Shown piece after piece: positions 1 to 47,499 of a stretch of 47,499 nt of DNA; within the stretch, counting starts at the first letter, position 1; the number at the start of each line of letters is the position of its first letter. Position numbers and translations under genes: made by a program. Origin of the DNA: Colwellia sp. (lineage in GTDB: Bacteria > Pseudomonadota > Gammaproteobacteria > Enterobacterales > Alteromonadaceae); contig JAPYOP010000029.1 in the NCBI GenBank assembly GCA_029938115.1, positions 6,442 to 53,940 on the forward strand. The letters run 5' to 3'. The notes under the pieces are model-generated. The model worked only from the letters and a program-made list of their open reading frames with translations. It had not been told where the DNA came from and did not search any database.

Positions 1-14
1 CATTACTTTTGTGC

Positions 15-245
15 TTAGCCTTGTGACAAACGGTGCTTGTTTTTAATGTAAAGCTGTTCAACTTTTTCTCGCGCCCACGGCGTTTTACGCAAAAACTTTA
101 AACTAGATTTAATACTAGGATCTTTGGTAAAGCAGTTAATCTTAATTTCTTTACCTAAAGCTTCAAAACCAAAGTACGCTTCAAGCTCAGTTACAACGTC
201 TTTTAAGGTCACACTGTGTAATGGGTTATAGGGTTGGTTATCCAT
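15..245 (-). CDS. VF530 family (DUF2132) DNA-binding-like protein
   Basis: Small protein of 76 residues that I recognise as the VF530/DUF2132 family: the order NPLH, VTLK, a Y-F-G-F stretch, INCF..DPS, then [13 protein letters not shown] is the family signature. Members are short helical proteins of unknown cellular role; a double-helical DNA-binding-like fold has been suggested for the family. I chose the ATG at 245 because the protein then starts [10 protein letters not shown], as the family does. A longer reading from a TTG at 299 would run through the terminator of the upstream gene. No clear Shine-Dalgarno sequence precedes the ATG. It stands alone at the window edge. The family call is firm; the function is unknown. 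Confidence 0.85.
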
Positions 246-284
246 GGGATCAATGTAAGTGATAAAAATGGATGAACATTGTAT

Positions 285-330
285 CAAAAAAGGCACCAAT
301 CCTTCAAAACAAGTTTAAAAATAGGTGCCT
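285..330 (-). terminator. Rho-independent terminator of the Prx-Grx gene
   Basis: Reading the minus strand, AGGCACC (330-324) pairs with GGTGCCT (297-291) and is followed at once by six T residues (291-286). It lies 44 bases past the stop of the peroxiredoxin-glutaredoxin gene and just before the VF530 start codon, so it separates the two transcripts. The 26-base loop is long for a terminator. Confidence 0.7.
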
Positions 331-373
331 TAGAAAAGTTGTAAGCTAGAATTATAACAATGACTAGTAGATG

Positions 374-1132
374 CTAAGCAAAATGTTTGGTTAAATCATC
401 AGCACCGCCAATGTGTTTACCGTCAATAAAAACTTGTGGCACAGTATCAGCATTAGTAATAGCGCGCATAGCAGAAATACTGATTCCATCGCCTAGTGTT
501 AATTCTTCATATTGCAGACCCTGCTGAGCAAGTACCGCTTTTGCTTTAGCACAATGTGGGCAACCCGGTTTAATAAACATACTTATTTGCGTTGTTTGAG
601 CTGCTTCAGGGTTGATATAAGCCAACATTGTATCTGCATCAGATACTTCAAATGGGTCACCTGGTAAATCAGGTTCAATAAACATTTTTTGAATGACACC
701 GTCTTTAACTAGCATTGAATAACGCCAGCTACGCTTGCCAAAGCCAATATCATTTTTATTAACTAACAAGCCCATACCATCGGTAAAATCGCCATTACCA
801 TCAGGAATAAAACTTACATTTTCAGCATTTTGATCTGCAGCCCAAGCATTCATAACAAAAGTATCATTAACAGAAACACATAGTATTTCATCAACACCAT
901 TTTCAGAAAATTTGTTAGCCAATTCATTATATCGAGGCAAATGAGTTGATGAGCACGTAGGTGTAAATGCTCCTGGTAAAGAAAAAACTACCACGGTTTT
1001 TCCAGCAAAAATATCTTCCGTATCGCGTTTACTCCAATCATCGTTAACACGAATAGGGAATGTTACTGACGGAATACGTTGGCCTTCTTTGTTATCGAAT
1101 TTAGCTGCGGCATTTGAATTTTGAGTAGACAT
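374..1132 (-). CDS. Hybrid peroxiredoxin (Prx5)-glutaredoxin
   Basis: A 252-residue fusion of a Prx5-type peroxiredoxin with a glutaredoxin, as in the Haemophilus hybrid peroxidase. The peroxidatic Cys60 is in PGAFTPTC. The C-terminal glutaredoxin carries the CPHC redox motif at 191-194, the cis-proline segment TVPQVF and the glutathione-binding GGADD segment. The enzyme reduces hydrogen peroxide and alkyl hydroperoxides in the cytoplasm with electrons from glutathione passed through its own Grx domain. It is transcribed away from a secreted AhpC/TSA protein, with a 237-base gap between them. I could not identify an OxyR site in that gap with confidence. Confidence 0.93.
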   Translation of the reverse strand: MSTQNSNAAAKFDNKEGQRIPSVTFPIRVNDDWSKRDTEDIFAGKTVVVFSLPGAFTPTCSSTHLPRYNELANKFSENGVDEILCVSVNDTFVMNAWAADQNAENVSFIPDGNGDFTDGMGLLVNKNDIGFGKRSWRYSMLVKDGVIQKMFIEPDLPGDPFEVSDADTMLAYINPEAAQTTQISMFIKPGCPHCAKAKAVLAQQGLQYEELTLGDGISISAMRAITNADTVPQVFIDGKHIGGADDLTKHFA

Positions 1133-1369
1133 ATTATTTCCTTAATTTATTTTCACTGGGGCAAGTTTAGCGGTTCAAACTGTAATGTCGTTATTATTAA
1201 ATAAAACACAAAACAATTAAAATGATTTAAATCGATACTCTTAACCTAAAAAACAAATACAAGGTATGATGCCAATTTGATTAAATTTCTTCTTGAAATT
1301 ATTTTTCAATTATCTGGTCTTTTCCTGAGTATCTATCAAACAAACCAAGTTAATTTCAAGGAATACATA

Positions 1370-2032
1370 GTGCGCATTACAAAAACTACTCTGCTAGCAA
1401 GTTTATTTATTTTATTTGCAAGTTCATCAACATTAGCAAATAACAACAAACAGCCAATAAAAACTGTAGCTGAAACTGCAGAGCAAGTTAGCCCCTTAAT
1501 GAACGGACAACAAATTCCTGCAGCAGTTGAAGTAACAACAGTTACAGGTAAAAAACTTCCATTAGGGCAAGTTTTGAATAATAAAAAAACTATTTTATTT
1601 TTTTATCGTGGCGGTTGGTGTCCATTTTGTAATACGCAAATGGGTCAATTAAAACAAATTGAGGGTCAATTAAACAAATTAGGCTTTCAATTAATTGGCA
1701 TTTCTACCGACAATAAACAAGATTTACAAAAAAGTATTGGTAAACATCAACTAGACTATCAGTTGCTGGCAGATTTTAATTCCGTCACTAGCCAGGCTTT
1801 TGGTTTAGCTTATTACTCAAGTCAAAAAGTAACGGATAGATATCTTGCTGCAATGAATTTAAAAAATCCATTACAGAAAAATGAGGCGGGTGACATGAGA
1901 TTAGTGTTACCTGTGCCAGCCATTTACGTTATTGATAGCAAAGGGTTAATACAGTTTAATTATGTAAACCCTAATTATAAAGTACGTTTGCACGAAGAGT
2001 TATTACTTAAGGCAGCAGAGTTAGTGAAATAA
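1370..2032 (+). CDS. Secreted AhpC/TSA-family thioredoxin-fold protein
   Basis: A peroxiredoxin-like AhpC/TSA protein. The motif FFYRGGWCPFCNTQM holds CxxC in place of the single peroxidatic cysteine context, followed by a GISTDN strand and a long C-terminal part. I place the start at the GTG at 1370: AAGGAA lies six bases upstream, and the resulting 220-residue protein begins with a Sec signal peptide (VRITKTTLLAS, cleaved near STLA-NN). An upstream TTG at 1277 would bury this signal. The protein therefore acts outside the cytoplasm, probably as a periplasmic thiol peroxidase or disulfide protein. It diverges from the Prx-Grx gene, which suggests a shared oxidative-stress theme. The exact reaction is not established. 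Confidence 0.82.
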   Translation: MRITKTTLLASLFILFASSSTLANNNKQPIKTVAETAEQVSPLMNGQQIPAAVEVTTVTGKKLPLGQVLNNKKTILFFYRGGWCPFCNTQMGQLKQIEGQLNKLGFQLIGISTDNKQDLQKSIGKHQLDYQLLADFNSVTSQAFGLAYYSSQKVTDRYLAAMNLKNPLQKNEAGDMRLVLPVPAIYVIDSKGLIQFNYVNPNYKVRLHEELLLKAAELVK

Positions 2033-2080
2033 CTGAATAGCTAAAATATTTGCTTAACACTAGCTCAACATGATAAATTA

Positions 2081-2110
2081 ACACAAAGGTTGTATATACA
2101 ACCTTTGTGT
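2081..2110. repeat. Perfect 30-bp palindrome downstream of AhpC/TSA gene
   Basis: The 30 bases starting ACACAAAGGTTGTAT are exactly self-complementary, with no spacer. The palindrome begins 48 bases past the AhpC/TSA stop and ends 48 bases before hutG. No T-tract follows it on either strand, so it is not a standard intrinsic terminator. It may act as a cruciform, an RNA 3'-end stabiliser, or a protein-binding site. Confidence 0.7.
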
Positions 2111-2158
2111 AGACTAAGTATTTAATGCTTTGTTTATTAGTTTAACTAAAAAGAGCTA

Positions 2159-2947
2159 ATGATGAATTCAACTTATTCCTTATCAACAGGTAATATAGGT
2201 ATGCTTATCAGCATGCCTCATAATGGTCAGCAGATCCCTAAAAGTATTGCTGACACCATGACAGATAATGCCCAAAATATTGCCGATACAGATTGGTATA
2301 TGGATAAGCTATATGACTTTGCTAGTGCCATGGGAATTTATACGCTTAATCCAACATACAGTCGTTATGTCATTGATTTAAACAGAAACCCGAGTGGTGA
2401 GGCATTGTATTCGGGTGCGGATAATACTGAATTATGCCCAACAACTGCATTTGATTCATCACCACTTTATCTTAAAAACCAGCAACCCTCATCAGCTGAA
2501 ATAACCAATAGAGTTGAACATTATTGGCAGCCCTACCATCAAGCCCTAGCGGATATCCTAAAACAATTGAAACGGCAATATGGCAAAGTAGTTTTGCTTG
2601 ATGCTCATTCAATTTTGTCACAAGTACCGCGCTTTTTTGAAGGTAAACTTCCTGACTTCAATTTTGGTACTGCCGATGGAGTAACTTGTGATAAACAGCT
2701 TCTAAAAAACATACAAAAACTTGAACTTTCTCCCTATACAAGTATATGTAATGGTCGCTTCAAAGGTGGATACATCACCCGTGCTTACGGTGATCCATTA
2801 AACAACATACATGCTATACAACTTGAGTTATCGCAGGCTACTTATATGGATGAACCAAGTAACAATTATAATGAAGAAAATGCTGAAAGCGTTAAGAAAC
2901 AACTTAAAAACTTTGTGCAGTGTTTAGTTGATTTTGCCAAGCACTAA
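2159..2947 (+). CDS. hutG: N-formylglutamate deformylase
   Basis: 262 residues of the N-formylglutamate amidohydrolase family. It shows the family landmarks SMPHNGQQIP near the N-terminus, DTDWYMDKLYDF, SRYVIDLNRNPSG, and LLDAHSI in the middle, which carry the metal ligands and the substrate arginine. The enzyme hydrolyses N-formyl-L-glutamate to glutamate and formate, the last step of the five-step histidine degradation route. The next gene encodes the preceding step (HutF), so the two form a matched pair. Two ATG codons are adjacent at 2159 and 2162. The other hut genes are not in the window. Confidence 0.93.
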   Translation: MMNSTYSLSTGNIGMLISMPHNGQQIPKSIADTMTDNAQNIADTDWYMDKLYDFASAMGIYTLNPTYSRYVIDLNRNPSGEALYSGADNTELCPTTAFDSSPLYLKNQQPSSAEITNRVEHYWQPYHQALADILKQLKRQYGKVVLLDAHSILSQVPRFFEGKLPDFNFGTADGVTCDKQLLKNIQKLELSPYTSICNGRFKGGYITRAYGDPLNNIHAIQLELSQATYMDEPSNNYNEENAESVKKQLKNFVQCLVDFAKH

Positions 2948-2988
2948 GTAATACCAATTTTATAAAAGCGTAAATGAGAGTTGAAATA

Positions 2989-4371
2989 ATGAAGTATTAT
3001 GCAGAAAACATTTTATTAAGCCACGGTTGGTCTACAGATAAAACACTTACAATTGAAAATGGCATTATTACAGCTATTACGTCAGGACAAGCAAGTGAGG
3101 CCACTTTACTTTTGGGTGCTGTAATCCCCGGTATGGTCAATTGCCATTCTCATGCTTTTCAACGAGCTTTTGCTGGTTTTAGTGAACAAGGTAGCGAAGG
3201 ACAAGACAGCTTTTGGACTTGGCGCAAAGTAATGTATAAATTTTTAGCACAATTAAGTCAAGATGATGCACAAGTTATTGCGCAGCAACTTTATATTGAA
3301 ATGCTGAAAATGGGCTATACCCGGGTAGCTGAATTTCACTATCTGCACCATGATATTAACGGCGATACATACTCAAGTAATGTTATTAATGGCGAGCTTG
3401 CGACAATGGCTCAGGCTATTTTTAAGGCGGCCCAAAACTCTGGTATAGGCTTAACCATGCTACCGGTATTATACCAATATGCTGGCTTTGGTAAACAAGC
3501 GCCAAACGAAGGGCAAAAACGCTTTATTAATACCACCAGTCAGTTTAATCAATTAGTCAGTGACTGTTTTGCTTTAACTAAGCAATATCCTAATACTAAT
3601 ATTGGTATCGCGCCGCATTCACTGCGCGCAGTTGATAAAGAAGCGATAAAAAAAGCTGTTGAGCATGTTCGCTCATTAGACGATAAAGCCCCTATTCATA
3701 TACATATTGCAGAGCAGCAACAAGAAGTAAGCGATTGCCTACAACATTATTCAAAACGCCCTGTGCAATGGTTATTAGAAAATCTTGAATTAGATAAACA
3801 CTGGTGTTTAATCCACGCCACGCATATTAATGAGCAAGAACAACAAGGCATAGTTACCAGTAAAGCAATTGCTGGCATTTGTCCGACGACAGAAGCTAAT
3901 TTAGGTGATGGAATTTTTCCAACAACCGATTTTTTAGCATTAAAGGGGACTTTTGCTATTGGCTCTGACAGCCATATATCTGTCAACCCAATTGAAGAGT
4001 TGCGATTGCTTGAGTACGCACAACGATTAACTAAACAGCAAAGGGCAATACTTGCTTCGTCTGAAACCGCCTCTGTAGGTCAAAATTTATGGCAAAAAGC
4101 AGCCATGGGTGGTGCACAAAGTACTAGTTCAAACACAGGGACGTTAGCGATAGGAAAACAAGCTGACTTACTTGTGCTTGATGAAGAACAAACACGACTT
4201 TTTGCCCATAAAAATCAGTACTTACTAGACAGTGTGATTTTTGCCAGTCAAAAAAACATCATTAAAGATGTTATGGTCAATGGCAATTGGGTAGTGCAAA
4301 ACGGTTCGCATGCACAAGAACAAAGTAGCGCTAATAATTTTGCACAATTATTGAAAAAATTATCAGCCTAA
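2989..4371 (+). CDS. hutF: Formimidoylglutamate deiminase
   Basis: An amidohydrolase-superfamily enzyme of about 460 residues that converts N-formimidoyl-L-glutamate to N-formylglutamate and ammonia, feeding HutG. Visible metal and substrate motifs are NCHSHAFQRAF (HxH), IHIHIAEQ, HATHINEQE and the late GSDSHISVNP aspartate. I prefer the ATG at 2989, because TGAGAG lies eight bases ahead and the protein then starts MKYYAENILL like its homologues. An ATG at 2974 adds five residues and lacks such a site. It follows hutG by 41 bases, probably in one transcript. HutF in place of a one-step HutG-type formimidase marks the Pseudomonas-style pathway. Confidence 0.93.
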   Translation: MKYYAENILLSHGWSTDKTLTIENGIITAITSGQASEATLLLGAVIPGMVNCHSHAFQRAFAGFSEQGSEGQDSFWTWRKVMYKFLAQLSQDDAQVIAQQLYIEMLKMGYTRVAEFHYLHHDINGDTYSSNVINGELATMAQAIFKAAQNSGIGLTMLPVLYQYAGFGKQAPNEGQKRFINTTSQFNQLVSDCFALTKQYPNTNIGIAPHSLRAVDKEAIKKAVEHVRSLDDKAPIHIHIAEQQQEVSDCLQHYSKRPVQWLLENLELDKHWCLIHATHINEQEQQGIVTSKAIAGICPTTEANLGDGIFPTTDFLALKGTFAIGSDSHISVNPIEELRLLEYAQRLTKQQRAILASSETASVGQNLWQKAAMGGAQSTSSNTGTLAIGKQADLLVLDEEQTRLFAHKNQYLLDSVIFASQKNIIKDVMVNGNWVVQNGSHAQEQSSANNFAQLLKKLSA

Positions 4372-4389
4372 TATTTAAAATACAGTGCT

Positions 4390-4746
4390 TTAAAGCATAT
4401 TTACATATTGTTCAATAGTTGCACATATTTTGGTTTGATTATTAGGATGAAAAACAATACTACGTTTTTTATCTTTACAGTAATCCTGATAAAAGCTCTT
4501 TACATTACTTCTAGATGAAGTTATTTCTTTTAAAGCGTTCACTTCATCAGAAGAAAAATTATTTAGTTCTGATTTCAAATCGATAAATATTTTATCTGCT
4601 TTTAGGCGCACATTAGTATCACTAAATTCTGAAAATCCTTCTAATAAAGACGCCTTAGTCTCATTGTAGAGTTTAGTTACTTCTGGCTGAGGATAAAAGT
4701 GTAAAAAAACTGCTGCGGCCACGATTAAGATCAATAAATTTTTCAT
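4390..4746 (-). CDS. Hypothetical small exported or membrane-anchored protein
   Basis: 118 residues with an N-terminal hydrophobic segment (MKNLLILIVAAAVFLHFYP) that is either an uncleaved signal anchor or a signal peptide. The rest is charged and mostly helical, with two cysteines near the C-terminus (DYCKDK and TKICAT) that could form a disulfide outside the cytoplasm. I do not recognise the family. It is convergent with hutF, with only 18 bases between stops, and divergent from ccoG. Gene-like composition and the clear hydrophobic start support it as real. Confidence 0.6.
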   Translation of the reverse strand: MKNLLILIVAAAVFLHFYPQPEVTKLYNETKASLLEGFSEFSDTNVRLKADKIFIDLKSELNNFSSDEVNALKEITSSRSNVKSFYQDYCKDKKRSIVFHPNNQTKICATIEQYVNML

Positions 4747-4790
4747 AATGTCTCGTATATTGGTTCTAGTATATTAGTATGCTCTAATCT

Positions 4791-4818
4791 ATGCTATTCT
4801 CAATGGTGACAATAGCAT
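4791..4818. promoter_or_regulatory. Inverted repeat in the ccoG upstream region
   Basis: ATGCTATT (4791-4798) and AATAGCAT (4811-4818) are exact inverted copies separated by 12 bases, between the divergent small-protein gene and ccoG. The spacing would suit a dimeric regulator, but the sequence does not match FNR or another site I know. The site is tentative. Confidence 0.3.
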
Positions 4819-4865
4819 AAACCACTTTTTTATACTAATAGACCTTCTAGCTTTAAGGATTTATC

Positions 4866-6305
4866 GTGAGCAACGACGAAAAGCCATTATCATCAAGCAC
4901 AGCTAAAATTCCCGTAAAAACTGTAAAAATTCATCCGGCCAAAAATGGTAAAGAACGCTATAAGCCAGGTGACCAAATATATGTTCGTAAAAATTCTGGC
5001 TTTTTCCAAAGACTAAGACAGCGCATGAACTTAGTCTATTTTGCCTTTTTCGCACTTTTACCTTGGTTACAATATAACGGCCATCAAGCAATTTTATTTG
5101 ATATCAGCGAGCAACGCTTCACCTTGTGGAGCCTCACTTTGTGGCCACAAGATTTAACCTTATTAGCTTGGTTCTTTATTTTTGGTGCTTTCCTACTGTT
5201 TTTTGTCACCACTTTTTTAGGTCGTGTTTGGTGTGGCTATATGTGCCCTCAAACAGTGTGGACATTTATTTTTATATGGTTTGAAGAAAAAATTGAAGGC
5301 ACCGCGAACCAACGCCGAAAGCTTGATCAGCAAAAAATGAGCGGCAAGAAGTTGTGGAAAAAAATACTCAAACATGCCAGTTGGTTATTCTTTTCATTAT
5401 TCACAGCCATGACTTTTTCCGGATATTTCTCACCTATGAGTGAGCTTTTCATAAATATTGTCACCCTAGATACCACAGTTACTATGGCGACAATTTTGGC
5501 CTTTTTCACTTTTGCCACTTATGGCAATGCAGGCTGGATGCGTGAAACAGTATGTTTGCATATGTGCCCTTACGCACGCTTTCAATCAGCCATGTTTGAT
5601 AAAGATACCTTAACCGTTGCCTATGATAATAATAGAGGTGAAAACCGTGGCGCTCGCGCCAGAAAGCAAGCCCCTAAAGAATTAGGGCTAGGCGATTGTA
5701 TTGATTGTAATTTATGCGTTGAAGTTTGCCCTACAGGCATTGATATTCGTAACGGTTTACAATATGAATGTATAAACTGTGGCTCTTGTGTCGATGCCTG
5801 CTCAACTGTAATGACCAAAATGAAGTACAATCAAGGTTTAATTCGTTATACCACCGAGCATGATCTAGAAGGTAAAAAAGTTCACTTTGTTCGCTCTAAA
5901 CTTATTGGTTATGCTGTGGTGTTAGTGATTATGAGTACTTTGTTAATATTAGAAATTGTAAATCGAATACCATTATCACTTGATATTATTCGTGACAGAA
6001 CAGAGTTAGCTAAAGAAAACTTCAATGGCGAAATAGAAAATGTATTTACCTTGAAAATTTTAAATATGTCGCAAACAGACAATGTGTATAAGCTTTCTGT
6101 AAAGGGTATTGAAAATACTAAATGGCATGGTAAACAAAAAATATTTGTTAAGGCGGCTACGGTACACACTTTACCAATCAGTATTTCTGTCGATCCTTAT
6201 GAATTAAAGAGTTACATGACTAATATCACTTTTGCTGTTGAGCAAGTTTCACCACAGGACGATGTTATCATTGAACATGAAAGCCGTTTTTTCAATAAAC
6301 GATAA
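4866..6305 (+). CDS. ccoG: Cytochrome c oxidase accessory protein CcoG (FixG/RdxA)
   Basis: 479 residues; a membrane ferredoxin-like protein needed for maturation of cbb3-type cytochrome oxidase, where it is linked to copper reduction. In order: a cytoplasmic N-terminus, transmembrane helices with cysteine motifs VWCGYMCPQ and CLHMCPYARFQ, then two [4Fe-4S] ferredoxin motifs (CIDCNLCVEVCP and CINCGSCVDAC), another transmembrane segment, and a periplasmic Ig-like C-terminal domain typical of FixG. The GTG start at 4866 is supported by AAGGA at 4855-4859. The oxidase genes it serves are not in the window. It precedes srkA by 30 bases and may be co-transcribed with it. Confidence 0.95.
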   Translation: MSNDEKPLSSSTAKIPVKTVKIHPAKNGKERYKPGDQIYVRKNSGFFQRLRQRMNLVYFAFFALLPWLQYNGHQAILFDISEQRFTLWSLTLWPQDLTLLAWFFIFGAFLLFFVTTFLGRVWCGYMCPQTVWTFIFIWFEEKIEGTANQRRKLDQQKMSGKKLWKKILKHASWLFFSLFTAMTFSGYFSPMSELFINIVTLDTTVTMATILAFFTFATYGNAGWMRETVCLHMCPYARFQSAMFDKDTLTVAYDNNRGENRGARARKQAPKELGLGDCIDCNLCVEVCPTGIDIRNGLQYECINCGSCVDACSTVMTKMKYNQGLIRYTTEHDLEGKKVHFVRSKLIGYAVVLVIMSTLLILEIVNRIPLSLDIIRDRTELAKENFNGEIENVFTLKILNMSQTDNVYKLSVKGIENTKWHGKQKIFVKAATVHTLPISISVDPYELKSYMTNITFAVEQVSPQDDVIIEHESRFFNKR

Positions 6306-6335
6306 TGTTATAACAAGTAAAATAAATGAGCACCA

Positions 6336-7322
6336 ATGGCACAATTTGACTTCAAATCACTTTCTCCTGATACCATCATTGATGGTTTAGAAAGTGCAGG
6401 GTTTAACGTAGATAGCGGTTTACTGGCACTTAATAGCTATGAAAATCGCGTTTATCAATTTCATGATGAAAATTTAACTAAATACGTCACTAAATTTTAT
6501 CGACCGCAGCGATGGAAATTGGCTCAAATTCAAGAGGAGCATGATTTTTCTTTTGAACTTGATGAGCATGAATTGCCCATAGTGGCGCCATTAAAAATAA
6601 ATGGTACAAGCTTATTTGAGCATCAAGGCTACCACTTTGCTGTATTTCCTTGTCGAGGAGGACGTATATTTGAAGTAGATAACTTAAATCAACTTGAATG
6701 GATGGGTCGCTTTGTCGGTCGCATTCATGCAGTTGCAGCACAAGAGCCTTTTGTACACAGACCAAGCTTTAATGTTGACGAAATGCTCTATCAAACAAGT
6801 GAAACTATTGAACAAAGCAACTTTGTGCCAAATGTTTTGCATAAGCCTTTTTTTACTATTTTAGAACAAGTAGTAGAGGTTGCTGCCAAGCAATATCAAG
6901 CCAGCGATAAAATTGAGCAAATACGCTTACATGGCGATTGTCATGCCGGTAATATATTATGGCGTGATGAAGGACCACACTTTGTTGATTTAGATGATTG
7001 TCGTACCGGCCCTGCCATTCAAGACTTATGGATGATGCTTTCAGGTGACCGACAACAACAATTGTTACAAATTGACACGCTATTAACTGGCTATGAAGAG
7101 TTCTTTTCATTTGAATCTTCACAGCTTGTTTTGATAGAATCATTACGAACTATGCGTGTAGTGAATTATATGGCATGGTTGTGTATGCGCTGGCAAGATC
7201 CTGCATTTCCGCGAAACTTTCCTTGGTTTAATACCGAAAAGTACTGGGAGCAGCAAATACTCATGCTTAAAGAGCAAATGTCAGCTCTGCAACAACCACC
7301 GTTAAGTTTATTGCCTATGTGA
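6336..7322 (+). CDS. srkA: Stress response serine/threonine kinase SrkA (YihE/RdoA)
   Basis: 328 residues, the normal length for SrkA, an aminoglycoside-phosphotransferase-fold protein kinase that protects cells under stress. The N-lobe contains ENRVYQF and the conserved KFYRP segment. The catalytic loop is LHGDCHAGNILW (HxDxxxxN), and the metal-binding segment is FVDLDDCRTGP. The gene lies 83 bases before dsbA, the same order as yihE-dsbA in Escherichia coli, where dsbA is read partly through from yihE. A small hairpin lies between them. Confidence 0.94.
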   Translation: MAQFDFKSLSPDTIIDGLESAGFNVDSGLLALNSYENRVYQFHDENLTKYVTKFYRPQRWKLAQIQEEHDFSFELDEHELPIVAPLKINGTSLFEHQGYHFAVFPCRGGRIFEVDNLNQLEWMGRFVGRIHAVAAQEPFVHRPSFNVDEMLYQTSETIEQSNFVPNVLHKPFFTILEQVVEVAAKQYQASDKIEQIRLHGDCHAGNILWRDEGPHFVDLDDCRTGPAIQDLWMMLSGDRQQQLLQIDTLLTGYEEFFSFESSQLVLIESLRTMRVVNYMAWLCMRWQDPAFPRNFPWFNTEKYWEQQILMLKEQMSALQQPPLSLLPM

Positions 7323-7344
7323 TACCTTATCGTAATGAACGCCA

Positions 7345-7366
7345 ACCTACAGATTGTTTTGTAGGT
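7345..7366 (+). other. Hairpin between srkA and dsbA
   Basis: ACCTACA (7345-7351) pairs with TGTAGGT (7360-7366) across an eight-base loop. The run after it is not T-rich, so it is a weak attenuator or an RNA processing/stability structure at most, not a clear terminator. It is consistent with srkA-dsbA read-through. Confidence 0.4.
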
Positions 7367-7405
7367 AACACATTGAAACTAAATTTAATAAATTAGGAAA
7401 TAAGA

Positions 7406-8053
7406 ATGAAAAAAATCCAGCAGTTATTTATGGTGTTATTAATGCCCCTTTTAGCTTTTTCAATATCCGCTTGTGCTGAAAAGTACACTGAGGGTAAGCA
7501 ATACACCAAAGTAAGTGAAACAACATCAAGAAATGCTGAAGTTCGTGAATATTTTTCTTTTTATTGCCCTCATTGTTTTCGCTTTGAACCTTTTATGGAA
7601 ACGGTTAAAAAGAATTTACCTAATGACGTAAAATTCGAACGCAACCATGTTGATTTTCTACGTGCCGCCTCACCAAAAATTCAAGCTATGCTAAGTAAAT
7701 CGGTTGTTGTCGCAGAGCAACTTGGTATGGATAAAAAATTGATCAACTCAGTTTTTAAGTATATACACGTACAGCGTGCTGTTATTACTTCTGAAAGAGA
7801 TATTCGAAATATCTTTGTTTTAAACGGCGCTGACGGCGATAAGTTTGATAAATTAATGAAAAGTTTCAGTGTTAATTCTCAAGCGAAATCAATGAAAAAA
7901 CATCAAGATACTATGTCTAAAAGTGGCGCTTTAAAAAGTGTTCCTACGCTAATTATCAATGGTAAATATCGCATTAACGTAAAAGAGTTAGATAAAGATA
8001 ACTTTGAGCAAGATTACCAAAACTTAATTAATTACTTGCTAGCCCTTAAATAA
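7406..8053 (+). CDS. dsbA: Thiol:disulfide interchange protein DsbA
   Basis: 215 residues with a Sec signal peptide, a thioredoxin fold with helical insert, the DsbA active site CPHC at 54-57 (FYCPHCFRFEP) and the cis-proline loop SVPTLI. It introduces disulfide bonds into proteins in the periplasm and is reoxidised by DsbB. The signal region ends FSISACAEKY, so Cys23 sits in a sequence that fits a lipobox (I-S-A-C). The protein could thus be lipid-anchored, or signal peptidase I may cleave after ACA. The order srkA-dsbA matches other gammaproteobacteria. Confidence 0.95.
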   Translation: MKKIQQLFMVLLMPLLAFSISACAEKYTEGKQYTKVSETTSRNAEVREYFSFYCPHCFRFEPFMETVKKNLPNDVKFERNHVDFLRAASPKIQAMLSKSVVVAEQLGMDKKLINSVFKYIHVQRAVITSERDIRNIFVLNGADGDKFDKLMKSFSVNSQAKSMKKHQDTMSKSGALKSVPTLIINGKYRINVKELDKDNFEQDYQNLINYLLALK

Positions 8054-8070
8054 TTAAATGTATTTAAGGC

Positions 8071-8206
8071 ATATACTCATGAATTACTCAGTAGTCCTGA
8101 AATAGACATTTTGAAGTATCATGAGTATATATTTTAGTCACGGGCAGAAAGAGACAAATTGCGAAACAGTATACTTTTAGCTATTTGTATTCAAGCGCGT
8201 GACTAA
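8071..8206. repeat. Two consecutive inverted-repeat structures downstream of dsbA
   Basis: ATATACTCATGA (8071-8082) is exactly inverted at 8119-8130 with a 36-base interior, and TTAGTCACG (8134-8142) is exactly inverted at 8198-8206 with a 55-base interior. Together they fill most of the 200-base gap between dsbA and the convergent SHOCT-protein gene. The layout resembles a small non-coding interspersed palindromic repeat rather than a simple terminator. I cannot test copy number here. Confidence 0.5.
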
Positions 8207-8231
8207 TAACGATTCCTTTTCAAAAATGGTT

Positions 8232-8255
8232 ATACCAAGTTGATTAAGTTGGTAT
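8232..8255. terminator. Inverted repeat between convergent genes (possible terminator)
   Basis: ATACCAA (8232-8238) pairs with TTGGTAT (8249-8255) at the end of the minus-strand SHOCT gene, overlapping its stop codon. There is no strong T-tract on the minus side. The TACCAA...TTGGTA palindrome has the look of a common intergenic repeat in these marine genera, which is inference. Confidence 0.35.
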
Positions 8256-10426
8256 TAATCATCAAACAAACTCTGCATTAAATTTTCTTTTGCCTTGATA
8301 AATTCTTCTTGTGTTAAAAACCCTTGCTGCTTTAAGTTCACTAATTTTTCTAGTGCATTTACCAAGTCAGTATCTATGGTTTTACTTTGAGCAATCACTT
8401 CGTTATCTTCTGTATTTTCTGTATTTCCATCTACTTCTACCACTTTAAGTTGCTCTTTGGGTAAACCGCTTTCAGAACTTTGAGAGTCATTCATCACTTC
8501 ATGAGTAGCAGGGCGAATTACTGCGGCTTGTTCATGTAGGGGGACTTTTTTTTCATTTTTCTCATCACTATCAACTACTGATACCGGTGGAGTTATAGGT
8601 TTTTTCTTTCTTTTCTCAGTATCATCTAAATTTATTATTTCAGCTATCAACCAGCACCAGTCAATTAAATCGTTAATAACGATAGAGTAAGTTTTTTTAG
8701 TTATACGATCACTTCCTTTGCGCATGTACAAACAGACGGTATAGCTTTTCTCATTGGTATCAATAAAACACAGACTTACTTGCCTAATTTTGCCGTCAAC
8801 CATTTTATCTACTTTTTCAGTGGCAAATATATTTCGTAAATCTTGCTCTTTAGCATGATTAAAACCATGCCCCGGTTGCTGACTAATAGTATTAACCGCG
8901 TGCTCATTCAGTTTTACTTCACAGCTTTTTATGTCAGTTAAATCTATAATGGTGTCTGTTGTTCTTTGATGACGATGATAAAGGCCTATTTGTAATTGAG
9001 ATTCACTCAGCTCTATATGTGCAAATTGCTTGCGCACAATAGACTTTGCTGAAAAGCCATTACGCTTAAGCCAATAAAAAACGATGCCAATAGCAATCAA
9101 TATGATATAAAAAACATAACTATTATTAGTTGATTCCGATTGGATATTATCAGAGGCGATTGTTTCTGCCTCTAATGCCTCCGTACTTAAGCCCTCTTGA
9201 AACAGATGAGAAACTACACCCTCTATTTTGTCTAAAACCAGTATTTCACCATCGCGATTAAGGCTAAGCTTAAGTTCACTTTCACTCGTTAATTGCTGAT
9301 CAGTAAACTGCCACTCTTGTTGTACTTTATTATCTAAATGCATGCTTTTATTAAAGGGCAGTTTGATAGTCAAAGAATTAATAAGCCAGCTATGGCTCTC
9401 TGTTGTCAGTAAGAGTAATTTATTCCTTAGAAATGGCAGACTACGGCCTCGATACATTAAAATATCTGCGATGATGCTATCGTTTTGATAAATTATCTTT
9501 TTAGGTGCCCCTTCACGCCAATCATTTAAGATGCTAGTTAAAGAAAGTAAAGATTGATTTTTATAGCGATGCGAGAGTAAAAGAGCGTTACTGTTTTTAT
9601 CTGGCCAGATAAACTGTTTTATGTCCTGCCCCCCTAAAAGATAAATTTCATCTTTAATTTCAGTCGTTTTTAAATAAGGGTTGTCATTGGGCACAGTGAA
9701 ACTTCGTAAGCCAAATTTAGCTGGGTTTATGCGTAAAATAACACCAGAATAAAGTGGCTCTTGCCATTTACCCTGTCCATTTAAAGCAATATAAAGCAAA
9801 CCAAACCCTTCATTCCACGACTTAGTATAAGGATTAAATGACATTTGCTTTATGCTCATATCACTATCTGGAACAGCTATACGCATTACTTCACGATTAG
9901 TTTTCAGATCAACTTTTTTATAAGTACTTGAACTAAATTGCCACTGGGTTAACACGGCATCAAACTTAAGCTCTATTTCATTACTTTGCTCTTGTATGCG
10001 CTTTGTTTTACTGCTTTTATTTAGCGTTTCAATATGGGCAGTATAAAAAGTGCCATAACCGTCCTGATCTCGCAAAGAAAAATTAGGGTGCAATTCAATA
10101 GCGGTCAATTTGACAAAGGATGACGCTTTAGGATGGTGAACACTAAGATCTAAAAGAAGGTAAGGCGGATTCATATCACTATCAGCAAGGAGCATCTGAC
10201 CATTTCTTTTAATGATGAAATATTGCTGAGTATTAGCCGGATTGACAATTAACTGTTGCCAGTCAGAAGATGTATTCTGACCATGGTTTAATTGTGCTAC
10301 TTTATTAAGTTGGTAATTATTACCTTTGGCAAAAGCCACAGCAGATAGCCCGCTAACAATAGCTATAAGTATTGTCGTCTGTGCTAAAAACTGAGTTAAT
10401 TTGAAAAAATATTGCTTACTATTCAT
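8255..10426 (-). CDS. Exported beta-propeller-like, transmembrane and SHOCT-domain fusion protein
   Basis: 723 residues of unassigned function. Residues 1-33 form a signal peptide. Residues about 40-400 are repetitive, beta-rich and contain stretches such as TAIELHPNF and GYGTFYTAH that resemble glucose/sorbosone dehydrogenase-type propellers, without a provable active site. A single transmembrane helix lies near 436-455 (FYIILIAIGIVFYWL). After it comes a cytoplasmic domain of about 150 residues, an acidic low-complexity linker, and a C-terminal SHOCT motif (LEKLVNLKQQGFLTQEEFIKAK). SHOCT is a short oligomerisation domain. The build suggests a sensor or scaffold joining a periplasmic propeller to a cytoplasmic assembly. 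It is convergent with dsbA and is followed upstream by the SSB-like gene on the same strand. Confidence 0.65.
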   Translation of the reverse strand: MNSKQYFFKLTQFLAQTTILIAIVSGLSAVAFAKGNNYQLNKVAQLNHGQNTSSDWQQLIVNPANTQQYFIIKRNGQMLLADSDMNPPYLLLDLSVHHPKASSFVKLTAIELHPNFSLRDQDGYGTFYTAHIETLNKSSKTKRIQEQSNEIELKFDAVLTQWQFSSSTYKKVDLKTNREVMRIAVPDSDMSIKQMSFNPYTKSWNEGFGLLYIALNGQGKWQEPLYSGVILRINPAKFGLRSFTVPNDNPYLKTTEIKDEIYLLGGQDIKQFIWPDKNSNALLLSHRYKNQSLLSLTSILNDWREGAPKKIIYQNDSIIADILMYRGRSLPFLRNKLLLLTTESHSWLINSLTIKLPFNKSMHLDNKVQQEWQFTDQQLTSESELKLSLNRDGEILVLDKIEGVVSHLFQEGLSTEALEAETIASDNIQSESTNNSYVFYIILIAIGIVFYWLKRNGFSAKSIVRKQFAHIELSESQLQIGLYHRHQRTTDTIIDLTDIKSCEVKLNEHAVNTISQQPGHGFNHAKEQDLRNIFATEKVDKMVDGKIRQVSLCFIDTNEKSYTVCLYMRKGSDRITKKTYSIVINDLIDWCWLIAEIINLDDTEKRKKKPITPPVSVVDSDEKNEKKVPLHEQAAVIRPATHEVMNDSQSSESGLPKEQLKVVEVDGNTENTEDNEVIAQSKTIDTDLVNALEKLVNLKQQGFLTQEEFIKAKENLMQSLFDD

Positions 10427-10520
10427 AATTTTTAACTTTGTATTAAATCCATTAACGCTTCTTCAAATAATACTTGAAATTTTAGTAACCTCAAGAAAAT
10501 AAAGACTAATCCCACCTAAA

Positions 10521-11162
10521 TCAAGAAAATAAATGCACAGTCTTGCCTTCAATAAACTGTGTTTTGTCTGCCGTGGCTAAATAACTCAATTTTCCCTCAA
10601 CCATAATATTATCGCTTAGTTGAGCATTTTCAACTAAATACTGAGCCTGTTTACCCCAAACATGTAACTCTCGCTCCACCTTATGATTTTGCCAACATTG
10701 CTTATCTACAGAATAAACCGATTGATTTATAGTTATACTCATTTGAGCCAAGGTTTTATTGTTTGGCGTGGTAACCAGAAGTGGTGTAGAAGTAAGTAGA
10801 CCACTACAAAAAATTTGATTTACTGTTTGAGTATAGCCTTTATTAAACTTTTGGATAAAACTAGCGTGGACGACTGAAGAGTGATTATTTTTTATGTTAC
10901 TTAAGTAACCTTGCACTAAAATAATATCGCCTTTATTCGCAGTTAAAAGTGTCTTTTCAACTAAATCACCTTCTACTTTGACATGATGATAACTCGTCCA
11001 CTCTTTGTATTTGTTGGTCTTTTTATCTAACCATTTAGAGCTAGTAGCAATAGTAATTTCAGTTACAGCAGAGACAGGGTTTGCCCGATAACGAATATCA
11101 GGCTTAGCAACTAAATTTCCCAATAGTGTAACTGCGCATAATTGTTGACTTTGAAGTGACAT
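10521..11162 (-). CDS. Tandem OB-fold, SSB-like protein
   Basis: About 213 residues made of two copies of a single-stranded-DNA-binding OB fold. The first (about 1-100) has VTLLGNLVAKPDIRY, TSYHHVKVEGD and GDIILVQGYL, matching SSB strands. The second (about 110-210) has FCSGLLTSTPLL, HVWGKQAQYL and NIMVEGKLSY. Bacterial SSB normally has one OB domain per chain and an acidic DDDIPF-like tail; this protein has two domains and ends without such a tail. It may bind single-stranded DNA as a monomer or dimer, but is not the housekeeping SSB. The ATG at 11162 is preferred because GAGG lies just upstream; an ATG at 11177 lacks this. Confidence 0.68.
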   Translation of the reverse strand: MSLQSQQLCAVTLLGNLVAKPDIRYRANPVSAVTEITIATSSKWLDKKTNKYKEWTSYHHVKVEGDLVEKTLLTANKGDIILVQGYLSNIKNNHSSVVHASFIQKFNKGYTQTVNQIFCSGLLTSTPLLVTTPNNKTLAQMSITINQSVYSVDKQCWQNHKVERELHVWGKQAQYLVENAQLSDNIMVEGKLSYLATADKTQFIEGKTVHLFS

Positions 11163-11307
11163 ATCTGCCTCATGCATAATAAAAATAGCTCTTCTGTTAT
11201 TTTTCGGGTAAGTTTATCTTATAGCAAGATTTTATTTCTTTTTCGACATATACTCAAGCTTGTCAAATTATGTTTTTATTTTATGATCCCCACGGGTTAA
11301 CAAGGCA

Positions 11308-13245
11308 ATGAAAATAATTATAAATAAGTTTCTCACAATTTTAATTTTCAGTTCTTTTTTATTTCTTGTTGACTCATCAAGTGCTCAGCAATTAAGTAAA
11401 GAACAAATTAAAGTGGCTTATCTTTATAATTTTTTAAAGCATATCAACTGGCCTAAAGAAGAGAGTAAAACTCAATTTGTCATTGGTGTTTACCAAGACA
11501 AAAAATTTCATAACTTACTTAAAAAATCATTTAAGAATAAAAAAGTTAAAAATAAAGATATTTCCATTTTATTAATAGCAAATATATCTCAAGCGGCTGC
11601 TAGCGATCTTTTTTATCTTCCCAATCAATTTAATAAACAACTAACTCAAATCGCTAATCAAATACGAAACACCCACACCTTACTTGTTACAGATAACAGC
11701 ACAGATAAGCACAATGTAATGCTGAATTTAATTAATAACGGCGGTACAAATGCCGTTTCTTTTGAAGTCAATAAATCCAACATAGTCTTTGAAAAATTAA
11801 CAACATCTGCACAACTCCTGTTACTTGGCGGTACAGAATTAGATGTTGCTTATTTATATCGTGAAATCGAGCAAGCAATGCAGGTAACAAGAGATAGAGA
11901 ATCGGCATTGAACGCTAAATTAGCAATTCAACAAGGCAAACTTAACCAAACTAGTATTAAATTAGATAACCTTAATCTAGACCTGCAACGTAGTGCTAAA
12001 GAAGTAAAACAACAACAATTAGCAATGAAAGAACTCGTTAAAAGTGAACAAAGAAAAGGTCAAGAACTCGCCCTGATATTAAATCAACTTAGTGATGCAA
12101 ATAAAAATTACTCTATTCAAACAAAAGCCGTCAGTGATAAAAAACAAGAAGTAGCCGTTAAAGAAAAAGAAAACTTACAAATGGCGAGTTTAATTGATCA
12201 AAATAGGCTAATACTAGAACAACAACAACAAAACATTAGTTCACAACAGCAAAGTCTTATCACTCAAAAAGAAGAGTTAGAGAAGCAACATGATGAACTT
12301 GCCACCCAACAGAAAACAATAGTTAGCCAAAAAGAAACCATCACTATAACAATTATTTTAGTACTTGTTGTCGCACTTGTTTTAATTTTGGTTGTTGGTT
12401 TATTTTTAAAAAATAAAAAAACCACTCAAAAACTTGCCGAAACATTAAGTCATTTAGAAGAAGCACAAACTCAGTTAATTCAATCTGAAAAAATGGCCTC
12501 ATTAGGTAAGTTAATCGCAGGTGTTGCCCATGAAGTAAATACACCTTTAGGCATTGCGGTTACTTCAACAAGTTTAATTCAGGAAAACACAGAAATTATA
12601 GCGAAAAAATTAAATGAAAAATCGTTGAGCCAAAAGCAATTACAGTCATATATAAATATAGTAACTGAGTCTTCAGCCATATCGAATAAAGGTTTAGAAC
12701 GAGTTATAGAATTAATGCATAACTTTAAGGAAGTTGCCGCAGACCAGATTGTTGAAAAAATAAGAGAGATTAATATTGCTGACTATATTAATGAAGTAAT
12801 GACGACGTTAGCCAATGAAATGAAAAGAAATCAAGTGAACTATTCTTTTAGTGGTGACCAAACAATAAAAATCAACACTATTCCTGGCGCTCTAGCACAA
12901 GTAATTACTAACTTAGTTAATAACTCCATTCGTCATGGTTTTCAATCAAATGATGATAATAAAGCAAAGGATAAGGACATTAGCATTAACCTTAAACAAA
13001 CCAGTATTGATGAAATTTGTCTAACTTATCAGGATAATGGTCTTGGTATGAGCGAAGATGTTTTGGCGCAGGTATTTGAACCATTTTTTACCACTAAGCG
13101 AAATCAAGGAGGCACAGGGTTAGGCATGAATATTGTTTTTAATATCATTGAACAAAAACTATCTGGGCACATTCATATAAGCAGTAAACTAGATGAAGGA
13201 GTCATTTGTAAAATTACTCTCCCGCTATTAATTACGGCTGGTTAA
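11308..13245 (+). CDS. YfiR-domain/histidine kinase fusion
   Basis: 645 residues. In order: a signal peptide (1-26), a periplasmic YfiR-like domain (DUF4154, about 27-190: IKVAYLYNFLKHINWP, then TNAVSFEVN and LLLLGGTELD), a long glutamine-rich coiled coil (about 195-345), a transmembrane helix (about 347-368), a HisKA-type region with the phospho-acceptor in GVAHEVNTPLG (His near 408), and a HATPase_c domain (NNSIRHG, DNGLGM, GGTGLGM). Separate YfiR proteins inhibit a diguanylate cyclase in the periplasm; here the sensor is joined directly to a kinase. No response regulator is adjacent, so it is an orphan kinase. The last 14 coding bases overlap the convergent rarD gene. Confidence 0.85.
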   Translation: MKIIINKFLTILIFSSFLFLVDSSSAQQLSKEQIKVAYLYNFLKHINWPKEESKTQFVIGVYQDKKFHNLLKKSFKNKKVKNKDISILLIANISQAAASDLFYLPNQFNKQLTQIANQIRNTHTLLVTDNSTDKHNVMLNLINNGGTNAVSFEVNKSNIVFEKLTTSAQLLLLGGTELDVAYLYREIEQAMQVTRDRESALNAKLAIQQGKLNQTSIKLDNLNLDLQRSAKEVKQQQLAMKELVKSEQRKGQELALILNQLSDANKNYSIQTKAVSDKKQEVAVKEKENLQMASLIDQNRLILEQQQQNISSQQQSLITQKEELEKQHDELATQQKTIVSQKETITITIILVLVVALVLILVVGLFLKNKKTTQKLAETLSHLEEAQTQLIQSEKMASLGKLIAGVAHEVNTPLGIAVTSTSLIQENTEIIAKKLNEKSLSQKQLQSYINIVTESSAISNKGLERVIELMHNFKEVAADQIVEKIREINIADYINEVMTTLANEMKRNQVNYSFSGDQTIKINTIPGALAQVITNLVNNSIRHGFQSNDDNKAKDKDISINLKQTSIDEICLTYQDNGLGMSEDVLAQVFEPFFTTKRNQGGTGLGMNIVFNIIEQKLSGHIHISSKLDEGVICKITLPLLITAG

Positions 13246-14185
13246 CTCTACTTCTTTTCATATTCTTATACGCATCAAAACTATATAACGCCAACGCTGA
13301 CCAAATAAAAACAAAAGTTAAAAACTCAGCTGGCTGCATCGATTCCTTATAATAAAAAGCCGCTAGTATAAACATAATACTTGGACCTATATATTGGAAA
13401 AATCCTAACGTTGATAATGTTAACCGTTTAGCTGCAGCTGTAAAACATAATAAAGGCGCCGTAGTTACAATACCGGCCATTACTAAGGTAATATTAAGCG
13501 TATTACTATTTAAACTTAAATTAGCTGTCGGGCTTTCAACGAAATAAAGCCAATAAATAATAGCAACAGGCAGCATGATTAAGGATTCGATAAGTAACCC
13601 CGCAAAAGAGTCAACATGCATTTTCTTTCTTAACACACCATAAATAGCAAAGGAACTGGCCAGCGCTAGCGATACAATAGGCAAAGAACCGACAGTAAAC
13701 AACTGCACCATGACACCAAAAACAGCCAAAGCAACAGCAATTTTTTGATTTCGACGTAAACGCTCACTAAAAAATGCCATTCCTAATGCCACATTAAACA
13801 GTGGATTAATAAAGTAACCTAAACTGGCATCAAGTAAATGACCATTATTTACCGCCCAAATAAACAATAACCAGTTCAGAGCCAACACGGCAGCTGACAA
13901 GGTAAGTTTGGCGATGACTTTAGGTTGGCTACATAACTGAACTAACACTAACCATTTTTTACTAACTAGCACTAATATAAATAGAAAGGCACTAGACCAA
14001 AGAATGCGATGCATTAAAATTTCACCTGCTCCAATATCAACGAGCAATTTAAAATATATTGGCGCAAGGCCCCATATAAAATAAGCAGCAACAGCGTTTA
14101 ATACGCCACTGCGCGTCGAGGTTTCTTGTTGTGAAGGAGAGATATGTTTCATTTTTTCATGGTGGTAACTAGTTAAGGTGCGCAT
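13232..14185 (-). CDS. rarD: RarD-type EamA-family transporter
   Basis: 317 residues with about ten transmembrane helices in the EamA/DMT arrangement. The N-terminal part has GVLNAVAAYFIWGLAPIYFK and HRILWSSAF, the pattern of RarD (chloramphenicol-sensitive protein) of Escherichia coli. The transported compound is not established for the family. The start is uncertain: ATG codons at 14185 and 14152 both lack a strong ribosome binding site, and the first helix begins only after residue 28. The 3' end overlaps the histidine kinase gene on the other strand by 14 bases. Confidence 0.88.
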   Translation of the reverse strand: MRTLTSYHHEKMKHISPSQQETSTRSGVLNAVAAYFIWGLAPIYFKLLVDIGAGEILMHRILWSSAFLFILVLVSKKWLVLVQLCSQPKVIAKLTLSAAVLALNWLLFIWAVNNGHLLDASLGYFINPLFNVALGMAFFSERLRRNQKIAVALAVFGVMVQLFTVGSLPIVSLALASSFAIYGVLRKKMHVDSFAGLLIESLIMLPVAIIYWLYFVESPTANLSLNSNTLNITLVMAGIVTTAPLLCFTAAAKRLTLSTLGFFQYIGPSIMFILAAFYYKESMQPAEFLTFVFIWSALALYSFDAYKNMKRSRVNQP

Positions 14186-14248
14186 AGTAACATAGCTAAA
14201 TTTTAAGTAGCCTATTTATAGGCTTCAAATTTCAAACGAACTATAGAG

Positions 14249-14704
14249 CTAACCAATCATATAAGTCCCCGTGCCAAAAGCAATATGTTCACCCAATTCA
14301 TTATGCATTTCCATTCTAGCAACTGCCACTTTACTGCCACTACGGATAATATGTGCAGTGACAATAAATTCCTCACCTCGACCTGGACGTAGAAAATCGG
14401 TTCGTAAATCTATGGTGCCAATTTTACTTAAACTCTGCTGAATTGTTGCAGGAGTAACATCGACAAGCTGCTCAATAATGTTAGCTGCTGCTACTGTTCC
14501 ACCGGCTAGATCTAATGCTGAGGCAGTAACACCGCCATGAAGAATTTTTTGCATAGGATTACCAATAAGCTTATCTTGCCATGCAAAACGCACTTCAGAA
14601 GTCTGAGCATTAAAGCGTGTAATTTCCAAACCGAGCAATTGATTAAACGGCATATTTTTATTCCAAAAATCGGTCAGGTGTTGATACATTGCTTCGTTAT
14701 TCAT
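14249..14704 (-). CDS. Hotdog-fold acyl-CoA thioesterase (PaaI-like)
   Basis: 151 residues of hotdog fold. The active-site region ILHGGVTASALDLAGG has the HGG motif of PaaI/YbgC-like thioesterases, preceded by a strand with VRFAW and followed by TIDLRTDFLRPGRG and VARMEMHN, the usual core strands. It should hydrolyse a CoA thioester in the cytoplasm, substrate unknown. The gene is 131 bases upstream of and divergent from recQ. Confidence 0.82.
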   Translation of the reverse strand: MNNEAMYQHLTDFWNKNMPFNQLLGLEITRFNAQTSEVRFAWQDKLIGNPMQKILHGGVTASALDLAGGTVAAANIIEQLVDVTPATIQQSLSKIGTIDLRTDFLRPGRGEEFIVTAHIIRSGSKVAVARMEMHNELGEHIAFGTGTYMIG

Positions 14705-14835
14705 TTGAAAGACTCTCTGGTCGGATGTGATAATAAATTAGATTAACATTATTATGTCAAATAAGGAAAATAGTGATGATCCTATAACTGCTCTCAGGTA
14801 AAATAAGTCCATTAAATATTATTGAAGAATAACTG

Positions 14836-16662
14836 TTGAATACTGACACACCACACCTTCCCAAAACATTTGATAGCAAAAATGTATTACTTGATACTTT
14901 AAAACACTACTTTGGCTACGATAGTTTTCGCTCAGGGCAAGCTGAGATCATCACAAACTTAATGCAAGGTAACGATTCTTTAGTCTTAATGCCAACGGGT
15001 GGTGGTAAGTCTTTATGCTACCAATTGCCCGCAATTATTTTACCTGGCGTTACTATTGTTGTATCACCATTAATCGCTTTAATGAAAGACCAAGTTGATA
15101 ATCTAACTCATCAAGGTATTTCTGCCGCATTTATTAACTCTTCATTAGATCAACAAACAATCAATGATATCTTTGCCAAGCTATCTCGCGGTGAAATCAA
15201 ACTACTTTATGTTGCTCCTGAACGATTAACCAACCGTTATTTTTTGCAGGGTTTAAACGAACTTCCTTTAAGTATGTTTGCCATAGACGAAGCTCATTGT
15301 ATTTCTCAGTGGGGACATGATTTTCGTCCGGCCTACACGCAACTGCACCAGCTAAAGCAATACTTTCCTCATGTGCCTGTGATGGCATTAACAGCGACAG
15401 CAGATGTCACGACACGCAAAGACATCCTTACGCAATTATCATTGAATAACCCTTATATTCATTTAGATAGTTTTGATAGAGCGAATATACGTTTTACCTT
15501 GGCACAAAAGTATGACGGTGAAAAGCAAGTTTTAGGTTATGTAAGAAAGCAAGGCGATGACTCTGGCATTATCTATTGTAATAGTCGCTGGCAAGTAGAG
15601 AAGCTAACTAAATATCTAGCCACTTGTGGCGTTAACTGTGCGGCCTATCACGCAGGTTTAGAGACGGATATTAGAGCTTTAGTTCAGGAAGGATTTACCA
15701 AAGATAACATTCAAATAGTGATTGCCACTGTCGCTTTTGGCTTAGGCATTAACAAACCTAATGTTCGTTATGTTATCCACTTTGAACCACCTCGTACGTT
15801 AGAGTCATACTACCAAGAAATTGGACGAGCAGGTCGTGATGGCTTACCCGCTGAAGCTTTATTTTTGGTCGCAGACAAAGATGTCAGCCGTATTAAAAAA
15901 CGTATTAGTGAGGGCGATAACCCACAGCGCGTTAATGTAGAAATGCAACGTTTTGCAGCCATGAGCGCTTTTATTGATGCACAAACGTGTCGCAGACAAG
16001 TCGTCTTAAATTATTTTGCCGAATACACTCAACAGGGCTGTGGCAACTGCGATATTTGTTTAGATCCGCCTAGCCAATTCGATGCAACAGAAGCCGCTCA
16101 AAAGGTTTTATCTTGTGTGTTTCGTATCAAACAACAAGGTGATATTAACCATGTTATTGATGTACTGCGTGGTGAACATAACAGTAAAGTAATAAGCCAA
16201 GCGCATGACAAAGTATCTACCTTTGGTATTGGTAGCACTAAAACACCCGGTTATTGGCATGCCATTATTGGACAACTCATTCACTTAGGTTACTTACAAC
16301 AAGATATTGAACAGCAATCAACGCTTTGTTTAACTGAAGCATCAAGAAGCGTCCTAAAAGCAACAGAGCCCTTAATGTTAGCTAGTCCACGCTTACAAAA
16401 AGCCAGTTATTGGCAAAGTAAAAACCAGCAAAAGCCATATGATAGGGCTTTGTTTTCCAAATTACGCGAACTAAGGAAAGGCATTGCTGATGGCGAGGAT
16501 ATTGCTCCATTTATTGTTTTTAATGATGCAACGTTATCTGAATTAGCTAGAGTGCAACCAACAACATCTTCACAAATGTTAGCCATTAGCGGTATTGGTG
16601 ATGTAAAACTGTCTCGCTACGGACAAGCGTTTATGCAAGTCATTAAAGAGCATAATCAATAA
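14836..16662 (+). CDS. recQ: ATP-dependent DNA helicase RecQ
   Basis: 608 residues, the usual RecQ length (609 in Escherichia coli). It has the Q-motif [10 protein letters not shown], Walker [15 protein letters not shown], the DEAH box [16 protein letters not shown], helicase motif VI region [10 protein letters not shown], the RecQ zinc-binding cysteines (CRRQ...CGNCDIC), a winged helix and a C-terminal HRDC domain ([13 protein letters not shown]). It unwinds DNA 3'-5' in recombination and replication fork repair. The only in-frame start near the Q-motif is a TTG at 14836, with a GAAG eight bases upstream. A shared terminator lies downstream. Confidence 0.97.
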
Positions 16663-16695
16663 CACCTAATTATAGTTTGGCAAATTTTGGGATCA

Positions 16696-16720
16696 AAAAA
16701 AGCGTCATATGACGCTTTTA
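16696..16720. terminator. Bidirectional intrinsic terminator between recQ and cytochrome c gene
   Basis: AGCGTC-ATAT-GACGCT (16701-16716), flanked by A residues on the left and T residues on the right, makes a compact hairpin with a T-tract on each strand. It sits between convergent recQ and the cytochrome c gene, so it can end both transcripts. Confidence 0.88.
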
Positions 16721-16743
16721 TTCATTACACATAAGCGTAGTTT

Positions 16744-17043
16744 TTACTTCATGCCAGCGTAATAAGCAGCTAAGTTAGCCATATCTGCATCATTTAATGC
16801 TGCAACCATACCTTTCATGGTTGGATCATTACGTTTGCCAGATTTAAAATCTTTAAGTTGCTTAGTAAGGTAAGCTTCTTTTTGACCAGCAAGATTAGGG
16901 TAAGTTGGAACAGCTGAAATACCTGCAGCACCATGACATGCACTACACATCATTGATTTAGCTTTACCAGCAGCAGCATCACCAGCGAAAACAGGAGATG
17001 CCATCATTACGGTTGCAGCAAGTGCAAGAGTAAGTTTTTTCAT
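16744..17043 (-). CDS. Small periplasmic class I cytochrome c
   Basis: 99 residues: a Sec signal peptide ending in VFA-GDA, then a single CSACHG haem-binding site, a distal Met ligand probably in DPTMKGMV, and the C-terminal helix [11 protein letters not shown]. The order matches monohaem cytochrome c-553/c4-half proteins. It carries single electrons in the periplasm, perhaps to the cbb3 oxidase implied by CcoG. Its promoter region holds a palindrome that looks like the core of a Fur site. Confidence 0.93.
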
Positions 17044-17092
17044 AGTAATTGTCTCTCTTTGTCTGTAAATTTATTTTTCTGAATTTAGTATA

Positions 17093-17104
17093 TGATAATT
17101 ATCA
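17093..17104. promoter_or_regulatory. Fur-box-like palindrome TGATAATTATCA
   Basis: A perfect 12-base palindrome, TGATAATTATCA, between the divergent cytochrome c gene (start 50 bases away) and DUF3630 gene (81 bases away). It equals the core of the Fur consensus hexamer arrangement. AT-rich background makes chance matches possible, so this is a candidate only. Confidence 0.35.
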
Positions 17105-17184
17105 GCAAATATTAACTATTAAATATCTAAATACGTCTAATTTGGTATTATTCAAATTTATAAAATATTCCCTATGAGATATTA

Positions 17185-17487
17185 ATGAACTGCATCGCAA
17201 TACAATCAATTAATTTTATTGATGAACAAATTACCGTTTTATTTGATCAAAACTGGTTTCAAGAAGACATTGCTGAACTCAGTCAATTACTCTTGAACAA
17301 AGTCCCTGAAAATCATCTAAAAGAAATTACTTTAGGGGCAGATAGGGAAGATATTCGTTTTCAATGGCGACAAGCTCAGTTTATTTTAAACTTCGATTTT
17401 TACAGCCAATCTTGCTGGTTTAGTGTTCAAGATGAAATAAGCAGATCGGAAATTCAACCCTTGTTTAACCATTTAACACAAAATTAG
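17185..17487 (+). CDS. DUF3630 family protein
   Basis: 100 residues that I recognise as DUF3630, a family of small cytoplasmic proteins in Shewanella, Colwellia and relatives. It is rich in aromatic residues (FDQNWFQEDI, FQWRQAQFILNFDFYSQSCWF) and has no signal or membrane segment. No function is known. It is followed seven bases later by the DUF523/TudS gene, so the two are probably one transcript. Confidence 0.7.
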   Translation: MNCIAIQSINFIDEQITVLFDQNWFQEDIAELSQLLLNKVPENHLKEITLGADREDIRFQWRQAQFILNFDFYSQSCWFSVQDEISRSEIQPLFNHLTQN

Positions 17488-17494
17488 TACAACC

Positions 17495-17968
17495 ATGTTT
17501 GATAAAATACTCATTAGCCGTTGTTTTTTAGGTGAAAATGTTCGTTACAATAGCGAAATAATACCGTTACAGCACAAGCTACTAACATTGTGGCAGCAAC
17601 AAAATCGCTTCATTGCTATCTGCCCTGAAGTCTTTGGTGGCCTGTCTGTACCTAGAGAGCCTGCTGAGCAGCAACCAAATAGTGATAAAATTATTACTAT
17701 TACCGGCAAAGATGTTAGCGCACCGTTTAATTTAGGTGCAAAACAAGCGCTAGCATTATGCCAACAACATAACATTCGCTTTGCACTACTCAAAGAATCA
17801 AGCCCATCCTGTGGTAGTACACTTATTTATGATGGCTCATTTTCTAACCATAAAATTGTAGGACAAGGAGTAACAAGTAAGATATTAACTCAAGCAGGTA
17901 TTAAGGTTTTTTCTGAGGATAATTTGGAGGAATTGATAAATTCACTTGATAAGGATGATGAATTTTAG
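17495..17968 (+). CDS. DUF523/TudS-type [4Fe-4S] thiouracil desulfidase-like protein
   Basis: 157 residues of DUF523. The three conserved cysteines are visible: SRCFLGENVRY near the N-terminus, ICPEVFGGLSVPREPAE, and SPSCGS. In characterised TudS proteins these hold a [4Fe-4S] cluster that removes sulfur from thiouracil, so a desulfidase role in nucleobase or tRNA-fragment salvage is likely. The VRY and PREPAE segments are family hallmarks. It is seven bases from the DUF3630 gene, and its stop overlaps the convergent GGDEF gene by four bases. Confidence 0.82.
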   Translation: MFDKILISRCFLGENVRYNSEIIPLQHKLLTLWQQQNRFIAICPEVFGGLSVPREPAEQQPNSDKIITITGKDVSAPFNLGAKQALALCQQHNIRFALLKESSPSCGSTLIYDGSFSNHKIVGQGVTSKILTQAGIKVFSEDNLEELINSLDKDDEF

Positions 17969-18948
17969 TTTATGCTTTCATTGACTACGGCTTTACGAGT
18001 TCGATTGATAAATTGATTTAGTGGCTCTTTATTTTTCATTTCACTAATACCGCACGAAATGCTCATTTTTGGTAACCTGACACCCGATTGCACACTAACA
18101 AAACGAAGCTTTTCCACGCCTTGTTTTATTTTCTCTGCTATTTCACTGGCGATACCGCCATCAACATCCGGCAGTAAAACAATAAACTCATCACTTGCTG
18201 AACGTATTGGCAAACCGCTATCATCAACATAACTGGCAACTTTCTTAGCTATTTTTGACAAAATCACATCACCAATCAATGCACCGAAACGCTCACTAAA
18301 TTGACTAAAATGATCAACACTGACCACAATAGCTGCAATGCCTCTTTCAGCATCTTCGCTAAGCCAAGCTTCAACATGTTTAGACATAGCTTTTCGGTTA
18401 TGCAAACCTGTAACAGGGTCTAAATAAATTTCTTGACGCACTTCTTCAAGCTCATCTTCTAAAGCTTGCGTTTGCAATTGGGATAACTCTAATTGTTCAG
18501 CCAATTGTTGTTGCTGTTTTTTAAATGCTATTGATGCATGATGAAGTTTTGATATAGCGGACTTTACTTCGCTCCTATCATTCGACATTAATGCTGGAAT
18601 ACTGTCATCTAAATGCTCAATAAAATCTTGCGCACCAGAAGTTGATTTCAAACAGCTTTCTTGAATTTGAGTAAATAATGTTGAAAGATCAGAAATGATG
18701 TCATCGCGAAATTTACTTTGCTCTAGTAAATGGTCTTTATATAACTGCTCCATAAAGAAGCCGTCTAATCCTTTACCTGATAATAATAACCGCTTAATAC
18801 TTGCCGTTAAAATTGGTTTTTTATTTTTACAATACTCATAACTAACCGCATAGTTTATTGGATTAACAGGCAAACGCCACTGATTCAGTTGAGCAACTGC
18901 CAGCGTCATGGTTTTATGTGCTTGCTTTATTGAATCGTGATACTTCAC
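17965..18948 (-). CDS. GGDEF-domain protein with atypical signature ASDEF
   Basis: 327 residues: a helical N-terminal half with a coiled coil (about 120-165) and a C-terminal GGDEF domain beginning DPVTGLHNRKAM. The signature loop reads RSASDEFIVLLP, so GGDEF is replaced by ASDEF. The second glycine, which contacts the substrate GTP, is Ser. There is no RxxD inhibitory site in the segment before it. It may be a weak diguanylate cyclase or a catalytically dead GTP/c-di-GMP sensor. No transmembrane segment is visible, so it is cytoplasmic. It is convergent with the TudS gene. Confidence 0.85.
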   Translation of the reverse strand: MKYHDSIKQAHKTMTLAVAQLNQWRLPVNPINYAVSYEYCKNKKPILTASIKRLLLSGKGLDGFFMEQLYKDHLLEQSKFRDDIISDLSTLFTQIQESCLKSTSGAQDFIEHLDDSIPALMSNDRSEVKSAISKLHHASIAFKKQQQQLAEQLELSQLQTQALEDELEEVRQEIYLDPVTGLHNRKAMSKHVEAWLSEDAERGIAAIVVSVDHFSQFSERFGALIGDVILSKIAKKVASYVDDSGLPIRSASDEFIVLLPDVDGGIASEIAEKIKQGVEKLRFVSVQSGVRLPKMSISCGISEMKNKEPLNQFINRTRKAVVNESIN

Positions 18949-19118
18949 CGATTCACCCCTATAAACTTACGCTATGATGCTCTTTGTCATCTATTAAGCC
19001 TATTCTCTAGCATATATAGATAAATATCTACTAAATTTTCGTTATTTAAAGCTATCTGTAGCTCATCTAGTTAAATTACTGCTAAAGTAGTTCGCCTTCC
19101 CAAATTGAGTTATTAAAA

Positions 19119-20909
19119 ATGAAAAAGTTTTTATCATTATTTTGTCTTTATTTTTTGCTAAGTTGTAGCCAAACAACAAGCCTTAATGATAAAGAAGCAG
19201 TCACTCTCAGTGATCAACAACTGCAACAAATCATTATTACTTATCAGCAGTTTTATCAGCAAAGTAGCCCTTTTAACGATCCTGAAGAAGGCGGAAACAA
19301 TGGTAAGTTACCCAACCTTGCTCCTGAATTTTTAGCTAAGCAGAATAAAAAACTGCAAAAAATATACAAAGCCCTTATCAATATTGATGTTGATGAACTA
19401 AATGCAGACAATCAGATTAATAGTGCCGTTTTAATTTACACTCTAAAAAATCAATTAGACAGCTATAGCAACAAAGAGCACTACATGCCGTTAACGGCTG
19501 AATCTGGTTTTCATGTTTGGATAGCCAATATTAGTCAGCAGGTCAATTTAAAAAGTGAGCAAGATTACCGAGACTATTTATCTAAGTTACGCGCTCTTCC
19601 TCATTATTTTTCACAACAAACCGCATGGATGAACATAGGAATAGCAGCAGGTATTACTCAACCTAAAATAGTACTCAAAGGTTTCGAACAATCAATTCTT
19701 GCCTTTATAAAAGAAGATGTGACCGATAGTGGTTATTACAAACCTTTCAAGGAAATGTCTGCATTTATATCACCTGAAGCTCAAAAGAGTATTCAAAAAG
19801 AAGCCAAAAATATTATAGCCAAACAGGTCATGCCAACGTATCAAAAATATTATGATTTTATGGTAAATCGCTATAAGCAACATGCCAGAGATAACATTGC
19901 TGCGACATCACTACCCAATGGTAAAAGTTATTATCAAAATAGAGTACAGCATTACACCACCATAGATATTACTGCCGAGCAGGTTCATCAAAAAGGTTTA
20001 TCCGAAGTTAAACGAATTCGTGCTGAAATGGATGAAATCATCAAGCAAGTGAAATTTGATGGTGATTTTAAAGCTTTTATTGATTTTTTACGAAATGACC
20101 CACAATTTTACGCTAAAACACCTGTTGGCCTATTAAAAGAGGCATCATATATAGCTAAAAAAATGGATGCTAAATTACCCTCTTTGTTTAAAACGCTACC
20201 AAGAACTCCTTATGGTGTCGTTGAAGTACCCGCAAATATAGCGCCCAAATATACAACCGGACGCTATTCTGGTCCTGCTCGCGATGATCAAGCGGGAAAC
20301 TACTGGGTCAATACCTATAGGTTAGATAGACGGCCATTATACGTATTGCCTGCATTAACATTGCATGAAGCAGTACCTGGTCACCATTTACAGGGCTCTA
20401 TCGCTCAAGAAATGAAGAATGTGCCTAAATTTCGAAACCGAATCTATATATCTGCCTTTGGTGAAGGTTGGGGATTATATTCTGAATATCTTGGTATAGA
20501 AGCAGGTATATATGAAACACCTTACCAAGATTTTGGCCGTTTAACTTATGAAATGTGGCGAGCTTGTCGCCTTGTTGTTGATACCGGTATGCATGCTCAA
20601 GACTGGTCAAGACAACAAGCTATAGACTATCTTGCGAGCAATACCGCTCTATCATTGCATAACGTACAAACAGAGATAGATCGATATATTTCGTGGCCTG
20701 GTCAAGCTTTATCATACAAAATTGGTGAACTAACAATTAAACGTTTACGTAAAAGTGCCGAACAAGCTTTAGGAGAAACGTTTGATTTACGGGATTTTCA
20801 TGATCAAATTTTAAAGCATGGTTCAATGCCATTAAGCATGCTAGAGAAAGTAATCAATCAATATATCGCTGATGAAAAAGCAAAGATAAAAGTAAAAACA
20901 AAAAGTTAG
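19119..20909 (+). CDS. DUF885 family lipoprotein metallopeptidase
   Basis: 596 residues with a lipoprotein signal (LYFLLSC, Cys16) and the DUF885 metallopeptidase domain. The zinc site LHEAVPGHHLQG and the downstream EGWGLYSEYL glutamate fit the family, whose members are membrane- or envelope-bound peptidases. It is likely anchored in the envelope and degrades peptides; substrate unknown. The gene stands alone. Its 3' flank holds an oppositely oriented c-di-GMP riboswitch whose transcript would run into its 3' end. Confidence 0.9.
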   Translation: MKKFLSLFCLYFLLSCSQTTSLNDKEAVTLSDQQLQQIIITYQQFYQQSSPFNDPEEGGNNGKLPNLAPEFLAKQNKKLQKIYKALINIDVDELNADNQINSAVLIYTLKNQLDSYSNKEHYMPLTAESGFHVWIANISQQVNLKSEQDYRDYLSKLRALPHYFSQQTAWMNIGIAAGITQPKIVLKGFEQSILAFIKEDVTDSGYYKPFKEMSAFISPEAQKSIQKEAKNIIAKQVMPTYQKYYDFMVNRYKQHARDNIAATSLPNGKSYYQNRVQHYTTIDITAEQVHQKGLSEVKRIRAEMDEIIKQVKFDGDFKAFIDFLRNDPQFYAKTPVGLLKEASYIAKKMDAKLPSLFKTLPRTPYGVVEVPANIAPKYTTGRYSGPARDDQAGNYWVNTYRLDRRPLYVLPALTLHEAVPGHHLQGSIAQEMKNVPKFRNRIYISAFGEGWGLYSEYLGIEAGIYETPYQDFGRLTYEMWRACRLVVDTGMHAQDWSRQQAIDYLASNTALSLHNVQTEIDRYISWPGQALSYKIGELTIKRLRKSAEQALGETFDLRDFHDQILKHGSMPLSMLEKVINQYIADEKAKIKVKTKS

Positions 20910-20939
20910 AAGGATTTAGAAACAAAAGGCAAGGAAGCC

Positions 20940-21056
20940 ACGCAAAGTAAACCGGGGAAACAGACTTTAAGCTGTTTAAAATAGAAGAGCCCCCACTACA
21001 TCTAAATTTGGCAGTCCCGCTGTCATAGGTTTCCCGTTAGACCGGTTACTTTGCGT
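20940..21056. repeat. Inverted arms linking the riboswitch core to a downstream segment
   Basis: Arm 20940-20955 (ACGCAAAGTAAACCGG) is the inverse of 21042-21056 (CCGGTTACTTTGCGT), with one bulged A. On the minus-strand transcript the second arm is the conserved ACGCAAAG core of the aptamer, so the downstream arm can pair with and disrupt it. On the plus strand the same arms form a hairpin at the DUF885 3' end. Whether it is an expression platform, a terminator or a second degenerate aptamer copy is open. Confidence 0.55.
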
Positions 21057-21085
21057 CTCCAACTTTCGTTAGATTTGCCCTTGTC
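21010..21085 (-). ncRNA. Cyclic di-GMP-I (GEMM-I) riboswitch aptamer, minus strand, no gene downstream
   Basis: Read 5'-3' on the minus strand, the segment has all the GEMM-I landmarks in order: AGGGCAAA, stem TCTAAC-GAAA-GTTGGA with the GAAA tetraloop, the invariant GACGCAAAG, then CCGGTCTAACGGGAAACC, CTATGACAGC and GGGACTGCC. The order and loop sizes agree closely with the Vibrio Vc2 class aptamer. It lies 21010-21085 and is followed on its own strand by only the antisense of the DUF885 gene. The normal targets of this riboswitch class are motility, pili, chitin/adhesin and c-di-GMP genes. None is here on this strand. Confidence 0.85.
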
Positions 21086-21106
21086 GAGCTTTAGCAGCTC
21101 AAGGTC

Positions 21107-21134
21107 ATTATAATGCCTCATTTATAATTGTAAA
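21107..21134 (-). promoter_or_regulatory. Promoter of the minus-strand riboswitch transcript
   Basis: On the minus strand TTTACA (21134-21129) and TATAAT (21112-21107) are spaced 16 bases apart, a near-ideal sigma-70 promoter. A start point near 21100 would begin the RNA about 20 bases ahead of the GEMM-I core, as expected for a riboswitch leader. Confidence 0.65.
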
Positions 21135-21207
21135 CAAAAAACTAACATCCTAACGTTAATCACGCTAAAATAAGTCTCCTATTTATTATAACTATGTGTT
21201 TTTATTC

Positions 21208-23097
21208 ATGTTAATGATAAAGAAAATATATATTTTCTATACTATTGTATTGATGTGTTCTTTATTTACTATCAGTTTCAACGCTTTAGCCGTTGGCAGC
21301 GAGTCTTTATCTCAAGAACAACTTATTAATCAAGTAGAGTCTTTGTTTAAACAAAATTCAGAAACCCTCAACTATAATAAAGTTGTAGCATTAAGTAACA
21401 GAATAATCTTGCGTCGCGAGATATATCCAAGTGAAATTCTTGCAAAAACATACTTGTTACTTGCTAGTGTTGCCAGTAATAAAGGTGAACTAGAAACGGC
21501 ATTACAATTTACTCAAGATGGTTTAGCCATTGCTACTCGGCACAAAAAAATCAAATTATGCTTACAAATAAAGTTAGCCAGTATTCACTCAGCTAAAAAG
21601 CAGTATGAACAGTTACTGATAACCGCTCAACTGGCAATTGACATGCCACAAAATGAAGAAAACACTAAGTATTTTTTATTTGCTTTAAGTTATCGAAGTG
21701 TGGCATATGCAATGCTGAATCAGCACGAGAATGCGCTAGCTGATTTACAAAGCATTGAAGCTATTATTAAGCAAAATGCTTCTTTTGCAGAGCATATATC
21801 ACTACTAGCGATTCTAGCCAACGCTTATTATCATTTAAAGGATTATCAAACGGCCCTAACTGTTCAATTAAAAATATTAAAATTGCGCTTTAATTTAAAT
21901 AAATTAGATAATGTTGATCAAACATATTACCACTTAGCCAATGCTTATTATCACTTAAATAGATTTAACGACGCTTATAATAGCTATTGGGAAGCTAAAA
22001 GATATGCCAAGAAAAAAACTGCGCCAATTTATGTAGCCTATGCAAGCCAAGGGCTAGGATTAACGCTAATTCAGCAAAAACACTATGCCGAAGCTAAAAC
22101 TGAAACGTTAGAAGCAAAAACTTTATTTTACCAAAATAATTTAGCTAGACCCTACGTAGAAACAATCATCTCTCTGGCGCAGATAAACAACTTAACTAAG
22201 CAAAAAAAGCAAGCCACAAATTTAATACTAGAAGCAGAAAAATTATTATTGAACATTGAATTATCAGGTGATTTCATAGTTTTATACCAATTGCTTGCGG
22301 ATATTTATCACGTCAAAAAAGACATAGATAAAGCATACTTTTGGCAGGAAAAATACAGTGCAGCTTTATTTAACCTCAATAAATATGCACACCTAAATCA
22401 CCAACCATCTGTCCAGCACGATATTATTCTAGATAAATCAGTAAATGCTTCTGCTAGTAACAAAAGGCGCCAACTAGCGGTCAATCTTGCTGAACAAAGC
22501 GAGTTAGCAATATCTTTTTCGAAAAAATATCATCAGCAACAAACCTTTATTTTTATCTTATCACTCGTTATAACATTACTTCTCGGCTTTGTTATATTTT
22601 TCTGGTTAAAGCATCGCGCTAAAAAGTTGAGAACTACCTATGATGCCTTAGAAAGGCCAAGTTATTTAATTGCCGATCCAGTGCAAACAAAACAGCTTTA
22701 TAAAAAAAGTTTTAATATGGCTAGAAAATACAATTACCCTCTAACTTTAGGCTATATATCAATTAGTAATTGGCAAGAGTTAGCCTTTCAATTTAATAAG
22801 AAAATTACGACAGAAGTTAGCCGAGAAATAGCAAGTTTAATCAATAAGCACATTAATGAATTTGAAAATGCGGGGTTAATTAATGATGGCGAGTATTTAT
22901 TAGTTTTTCCACATCAGCATAAAGTGGATGTAGAAAAGAAGATGGAAAAGCTTATATCTGCCTTAAAGCTGAGATTTTTTGCCAATTTAGGGGAGTTTTC
23001 AGTTACAATTGCTGACTCAGTTGAAAGTCCAAACTTTCAAGATATTGATCCATATATTTTCCTATCACAACTAAGTGATTCAATAAAAATCAGGTGA
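21208..23097 (+). CDS. TPR sensor membrane protein with degenerate GGDEF-like domain
   Basis: About 629 residues. A signal peptide (ending FNALA) leads to a periplasmic tract of tetratricopeptide repeats (about 35-400; e.g. NAYYHLKDYQTALTVQ and NAYYHLNRFNDAYNSY), one transmembrane helix (about 445-468), and a C-terminal domain of about 150 residues. That domain resembles GGDEF in outline: a region like TKQLYKKSFNMARKYNYPL, then NDGEYLLVFP where GGDEF would lie. The catalytic motif is lost, so it is probably not a cyclase. The start is unsettled: GTG 21196, ATG 21208 and ATG 21214 are all possible, none with a good ribosome binding site; the ATG at 21214 gives the cleanest signal peptide. It is followed four bases later by a small membrane protein. 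Confidence 0.75.
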   Translation: MLMIKKIYIFYTIVLMCSLFTISFNALAVGSESLSQEQLINQVESLFKQNSETLNYNKVVALSNRIILRREIYPSEILAKTYLLLASVASNKGELETALQFTQDGLAIATRHKKIKLCLQIKLASIHSAKKQYEQLLITAQLAIDMPQNEENTKYFLFALSYRSVAYAMLNQHENALADLQSIEAIIKQNASFAEHISLLAILANAYYHLKDYQTALTVQLKILKLRFNLNKLDNVDQTYYHLANAYYHLNRFNDAYNSYWEAKRYAKKKTAPIYVAYASQGLGLTLIQQKHYAEAKTETLEAKTLFYQNNLARPYVETIISLAQINNLTKQKKQATNLILEAEKLLLNIELSGDFIVLYQLLADIYHVKKDIDKAYFWQEKYSAALFNLNKYAHLNHQPSVQHDIILDKSVNASASNKRRQLAVNLAEQSELAISFSKKYHQQQTFIFILSLVITLLLGFVIFFWLKHRAKKLRTTYDALERPSYLIADPVQTKQLYKKSFNMARKYNYPLTLGYISISNWQELAFQFNKKITTEVSREIASLINKHINEFENAGLINDGEYLLVFPHQHKVDVEKKMEKLISALKLRFFANLGEFSVTIADSVESPNFQDIDPYIFLSQLSDSIKIR

Positions 23098-23101
23098 ACT
23101 A

Positions 23102-23629
23102 ATGATAGCTGTATTACTGATTACTGCCCTTTTTGTTTTTATCAGCATTTATTTTTTTCTTCGCGCTGAAAAATTGCAACACTCTATACTGTTATTAAAA
23201 CGTGAAACAGCCAAAGCACAAAAAGAAAATCAAATTCTATCTAAGTCAATGGGTTTAATGGCTGGTAATACTGAAGATTTTGCCAAAAGCAGATTAAAAC
23301 TATTGCTCAATAAGAAAAAAGATCAAAAAACTTCGGATGAGTTAGCACTTATCAAAATTCTTATTGATAATTATTCTATCATTTTTAAAGAATGCTTGAT
23401 GAAAAAAGGAAAACTGCATACGATTACTAGAAAATATTGTTCCGCTCAAGGAAGTGAGGCTTATAAAGAATTTTTTGACAAGATAATAAAGAACAATTCA
23501 AAAATACAACGATTATGGAATAGTAATAATTTAATTGGTTTTGTTTGCTTGGTTGAAGCTTTATTGGTTCAATATGAAGAACAATTACAAGATAACGCTG
23601 TAGCTGAAACGTCATCAACTACAACATAA
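23102..23629 (+). CDS. Small membrane coiled-coil hypothetical protein, partner of the TPR/GGDEF-like protein
   Basis: 175 residues that I do not recognise. Residues 1-20 are a transmembrane anchor (IAVLLITALFVFISIYFFL), followed by a charged coiled coil (about 22-50) and a helical domain with a tail of S and T residues. It starts four bases after the preceding stop with AGGTGA just upstream, so it is translationally coupled to the TPR protein. It is probably a subunit or accessory protein of the same membrane assembly. No catalytic motif is visible. Confidence 0.68.
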   Translation: MIAVLLITALFVFISIYFFLRAEKLQHSILLLKRETAKAQKENQILSKSMGLMAGNTEDFAKSRLKLLLNKKKDQKTSDELALIKILIDNYSIIFKECLMKKGKLHTITRKYCSAQGSEAYKEFFDKIIKNNSKIQRLWNSNNLIGFVCLVEALLVQYEEQLQDNAVAETSSTTT

Positions 23630-23640
23630 AAAATAACAGA

Positions 23641-23895
23641 TTAATTTCTAATAACAATATTAGGAGAGCTATCTATTTCACCTTCAGATGAAATAGTCGC
23701 TACTGAATCGTTGCATAGTAATATAGCTAAACTTCCAACATGACTATTACGAATATAAGTAAGATCATAGCCAAACTGAGTTAAGCTACTTGCAGCAAAT
23801 TTTTGAGCTAGGGAAAGCTTGTTCCATAAACTTTCTGGAACTAACTCTTGCTGTCGTCTCTCTAGGAGTATTTCTCTTTCTGCCATTGCCTGCAT
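23641..23895 (-). CDS. Short hypothetical cytoplasmic protein
   Basis: 84 residues of unknown family: a charged N-terminus (AEREILLERRQQEL), a helical middle (LWNKLSLAQKFAASSL), and a C-terminal part with GSLAILLCNDSVATIS. The ATG at 23895 follows AGAGGTT with proper spacing, which supports the start. It is convergent with the membrane protein gene, stops 11 bases apart. No function can be given. Confidence 0.6.
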   Translation of the reverse strand: MQAMAEREILLERRQQELVPESLWNKLSLAQKFAASSLTQFGYDLTYIRNSHVGSLAILLCNDSVATISSEGEIDSSPNIVIRN

Positions 23896-24127
23896 ATGAA
23901 CCTCTAATATCGAAATCTAATAACTGAATCTGAGAGTCCATTCAAATTGTTTATAAGCTTAAATATTAAGCGAACGTACATATAAAGTATCTTAATTTTT
24001 TCTATACATCAATATTAATTTAATCAAAAAGACTGTTATTATTACAGATAAGACCAAGCAGGTCAGTGAATTGTTAATTAGACGTTAAAAACCAACGATA
24101 ATATGTAAATAAATTGAGTATAAAATT

Positions 24128-24985
24128 ATGAGTGTCGTTTTAGATGAACTATTAAATTTACTAAAGTTAGAAGTCATTGAACAAGGGATATATAGAGGCC
24201 AAAGCCAAGATTTAGGCTTTAGAGCATTATTTGGTGGGCAAGTTATGGGGCAAGCGCTATCTGCCGCTCAAGAGACGGTTAGTGCCGACCGCTTTGTACA
24301 CTCGCTTCACTCTTACTTTTTACGGGCGGGAGATGCTTCAAAACCCGTTGTTTATGAAGTAGAAAATATCAGAAATGGTAATAGTTTTAGTACCAGAAGA
24401 GTACAGGCAATACAAAATGGTAAAGCAATCTTCTATATGACTGCTTCTTTTCAGCAACCTGAAGAGGGCTTTAATCATCAAGATACCATGCCCAATGTCC
24501 CGAGTCCTGATGGTATTCCTTCTTTCAATGATTTTATTACCGAGCACCAAGAGGCATTACCCAAATCAATGCGTGAAAAGTTTTTAGCTGAAAAACCAAT
24601 AGAAATCCGCCCAATTCAACAATACAATTGGCTTAAACCAGAAAAAAGCGATTCAAACTCCCAAAGTTGGCTAAAAACCAATGGTAATTTACCTGATGAC
24701 TTACGCATTCACAGCTGCATGCTCGCCTATGCATCAGATTTCCATTTTTTACCGACAGCATTGTTGCCACACGGAGTTAGCCATTTACTGCCTAATTTTC
24801 AAATAGCGACGGTCGATCATGCCATGTGGTTTCACCGCCCTTTTCGCTTTGATGACTGGCTGCTATATTGCATGGACAGCCCTTCAGCTAGTAATGGCCG
24901 AGGACTTGTGCGCGGTCAAATATATAATCGTCAAGGTGCATTGGTAGCGTCGACTATGCAAGAAGGGGTTATTAGGCAAAGATAA
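24128..24985 (+). CDS. tesB: Acyl-CoA thioesterase II (TesB)
   Basis: 285 residues, matching TesB (286 in Escherichia coli), a double-hotdog thioesterase that hydrolyses medium and long chain acyl-CoA to free fatty acid and CoA. It has the N-terminal hotdog with YRGQSQDLGFRALFGGQVMGQAL, FVHSLHSYFLRAGD, and the second hotdog with SCMLAYASDFHFLP, ATVDHAMWFHRPFR, and SNGRGLVRGQIYNRQGALVAS. The conserved Asp, Thr/Ser and Gln residues of the active site fall in these segments. Convergent with the mechanosensitive channel gene; stops are about 100 bases apart. Confidence 0.96.
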   Translation: MSVVLDELLNLLKLEVIEQGIYRGQSQDLGFRALFGGQVMGQALSAAQETVSADRFVHSLHSYFLRAGDASKPVVYEVENIRNGNSFSTRRVQAIQNGKAIFYMTASFQQPEEGFNHQDTMPNVPSPDGIPSFNDFITEHQEALPKSMREKFLAEKPIEIRPIQQYNWLKPEKSDSNSQSWLKTNGNLPDDLRIHSCMLAYASDFHFLPTALLPHGVSHLLPNFQIATVDHAMWFHRPFRFDDWLLYCMDSPSASNGRGLVRGQIYNRQGALVASTMQEGVIRQR

Positions 24986-25021
24986 AAATATTGAGTAAGA
25001 AAAGTAACTAGCTTTAAATTG

Positions 25022-25056
25022 CGAAGAGTTCCTCCCCGTGAGTGATGAGCTCTTCG
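25022..25056. terminator. Stem-loop between convergent tesB and ybdG-like genes
   Basis: CGAAGAG (25022-25028) pairs with CTCTTCG (25050-25056). A T-tract is not obvious on either side, so it may be a factor-assisted or RNA-stabilising 3' structure. It lies in the only gap between the two convergent genes. Confidence 0.45.
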
Positions 25057-25083
25057 TTACCCGAAACTCGCCACTTATCTCAC

Positions 25084-26331
25084 TTATCTCGCTGATTTTT
25101 GCCAATCAAAGCCGGTTGGATGTTGAAATACTCGTAAATGAAACTGTGGTGCTATAGCAAAAAGGTGATCAAATATATCAGCCTGAATAGCTTCATATTC
25201 AACCCAGCCTGTTGTATTTGCAAAGCAATACAACTCTAATGGCAAACCACTTGCTGTGGCCGGAAGCTGTCGCACCATACAAGTTAAATCACTTCTAATG
25301 TTTTGGCTTTGATTTAAATACATTTCAATATACGCGCGAAAAGTCCCAATATTAGTTAATTGGCGAGTATTCATTTTATTCGGGCTATCGTCTTGGCTTA
25401 TCGACTTATTTTCATTTTCAAGTTTTTGCTTCTTATCTACTAAGTAACTTTTTAATAAACTTGTATTCGCTAAAAAATCAACTTGCTCTAACGAATAAAA
25501 ATCAATACTGGCAATATCAATAATCAAAGTACGCTTAATACGTCTTGCACCTGTGTGATACATATTACGCCAATTTTTAAACGAATCACTGATCAAAGCA
25601 TAGGTTGGAACCGTGGTGATAGTTTTATCAAAATTTTCAACTTTAACGGTATTTAAACCAATTTCAATAACATCACCATCAGCACCGTATTTGGGCAATT
25701 CAATCCAATCGCCTGCTACCACCATCTTATTCGCTGAAATTTGAATACTCGCGACCAGACCTTTAATCGTGTCTTGAAAAACCAATATTAAAACAGCTGT
25801 TAGTGCTCCTAAACCACTGAGTAAATAAATAGGCGAGCGATTTAAGATTAGCGAAATAATAATAATTGCCGTTACTAAATATACGACTAATTTAAATACT
25901 TGAATAATAGCGTTAAGCGGTAAATACTTTTGCTTGGCCGTTTCGTGATAAAGACTTTTGCCAACGTTAAGTAGCGCACTAATGCTACGAGCCACTTGAA
26001 AGGTTAATAATATTTTCGCAAATAAAGTTAATATTTCTGCGATTAAAAGTTCAGCGGGAAAAATTAATGGCGTTAAAAACAACACTAAAATAAAAGGTAA
26101 TAATGAAGTTAAGTGAGTTAAAACATTATGTTCAATAAGTGCGTCATCCCAAGTGTTTTTGGTCTTAATAATCACCTTATGCGCAAGATTAAGGATTTGG
26201 TTTTTTGCAATGTAATAACTCAATGTCGAAAAAAACAAAATAATAAGTAAACCAATGCCCACAGCACTCATTTCTAAATAACTGCTACTAACGCCTAGAT
26301 CCATTAACCAGTTAGTGATTAGCTCATTCAT
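25084..26331 (-). CDS. ybdG: MscS-family mechanosensitive channel, YbdG type
   Basis: 415 residues, the same length as Escherichia coli YbdG (MscM-type channel). The transmembrane part includes TLSYYIAKNQIL and SPIYLLSGLGALTAVLILVFQD, and the MscS beta domain carries AGDWIELPKYGADGDVIEIGLNTVKVENFDKTITTVPTY, then SDSFKNWRNM and GARRIKRTL. The C-terminal cytoplasmic part ends FDHLFAIAPQF. It opens under membrane tension during osmotic downshift. AAGG lies seven bases before the ATG. It is followed by the acyltransferase gene on the same strand, separated by nine bases. Confidence 0.93.
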   Translation of the reverse strand: MNELITNWLMDLGVSSSYLEMSAVGIGLLIILFFSTLSYYIAKNQILNLAHKVIIKTKNTWDDALIEHNVLTHLTSLLPFILVLFLTPLIFPAELLIAEILTLFAKILLTFQVARSISALLNVGKSLYHETAKQKYLPLNAIIQVFKLVVYLVTAIIIISLILNRSPIYLLSGLGALTAVLILVFQDTIKGLVASIQISANKMVVAGDWIELPKYGADGDVIEIGLNTVKVENFDKTITTVPTYALISDSFKNWRNMYHTGARRIKRTLIIDIASIDFYSLEQVDFLANTSLLKSYLVDKKQKLENENKSISQDDSPNKMNTRQLTNIGTFRAYIEMYLNQSQNIRSDLTCMVRQLPATASGLPLELYCFANTTGWVEYEAIQADIFDHLFAIAPQFHLRVFQHPTGFDWQKSAR

Positions 26332-26340
26332 TGAATTACC

Positions 26341-27252
26341 TTAATTAATTATACTCTTGGTAGAATTTTTCATCATTTTTTTAAGCCTAGCATCTTTTTC
26401 ATGCCAAAACTGAGTTAGCCATTTTTGAAATGCTATTTTATAAGTTCGATCATTAAAATAATCTCCCTTTAAATCTTTTGATATCTCAGTAGTATGCACT
26501 TCTACGTTCACCTTTTTAATACGTCCTTTAAGGAAATCAACAAACGTTGGGATTCCGTCTGGATAATGAATAGTGACATCAACAATGGTTGTTAAATGCT
26601 CGCCCATAGCATCAAGCACGAAAGCGATGCCGCCAGCTTTAGGTTTTAGTAAATGGTCAAATGGCGATTTTTGTTTATCGTGTTTGGCTTGAGTAAAACG
26701 AGTGCCTTCGATAAAGCTCATTACACTAACGGGTTTATGTTTAAATTTAGCACACGCTTTACGTGTTGTTGCTAAGTCTTTGCCTTTCAAATGTGGGTTT
26801 TTACGCAAAAAGGACTGACTGTAACGCTTCATAAAAGGAAAATCTAACGCCCACCAAGCTAAACCTAAAATAGGCACATAAATTAATTCTTTCTTTAAAA
26901 AGAATTTTAAAAAGGGCATTTCACCGTGCAAAGCTCTTTGCAAAACAACAATATCAACCCAACTCTGGTGGTTAGCTAATACCAAGTACCAATCTTTTTT
27001 ATTTAATTCTTCCAGACCCGTTATCTCTATATTCATTTTAGTAAATATTTTCTGATTTAACGTGTTCAAGGCGACCCAATTACTTGCCATCAAATCTAAT
27101 AAATAGCTAAATATTTTCTGAGAAAAGCTCAATGGGATTAAAGCCTTAAACAAAGAAAAGATTAAAATTGGAATCAACCAAAAAATGGTATTTATGGTAT
27201 ATAAAAATAATGATATAAAGCCAATCAGTTTGGCGGGTAAAAAATTAAGCAT
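26341..27252 (-). CDS. YihG-type 1-acylglycerol-3-phosphate acyltransferase-like protein
   Basis: 303 residues. An N-terminal membrane segment (GFISLFLYTINTIFWLIPIL), then the acyltransferase domain with the NHQSWVD (HX4D) box, the FLKKELIYVP segment and EGTRF box. The family transfers acyl chains to glycerophosphate intermediates in phospholipid synthesis at the inner membrane; YihG of Escherichia coli has this arrangement. It precedes, on the same strand, the mechanosensitive channel gene by nine bases, an intriguing pair of a lipid enzyme and a tension-gated channel. No clear ribosome binding site is seen upstream. Confidence 0.88.
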   Translation of the reverse strand: MLNFLPAKLIGFISLFLYTINTIFWLIPILIFSLFKALIPLSFSQKIFSYLLDLMASNWVALNTLNQKIFTKMNIEITGLEELNKKDWYLVLANHQSWVDIVVLQRALHGEMPFLKFFLKKELIYVPILGLAWWALDFPFMKRYSQSFLRKNPHLKGKDLATTRKACAKFKHKPVSVMSFIEGTRFTQAKHDKQKSPFDHLLKPKAGGIAFVLDAMGEHLTTIVDVTIHYPDGIPTFVDFLKGRIKKVNVEVHTTEISKDLKGDYFNDRTYKIAFQKWLTQFWHEKDARLKKMMKNSTKSIIN

Positions 27253-27346
27253 ATTGTGATTTTAAACGAATGAAAATAATAATTCTAATGGCTATATTTA
27301 ATCATGCTTTGTTAATAAATTATATTTTTAATTGCTTTGATATAAA

Positions 27347-27393
27347 TATACCCTTACGACTTGAAGATGCAAGATTCAAGTCGTAAGGGTATA
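27347..27393. repeat. 19-bp perfect inverted repeat upstream of proB
   Basis: Arm 27347-27365 (starts TATACCCTTACGACTTG) is exactly inverted at 27375-27393 across a nine-base loop GATGCAAGA. It sits between the divergent acyltransferase gene (start 27252) and proB (start 27519). On the plus strand the stem is followed by TATATATG and not by T residues. It could be an intergenic palindromic repeat element, a binding site, or an attenuator, none of which is proven here. Confidence 0.65.
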
Positions 27394-27518
27394 TATATGC
27401 TTTATAGCTATTTGAGATCGTAATAACGTCTAACGTGAAGGCTTGTACTCACTTACTTTGGTTGAATATCAATGGGATTTCCATCATAATTTTGACGGAA
27501 CTAAATATTGGAGGGTTA

Positions 27519-28616
27519 ATGAATTTTAATAGAGCTGTAATCAAAGTAGGTAGCGCCTTAGTCGCACCATCAAAATCGGGTTGCAGCGGACAGTATACTT
27601 TAGCAATTGCACAATTTATTACCAAATGCCAACAACAAGGCAAAGAGATCATTCTCGTTTCGTCTGGTGGTGTTGCTGCCGGTCGTAGTGTTATTCATCA
27701 CGGTAGCCCTAAATTATCTGTCGCTGTTAAAAAAGCCATGTCGAGTGTCGGTCAGATGCAAATGATGGCTAATTGGCAGCGTTTTTTTGATGCTCCTTGT
27801 AGCCAAATTTTGATTACTCAAAGTGATCTTGAAGACAGAAAGCGTTTTATCTCCATTAAAGAAACCATACAAATTCAGTTAGAAAACGGCGTACTGCCAA
27901 TAGTAAATGAAAATGATACCCTAACGTCTAAAGATTTAACGGTTGGTGATAACGACAATCTTGCCGCTTTAATTGCCCAAGTATGTGAAGCTGATAGTTT
28001 ATTTATTTTAAGTGATATCGACGGTTTATTTACTAAAGATCCTAAAGTGCATACCGATGCAGTACTTATCCCAACCATTGAGCACATCACCGATGAAATA
28101 TACGCCATGGCAGGTACTAGTCGAAATCACCTTGCGACAGGCGGTATGAAAACCAAGATTCAAGCGGCTGAAAAAGCGGTAGAGCATGGCATTAATACTT
28201 ATATTCTTAATGGCACCAAAAGCGAAGTATTCTCATTTTTATTAGCAAAACATAACCCCGGTACATGTTTTGCCGCTGATAAAAATATTATCAAAGCAAA
28301 AAAACATTGGTTAAAACACACCTTAAAAAGTCAGGGGAAAATCACCCTAGATTTAGGTGCCGTCAATGCCCTAGTAAATAAGGGGGCATCATTGCTGCCT
28401 GCGGGTATAAAATCTATTGGTAACAAATTTAAAGCAGGCGATTGTATTGATTTAATCGATCATCAAAGCAATAGCTTAATTGCTAAGGGAATCAGTCTGT
28501 ATAGCCATAATGATTTAAAGCGCATTATGGGAAAACACAGTGATGATATCGCTACTATTTTAGGACACAGTCATAGCAATACTGTTGTCCATCGTGATGA
28601 TATGGTTATCTTGTAG
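27519..28616 (+). CDS. proB: Glutamate 5-kinase
   Basis: 365 residues, the usual length for ProB (367 in Escherichia coli). The amino-acid kinase domain has VIKVGSALVAP, LVSSGGVAAGR, GDNDNLAALIA, IDGLFTKDP and GGMKTKIQAAEKA; a C-terminal PUA domain follows from about 275. It phosphorylates glutamate in the first, proline-inhibited step of proline synthesis. I chose the ATG at 27519 because GGAGGG is right upstream and the reading MNFNRAVIKVGS aligns with the family; a longer in-frame reading from 27435 would add 28 unrelated residues. proA follows 61 bases later. Confidence 0.97.
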   Translation: MNFNRAVIKVGSALVAPSKSGCSGQYTLAIAQFITKCQQQGKEIILVSSGGVAAGRSVIHHGSPKLSVAVKKAMSSVGQMQMMANWQRFFDAPCSQILITQSDLEDRKRFISIKETIQIQLENGVLPIVNENDTLTSKDLTVGDNDNLAALIAQVCEADSLFILSDIDGLFTKDPKVHTDAVLIPTIEHITDEIYAMAGTSRNHLATGGMKTKIQAAEKAVEHGINTYILNGTKSEVFSFLLAKHNPGTCFAADKNIIKAKKHWLKHTLKSQGKITLDLGAVNALVNKGASLLPAGIKSIGNKFKAGDCIDLIDHQSNSLIAKGISLYSHNDLKRIMGKHSDDIATILGHSHSNTVVHRDDMVIL

Positions 28617-28677
28617 AAAATCTTGTAGATCACTTTATAAATGACCATAGCCATGATATTTAAAGGTTAGAACAAAC

Positions 28678-29949
28678 ATGACAAACACAAATTTGAACAC
28701 CTTCTCTATGAAGGAAATGGCTGCTAATGCAAAAATTGCTAGCCGAGTAGCCGCTCAACTGACTACCACTGAGAAAAACACTTTATTGAACGCGATTGCT
28801 AACGCTATTGAAATTAATAGCGAAAGCATCATTAATGAAAATGACAAAGATATTGATGCCGGTCGGGCTAAAGGACTGACTCAAGCCATGCTTGATAGAC
28901 TCGTATTGACAGAGCAAGGCATAAAAGATATCAGCTCCGCTATTAGAGAAATAGTTGCTTTAACCGACCCTGTTGGCGACATTAGCGGCTTATCTTTGCG
29001 CCCTAACGGCATGCAAGTTGGGAAAATGCGTATTCCATTAGGCGTAATCGCTATGATTTATGAAGCGCGCCCTAATGTTACCGCTGAGGCTGCAGCGCTG
29101 TGTATAAAGTCTGGTAATGCGGTTGTTTTACGAGGTGGCTCTGAAGCCATTCACTCAAACCTTGCTATCGCCAGATGTTTGCATAAAGTATTAACTGCGC
29201 ACGACTGTGATAAAAATGTTGTTAGTGTTATTCCTGATACTAGCCGCAGCGTAATCGCAGAACTTTTAAAACAAAAAGACACCATTGACTTAGTTATTCC
29301 ACGCGGCGGCGAAGGACTTATTCGCTATGTCAGTGAAAACAGTCAAATTCCCGTGATCCAGCATTTTAAAGGTGTTTGCCATTTATATATTGATAAGTAT
29401 GCAGACTTAGAAAAAGCAGTGAATATCTTAGTAAACGGAAAAACTCAAAAGCCAAGTGCTTGTAATTCCTTTGAAACTTTTTTAGTTCATCAGGACATTG
29501 CTGCTAAACTTTTACCCTTAGCAGCCACAGCACTTGCAAAATCAGCTAATGTAAAAGTGCATGCCTGTAAAGATAGCCTTAGCTATTTTGAAAATGGACA
29601 GCTTGCTACAATAGATGATTATCACGCTGAATATTTAGCACAAGAAATAGCAGTAAAAATAGTCTCGAGTTTTGATAATGCCATCACGCATATCAACGAG
29701 TACACTTCAGATCATACTGAGGTTATTATCACGCAGGATATCTCACGCAGCCAAGCTTTTATCCGCCAAATCAATTCATCGGTTGTCATGGTCAATGCTT
29801 CCTCGCGTTTTTCAGATGGGAATCAACTCGGTTTAGGCTCAGAAATTGGCATATCTACCAGTAAATTACACGCCTATGGGCCGATGGGGTTGGAGGCTTT
29901 AACCACTGAAAAATTTGTGGTTTACGGCGATGGACAAATCAGAAGTTGA
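28678..29949 (+). CDS. proA: Gamma-glutamyl phosphate reductase
   Basis: 423 residues. Aldehyde-dehydrogenase-fold enzyme that reduces glutamyl 5-phosphate to glutamate semialdehyde with NADPH, the second step of proline synthesis. Visible motifs: RIPLGVIAMIYEARPNVT, CIKSGNAVVLRGGSEA, VIPRGGEGLI, the catalytic Cys in KPSACNSFET, and FSDGNQLGLGSEIGIST near the end. The gene follows proB. An extensive inverted-repeat element lies just downstream. Confidence 0.97.
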   Translation: MTNTNLNTFSMKEMAANAKIASRVAAQLTTTEKNTLLNAIANAIEINSESIINENDKDIDAGRAKGLTQAMLDRLVLTEQGIKDISSAIREIVALTDPVGDISGLSLRPNGMQVGKMRIPLGVIAMIYEARPNVTAEAAALCIKSGNAVVLRGGSEAIHSNLAIARCLHKVLTAHDCDKNVVSVIPDTSRSVIAELLKQKDTIDLVIPRGGEGLIRYVSENSQIPVIQHFKGVCHLYIDKYADLEKAVNILVNGKTQKPSACNSFETFLVHQDIAAKLLPLAATALAKSANVKVHACKDSLSYFENGQLATIDDYHAEYLAQEIAVKIVSSFDNAITHINEYTSDHTEVIITQDISRSQAFIRQINSSVVMVNASSRFSDGNQLGLGSEIGISTSKLHAYGPMGLEALTTEKFVVYGDGQIRS

Positions 29950-29961
29950 ATTCAAAAACTG

Positions 29962-30059
29962 TGCCCGCGAATTCACGCAGATTAGTGCCAATTTGAACAC
30001 CTAACTACTTTCTGTTAAGTGTGTTTTAATCTGTGACAATCTGCGTTAATCTGCGGGCA
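29962..30059. repeat. 98-nt imperfect inverted-repeat element between convergent proA and GH3 genes
   Basis: The outer arms TGCCCGC (29962-29968) and GCGGGCA (30053-30059) are exact inverses, and further in, CGCAGATT (29976-29983) is the inverse of AATCTGCG (30039-30046). The left arm beginning TGCCCGCGAATTCACGC and the right arm align over about 24 bases with a few mismatches. The resulting hairpin could end both proA and the five-gene glucoside operon. A GCAGATTAACGCAGATT-type arm resembles interspersed palindromic repeats in other bacteria, which is inference. Confidence 0.6.
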
Positions 30060-30098
30060 AAGCTCTCTGTATTTTGTTTTTATAAAACCAAGCCAATC

Positions 30099-32678
30099 TT
30101 AGTGAGACGCATGAAACATAAACGTTGTTCTTTGACTTATATTATCCAGTGAATTACCCAACAACACCTCAAACTCACCTGTTTCAGCGAGCCAATCATT
30201 ATTATTTTCATCCCAAAAAGAAAAATCTCTTTGATTTAAACTCATTGAAACTGTCTTGGTCTCCCCTGGTTTTAACATCACTTTAGCAAAGCCCTTCAGC
30301 TCTTTGTTCGGTCGACTTACACTTGACTTAACATCGTGAAGATAGAGCTGCACAACTTCAGCTCCAGCCACTTTACCTGTATTGGTAACATTTAAGGTAA
30401 CTGTGAGCTGTTCACCTGCATTAATTTCTGTTTTAGAAAGTTGCAACGCTGAAAGTTCAAAATGAGTATATGAAAGGCCATGTCCAAAACTAAACAAAGG
30501 TTTAATGTTTTGCTGTTCAAACCAACGATAACCAATAAAAACACCTTCACTATATAAACTTTCTTTTGCGTTATAATCATTTAGCGCAATAGGCGCCGTA
30601 TCAGCGAGCTTTGCAGGTAACGTTATCGGCATTTTACCACTTGGATTAACATCGCCAGTTAATATATCAGCAAAAGCATGTCCTGCTTCCATACCACCAT
30701 ACCAGCCCCAAACAATGGCACTAGCCTGTGTTGCCCAAGGCATTTCAACCGCTGAGCCGGCCACTAAAAACACGATAGTTTTCTCGTTAGCTTTAATAAG
30801 CTTAGAAATGGTTTGATCTTGAGCATTTGGTAATTTCATATCCGAACGGTCAATCGACTCTCTATCATCTCCATGACTCAAACCACCAAAATAGATGACT
30901 GCATCTGCTTTTTTCGCTGCAGCTATATAATCAGCTTCACTAGCAAATAAATCGCCTGGGGCGTCCCAGCCTAAAGTGAAATAATCTGCGCCGTCATATT
31001 GAATTTCAAAGGCATATTCCTCACCTTCATTAAACCTGATGTCATAGCTCAAAATAACTTCTTTACCGAGTGTATTAGCATCTACTCGGTGTGAAAGGGT
31101 CACTTCATTGTTAACTTTTAACTGAAAGTCGCCAAATACTTTGACCTTTAAATGGTGCACTCCTGCGGTCAAAGGCTTGATTGTAGCCTTCATAGTTAGA
31201 TGCTGTTTTTTGTCTGACGCTAGCGACTTAAATTGTGAATCAACAAGCCAAGACTCTTCAAGTAATATTTCACGTGCTTGCTTAGCGAAATAAGACACGT
31301 TCCATGCTGGCGTACCTGTCCAGTGGCGGCTAGTAACATAATCACTCGCAATGGGTGATAATTGACTACTTTTCGCTCTCATTACCTGAATATTTACCTC
31401 ATCGCCAAATTTAGTTCTTAAACCCGCTAATGGTGTTATTTCATAAGATGACTTCACCTCAGAGGAACCACCGCCCATGCCATGTTTTTTATTGGCATTA
31501 GGGCCCAGTACTAAAATATTTTTAATTTTACTGCGCTCAAGAGGTAACAGAGGTTGTGAAGCAATGACATTGTTTTTTAACAGCACTACACCTGCAGTCG
31601 CAATCTTTCGAGCGGCCTCTTGATGAGCAACGGTGTTCCTCGAACCCACTTTACGACTTTTATCATACATACCAATAGTATGTTGCACTCTTAAAATACG
31701 ACGCGCTTTATTATCGGCAATAGACTCTGGAATTTTTCCTTCCTTAATCATGGTTAAAAATGGCTGAGCTAAAAAGTAATCTTGATAATCTTTAACCTCG
31801 GTGCCCATCTCTAAATCTAAGCCATTCATTGCGGCATCAAAAGTATTAATGTCTACATTCCAGTCGGTCAATAATACGCCTTGGTAGCCCCACTCACCTT
31901 TTAATATATCCATCACTAAGTGCTTACTTTGATTAGCATTAGTTCCATAGTATTGATTGTATGAGCCCATAATTCCTAGAACATTTGCCTCTTTTACCGC
32001 TGCTTCAAATGCAGGTAAATAGACTTCTCTCAATGTTCGCTCTGTTGGTTTAGCGTTTACCCCCGTGCGATTTAGCTCTTGAGTATTTAGCGCATAATGT
32101 TTAACTGTGGCAGCAACATCATTGGCTTGAATGGCTTTTATCTGAGGAACGACTAATTTAGCCGCTAAGATGGGATCTTCACCCATATATTCAAAGTTTC
32201 GTCCATAAAGAGGTAGCCTTGCCAAATTAACGCCAGGTCCTAAAATGAAGTCTTTTTTACGATCTCTTGCCTCAGCACCTAATACTTGTCCGTGCAAGCG
32301 TGCCATTTCAACGTCCCAACTTGCCGCTACAGAAGTAAGATGCGGTAAATACGTTGCATAATCATCCTTCCAGCCCGCTGATTTCCAGCTATGTTTTTCT
32401 ATCTGATGTCGAACACCATGGGGACCATCTGAAAGCCACATTTCAGGAATTCCTACTCGCTCAATAGCATTTATGTGAAATTTTCCACTGGCGTGAGTAA
32501 GCGATATTTTTTCCGCCAAAGTCATTTTTGCCAATAGGGTTTCAACTTCATCTTCTACCTTCGATAAACGATCGGCCTTCGACACTACTTGCTTAGTTTT
32601 GTTCGCTGTTACCGCATCTTCCTGACATGCACTTAGCAAGAGTATAAAAATACTGATGGGTACTAATTTTTTGTTCAT
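30099..32678 (-). CDS. GH3 family beta-glucosidase lipoprotein with PA14 insert
   Basis: 859 residues. The signal ends in the lipobox LLSAC, so it is an envelope-anchored lipoprotein. GH3 N-terminal barrel: SDGPHGVR, GPGVNLARLP and the nucleophile Asp in LLTDWNVD (near residue 272). A second alpha/beta domain has GGSSEVKS and GLSHGDDRESIDRSDMKLP, interrupted by a PA14-like domain (about 440-590). The end is a fibronectin III-like domain (VTNTGKVAGAEVVQLY, LKGFAKVMLKPGET). It removes terminal beta-linked glucose from oligosaccharides at the periplasmic side. Last gene of the operon led by the GPH transporter, 28 bases after the CBM9-like gene. Confidence 0.93.
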   Translation of the reverse strand: MNKKLVPISIFILLLSACQEDAVTANKTKQVVSKADRLSKVEDEVETLLAKMTLAEKISLTHASGKFHINAIERVGIPEMWLSDGPHGVRHQIEKHSWKSAGWKDDYATYLPHLTSVAASWDVEMARLHGQVLGAEARDRKKDFILGPGVNLARLPLYGRNFEYMGEDPILAAKLVVPQIKAIQANDVAATVKHYALNTQELNRTGVNAKPTERTLREVYLPAFEAAVKEANVLGIMGSYNQYYGTNANQSKHLVMDILKGEWGYQGVLLTDWNVDINTFDAAMNGLDLEMGTEVKDYQDYFLAQPFLTMIKEGKIPESIADNKARRILRVQHTIGMYDKSRKVGSRNTVAHQEAARKIATAGVVLLKNNVIASQPLLPLERSKIKNILVLGPNANKKHGMGGGSSEVKSSYEITPLAGLRTKFGDEVNIQVMRAKSSQLSPIASDYVTSRHWTGTPAWNVSYFAKQAREILLEESWLVDSQFKSLASDKKQHLTMKATIKPLTAGVHHLKVKVFGDFQLKVNNEVTLSHRVDANTLGKEVILSYDIRFNEGEEYAFEIQYDGADYFTLGWDAPGDLFASEADYIAAAKKADAVIYFGGLSHGDDRESIDRSDMKLPNAQDQTISKLIKANEKTIVFLVAGSAVEMPWATQASAIVWGWYGGMEAGHAFADILTGDVNPSGKMPITLPAKLADTAPIALNDYNAKESLYSEGVFIGYRWFEQQNIKPLFSFGHGLSYTHFELSALQLSKTEINAGEQLTVTLNVTNTGKVAGAEVVQLYLHDVKSSVSRPNKELKGFAKVMLKPGETKTVSMSLNQRDFSFWDENNNDWLAETGEFEVLLGNSLDNISQRTTFMFHASH

Positions 32679-32706
32679 AAATAAACCTGTTATTTTTTAA
32701 AATAAA

Positions 32707-33486
32707 TCATTTAATAAGTTGTAACTTTTGAAAGACATCCGCAGTTATATAACCTAAATTTTTATCGCCATTAACCGCTTTAATGCTGGTTGAACCAATA
32801 AAACTTTCACGCTCGGTAGAGCCATCATTATCACAATAGGCCAGCATGAAACCGAGTGTTTTTCCTAACGTCAAATTGACAGGTTTTTTCAGTTTTTTAT
32901 CTTGTGCTGTACTCAGTTCAAAGTTACTGTCGTATACACTAACCGCTAATTCCCAAATAATTTTATTAGGCTTATCAGTACTTCGTCGCCAAACACTATT
33001 AATATGATCATTTAGCAGCACAAAATTTGTTGAGCCATCATTATTGTTAGGGCCTATGTCGACTACTTGGTTATCCAAGGCGATATGATAGGCAAAAGCA
33101 TTAAAATTAAATTGATGATTACCACCTGAGGCATCTTCATCAATGAACACTTCTAAAGTGTCATCATCCCAATATAAATGAAGCGGATTTTCATGTTGGT
33201 CAAATAAAATATCATCACTGATCTCAACCAGTAAATATAACTGTTTTTCATCCCACAAAATCTTAAACCGGCCACTAAAATCTTCTGCGCTTGGCATGAC
33301 TCCCAAAATTAATTCATTCAAAGGGTTCCAAGTTGCCAGTTGCCAACTTTTTTCATTGCCAACGCCATCAATGTAAAGAGCAGTTTGCGCTTTATGTGCG
33401 GTTAGTTTTGTTTCCTCTGCACACACCAAAGTACTAAAACCAAATAGGCTACAAGCCAATAAAAACATGAGACTTTTCTTCATCAT
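32707..33486 (-). CDS. Secreted CBM9-like carbohydrate-binding protein
   Basis: 259 residues: a signal peptide (FGFSTLVCA) and a single CBM9-like (DUF1083-type) beta-sandwich. Typical pieces are LYIDGVGNEKSWQLATW, KILWDEKQLYLLVEISDD, DDTLEVFIDEDASGGNHQF and TLGFMLAYCDNDG. CBM9 domains bind ends of beta-glucan/xylan chains. Here the domain is not joined to an enzyme, so it may present oligosaccharides to GH3 or the transport system. Its ATG overlaps the gluconokinase stop (ATGA), so it is translationally coupled. Confidence 0.82.
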   Translation of the reverse strand: MMKKSLMFLLACSLFGFSTLVCAEETKLTAHKAQTALYIDGVGNEKSWQLATWNPLNELILGVMPSAEDFSGRFKILWDEKQLYLLVEISDDILFDQHENPLHLYWDDDTLEVFIDEDASGGNHQFNFNAFAYHIALDNQVVDIGPNNNDGSTNFVLLNDHINSVWRRSTDKPNKIIWELAVSVYDSNFELSTAQDKKLKKPVNLTLGKTLGFMLAYCDNDGSTERESFIGSTSIKAVNGDKNLGYITADVFQKLQLIK

Positions 33487-34064
33487 TCCTCCTTATTTAA
33501 TACTAGTTGAACACAGGTAAGAACTTGTTTATAAACAACATCAAATACGCTACTAACATCAAACTTAGTTACGTCATTCTCATCGCTTGCGACTTCTTCC
33601 ATTGCCTTAAACTGGCTAGCTAATAATTCAGCACTAAAAAAGTGATTTTCACGAGCGTTCAGTCGTGATCGAATAGTTTTGATATCAGAAAATAGATAAT
33701 AGTAATAACAATGAAAATTCAATACTCTAAAACACTCTCTATGCTTTTGTTTCAGTCCAGAAAAAGCCAGTACGCCATTTTTGTTTTGACTATTTAACTC
33801 ATTAAGCTTATTAATAATGGCTTCAATCCAAGGTTTTCTCATCGTATCATCAAGGGGTAAATTCGCTGCCATTTGCTGCTTTGCTTTTGAAGAATGAAAG
33901 TCATCCGCGTCAATAAATTCAAAATCAGTTTTTTGGTTCAATTCCATCGCTAACCTTTTACCTATGACTGTTTTACCTGAGCCACTGACACCCATAATGA
34001 TAAACAACTTAAGTCTTGAGCTGATTAAATCACTTGGGTTCTGCTTATTAAATACTTTATTCAT
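33483..34064 (-). CDS. gntK: Gluconokinase (GntK family)
   Basis: 193 residues of the P-loop gluconate kinase family: Walker A GVSGSGKT, the gluconate motif DADDFHSSKAKQQMAANLPL..D..RKPW, the SGLKQKHRE segment (canonical SALKRxYRD), and NARENHFFSAELLASQF (canonical HFxxxxLLxSQF). It phosphorylates D-gluconate to 6-phosphogluconate, which enters the pentose phosphate or Entner-Doudoroff pathway. Its gene overlaps GH94 by eight bases and CBM9-like by four, so it is in the same operon. Its presence next to GH94 is explained if GH94 releases gluconate. Confidence 0.9.
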   Translation of the reverse strand: MNKVFNKQNPSDLISSRLKLFIIMGVSGSGKTVIGKRLAMELNQKTDFEFIDADDFHSSKAKQQMAANLPLDDTMRKPWIEAIINKLNELNSQNKNGVLAFSGLKQKHRECFRVLNFHCYYYYLFSDIKTIRSRLNARENHFFSAELLASQFKAMEEVASDENDVTKFDVSSVFDVVYKQVLTCVQLVLNKEE

Positions 34065-36438
34065 TGTCGGGCACCAACACTCTAAGTTGATAATTTTGTT
34101 TAGCGACTAAACCTTTTAACTTATTGTCTTCAATCAGTTCATCATTTAGATAAATTTCGTTTTTGCAAATTCTGGATGATTTTTCAATAACAAAATTAAG
34201 CCTTGCACCACGAAATAAACGCTGTCCTGATATTTTATTCAGATGACTCGGAAGTTTAGGTGAAACAGACAAAACACCATTGCCACCTTTTAAACCGCAG
34301 AGTTCTTCGACAAGGCAACGATATAACCAACTAAGGGTTCCTGTATTAAACAATTGGCTTGAACACCCTGATTGTTCTGGGTATTGATGATATGCACCTC
34401 GATAATAATTAGGCACAAAAACCGCTAATTGACCGCTTTTATCTGCATTATTATTCTCAGGAATAATTTTCTTTAACACATCAAAAGCTAGATCATGTTC
34501 ACCTACTTGGTACAAACTATAGGCATAAAAAATTGCAGCATGATTATATACAGAGCCATTTTCTGAAACGCCAGGATGTTTTTGAGTTATTCGGCCAATA
34601 TCTTCAACCATATGGGTATAACTTGGTGCTAACATCATCACACCATGTGGTGTCATTAGTTGTTCTGAAACAGCAGTTATCATTAAGCTTTGCTGCTTTT
34701 GTGTTGCAGCACCACTGAGTAGTGCCCAACTTTGTGGATTAAGGTAAATTTTTCCTTGCTGGTCTTTAGCTGTACCAAATACTCGGTTGTCATCTGTTAT
34801 GCCGCGAGCAAACCATTTGTCATGCCAAAGATGAGTATTAACCGCCTTATTTATTGCGTCGGCAGCAAATCGATATTCATCAATTTTAGCCAGAGTAGCT
34901 TTAATGCCATACTGCTCACACAAATCACACCAGGTATTGAGCGCATAGGCTGTGGCAAGTGAAAGCCAGCTAGAAACACCTTTTCCTTTATAACCCACCA
35001 TATTCATTGGATCACACCAATCGCCTTGTTCTATCAAACTCAAACCGCGATGATCGGTTGCATTTAATAGCCAGTCTAGTGCGAGCTCTATATGCTCGCA
35101 AAATGACTTAGTATTGGGCGTGTCAGCAAAAGAAATTTCTTGTGAGAGCAACTCAACGTCGCCCGTTTCATTTAGATACACGGCTAAGCAAATAGGCAGC
35201 CAAACACAATGATCAGCATGGGGCACTTGATTTATATATTTAAGCTCTGCCTTTTCATGCAGCAAAATGCCATCAGGCATTGCGCCTGAACTTTGCTGCT
35301 GTGATAGCGCTAAAACGAAGGCCCGACGTGCTATTTTAGGGTTGATATAACACATACCCATATTATCTTGAATATAGTTACGTGTTTGTGGGTCGGTACT
35401 TAAGCGATTGACATCTCCATGATAAAACATCTGCCTAGACAGCCAATTATTCGTGAATTCATCAAAACCAGTATTTCCGGTATTTATGGTTAAACAAGCT
35501 TTACCTTCTTCAATGTATTCATCGTATTCTTGTTGCGCTTTTTTAGCTTCTACTTTACCCAAATAACGCTGCTGTAATAGCGCTATCTCACGCTCATCTT
35601 TTGCGGGACCAAATAAAAATTGATAATCAATACTTCCATGTTGAGTCAATGTTTCTCGGTATTGAAAAATAGCAACGGGGGTTTCATATTGAGCATCACC
35701 ATTAGCCAAGTTTAAAGCATTTATCGCATCGGGATTATGCAAGCCGCCCTCACCCTCAAAAGAGGCTTGATTAGCATGCCAAGCGATAGGCTTTTTATCA
35801 CCAATAAAAAAGGTCTTCTCTTTTAATTCTTTATTTTTAAAGTATTGCTCTACTTTTTGATAGGGGCTCACAGCACTGGCAACAATACCATTTAGCTGGG
35901 TATTAAAGCTTGCTGATTGATTCATCCAAGACATATAGCCAATCGAAAAATAAGGGTAAATACTAATATTTCGTATCCCTTCTCTTAGGTTAGTCACTGA
36001 TAAAGACCACCGCTCGACTACATCTTGTTTTGCTAACGTGACAGTGATTTTTATTTTAAGATCAAAGTGCTCTATCAGCCAACAAATATCACTAGCGCTT
36101 TGCACAAAGCTAAAACTATCGAGCTTTACTCGCATAGGTTCATAAGGCGCCGAAAAGCTCTTTTGGCTATCCTCATCTTTAATATAGAAAAAGCGTCCTG
36201 GGTGATGAGTAAAATAACTATGCTCAGGTTGAATGAAGGTTTTTTCTTCTAAATTGGGAGCATATGAGTATTTACTTGGCTCAGGTTGCATAAATTGGGC
36301 ATTAGCATAACCTCGGCAATTAACTTGTAAAACCATGCGTTTGTTCCATAAAAAACCACACGCCTTAGGCATACTTACGGGGCTATTAAGCTCGGCTATG
36401 ACTCGTTTGGATTTATTTATGTGTGCGCTATTAACCAT
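34057..36438 (-). CDS. GH94 glycoside phosphorylase, probable cellobionic acid phosphorylase
   Basis: 793 residues of GH94, an inverting phosphorylase. It has the N-terminal beta-sandwich, then an (alpha/alpha)6 barrel with NYIQDNMGMCYINP, DGILLHEKAE, and the catalytic Asp in IEQGDWCDPMN (near residue 473; cellobiose phosphorylases have ADWNDCLN here). KHPGVSENGSVYNHAAIFYAYSLY follows. The DWCDPMNM..GKGVS pattern, a length near 790, and the adjacent gluconokinase favour cellobionic acid phosphorylase, which splits 4-O-beta-D-glucosyl-D-gluconate with phosphate into glucose 1-phosphate and gluconate. Cellobiose or laminaribiose phosphorylase remains possible. Four-base gap from the transporter, AGGAGG nine bases upstream. 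Confidence 0.85.
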   Translation of the reverse strand: MVNSAHINKSKRVIAELNSPVSMPKACGFLWNKRMVLQVNCRGYANAQFMQPEPSKYSYAPNLEEKTFIQPEHSYFTHHPGRFFYIKDEDSQKSFSAPYEPMRVKLDSFSFVQSASDICWLIEHFDLKIKITVTLAKQDVVERWSLSVTNLREGIRNISIYPYFSIGYMSWMNQSASFNTQLNGIVASAVSPYQKVEQYFKNKELKEKTFFIGDKKPIAWHANQASFEGEGGLHNPDAINALNLANGDAQYETPVAIFQYRETLTQHGSIDYQFLFGPAKDEREIALLQQRYLGKVEAKKAQQEYDEYIEEGKACLTINTGNTGFDEFTNNWLSRQMFYHGDVNRLSTDPQTRNYIQDNMGMCYINPKIARRAFVLALSQQQSSGAMPDGILLHEKAELKYINQVPHADHCVWLPICLAVYLNETGDVELLSQEISFADTPNTKSFCEHIELALDWLLNATDHRGLSLIEQGDWCDPMNMVGYKGKGVSSWLSLATAYALNTWCDLCEQYGIKATLAKIDEYRFAADAINKAVNTHLWHDKWFARGITDDNRVFGTAKDQQGKIYLNPQSWALLSGAATQKQQSLMITAVSEQLMTPHGVMMLAPSYTHMVEDIGRITQKHPGVSENGSVYNHAAIFYAYSLYQVGEHDLAFDVLKKIIPENNNADKSGQLAVFVPNYYRGAYHQYPEQSGCSSQLFNTGTLSWLYRCLVEELCGLKGGNGVLSVSPKLPSHLNKISGQRLFRGARLNFVIEKSSRICKNEIYLNDELIEDNKLKGLVAKQNYQLRVLVPDNE

Positions 36439-36442
36439 TGCG

Positions 36443-37846
36443 TTAAGCCTCCTGATTAGCTAAGACTTTCAATGCTTTTTTTCTTTCTTGCAATTGCTGT
36501 TGCACACAAAATAATTTCTTGTCACCCAAGGGATAAAACCAAATAATTGGTACAGCCAATGCCGCAAAGATTGCAGGGATAATAGTAATCAATAGCACTA
36601 TACCTTGCTCAGATGCACCTGTTTGCACTTGATTAGCCACATATCCTAATGAAGTGAGCACCCAGCCTATCATCGCACCAGCCAGAGCTCCGCCCAATTT
36701 TTGTGCAAAAGCCGCAGCAGAAAAAATCATTGCTGTTGCTCTTCTACCGGTTTGCCACTCTGAAAAATCAGCAGTATCGGCATACATAGAAAAAACTAAA
36801 GGCGATTTAGGCCCTAACGCTAAACCAATCATAATTTGTAAACTGAACATCAACGCGATATTGTCATTCGGTACGAAATAAAGAAGCACCGACAGTAGCG
36901 CAACGATGCCCATTAAAATAATCAGCAAGCGTCGCTTGTCCAAAAACCGAGTCAACAATGGCGTTGATGCGGCGCCAATAGCTAAAGCGATCATATAGAC
37001 CATTGCAAAACTGCCGATTAAATCTGGTCGCTGAACATAGTATTTGAAGTAAAAAGTGCCTGAACTGGCACGGAGTGAAATAGTGATCATGATAATGAGC
37101 GCCAAGGCAAACAATATGAGCCAAGGCTTATTGTTGCCAAGATCTTTTATATCTTGTAGTACTGGCGTTTTTTGCTCTGGGTTAGGACAAATACGCTCTT
37201 TGGTGCCATAAAAAGTTAAGGCAAACAATAAACCCGCAATACAACCATATAACGCCATGGTGAACTGCCAACCCAATGTTTCATCTCCCTGCCCTAATAA
37301 TATGACTAACTCTGGTGTTAGATAGGCAACTAAACTACCTCCAGAAAAGGCGCCAATAAATCGAAAACTGGTTAAGCTTGTTCTTTGTTGAGTATCGCTA
37401 GTTATTACGCCCAGTAAAGCGCCATAAGGTACATTGATAAAAGTATAGGCAAGCATCATAAAAATATATGTGCCATAAGCCCATGCTAACTTACCTGTGT
37501 CACTAAAATCTGGCACCGTAAACGTCAGCACACCTGCCGCTGCAATAGGGATTATACCCCACAATAAATAAGGGCGAAATTTACCAAAGCGTGTTTTCGT
37601 TCTATCGGCCAAAGCGCCCATAAGCGGATCAGAAATAGCATCAATTAAACGCGTTACTAGCATTAAAGTACCAACGGCTGCGGCTGAAAGCCCCATAATA
37701 TCAGTGTAAAAAATAAACAGGAACACATCAAAAACACGCCAATAAAAATTAGATGCGACATCACCGCAGGCATAAGCTAGTTTCTCTTTAAGGCTTAATT
37801 TATTTTCCACTTGTTCTAATCCTATTTCATCATCAACTTTCGACAT
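36443..37846 (-). CDS. GPH-family sugar:cation symporter (MFS)
   Basis: 467 residues with twelve predicted transmembrane helices of the glycoside-pentoside-hexuronide (MelB-like) family. The start LAYACGDVASNFYWRVFDVFLFIFYTD and the loop DAISDPLMGALADRTKTRFGKFRPYLLW are the standard GPH signatures. It imports a sugar with sodium or protons. From context, the cargo is a beta-glucoside disaccharide or its aldonic acid. First gene of the five-gene operon, with a promoter whose -10 abuts a perfect LacI-type operator (37926-37939). Confidence 0.9.
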   Translation of the reverse strand: MSKVDDEIGLEQVENKLSLKEKLAYACGDVASNFYWRVFDVFLFIFYTDIMGLSAAAVGTLMLVTRLIDAISDPLMGALADRTKTRFGKFRPYLLWGIIPIAAAGVLTFTVPDFSDTGKLAWAYGTYIFMMLAYTFINVPYGALLGVITSDTQQRTSLTSFRFIGAFSGGSLVAYLTPELVILLGQGDETLGWQFTMALYGCIAGLLFALTFYGTKERICPNPEQKTPVLQDIKDLGNNKPWLILFALALIIMITISLRASSGTFYFKYYVQRPDLIGSFAMVYMIALAIGAASTPLLTRFLDKRRLLIILMGIVALLSVLLYFVPNDNIALMFSLQIMIGLALGPKSPLVFSMYADTADFSEWQTGRRATAMIFSAAAFAQKLGGALAGAMIGWVLTSLGYVANQVQTGASEQGIVLLITIIPAIFAALAVPIIWFYPLGDKKLFCVQQQLQERKKALKVLANQEA

Positions 37847-37925
37847 TTTCTAAGCGAAATTATGATGCTAATATTTACTGAATAAAAGTTGTTTTTAGCT
37901 TTTTAATAACTTTCGCGACCAAAAA

Positions 37926-37939
37926 TGTAAGCGCTTACA
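37926..37939. promoter_or_regulatory. LacI-type operator TGTAAGCGCTTACA (GPH operon)
   Basis: Perfect 14-base palindrome with the central CG and AAGCGCTT core typical of LacI-family operators. It directly follows the -10 of the minus-strand transporter promoter, so a bound repressor would block transcription. Confidence 0.85.
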
Positions 37940-37967
37940 AATATACTTGCTTTTTTATTTATTACAA
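37940..37967 (-). promoter_or_regulatory. Promoter of the GPH-GH94-GntK-CBM9-GH3 operon
   Basis: On the minus strand TTGTAA (37967-37962) and TATATT (37945-37940) are spaced by 16 bases; the operator begins at the next base. The sigma-70 call is by sequence only. Confidence 0.55.
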
Positions 37968-38113
37968 CTAATTAAATCATAAATAAAACAAACACACAGA
38001 CAACCATTTGAATATTGAGGCTTTTTTTAGCCGGCACTCTGCTAAAATGGTGTTTGATATAATATAACTCTCGAGTAAAAAATTAGTTTTTTAAATTTAT
38101 TTAAAAATAATTG

Positions 38114-38142
38114 TTGACCTAAATTTGTTATTGCCTTAACTT
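38114..38142 (+). promoter_or_regulatory. Promoter of the TonB-dependent receptor gene
   Basis: TTGACC (38114-38119) and TAACTT (38137-38142) are 17 bases apart. The -35 is embedded in TTGTTGACCTA, also found at the same place in the GH1 promoter. The operator begins three bases past the -10. Confidence 0.6.
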
Positions 38143-38144
38143 TA

Positions 38145-38158
38145 TGTAAGCGCTTACA
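38145..38158. promoter_or_regulatory. LacI-type operator 1 of the TonB receptor gene
   Basis: Perfect copy of TGTAAGCGCTTACA, at the transcription start region of the receptor promoter. Confidence 0.87.
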
Positions 38159-38199
38159 TTTACATCGATTGTAATCTTTATATTTTTTTTGTATTATTA

Positions 38200-38213
38200 T
38201 GAAAGCGCTTACA
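38200..38213. promoter_or_regulatory. LacI-type operator 2 of the TonB receptor gene (degenerate)
   Basis: TGAAAGCGCTTACA: one mismatch to the perfect site, 55 bases downstream of operator 1. Probably a second binding site in the untranslated leader. The GH1 gene has the same 55-base arrangement. Confidence 0.7.
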
Positions 38214-38263
38214 CCTGTTAAATAAAATTATAATAGTTGGTTTATAAAGCCTGGAGAGACAAC

Positions 38264-41200
38264 ATGAGTCAGAAAACATTCACTAAGACAAGAATCGCAA
38301 CAAGCTTGTCGATGATATTAGGGGCAACCGCACTGCCCGCTATGTCAGCGGAAGAAACATCACCACAAGCCAAAGAGCAAGCAATCGAAGTTATCGAAGT
38401 TACCGGTATGCGCTCTAGTATAAAAGAATCAACAAGACTTAAGCGTGATGCTTTCGGTGTAGTTGATGCAATTTCAGCAGAAGATATCGGTAAATTTCCT
38501 GATACCAACTTAGCCGAATCTTTACAACGAATTACGGGTGTTTCAATTGACCGTTCAAATGGTGAAGGTAGCCGGGTAACGGTTCGTGGCTTTGGTCCCC
38601 AATACAACATGGTTACCTTGAATGGCCGCGTTATGGCTTCAAGCTCATTACCAGATGGTGGTGGCGCTTCAGATAACAGAGCTTTCGACTTCCAAAATCT
38701 AGCTTCTGATGCAGTTAAGTCGGTAGAAATATACAAAACAGCTAATGCAGCTGCTGCAAGTGGCGGTATTGGTGCAACTATTAACATTAATACATCTAAG
38801 CCACTTGATAACCCTGGCTTTGTAGCCAGTATCGGCGGTAAAGCCATGATGGACACTTCGGTAAGAGATGGTGTTCGTGATTACAGTGACCAAGTAACAC
38901 CTGAACTCTCTGGCTTATTAAGTTGGACTGATGAAGAAGAAATGTTTGGTGCTTCTTTCTCTGGTAGTTTCTCTCAACGTGACAGTAGTTCTACAATATC
39001 AACTATTGCGCAATGGCGTAATGGTATTTACGACGGTACGGTTCCTGATATGGTTCCTGATGGAGAAGGTACTCCAACTCAATTAAATAACGCGCCTGGT
39101 ATAGGAGAAGCTTATGCGCTTCCTTCTGATATCGGTTACCGTTTATGGGATAGACAACGTGAACGTACCAACGCTCAGTTAACCTTGCAATACCGTCCAG
39201 TAGACAGTGTTACCGCTACCTTTGATTATACATATTCTAAATTAGAGCAAGAACAACAAGGTACTGAGTTATCTATTTGGATGTCAGACTATAAAAGTGA
39301 CATTACATTTACAGATGGTTTAAACCCTTCTCCTATCGATTATCTTGAAGATAAAAGAAGCCAAGCACCACGTGACATCGCTGTTAAGCAAAAGTATCGT
39401 AACGCCAGAACTGAAGATACAGCGCTTGGCCTAAACATTGAATGGGAAGTGAATGATGATTTAACACTAGCATTTGATTATAACGATTCTTCTTCTGAAT
39501 CTTCACCAATGTCTAGCTTAGGTAACGATGTAACTGTTGGTATTGGTTCTAACGTTTTACAACAACAAGGCGGTCACTTTGGTGCTTCTGGATATCCAGA
39601 AATTGTTGTTGGCTTTAACGATTGTGATCCACGCATAGGCTTAAACTGTAATAATGTATTTGATCAAGACGATTTGGGTACGTCAATTTACCAAAAAGCA
39701 CATTCAAACAATACCAATGACATTACTCAGATTCGTATTGACGGTACTTGGGAATTTGAGGATGGTCAAATTGATTTTGGTGTTGAATCAAGAGAAATGG
39801 ACAATTACTCTGTTCAATCAAGCTCTAACCAAGCAATGGGTAACTGGGGTGTAAGTAACCCAGGTGAATTGCCTGCAGGTATTTTGGATGCTATTGATTT
39901 CAATGATGCATTAGACGATTACAAATCTGCTGGTTGGACGCAAGCTTTCCGTGGAGACGCTGTTGAACTAGCAAACTGGGCTGCACCTGTATATGGTTTA
40001 GACTTAGGTCGTGAAAGTGCAACGGCTACTAACCGTCGTATTCAAGAAGATGTTACTGCTGCTTATGTAAAAGCATCATACTCTGGTGAAATTAACGACA
40101 TGCCATACAATGTTTCTGTGGGTTTACGCTATGAAGATACTAAGTCTACGTCAATCGCTTATTTAGCATCACCGACTGATGTATTCTGGTTAAGTAATAA
40201 CGATTTTGAAGTCGCACAGGGTAATTCAGCTAATGCAACAGCTCAAATTTCTACAAACTCGTATGATCACTTATTACCGAACATCGATTTTGATATTGAA
40301 TTAGTTGAGAACGTTAAAGCTCGTGCTTCTTTTAGCCAAACTATCGCTCGTCCACAATACGGTCAGTTAAGTAATGCGACAAGTATAAGTGGTGGACCAA
40401 ATGCACCAACAGTACTTAGCGGTTCAGATGGCTCAGCTGGTAGCGGTAACCCAAATCTAATTCCATTAGAGTCAACTAACTTTGATGTATCTGTTGAATG
40501 GTACTTTGAAGATACCAGTTATGTTTCAGTTGGTTACTTCAGAAAAGATGTTGATAACTTTATCGGTTCTGGACCCATTGTTGATAGTTACTACGATTTA
40601 AGAGATCCAAGTGGTGGTCCAAGAGCTCAACAAGCAATTAATGATTTAAATGCAGCTGGTATCCCAGTAAATGAAACAACATTGTTCTCGCAAGTTGCTG
40701 CGACTCAGTTAGGTGAAACAATTTATGCTAATGGTCATACCGATAATGACTATGAAGCCTTAGTTGATGTATACGCAAATAGCGATGATCCATTAATGAC
40801 GTTCTTATCACAATCACCGGTTAACAATAAAACGGCTGTCATTGACGGTTGGGAATTAGCGGTTCAGCATTTCTTTGGTGATACTGGTTTTGGTTTCCAA
40901 GCTAACTACACACTTGTAAGCGGTGATATTGGTTTTGATTTAGCTGCAGCACCTGATGTAACTCAATTCGCTTTACTTGGTTTAAGTGATACTGCTAACT
41001 TAGTATTGTTATATGAAAACGATGGCTTTTCAGCACGTATTGCTTATAACTGGCGTGATGAGTTCTTAAACAATGGTGCTTGGTATGCATCTGAGCCAGA
41101 GTTTACTGAAGAGTACTCTCAAATTGATTTCAGTGTTGGTTACCAAATCAACGAACAGTTATCAATGTCATTTGCTGGTATCAACATTACTGGTGAAGAT

Positions 41201-41290
41201 ACTCGTAAACATGCCCGTACAGCTAATCAGATGACTTATGGTGAAGAGTGGGATGCACGTTATGAGTTAGGTCTTCGTTATACCTTTTAA
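38264..41290 (+). CDS. TonB-dependent outer-membrane receptor for (beta-gluco)oligosaccharide
   Basis: 1008 residues: a signal peptide (ALPAMSA), a short TonB-box-like stretch (IEVIEVTGMRSS), the plug domain (FGVVDAISAEDIGKFPDTNLAESLQRITGVSIDRSNGE is the usual start, cut here into its visible motifs), and a 22-strand barrel ending in aromatic YELGLRYTF, which is the outer-membrane assembly signal. Receptors of this TBDT-type in Alteromonadales import oligosaccharides. I chose the ATG at 38264 because GGAGAG lies five bases upstream; a TTG at 38237 is less likely. Followed by a terminator and the SapC-halogenase pair. Its operators tie it to the glucoside operon. Confidence 0.95.
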   Translation: MSQKTFTKTRIATSLSMILGATALPAMSAEETSPQAKEQAIEVIEVTGMRSSIKESTRLKRDAFGVVDAISAEDIGKFPDTNLAESLQRITGVSIDRSNGEGSRVTVRGFGPQYNMVTLNGRVMASSSLPDGGGASDNRAFDFQNLASDAVKSVEIYKTANAAAASGGIGATININTSKPLDNPGFVASIGGKAMMDTSVRDGVRDYSDQVTPELSGLLSWTDEEEMFGASFSGSFSQRDSSSTISTIAQWRNGIYDGTVPDMVPDGEGTPTQLNNAPGIGEAYALPSDIGYRLWDRQRERTNAQLTLQYRPVDSVTATFDYTYSKLEQEQQGTELSIWMSDYKSDITFTDGLNPSPIDYLEDKRSQAPRDIAVKQKYRNARTEDTALGLNIEWEVNDDLTLAFDYNDSSSESSPMSSLGNDVTVGIGSNVLQQQGGHFGASGYPEIVVGFNDCDPRIGLNCNNVFDQDDLGTSIYQKAHSNNTNDITQIRIDGTWEFEDGQIDFGVESREMDNYSVQSSSNQAMGNWGVSNPGELPAGILDAIDFNDALDDYKSAGWTQAFRGDAVELANWAAPVYGLDLGRESATATNRRIQEDVTAAYVKASYSGEINDMPYNVSVGLRYEDTKSTSIAYLASPTDVFWLSNNDFEVAQGNSANATAQISTNSYDHLLPNIDFDIELVENVKARASFSQTIARPQYGQLSNATSISGGPNAPTVLSGSDGSAGSGNPNLIPLESTNFDVSVEWYFEDTSYVSVGYFRKDVDNFIGSGPIVDSYYDLRDPSGGPRAQQAINDLNAAGIPVNETTLFSQVAATQLGETIYANGHTDNDYEALVDVYANSDDPLMTFLSQSPVNNKTAVIDGWELAVQHFFGDTGFGFQANYTLVSGDIGFDLAAAPDVTQFALLGLSDTANLVLLYENDGFSARIAYNWRDEFLNNGAWYASEPEFTEEYSQIDFSVGYQINEQLSMSFAGINITGEDTRKHARTANQMTYGEEWDARYELGLRYTF

Positions 41291-41342
41291 GTCATAATAT
41301 TGTACATTCTTACTATCATTAAAGATAAGTGAAATTAATAAG

Positions 41343-41373
41343 CCGCTGAGCCTTAAAATTCAGCGGTTTTTTA
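41343..41373 (+). terminator. Intrinsic terminator downstream of the TonB receptor gene
   Basis: CCGCTGA (41343-41349) pairs with TCAGCGG (41360-41366), followed by TTTTTTATTTT. It separates the receptor from SapC; partial read-through would set a lower level of SapC and halogenase. The rest of the 285-base gap to SapC shows no other element. Confidence 0.88.
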
Positions 41374-41575
41374 TTTTGAACTTATCAAACACGATGCAAA
41401 TCAAAAAATGGATAAGTAATATTTTGTAAAGTGATCTTTTCTAAAAAGACCCTTTTATAAAGTATTAATTTTAAGTACAGTAAATTATTATCTAGATTGT
41501 GAAAAATAAAATAATTTTCGTAAAATTAGATTACGCAATAGATATTAAAACAAGCATTCATCTATAGGACTTTCC

Positions 41576-42292
41576 ATGGCTAATCACGACATTCTAGATA
41601 ACAAAAATCATAAAGACATCAAAGTTATCGCACATTTTAACGAAAATTTTTCAGAAAAAAGTAACAGTGCCTTAATATTCCCGACAGAAATTAAAGCCGC
41701 ACAACGTGACTATCCTATTCTATTTATTAAAAATCCTGAAACAGGTCAGTTTCAAAGTGTGGTATTACTTGGCTTAGTCGCTAACGAAAACCTTTACATT
41801 AATAACGGTTGGCAAGCTAGCTACATCCCGGCGATGATTAATAAAGGCCCTTTCATTATTGGTTTTGAAGAAAAGGAAGAAAACGGTGAAAAGGTTAAAC
41901 AACCGATAGTCGCTATTGATATGGACAACCCGCGAGTGAACAAAGAAAGTGGTGAGCCGCTATTTTTAGAAAATGGTCAGGCTAGTCCTTATCTTCAACA
42001 AGTAAACCAATCGTTAAAAACCCTGCATGAAGGTTCGCAGCTAAGCCAACAAATGTTTGAAGCTTTCTTAAAAAACGATTTAATTGAACCTATCGCTTTA
42101 AATATTGAGCTAAATAACGGTGAAAAACTATCGCTTGAAGGTAACTACACCATCAACGAAGAAAAGCTATCTAAGCTTAAGGGTGATGCCCTAAATGAGC
42201 TTCATACCTCAGGTTTATTAAGAGTAGCTTATTTTATTACCGCTTCTTTGGACAATGTTCAACGATTAGTCGACTTTAAAAACAACCTATAG
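41576..42292 (+). CDS. SapC family protein
   Basis: 238 residues of the SapC family (named after a Campylobacter S-layer locus), cytoplasmic by sequence, with no signal or membrane segment. Family segments seen are FPTEIKAAQRDYPILF, GQFQSVVLLGLVANENLY, GWQASYIPAMI and IDMDNPRV. Function is unknown, but the gene regularly accompanies TonB receptors and tryptophan-halogenase-like genes in carbohydrate loci, as here. It precedes the halogenase-like gene by 37 bases and is probably in one transcript with it. Confidence 0.88.
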   Translation: MANHDILDNKNHKDIKVIAHFNENFSEKSNSALIFPTEIKAAQRDYPILFIKNPETGQFQSVVLLGLVANENLYINNGWQASYIPAMINKGPFIIGFEEKEENGEKVKQPIVAIDMDNPRVNKESGEPLFLENGQASPYLQQVNQSLKTLHEGSQLSQQMFEAFLKNDLIEPIALNIELNNGEKLSLEGNYTINEEKLSKLKGDALNELHTSGLLRVAYFITASLDNVQRLVDFKNNL

Positions 42293-42329
42293 TTTACCCA
42301 CTAATGTCAGCGCATATTTTGAGGTTTAA

Positions 42330-43814
42330 ATGAATAATCAAAAAATTACTAAAATCATTATTGCTGGCGGCGGAACCGCTGGTTGGATGGCAGCAGCCTC
42401 TTTATCAAAGCTGTTAGGTAAATCCTTTGATATTACCTTGGTAGAGTCAGACGAAATTGGTACAGTTGGTGTTGGTGAAGCAGCCATTCCAACCCTAACC
42501 GCCTTTCATCGGTTACTGGGGATCAATGAACAAGCCTTTATGAAAGCCACCCATGCCACGTTCAAATTGGGCATAAACTTTGAAAACTGGAAAAATGGTG
42601 ATGACCAATACATGCATGGTTTTGGCCGTGTAGGAAAGGAATGTTGGGCTGGAGAGTTTCAGCACTTTTGGTTGCACGGAAAACAAAACAACATTGAATT
42701 TGATTTTGAACAATATTGTCCTGAAATTCAAGCAGCTAAAGCTGAAAAATTTGCCCTTGCTAAAGGCGGTTTAAATTACTCCTATCATTTAGATGCAACA
42801 CTTTATGCAAAATTTTTACGAACATTTGCTGAAGCTCACGGTGTTAAACGGATAGAAGGTAAAATTATCGACGTAGCCAAAGATAGCAATACCGGTGATA
42901 TTAAATCGCTACAACTTGCCAACGGTAATGTTATTGAAGGTCAGTTATTTATTGATTGTACTGGCTTTGTAGGCTTACTTATCGAAAAAGCCTTACATAC
43001 AGGTTATGAAGATTGGTCACACTGGTTACCTTGTGACAGTGCGGTAGCCGTGCAAACTAAGTCAGTATCAGCGCCCTTACCTTACACACGTTCTATCGCT
43101 CATGAAAGTGGCTGGCAATGGCGTATTCCATTACAACATAGAGTAGGTAATGGCTTAGTGTTTTGCAGTAAATATTTGTCTGATGATGCCGCTAAAACCT
43201 TATTAATGGATAACATTGAAGGTCAGCCAATTAACCAACCGAGAGTGATTAAGTTTAAGACTGGTCGCCGTAGAAAAGGCTGGAATAAAAACTGTATTGC
43301 CTTAGGTTTATCTAGCGGCTTCTTAGAGCCGTTAGAATCAACTAGTATCCATTTGATCATGTCAGGTATTTTACGATTAATTCGATTATTTCCTTTCGAA
43401 GGTATCAGTAAGTCAGCTGTTAACGAATATAATCAACAACTCACCACTGAACTTGAACACATCAGAGACTTTATTATTTTACATTACCATGCTACTGAGC
43501 GAGCAGATACGCCATTTTGGCAGTATTGTAAAAATATGGAAGTACCTGATTCACTCAGACAAAGATTAGATTTATTCAAAGAAACAGCACGAATCTTCAC
43601 CTCTGAAGGCGAATTATTCCGTGTTGATTCATGGGCACAAGTGATGTTGGGACAAGGGGTTTACCCTGAGCAGTATCATCAGATTGCCGCCATTATGAAA
43701 CAACATGAACTCGATAAATTTTTAAGCGATATAAGACAAACAATTGATAAGGCGGTCGCAGGCCTACCTTCACATCAAACCTTCTTAGAGCAATATTGTA
43801 GTACCAAGGGCTAA
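42330..43814 (+). CDS. Tryptophan-halogenase-like flavoprotein 1
   Basis: 494 residues of the flavin-dependent halogenase family. It has the FAD-binding GGGTAGW at the N-terminus, GVGEAAIPTL, a candidate catalytic Lys in THATFKLGINFENW (position of Lys79 in PrnA by family resemblance), the WxWxIP signature as WQWRIP, and SSGFLEPLESTSIHL near the cofactor site. It may act on an unknown substrate, since such genes are common in polysaccharide loci where no indole product is known. It follows SapC; GAGGTTTAA precedes the ATG. A hairpin ends the unit. Confidence 0.88.
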   Translation: MNNQKITKIIIAGGGTAGWMAAASLSKLLGKSFDITLVESDEIGTVGVGEAAIPTLTAFHRLLGINEQAFMKATHATFKLGINFENWKNGDDQYMHGFGRVGKECWAGEFQHFWLHGKQNNIEFDFEQYCPEIQAAKAEKFALAKGGLNYSYHLDATLYAKFLRTFAEAHGVKRIEGKIIDVAKDSNTGDIKSLQLANGNVIEGQLFIDCTGFVGLLIEKALHTGYEDWSHWLPCDSAVAVQTKSVSAPLPYTRSIAHESGWQWRIPLQHRVGNGLVFCSKYLSDDAAKTLLMDNIEGQPINQPRVIKFKTGRRRKGWNKNCIALGLSSGFLEPLESTSIHLIMSGILRLIRLFPFEGISKSAVNEYNQQLTTELEHIRDFIILHYHATERADTPFWQYCKNMEVPDSLRQRLDLFKETARIFTSEGELFRVDSWAQVMLGQGVYPEQYHQIAAIMKQHELDKFLSDIRQTIDKAVAGLPSHQTFLEQYCSTKG

Positions 43815-43847
43815 TAGGATAAATTAACATAATGTGGCAGAAATGCA

Positions 43848-43878
43848 GCAGAATAGAAGTTACTGACTTCTACTCTGC
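43848..43878 (+). terminator. Stem-loop after halogenase-like gene 1
   Basis: GCAGAATAGAAGT (43848-43860) pairs with ACTTCTACTCTGC (43866-43878), one mismatch, loop of five. The tail GTTTAC is only weakly T-rich, so efficiency is doubtful. The gene on the minus strand ends at 43968, so this may serve both. Confidence 0.6.
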
Positions 43879-43967
43879 GTTTACATGCATGAGTATATAA
43901 TGATGCAGGCATTCATTATCCCGAATTGAAATTCAGGCTGTTTAGTTACTACCTGCAGCAAAAAAAA

Positions 43968-45527
43968 CTAAATTTTCTGCAGTCCATACTGTTTAATTTT
44001 ATCAATCAACTCTCTATTACTGGGCAATGCCGATAAGTATTTTTTAGTCAGTTGCACGTTTTCACTAAAAAATTGATGGGCCATCTTTTCATCAACAAAC
44101 TTACGTGACAGTTGATTGTCTTGTGTTTCAAAGCCCATACCATAGAGCACATATTGCCAACTTGAAGAAGGAAAAACCTCTTCAACCTGATGAAAATCTT
44201 GCGGCCCTGGTGGTTGATGTTTCCATAAGGTCAATAACTCTTTTAGACTTTCAGGGATGGTTTCAGGGTTACAATTATCTCGCCAATAAGCAGAGTCGGT
44301 TCTTTTAGTTAAAATATAGTGCAGCTTTAAAAACTCTATAATACGCTGCCAACGGTAGAGGAATTGTTTATTATAACGTTTGGAGACTATGTCCATGGTT
44401 TCACGTGTTGCCGGCATTTCACGACTTATTTTAGCTGCCGCTAGCTCAACTAATACCAACGCTGAAGCTTCAAGTGGCTCTAAAAACCCCGAAGCCATGC
44501 CGATAGCAACACAGTTTTTATGCCAAAATTTTTCTCTATGCCCAGGATTAAAGCTTATTTTTCTTACCGTAAGCTTATCTGCTTCAGTTTTGCCAATAGA
44601 AGATTCAATATAAGCGCGTAACTCAATTTCAGCCTCTTTTTCATTAGTATGTGCGCTTGAGTAGGTATACCCTACCCCACGTCTTGAAGGTAGACCTATA
44701 TCCCAAATCCATCCTGAACTTTGAGCTGTTGAAATGGTATGAGATGCAATAGGGCTTTTTTCGTCAGGATAAGGTACTTGTACTGCCAAAGCCGTATCAT
44801 TAAATAAAATGTGCTTTTTACTAATAAAAGGCACGTTAAAATGCTTACCTAATAATATTGATGATAATCCTGAGCAGTCAATAAATAAATCACCTGCAAT
44901 GTCACCACTCTCTTTTGTTATCACTGAGGCAATATCACCATTGTCCGCGGAGTTTATTTCAATGACATGGTCAACAACATGCTTAACGCCTAGTTTATCA
45001 ATACAGTGTTTTCGCAAAAAATGACCTAGCTTAACCGCATCAAGATGATAAGCATAATTTGCTATACCGGCATACTCTGGTGTAGAAATAAGTTTAGGTG
45101 CTCGGCCTTGTTCACAAATATGCCCCTGATAACTGACGGCATCAGCAAATGAAATTTCACCTCGATGTTTTTGCCAAGGAAATACTAGGTCAGTTTTGGT
45201 ATAACCTTGTGGTAAAACTAACGGGTGGTAATAATAATCATCTTCAGCCCCCGTCACCCACTTGGCAAATTTAGCCCCTTGTTTAAATGAGGCTTCACAC
45301 TCTCTAAAAAGATCAGTTTCGTCTATACCAATTTTATCTAAAGTTTCTCGCATGGTTGGCCAAGTCCCCTCACCCACACCAACGGTATTAACTTCAGGCG
45401 ACTCTATTAATGTCACTTGCAAACCAGACTCAGACTTTGCATTATGCTCTGCGGCAATTACACCTGCGGTTAACCAACCGGCAGTGCCCCCGCCCAAAAT
45501 AACGATATTTTTAATGATATTACTCAT
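43968..45527 (-). CDS. Tryptophan-halogenase-like flavoprotein 2
   Basis: About 519 residues, same family as the gene to its left. FAD-binding GGGTAGW, GVGEGTWPTM, a Lys in ECEASFKQGAKFAKW, and SGFLEPLEASALVLVE are conserved. The WxWxIP signature is altered to WIWDIGL, so the prolyl position is lost, and activity may differ. I prefer the ATG at 45527 (MSNIIKNIVILGGG) because GGGGA precedes it; an ATG at 45539 adds four residues and lacks such a site. It is read toward halogenase 1 and has its own perfect LacI-type operator 147 bases upstream. A paralogous pair in one locus suggests two substrates or a heteromeric unit. Confidence 0.87.
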   Translation of the reverse strand: MSNIIKNIVILGGGTAGWLTAGVIAAEHNAKSESGLQVTLIESPEVNTVGVGEGTWPTMRETLDKIGIDETDLFRECEASFKQGAKFAKWVTGAEDDYYYHPLVLPQGYTKTDLVFPWQKHRGEISFADAVSYQGHICEQGRAPKLISTPEYAGIANYAYHLDAVKLGHFLRKHCIDKLGVKHVVDHVIEINSADNGDIASVITKESGDIAGDLFIDCSGLSSILLGKHFNVPFISKKHILFNDTALAVQVPYPDEKSPIASHTISTAQSSGWIWDIGLPSRRGVGYTYSSAHTNEKEAEIELRAYIESSIGKTEADKLTVRKISFNPGHREKFWHKNCVAIGMASGFLEPLEASALVLVELAAAKISREMPATRETMDIVSKRYNKQFLYRWQRIIEFLKLHYILTKRTDSAYWRDNCNPETIPESLKELLTLWKHQPPGPQDFHQVEEVFPSSSWQYVLYGMGFETQDNQLSRKFVDEKMAHQFFSENVQLTKKYLSALPSNRELIDKIKQYGLQKI

Positions 45528-45673
45528 AGATCCCCGCATAAAATATACTGGTCAATTTTGACATCTATAGTTCAGCTGTTTTGCACTATCCGATATTATG
45601 TTCATAATCCGAATAGATTTACACTAATTATGTTGTAACTTACTTCAGTGATCAAAAAAGCAGAAAACGCAAA

Positions 45674-45687
45674 TGTAAGCGCTTACA
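45674..45687. promoter_or_regulatory. LacI-type operator of halogenase-like gene 2
   Basis: Perfect copy of TGTAAGCGCTTACA, 147 bases upstream of the chosen ATG on the minus strand. It brings this gene under the same control as the transporter, receptor and GH1 genes. Confidence 0.85.
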
Positions 45688-45978
45688 CAGGTAGTAGTAA
45701 AAACCAATTATTTAAATTAAGCAAGACTTTTATTGATTAAGGTAGCTTGGTTAGAATAGTAAAATAATAAGTTGCTCTCTTTTCATAAACAATAAATCCT
45801 ACAAAAAGTAATGAGGTTAATACAAAATTAAAATTACTCTTTTGATATTTATTAATTGTCTGATTAAAATTTACAATTTTGTAAGTGTCAACTCTTATTG
45901 CCCTTATCAGCCACTCTATTTAAACACTTTTATTTCAATTAGTTAACAATGCCACCTGTTAAAAAAGAGTGAAAGTTG

Positions 45979-46007
45979 TTGACCTAGGTCTTAGAAAGCA
46001 CTAATCT
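45979..46007 (+). promoter_or_regulatory. Promoter of the GH1 beta-glucosidase gene
   Basis: TTGACC (45979-45984) and TAATCT (46002-46007) are spaced by 17 bases, with TTGTTGACCTA as in the receptor promoter. The operator follows four bases past the -10. Confidence 0.65.
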
Positions 46008-46010
46008 AAA

Positions 46011-46024
46011 TGTAAGCGCTTACA
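46011..46024. promoter_or_regulatory. LacI-type operator 1 of GH1
   Basis: Perfect copy of TGTAAGCGCTTACA overlapping the expected transcription start. Confidence 0.87.
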
Positions 46025-46065
46025 TTGATTGATTGGAACTATCAATGTTCTATAAGAAACACATT

Positions 46066-46079
46066 TGTAAGCGCTCCCA
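46066..46079. promoter_or_regulatory. LacI-type operator 2 of GH1 (degenerate)
   Basis: TGTAAGCGCTCCCA: the left half-site and core are intact, the right end is changed. It is exactly 55 bases downstream of operator 1. Confidence 0.6.
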
Positions 46080-46134
46080 AAAAATAATCTTAAAAAGTGA
46101 TTTTGAATAAATTTAAAGTGATAGGTAAATTTCA

Positions 46135-47499
<1,365 letters not shown>

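Follow-up and report, generated by a model that had tools for sequence, protein, structure and literature searches.

Sequence comparison leads us to favour, with modest confidence, the view that a c-di-GMP-I riboswitch on the minus strand of a Colwellia sp. genome is part of a dedicated small RNA gene of the Colwelliaceae, one that would be switched by c-di-GMP, stand alone and act in trans. That it is a conserved dedicated RNA gene, taken by itself, we regard as highly probable. As judged from related genomes, a promoter, a 5′ hairpin, the aptamer and a 3′ domain of about 95 nt form one conserved unit that has no fixed downstream gene. Discrete transcription of this unit, ligand binding, an exposed surface that depends on the state of the RNA, and an action in trans are steps that we infer. 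Riboswitches are usually cis leaders, and stand-alone riboswitch RNAs are few. The original prediction for this DNA, which was centred on the riboswitch, overlooked the 3′ domain, its G-rich loop and the conservation of the unit as a whole.

The window, i.e., the whole stretch of DNA that was analysed and to which all coordinates refer, comprises 47,499 nt (Colwellia sp., assembly GCA_029938115.1, contig JAPYOP010000029.1, positions 6,442-53,940). Its relevant features are collected in Table 1.

Table 1. Features of the RNA locus and of its neighbours in the window.
Feature	Positions	Strand	Basis or remark
Sigma-70-type promoter, TTTACA-16-TATAAT	21107..21134	-	11/12 consensus bases
Predicted small RNA transcript, about 180 nt	20921..21100	-	5′ end deduced from promoter, 3′ end from the drop in conservation
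5′ hairpin GAGCU-GCUAA-AGCUC	21086..21100	-	87.8% of cells paired; two-sided changes in 3 pairs (A4)
c-di-GMP-I (GEMM-I) aptamer	21007..21089	-	RF01051, 75.4 bits
G-rich hairpin AGAUG-UAGUGGGGGCU-CUUCU	20983..21003, loop 20998-20988	-	one U-U stem mismatch in the window
Predicted anti-aptamer strand	20940..20955	-	CUUUGCGU pairs with ACGCAAAG (21056-21049)
Pyrimidine-rich tail	20920..20939	-	can pair with AAGGGC (21082-21077) or the GGGGG loop
DUF885 gene, convergent, not part of the RNA gene	19119..20909	+	PF05960, 572.5 bits
TPR-protein gene, divergent, not part of the RNA gene	21196..23097	+	TPR families; PF04320 below its cut-off
GGDEF-domain gene, next sizeable same-strand gene, about 2 kb downstream	17965..18948	-	PF00990

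Aptamer, promoter and limits of the RNA

RF01051 is the sole Rfam family that reaches its gathering score within the window (35 bits, against the 75.4 bits observed; E 4e-13), and the covariance model matches over its full length on the minus strand. This bears out the minus-strand GEMM-I riboswitch of the original prediction. The promoter that had been proposed on the same strand is present as well, with a -10 box, -35 box and spacing that recur across homologous loci, and the claim that no gene stands behind the riboswitch agrees with the list of open reading frames of at least 20 aa, which holds no useful same-strand frame downstream.

Throughout, we compared 98 homologous loci. The 38 from the genus were selected by the motif GTGGGGGCT, and the remaining ones by R1, a covariance model built on the 3′ domain. 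The aptamer core GGCAAA is found in 97 of them, the exception being locus L058 of genome G022, and the other core strand, ACGCAAAG (21056-21049 in the window), in all 98. With both core strands intact, the ligand-contacting G (G20 in Vc2 numbering) is presumably retained.

From the single genome, the promoter call is weak, since 4 promoter-like sites lie in 20700-21400 against 2.7 (sd 1.5) in shuffled sequence. Across the 98 loci, TATAAT is found in 93, TTTACA in 89 and the 16-base spacer in 93. Ten-base means of the conservation profile of 38 orthologues range from 0.66 to 0.98 inside the unit, and drop to 0.61 at 20929-20920 and to 0.31 at 20919, i.e., before the end of the DUF885 coding sequence is reached. 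The fall upstream of the promoter is softer (0.58-0.77 over 21180-21140). The 3′ end of the RNA estimated in this way (about 20921) and the end of the convergent DUF885 gene lie 12 bases apart. No intrinsic terminator was found in 20700-21400, nor an ordinary U-run terminator among the homologues, in which the longest T run within the first 30 nt is at most 5 in 89 of 98 loci; the position of the 3′ end is therefore conjectural, and transcription may continue beyond it. The first 20 nt of the tail are 82% pyrimidine with a C/G ratio of 3.3 (98 loci), which falls to 1.3 downstream, and a Rho-type C-rich region at the 3′ end is possible on these grounds.

A hidden small reading frame was considered and rejected. 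The same-strand frames of at least 20 aa over or just after the RNA encode 32 aa (ATG, 21121-21023, starting ahead of the expected transcript start), 28 aa (TTG, 21062-20976) and 23 aa (TTG, 20925-20854). Start-like triplets inside the RNA recur because the RNA itself is conserved (GTG at +9 in 75 loci, GTG at +82 in 72 and ATG at +52 in 59), and none is common to all 98. The frame that opens with the aptamer ATG, present in 68 of 98 loci when a looser motif is used, varies from 7 to 73 aa, the commonest length being 16 aa (17 loci). It does not look like a conserved peptide, and may yield a short product in some species.

The same genome has one further c-di-GMP-I aptamer (L002/L069, contig C93). 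It looks like an ordinary cis leader, as it precedes the gene of a small protein that appears to be secreted, with a T-rich tract following the aptamer. Matches of about 100 nt that are similar to this riboswitch recur in many genomes of the genus. Other recurring types of c-di-GMP-I locus in the genus are those of L012, L023 and L030 and of L007, L034, L038 and L039. Some of these other loci are without an obvious open reading frame immediately downstream, and may be further orphan elements.

Distribution in the Colwelliaceae

RF01051 matches were detected in 38 of 39 genomes of the genus. The element with its promoter, 5′ hairpin, aptamer and 3′ domain (CUUUGCGU and pyrimidine tail) likewise occurs in 38 of the 39, at 38 loci. 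These 38 include G022, in which the aptamer core is changed (L058 lacks GGCAAA) and the 3′ domain is kept. The survey of the 39 genomes gave no match for the RNA in G034.

In the family as a whole, 73 of 246 genomes, spread over 18 of 52 genera, have a match to the model R1, which was built from 32 of the 38 genus sequences (alignment A2) and includes the last 14 bases of the aptamer. Among the 63 R1 matches outside the genus, 60 loci were fetched, and all 60 have an aptamer directly 5′ of the 3′ domain, while R1 itself holds just those 14 aptamer bases. The three other matches are G131 (37.2 bits), G154 (29.3 bits) and a second match of G093 (26.8 bits), where no RF01051 match was found. G154 (L271) is without any aptamer match, and its G-rich loop is changed as well; this single case suggests that aptamer and loop are one working unit.

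A two-part pattern, ACGCAAAGT-N(45-75)-GYGGGGGCT, occurs in 96 of 395 family genomes and 20 of 52 genera, with one match each, or in 95 genomes and 19 genera once G261, a chance match as judged by its letters, is set aside. A reversed-pattern control gave two matches in the same 395 genomes. G060 is a divergent but true homologue (RF01051, 67.8 bits). In a collection of genomes from 84,980 species, a stricter pattern detected 69 stretches, 66 of them Colwelliaceae-like. These 66 records are assigned to Colwellia, Cognaticolwellia, Thalassotalea, Thalassomonas, Litorilituus and Colwelliaceae or Alteromonadaceae bins, and include one "Gammaproteobacteria" bin and one "Endozoicomonas" record. The remaining three stretches (Dehalococcoidia, Acidobacteria, Actinomycetes) were dismissed as chance, no RF01051 match being present in the fetched sequence. 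An order-wide R1 search with stricter filters matched 10 of 394 genomes, all within the family itself. A mobile origin was rejected too, for no match was found in phages, in plasmids or, by exact pattern, in viral contigs.

The RNA is present in the record titled Endozoicomonas sp. G2_1 (L188), whose probable twin (L134, genome G039) has a Colwelliaceae gene order. The organism name of the record is probably wrong.

Predicted structure and a possible switch

Structural comparisons drew on alignments A1 (37 of the 38 genus orthologues, L058 left out), A3 (63 of the 98 loci, used for no model) and A4 (58 of the 98). A4 leaves out 26 genus rows, ten rows of g52 with a long aptamer extension, and L111, L126, L151 and L152.

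The loop of the G-rich hairpin, UAGUGGGGGCU, is exact in 90 of 98 loci, and GGGGGCU is present in all 98. Part of this invariance is due to selection, since the loci were picked by a motif (genus) or a model (others) that contains the loop; for all that, motif-based selection left just 1 of the 39 genus genomes without it. The stem varies (AGAUA/UAUCU, AGACA/UGUCU, AGGUA/UACCU, AGAAA/UUUCU and others), and 13 genus rows, including the window, have a mismatch in it. In A4, 98.5% of its cells are paired, with two-sided changes in 8 cells and 3 pairs. These changes exceed those in all 500 shuffles and in every slid register, a result that related sequences can also produce without structure. The count of further pair types is not above shuffles, 448 of 500 being as high for the G-rich hairpin and 361 of 500 for the whole structure. 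On this alignment evidence, the stem appears to covary around a nearly fixed loop. The spacer 3′ of the hairpin is variable in both length and sequence.

The loop of the 5′ hairpin can also pair with the linker UUUAG 3′ of the aptamer. Their complementarity (mean run 4.49, against 3.93 in a cross-genus control; maximum 4.16 in 200 controls) is suggestive of a kissing pair, which would be absent from part of the genus.

The segment 20955-20940 of the window, CCGGTTTACTTTGCGT, pairs with the second core strand of the aptamer in the predicted fold, as had been proposed from the start. This fold is moderately more stable than those of shuffled sequences (z -2.13; 8 of 200 shuffles as good). The six core pairs of the anti-aptamer helix are standard in 58 of 58 sequences and the three flanking pairs in 43-50 of 58. 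The helix hardly varies and so shows no covariation; its support comes from complementarity and energy. The pairs between AAGGGC and the tail are standard in 32-57 of 58 sequences per pair. Compared with the average over 50 shuffled versions of the tail, the real tail is predicted to form the stronger duplex with the aptamer's AAGGGCAAA strand in 85 of 97 sequences, and with the G loop in 76 of 97.

The lowest-energy fold is the anti-aptamer form in all 21 sequences folded (17 genera, none of g52), and lies 6.9-14.1 kcal/mol below the best fold in which the core is free, tertiary contacts and ligand not being part of the calculation. Given these omissions, a switch to the anti-aptamer form in the ligand-free RNA is plausible. 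The unpaired probability of CUUUGCGU is 0.03 in the anti-aptamer form versus 0.56 with the core free, and that of GGGGG 0.77 versus 0.58 (both from 95 of 98 sequences), so that the loop is only somewhat more open in the former.

Together, these data suggest a model in which the aptamer is transcribed first and can meet its ligand. With c-di-GMP bound, the aptamer would hold, the CUUUGCGU strand would stay free, and the pyrimidine tail could pair with the GGGGG loop. Without c-di-GMP, the strand made up of CUUUGCGU and the tail would pair with both core strands of the aptamer, leaving the G-rich loop more open. The signal would thus change which single-stranded surface is exposed, either the G-rich loop or CUUUGCGU and the tail, and this surface would act in trans on another RNA or on a protein.

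Searches for complements of the loop brought no perfect 11-nt match elsewhere in the RNA's own genome, beyond the one that is part of the RNA. In the 39 genus genomes there are 67 exact loop complements, 38 in the RNA itself and 29 further ones, against 15 for a reversed-pattern control. No common sequence was found among the 10 of these 29 that were inspected, 9 of which lie over a reading frame.

The action of a second messenger through a trans-acting RNA becomes directly testable with a c-di-GMP RNA that occurs over 19 genera and has a loop that hardly varies and what appears to be a two-state switch built into it. Suitable hosts would be culturable, genome-sequenced Colwellia and Thalassotalea, and natural variants can serve as controls: G022 with its changed aptamer core, G154 with its aptamer lost, and G034 with no match. 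At slightly less than even confidence, we put forward that the RNA represents a new class, a c-di-GMP-gated trans-acting small RNA in which an anti-aptamer strand wires the aptamer to the G-rich loop UAGYGGGGGCU, and this loop would meet a partner conserved to the same degree. If so, other RNAs or an RNA-binding protein would be reprogrammed by a second messenger throughout an entire family of marine bacteria.

Neighbouring genes, alternative roles and known systems

Neighbours were counted at the 82 of 98 loci with wide flanks, using open reading frames of at least 90 aa grouped by blastp. The next gene downstream is a convergent DUF885 gene in 54 loci, a same-strand GGDEF gene in 24, and another gene in 4, namely a convergent gene of presumably oligoribonuclease-like type (2), a convergent gene of the 2-thiouracil-desulfurase family (1) and a same-strand gene that we take, like the oligoribonuclease-like ones, from the start of its sequence to be helicase-like (1). 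It lies on the opposite strand in 57 loci and on the same strand in 25, and no single gene follows the RNA throughout. The upstream neighbour is a divergent TPR gene in 70 loci, a thioesterase gene in 11 (the one in the window being PF02551) and another gene in 1. Dependence of the RNA on the TPR gene was considered and rejected, as 12 of 82 loci lack it next to the RNA, and of these 12 genomes, the 8 that were searched for it (six of g52, G017 and G032) are all without a match at E≤1e-15. G017 has the RNA with its promoter in a different gene context. G034 is without both the TPR gene and the RNA, and G022 has the TPR gene beside its changed aptamer.

Of the two GGDEF-type neighbours in the original prediction, the minus-strand one matches PF00990, while the plus-strand protein (21196-23097) belongs to TPR families and has no Pfam match to PF00990, any GGDEF-like C-terminus being too diverged for the model. 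The minus-strand protein has RSASDEF where the GG(D/E)EF motif is expected, so that the cyclase may be catalytically dead or divergent. In the window, a motif CTAGAGAATA lies upstream of this GGDEF gene (19011-19002, minus strand), with DUF885 between the gene and the RNA. Similar motifs precede the GGDEF gene in many relatives, including L143, L149, L137, L125 and many loci where it directly adjoins the RNA, and are perhaps a shared promoter or operator.

As the adjacent genes are fixed in most loci, room is left for a role in cis. The RNA could be the leader of the same-strand GGDEF gene, with the riboswitch controlling read-through directly or across the antisense DUF885 gene, as in a non-contiguous operon. 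The anti-aptamer helix and pyrimidine tract would then be a weak terminator that c-di-GMP releases. A GGDEF relative as next same-strand gene in the 24 loci (within 500 nt in 23), or about 2 kb downstream as in the window, is compatible with this, and so is a tail that is T-richer than windows farther downstream (6-7 T of 8 in 60 versus 21 of 98 loci). We nevertheless consider such a leader unlikely. In many genomes, a motif of its own lies upstream of the GGDEF gene, and in several genus genomes and those of g52, where the RNA is retained, the three nearest genes listed downstream include no GGDEF relative. Moreover, the 3′ domain looks alike, by eye, with or without a GGDEF gene following, and it has no long U-run, while other GEMM-I loci of the genus (L002, L062) have T-rich tracts. 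An antisense action on the convergent DUF885 gene, which is the next gene in 54 loci and in the window ends within 500 nt of the riboswitch, would fit the available part of a survey in which c-di-GMP riboswitches show the strongest antisense tendency (PMC9943018). It is very unlikely in our view: the RNA is retained in 28 of 82 loci with a different next gene, some of which belong to genera with DUF885 at this place in other members, and conservation ends short of the DUF885 coding end.

The RNA might also be an abundant reservoir or sponge for c-di-GMP, as proposed for the Bdellovibrio merRNA in the accessible part of its description (PMC3627812). An orphan aptamer with a near-consensus promoter in most loci would serve this purpose; a sponge would presumably have no need of an anti-aptamer strand or of a G-rich loop that is almost invariant, and the loop is changed where the aptamer is lost (G154). 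We regard it as quite unlikely. That the RNA is the relic of a lost gene's leader could be argued from the decayed copies in G022, with its core changes, and G154. It is so improbable that we reject it, because promoter, aptamer and 3′ domain are still found together in 38 of the 39 genomes of the genus; the hairpins covary, and no one gene follows in all relatives, as a comparison of synteny at the 82 loci showed. Among the readings offered by the original prediction, that of a stand-alone or trans-acting RNA is hence the favoured one, while the relic falls away and an antisense or 3′-UTR regulator of DUF885 is unlikely as a general function, the RNA being retained where DUF885 is not the next gene.

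Antisense action has been proposed generally for riboswitches at the 3′ ends of convergent genes, and the available part of the 2023 survey counts 152 c-di-GMP riboswitches in antisense and 2,554 in sense orientation, its abstract naming the antisense riboswitches for SAM in C. acetobutylicum and for cobalamin in Listeria (PMC9943018). The RNA described here resembles them in its position 3′ of a convergent gene in the window, and differs in being retained where the convergent neighbour is a different one. The survey also names a gene of unknown function in Colwellia sp. PAMC 21821, A3Q33_07785; this may be the present locus, in which case its antisense placement is already in print, and the available part of the text holds no description of a conserved 3′ domain for the Colwellia riboswitch (PMC9943018). 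No such RNA in Colwelliaceae was recognisable, by title or opening lines, among the open-access PMC matches listed.

With ordinary RF01051 riboswitches, the Colwelliaceae RNA shares a full aptamer above the gathering score, and differs from them by having no fixed downstream gene and a 3′ domain of its own over 19 genera. Rli55 and EutX are riboswitch-gated trans-acting small RNAs with cobalamin as ligand and a known protein partner. The likeness to them, as far as their description goes, is that of an RNA which stands alone, is switched by a ligand and has a further functional domain, and the ligand and the known partner set them apart.

The closest precedent is merRNA of Bdellovibrio bacteriovorus, which like the Colwelliaceae RNA has a c-di-GMP riboswitch in a non-coding RNA without a conserved open reading frame following. 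In the accessible part of its description, merRNA is a 445-nt RNA that is massively expressed in the attack phase, is proposed to be a reservoir, and has reportedly not been detected beyond the Bdellovibrio lineage (PMC3627812). Our exact-pattern scan, which is not an alignment with merRNA, has no Bdellovibrio record among its 69 stretches. The stand-alone c-di-GMP case found in print is reported from one lineage, whereas the RNA of the Colwelliaceae spans 19 genera.
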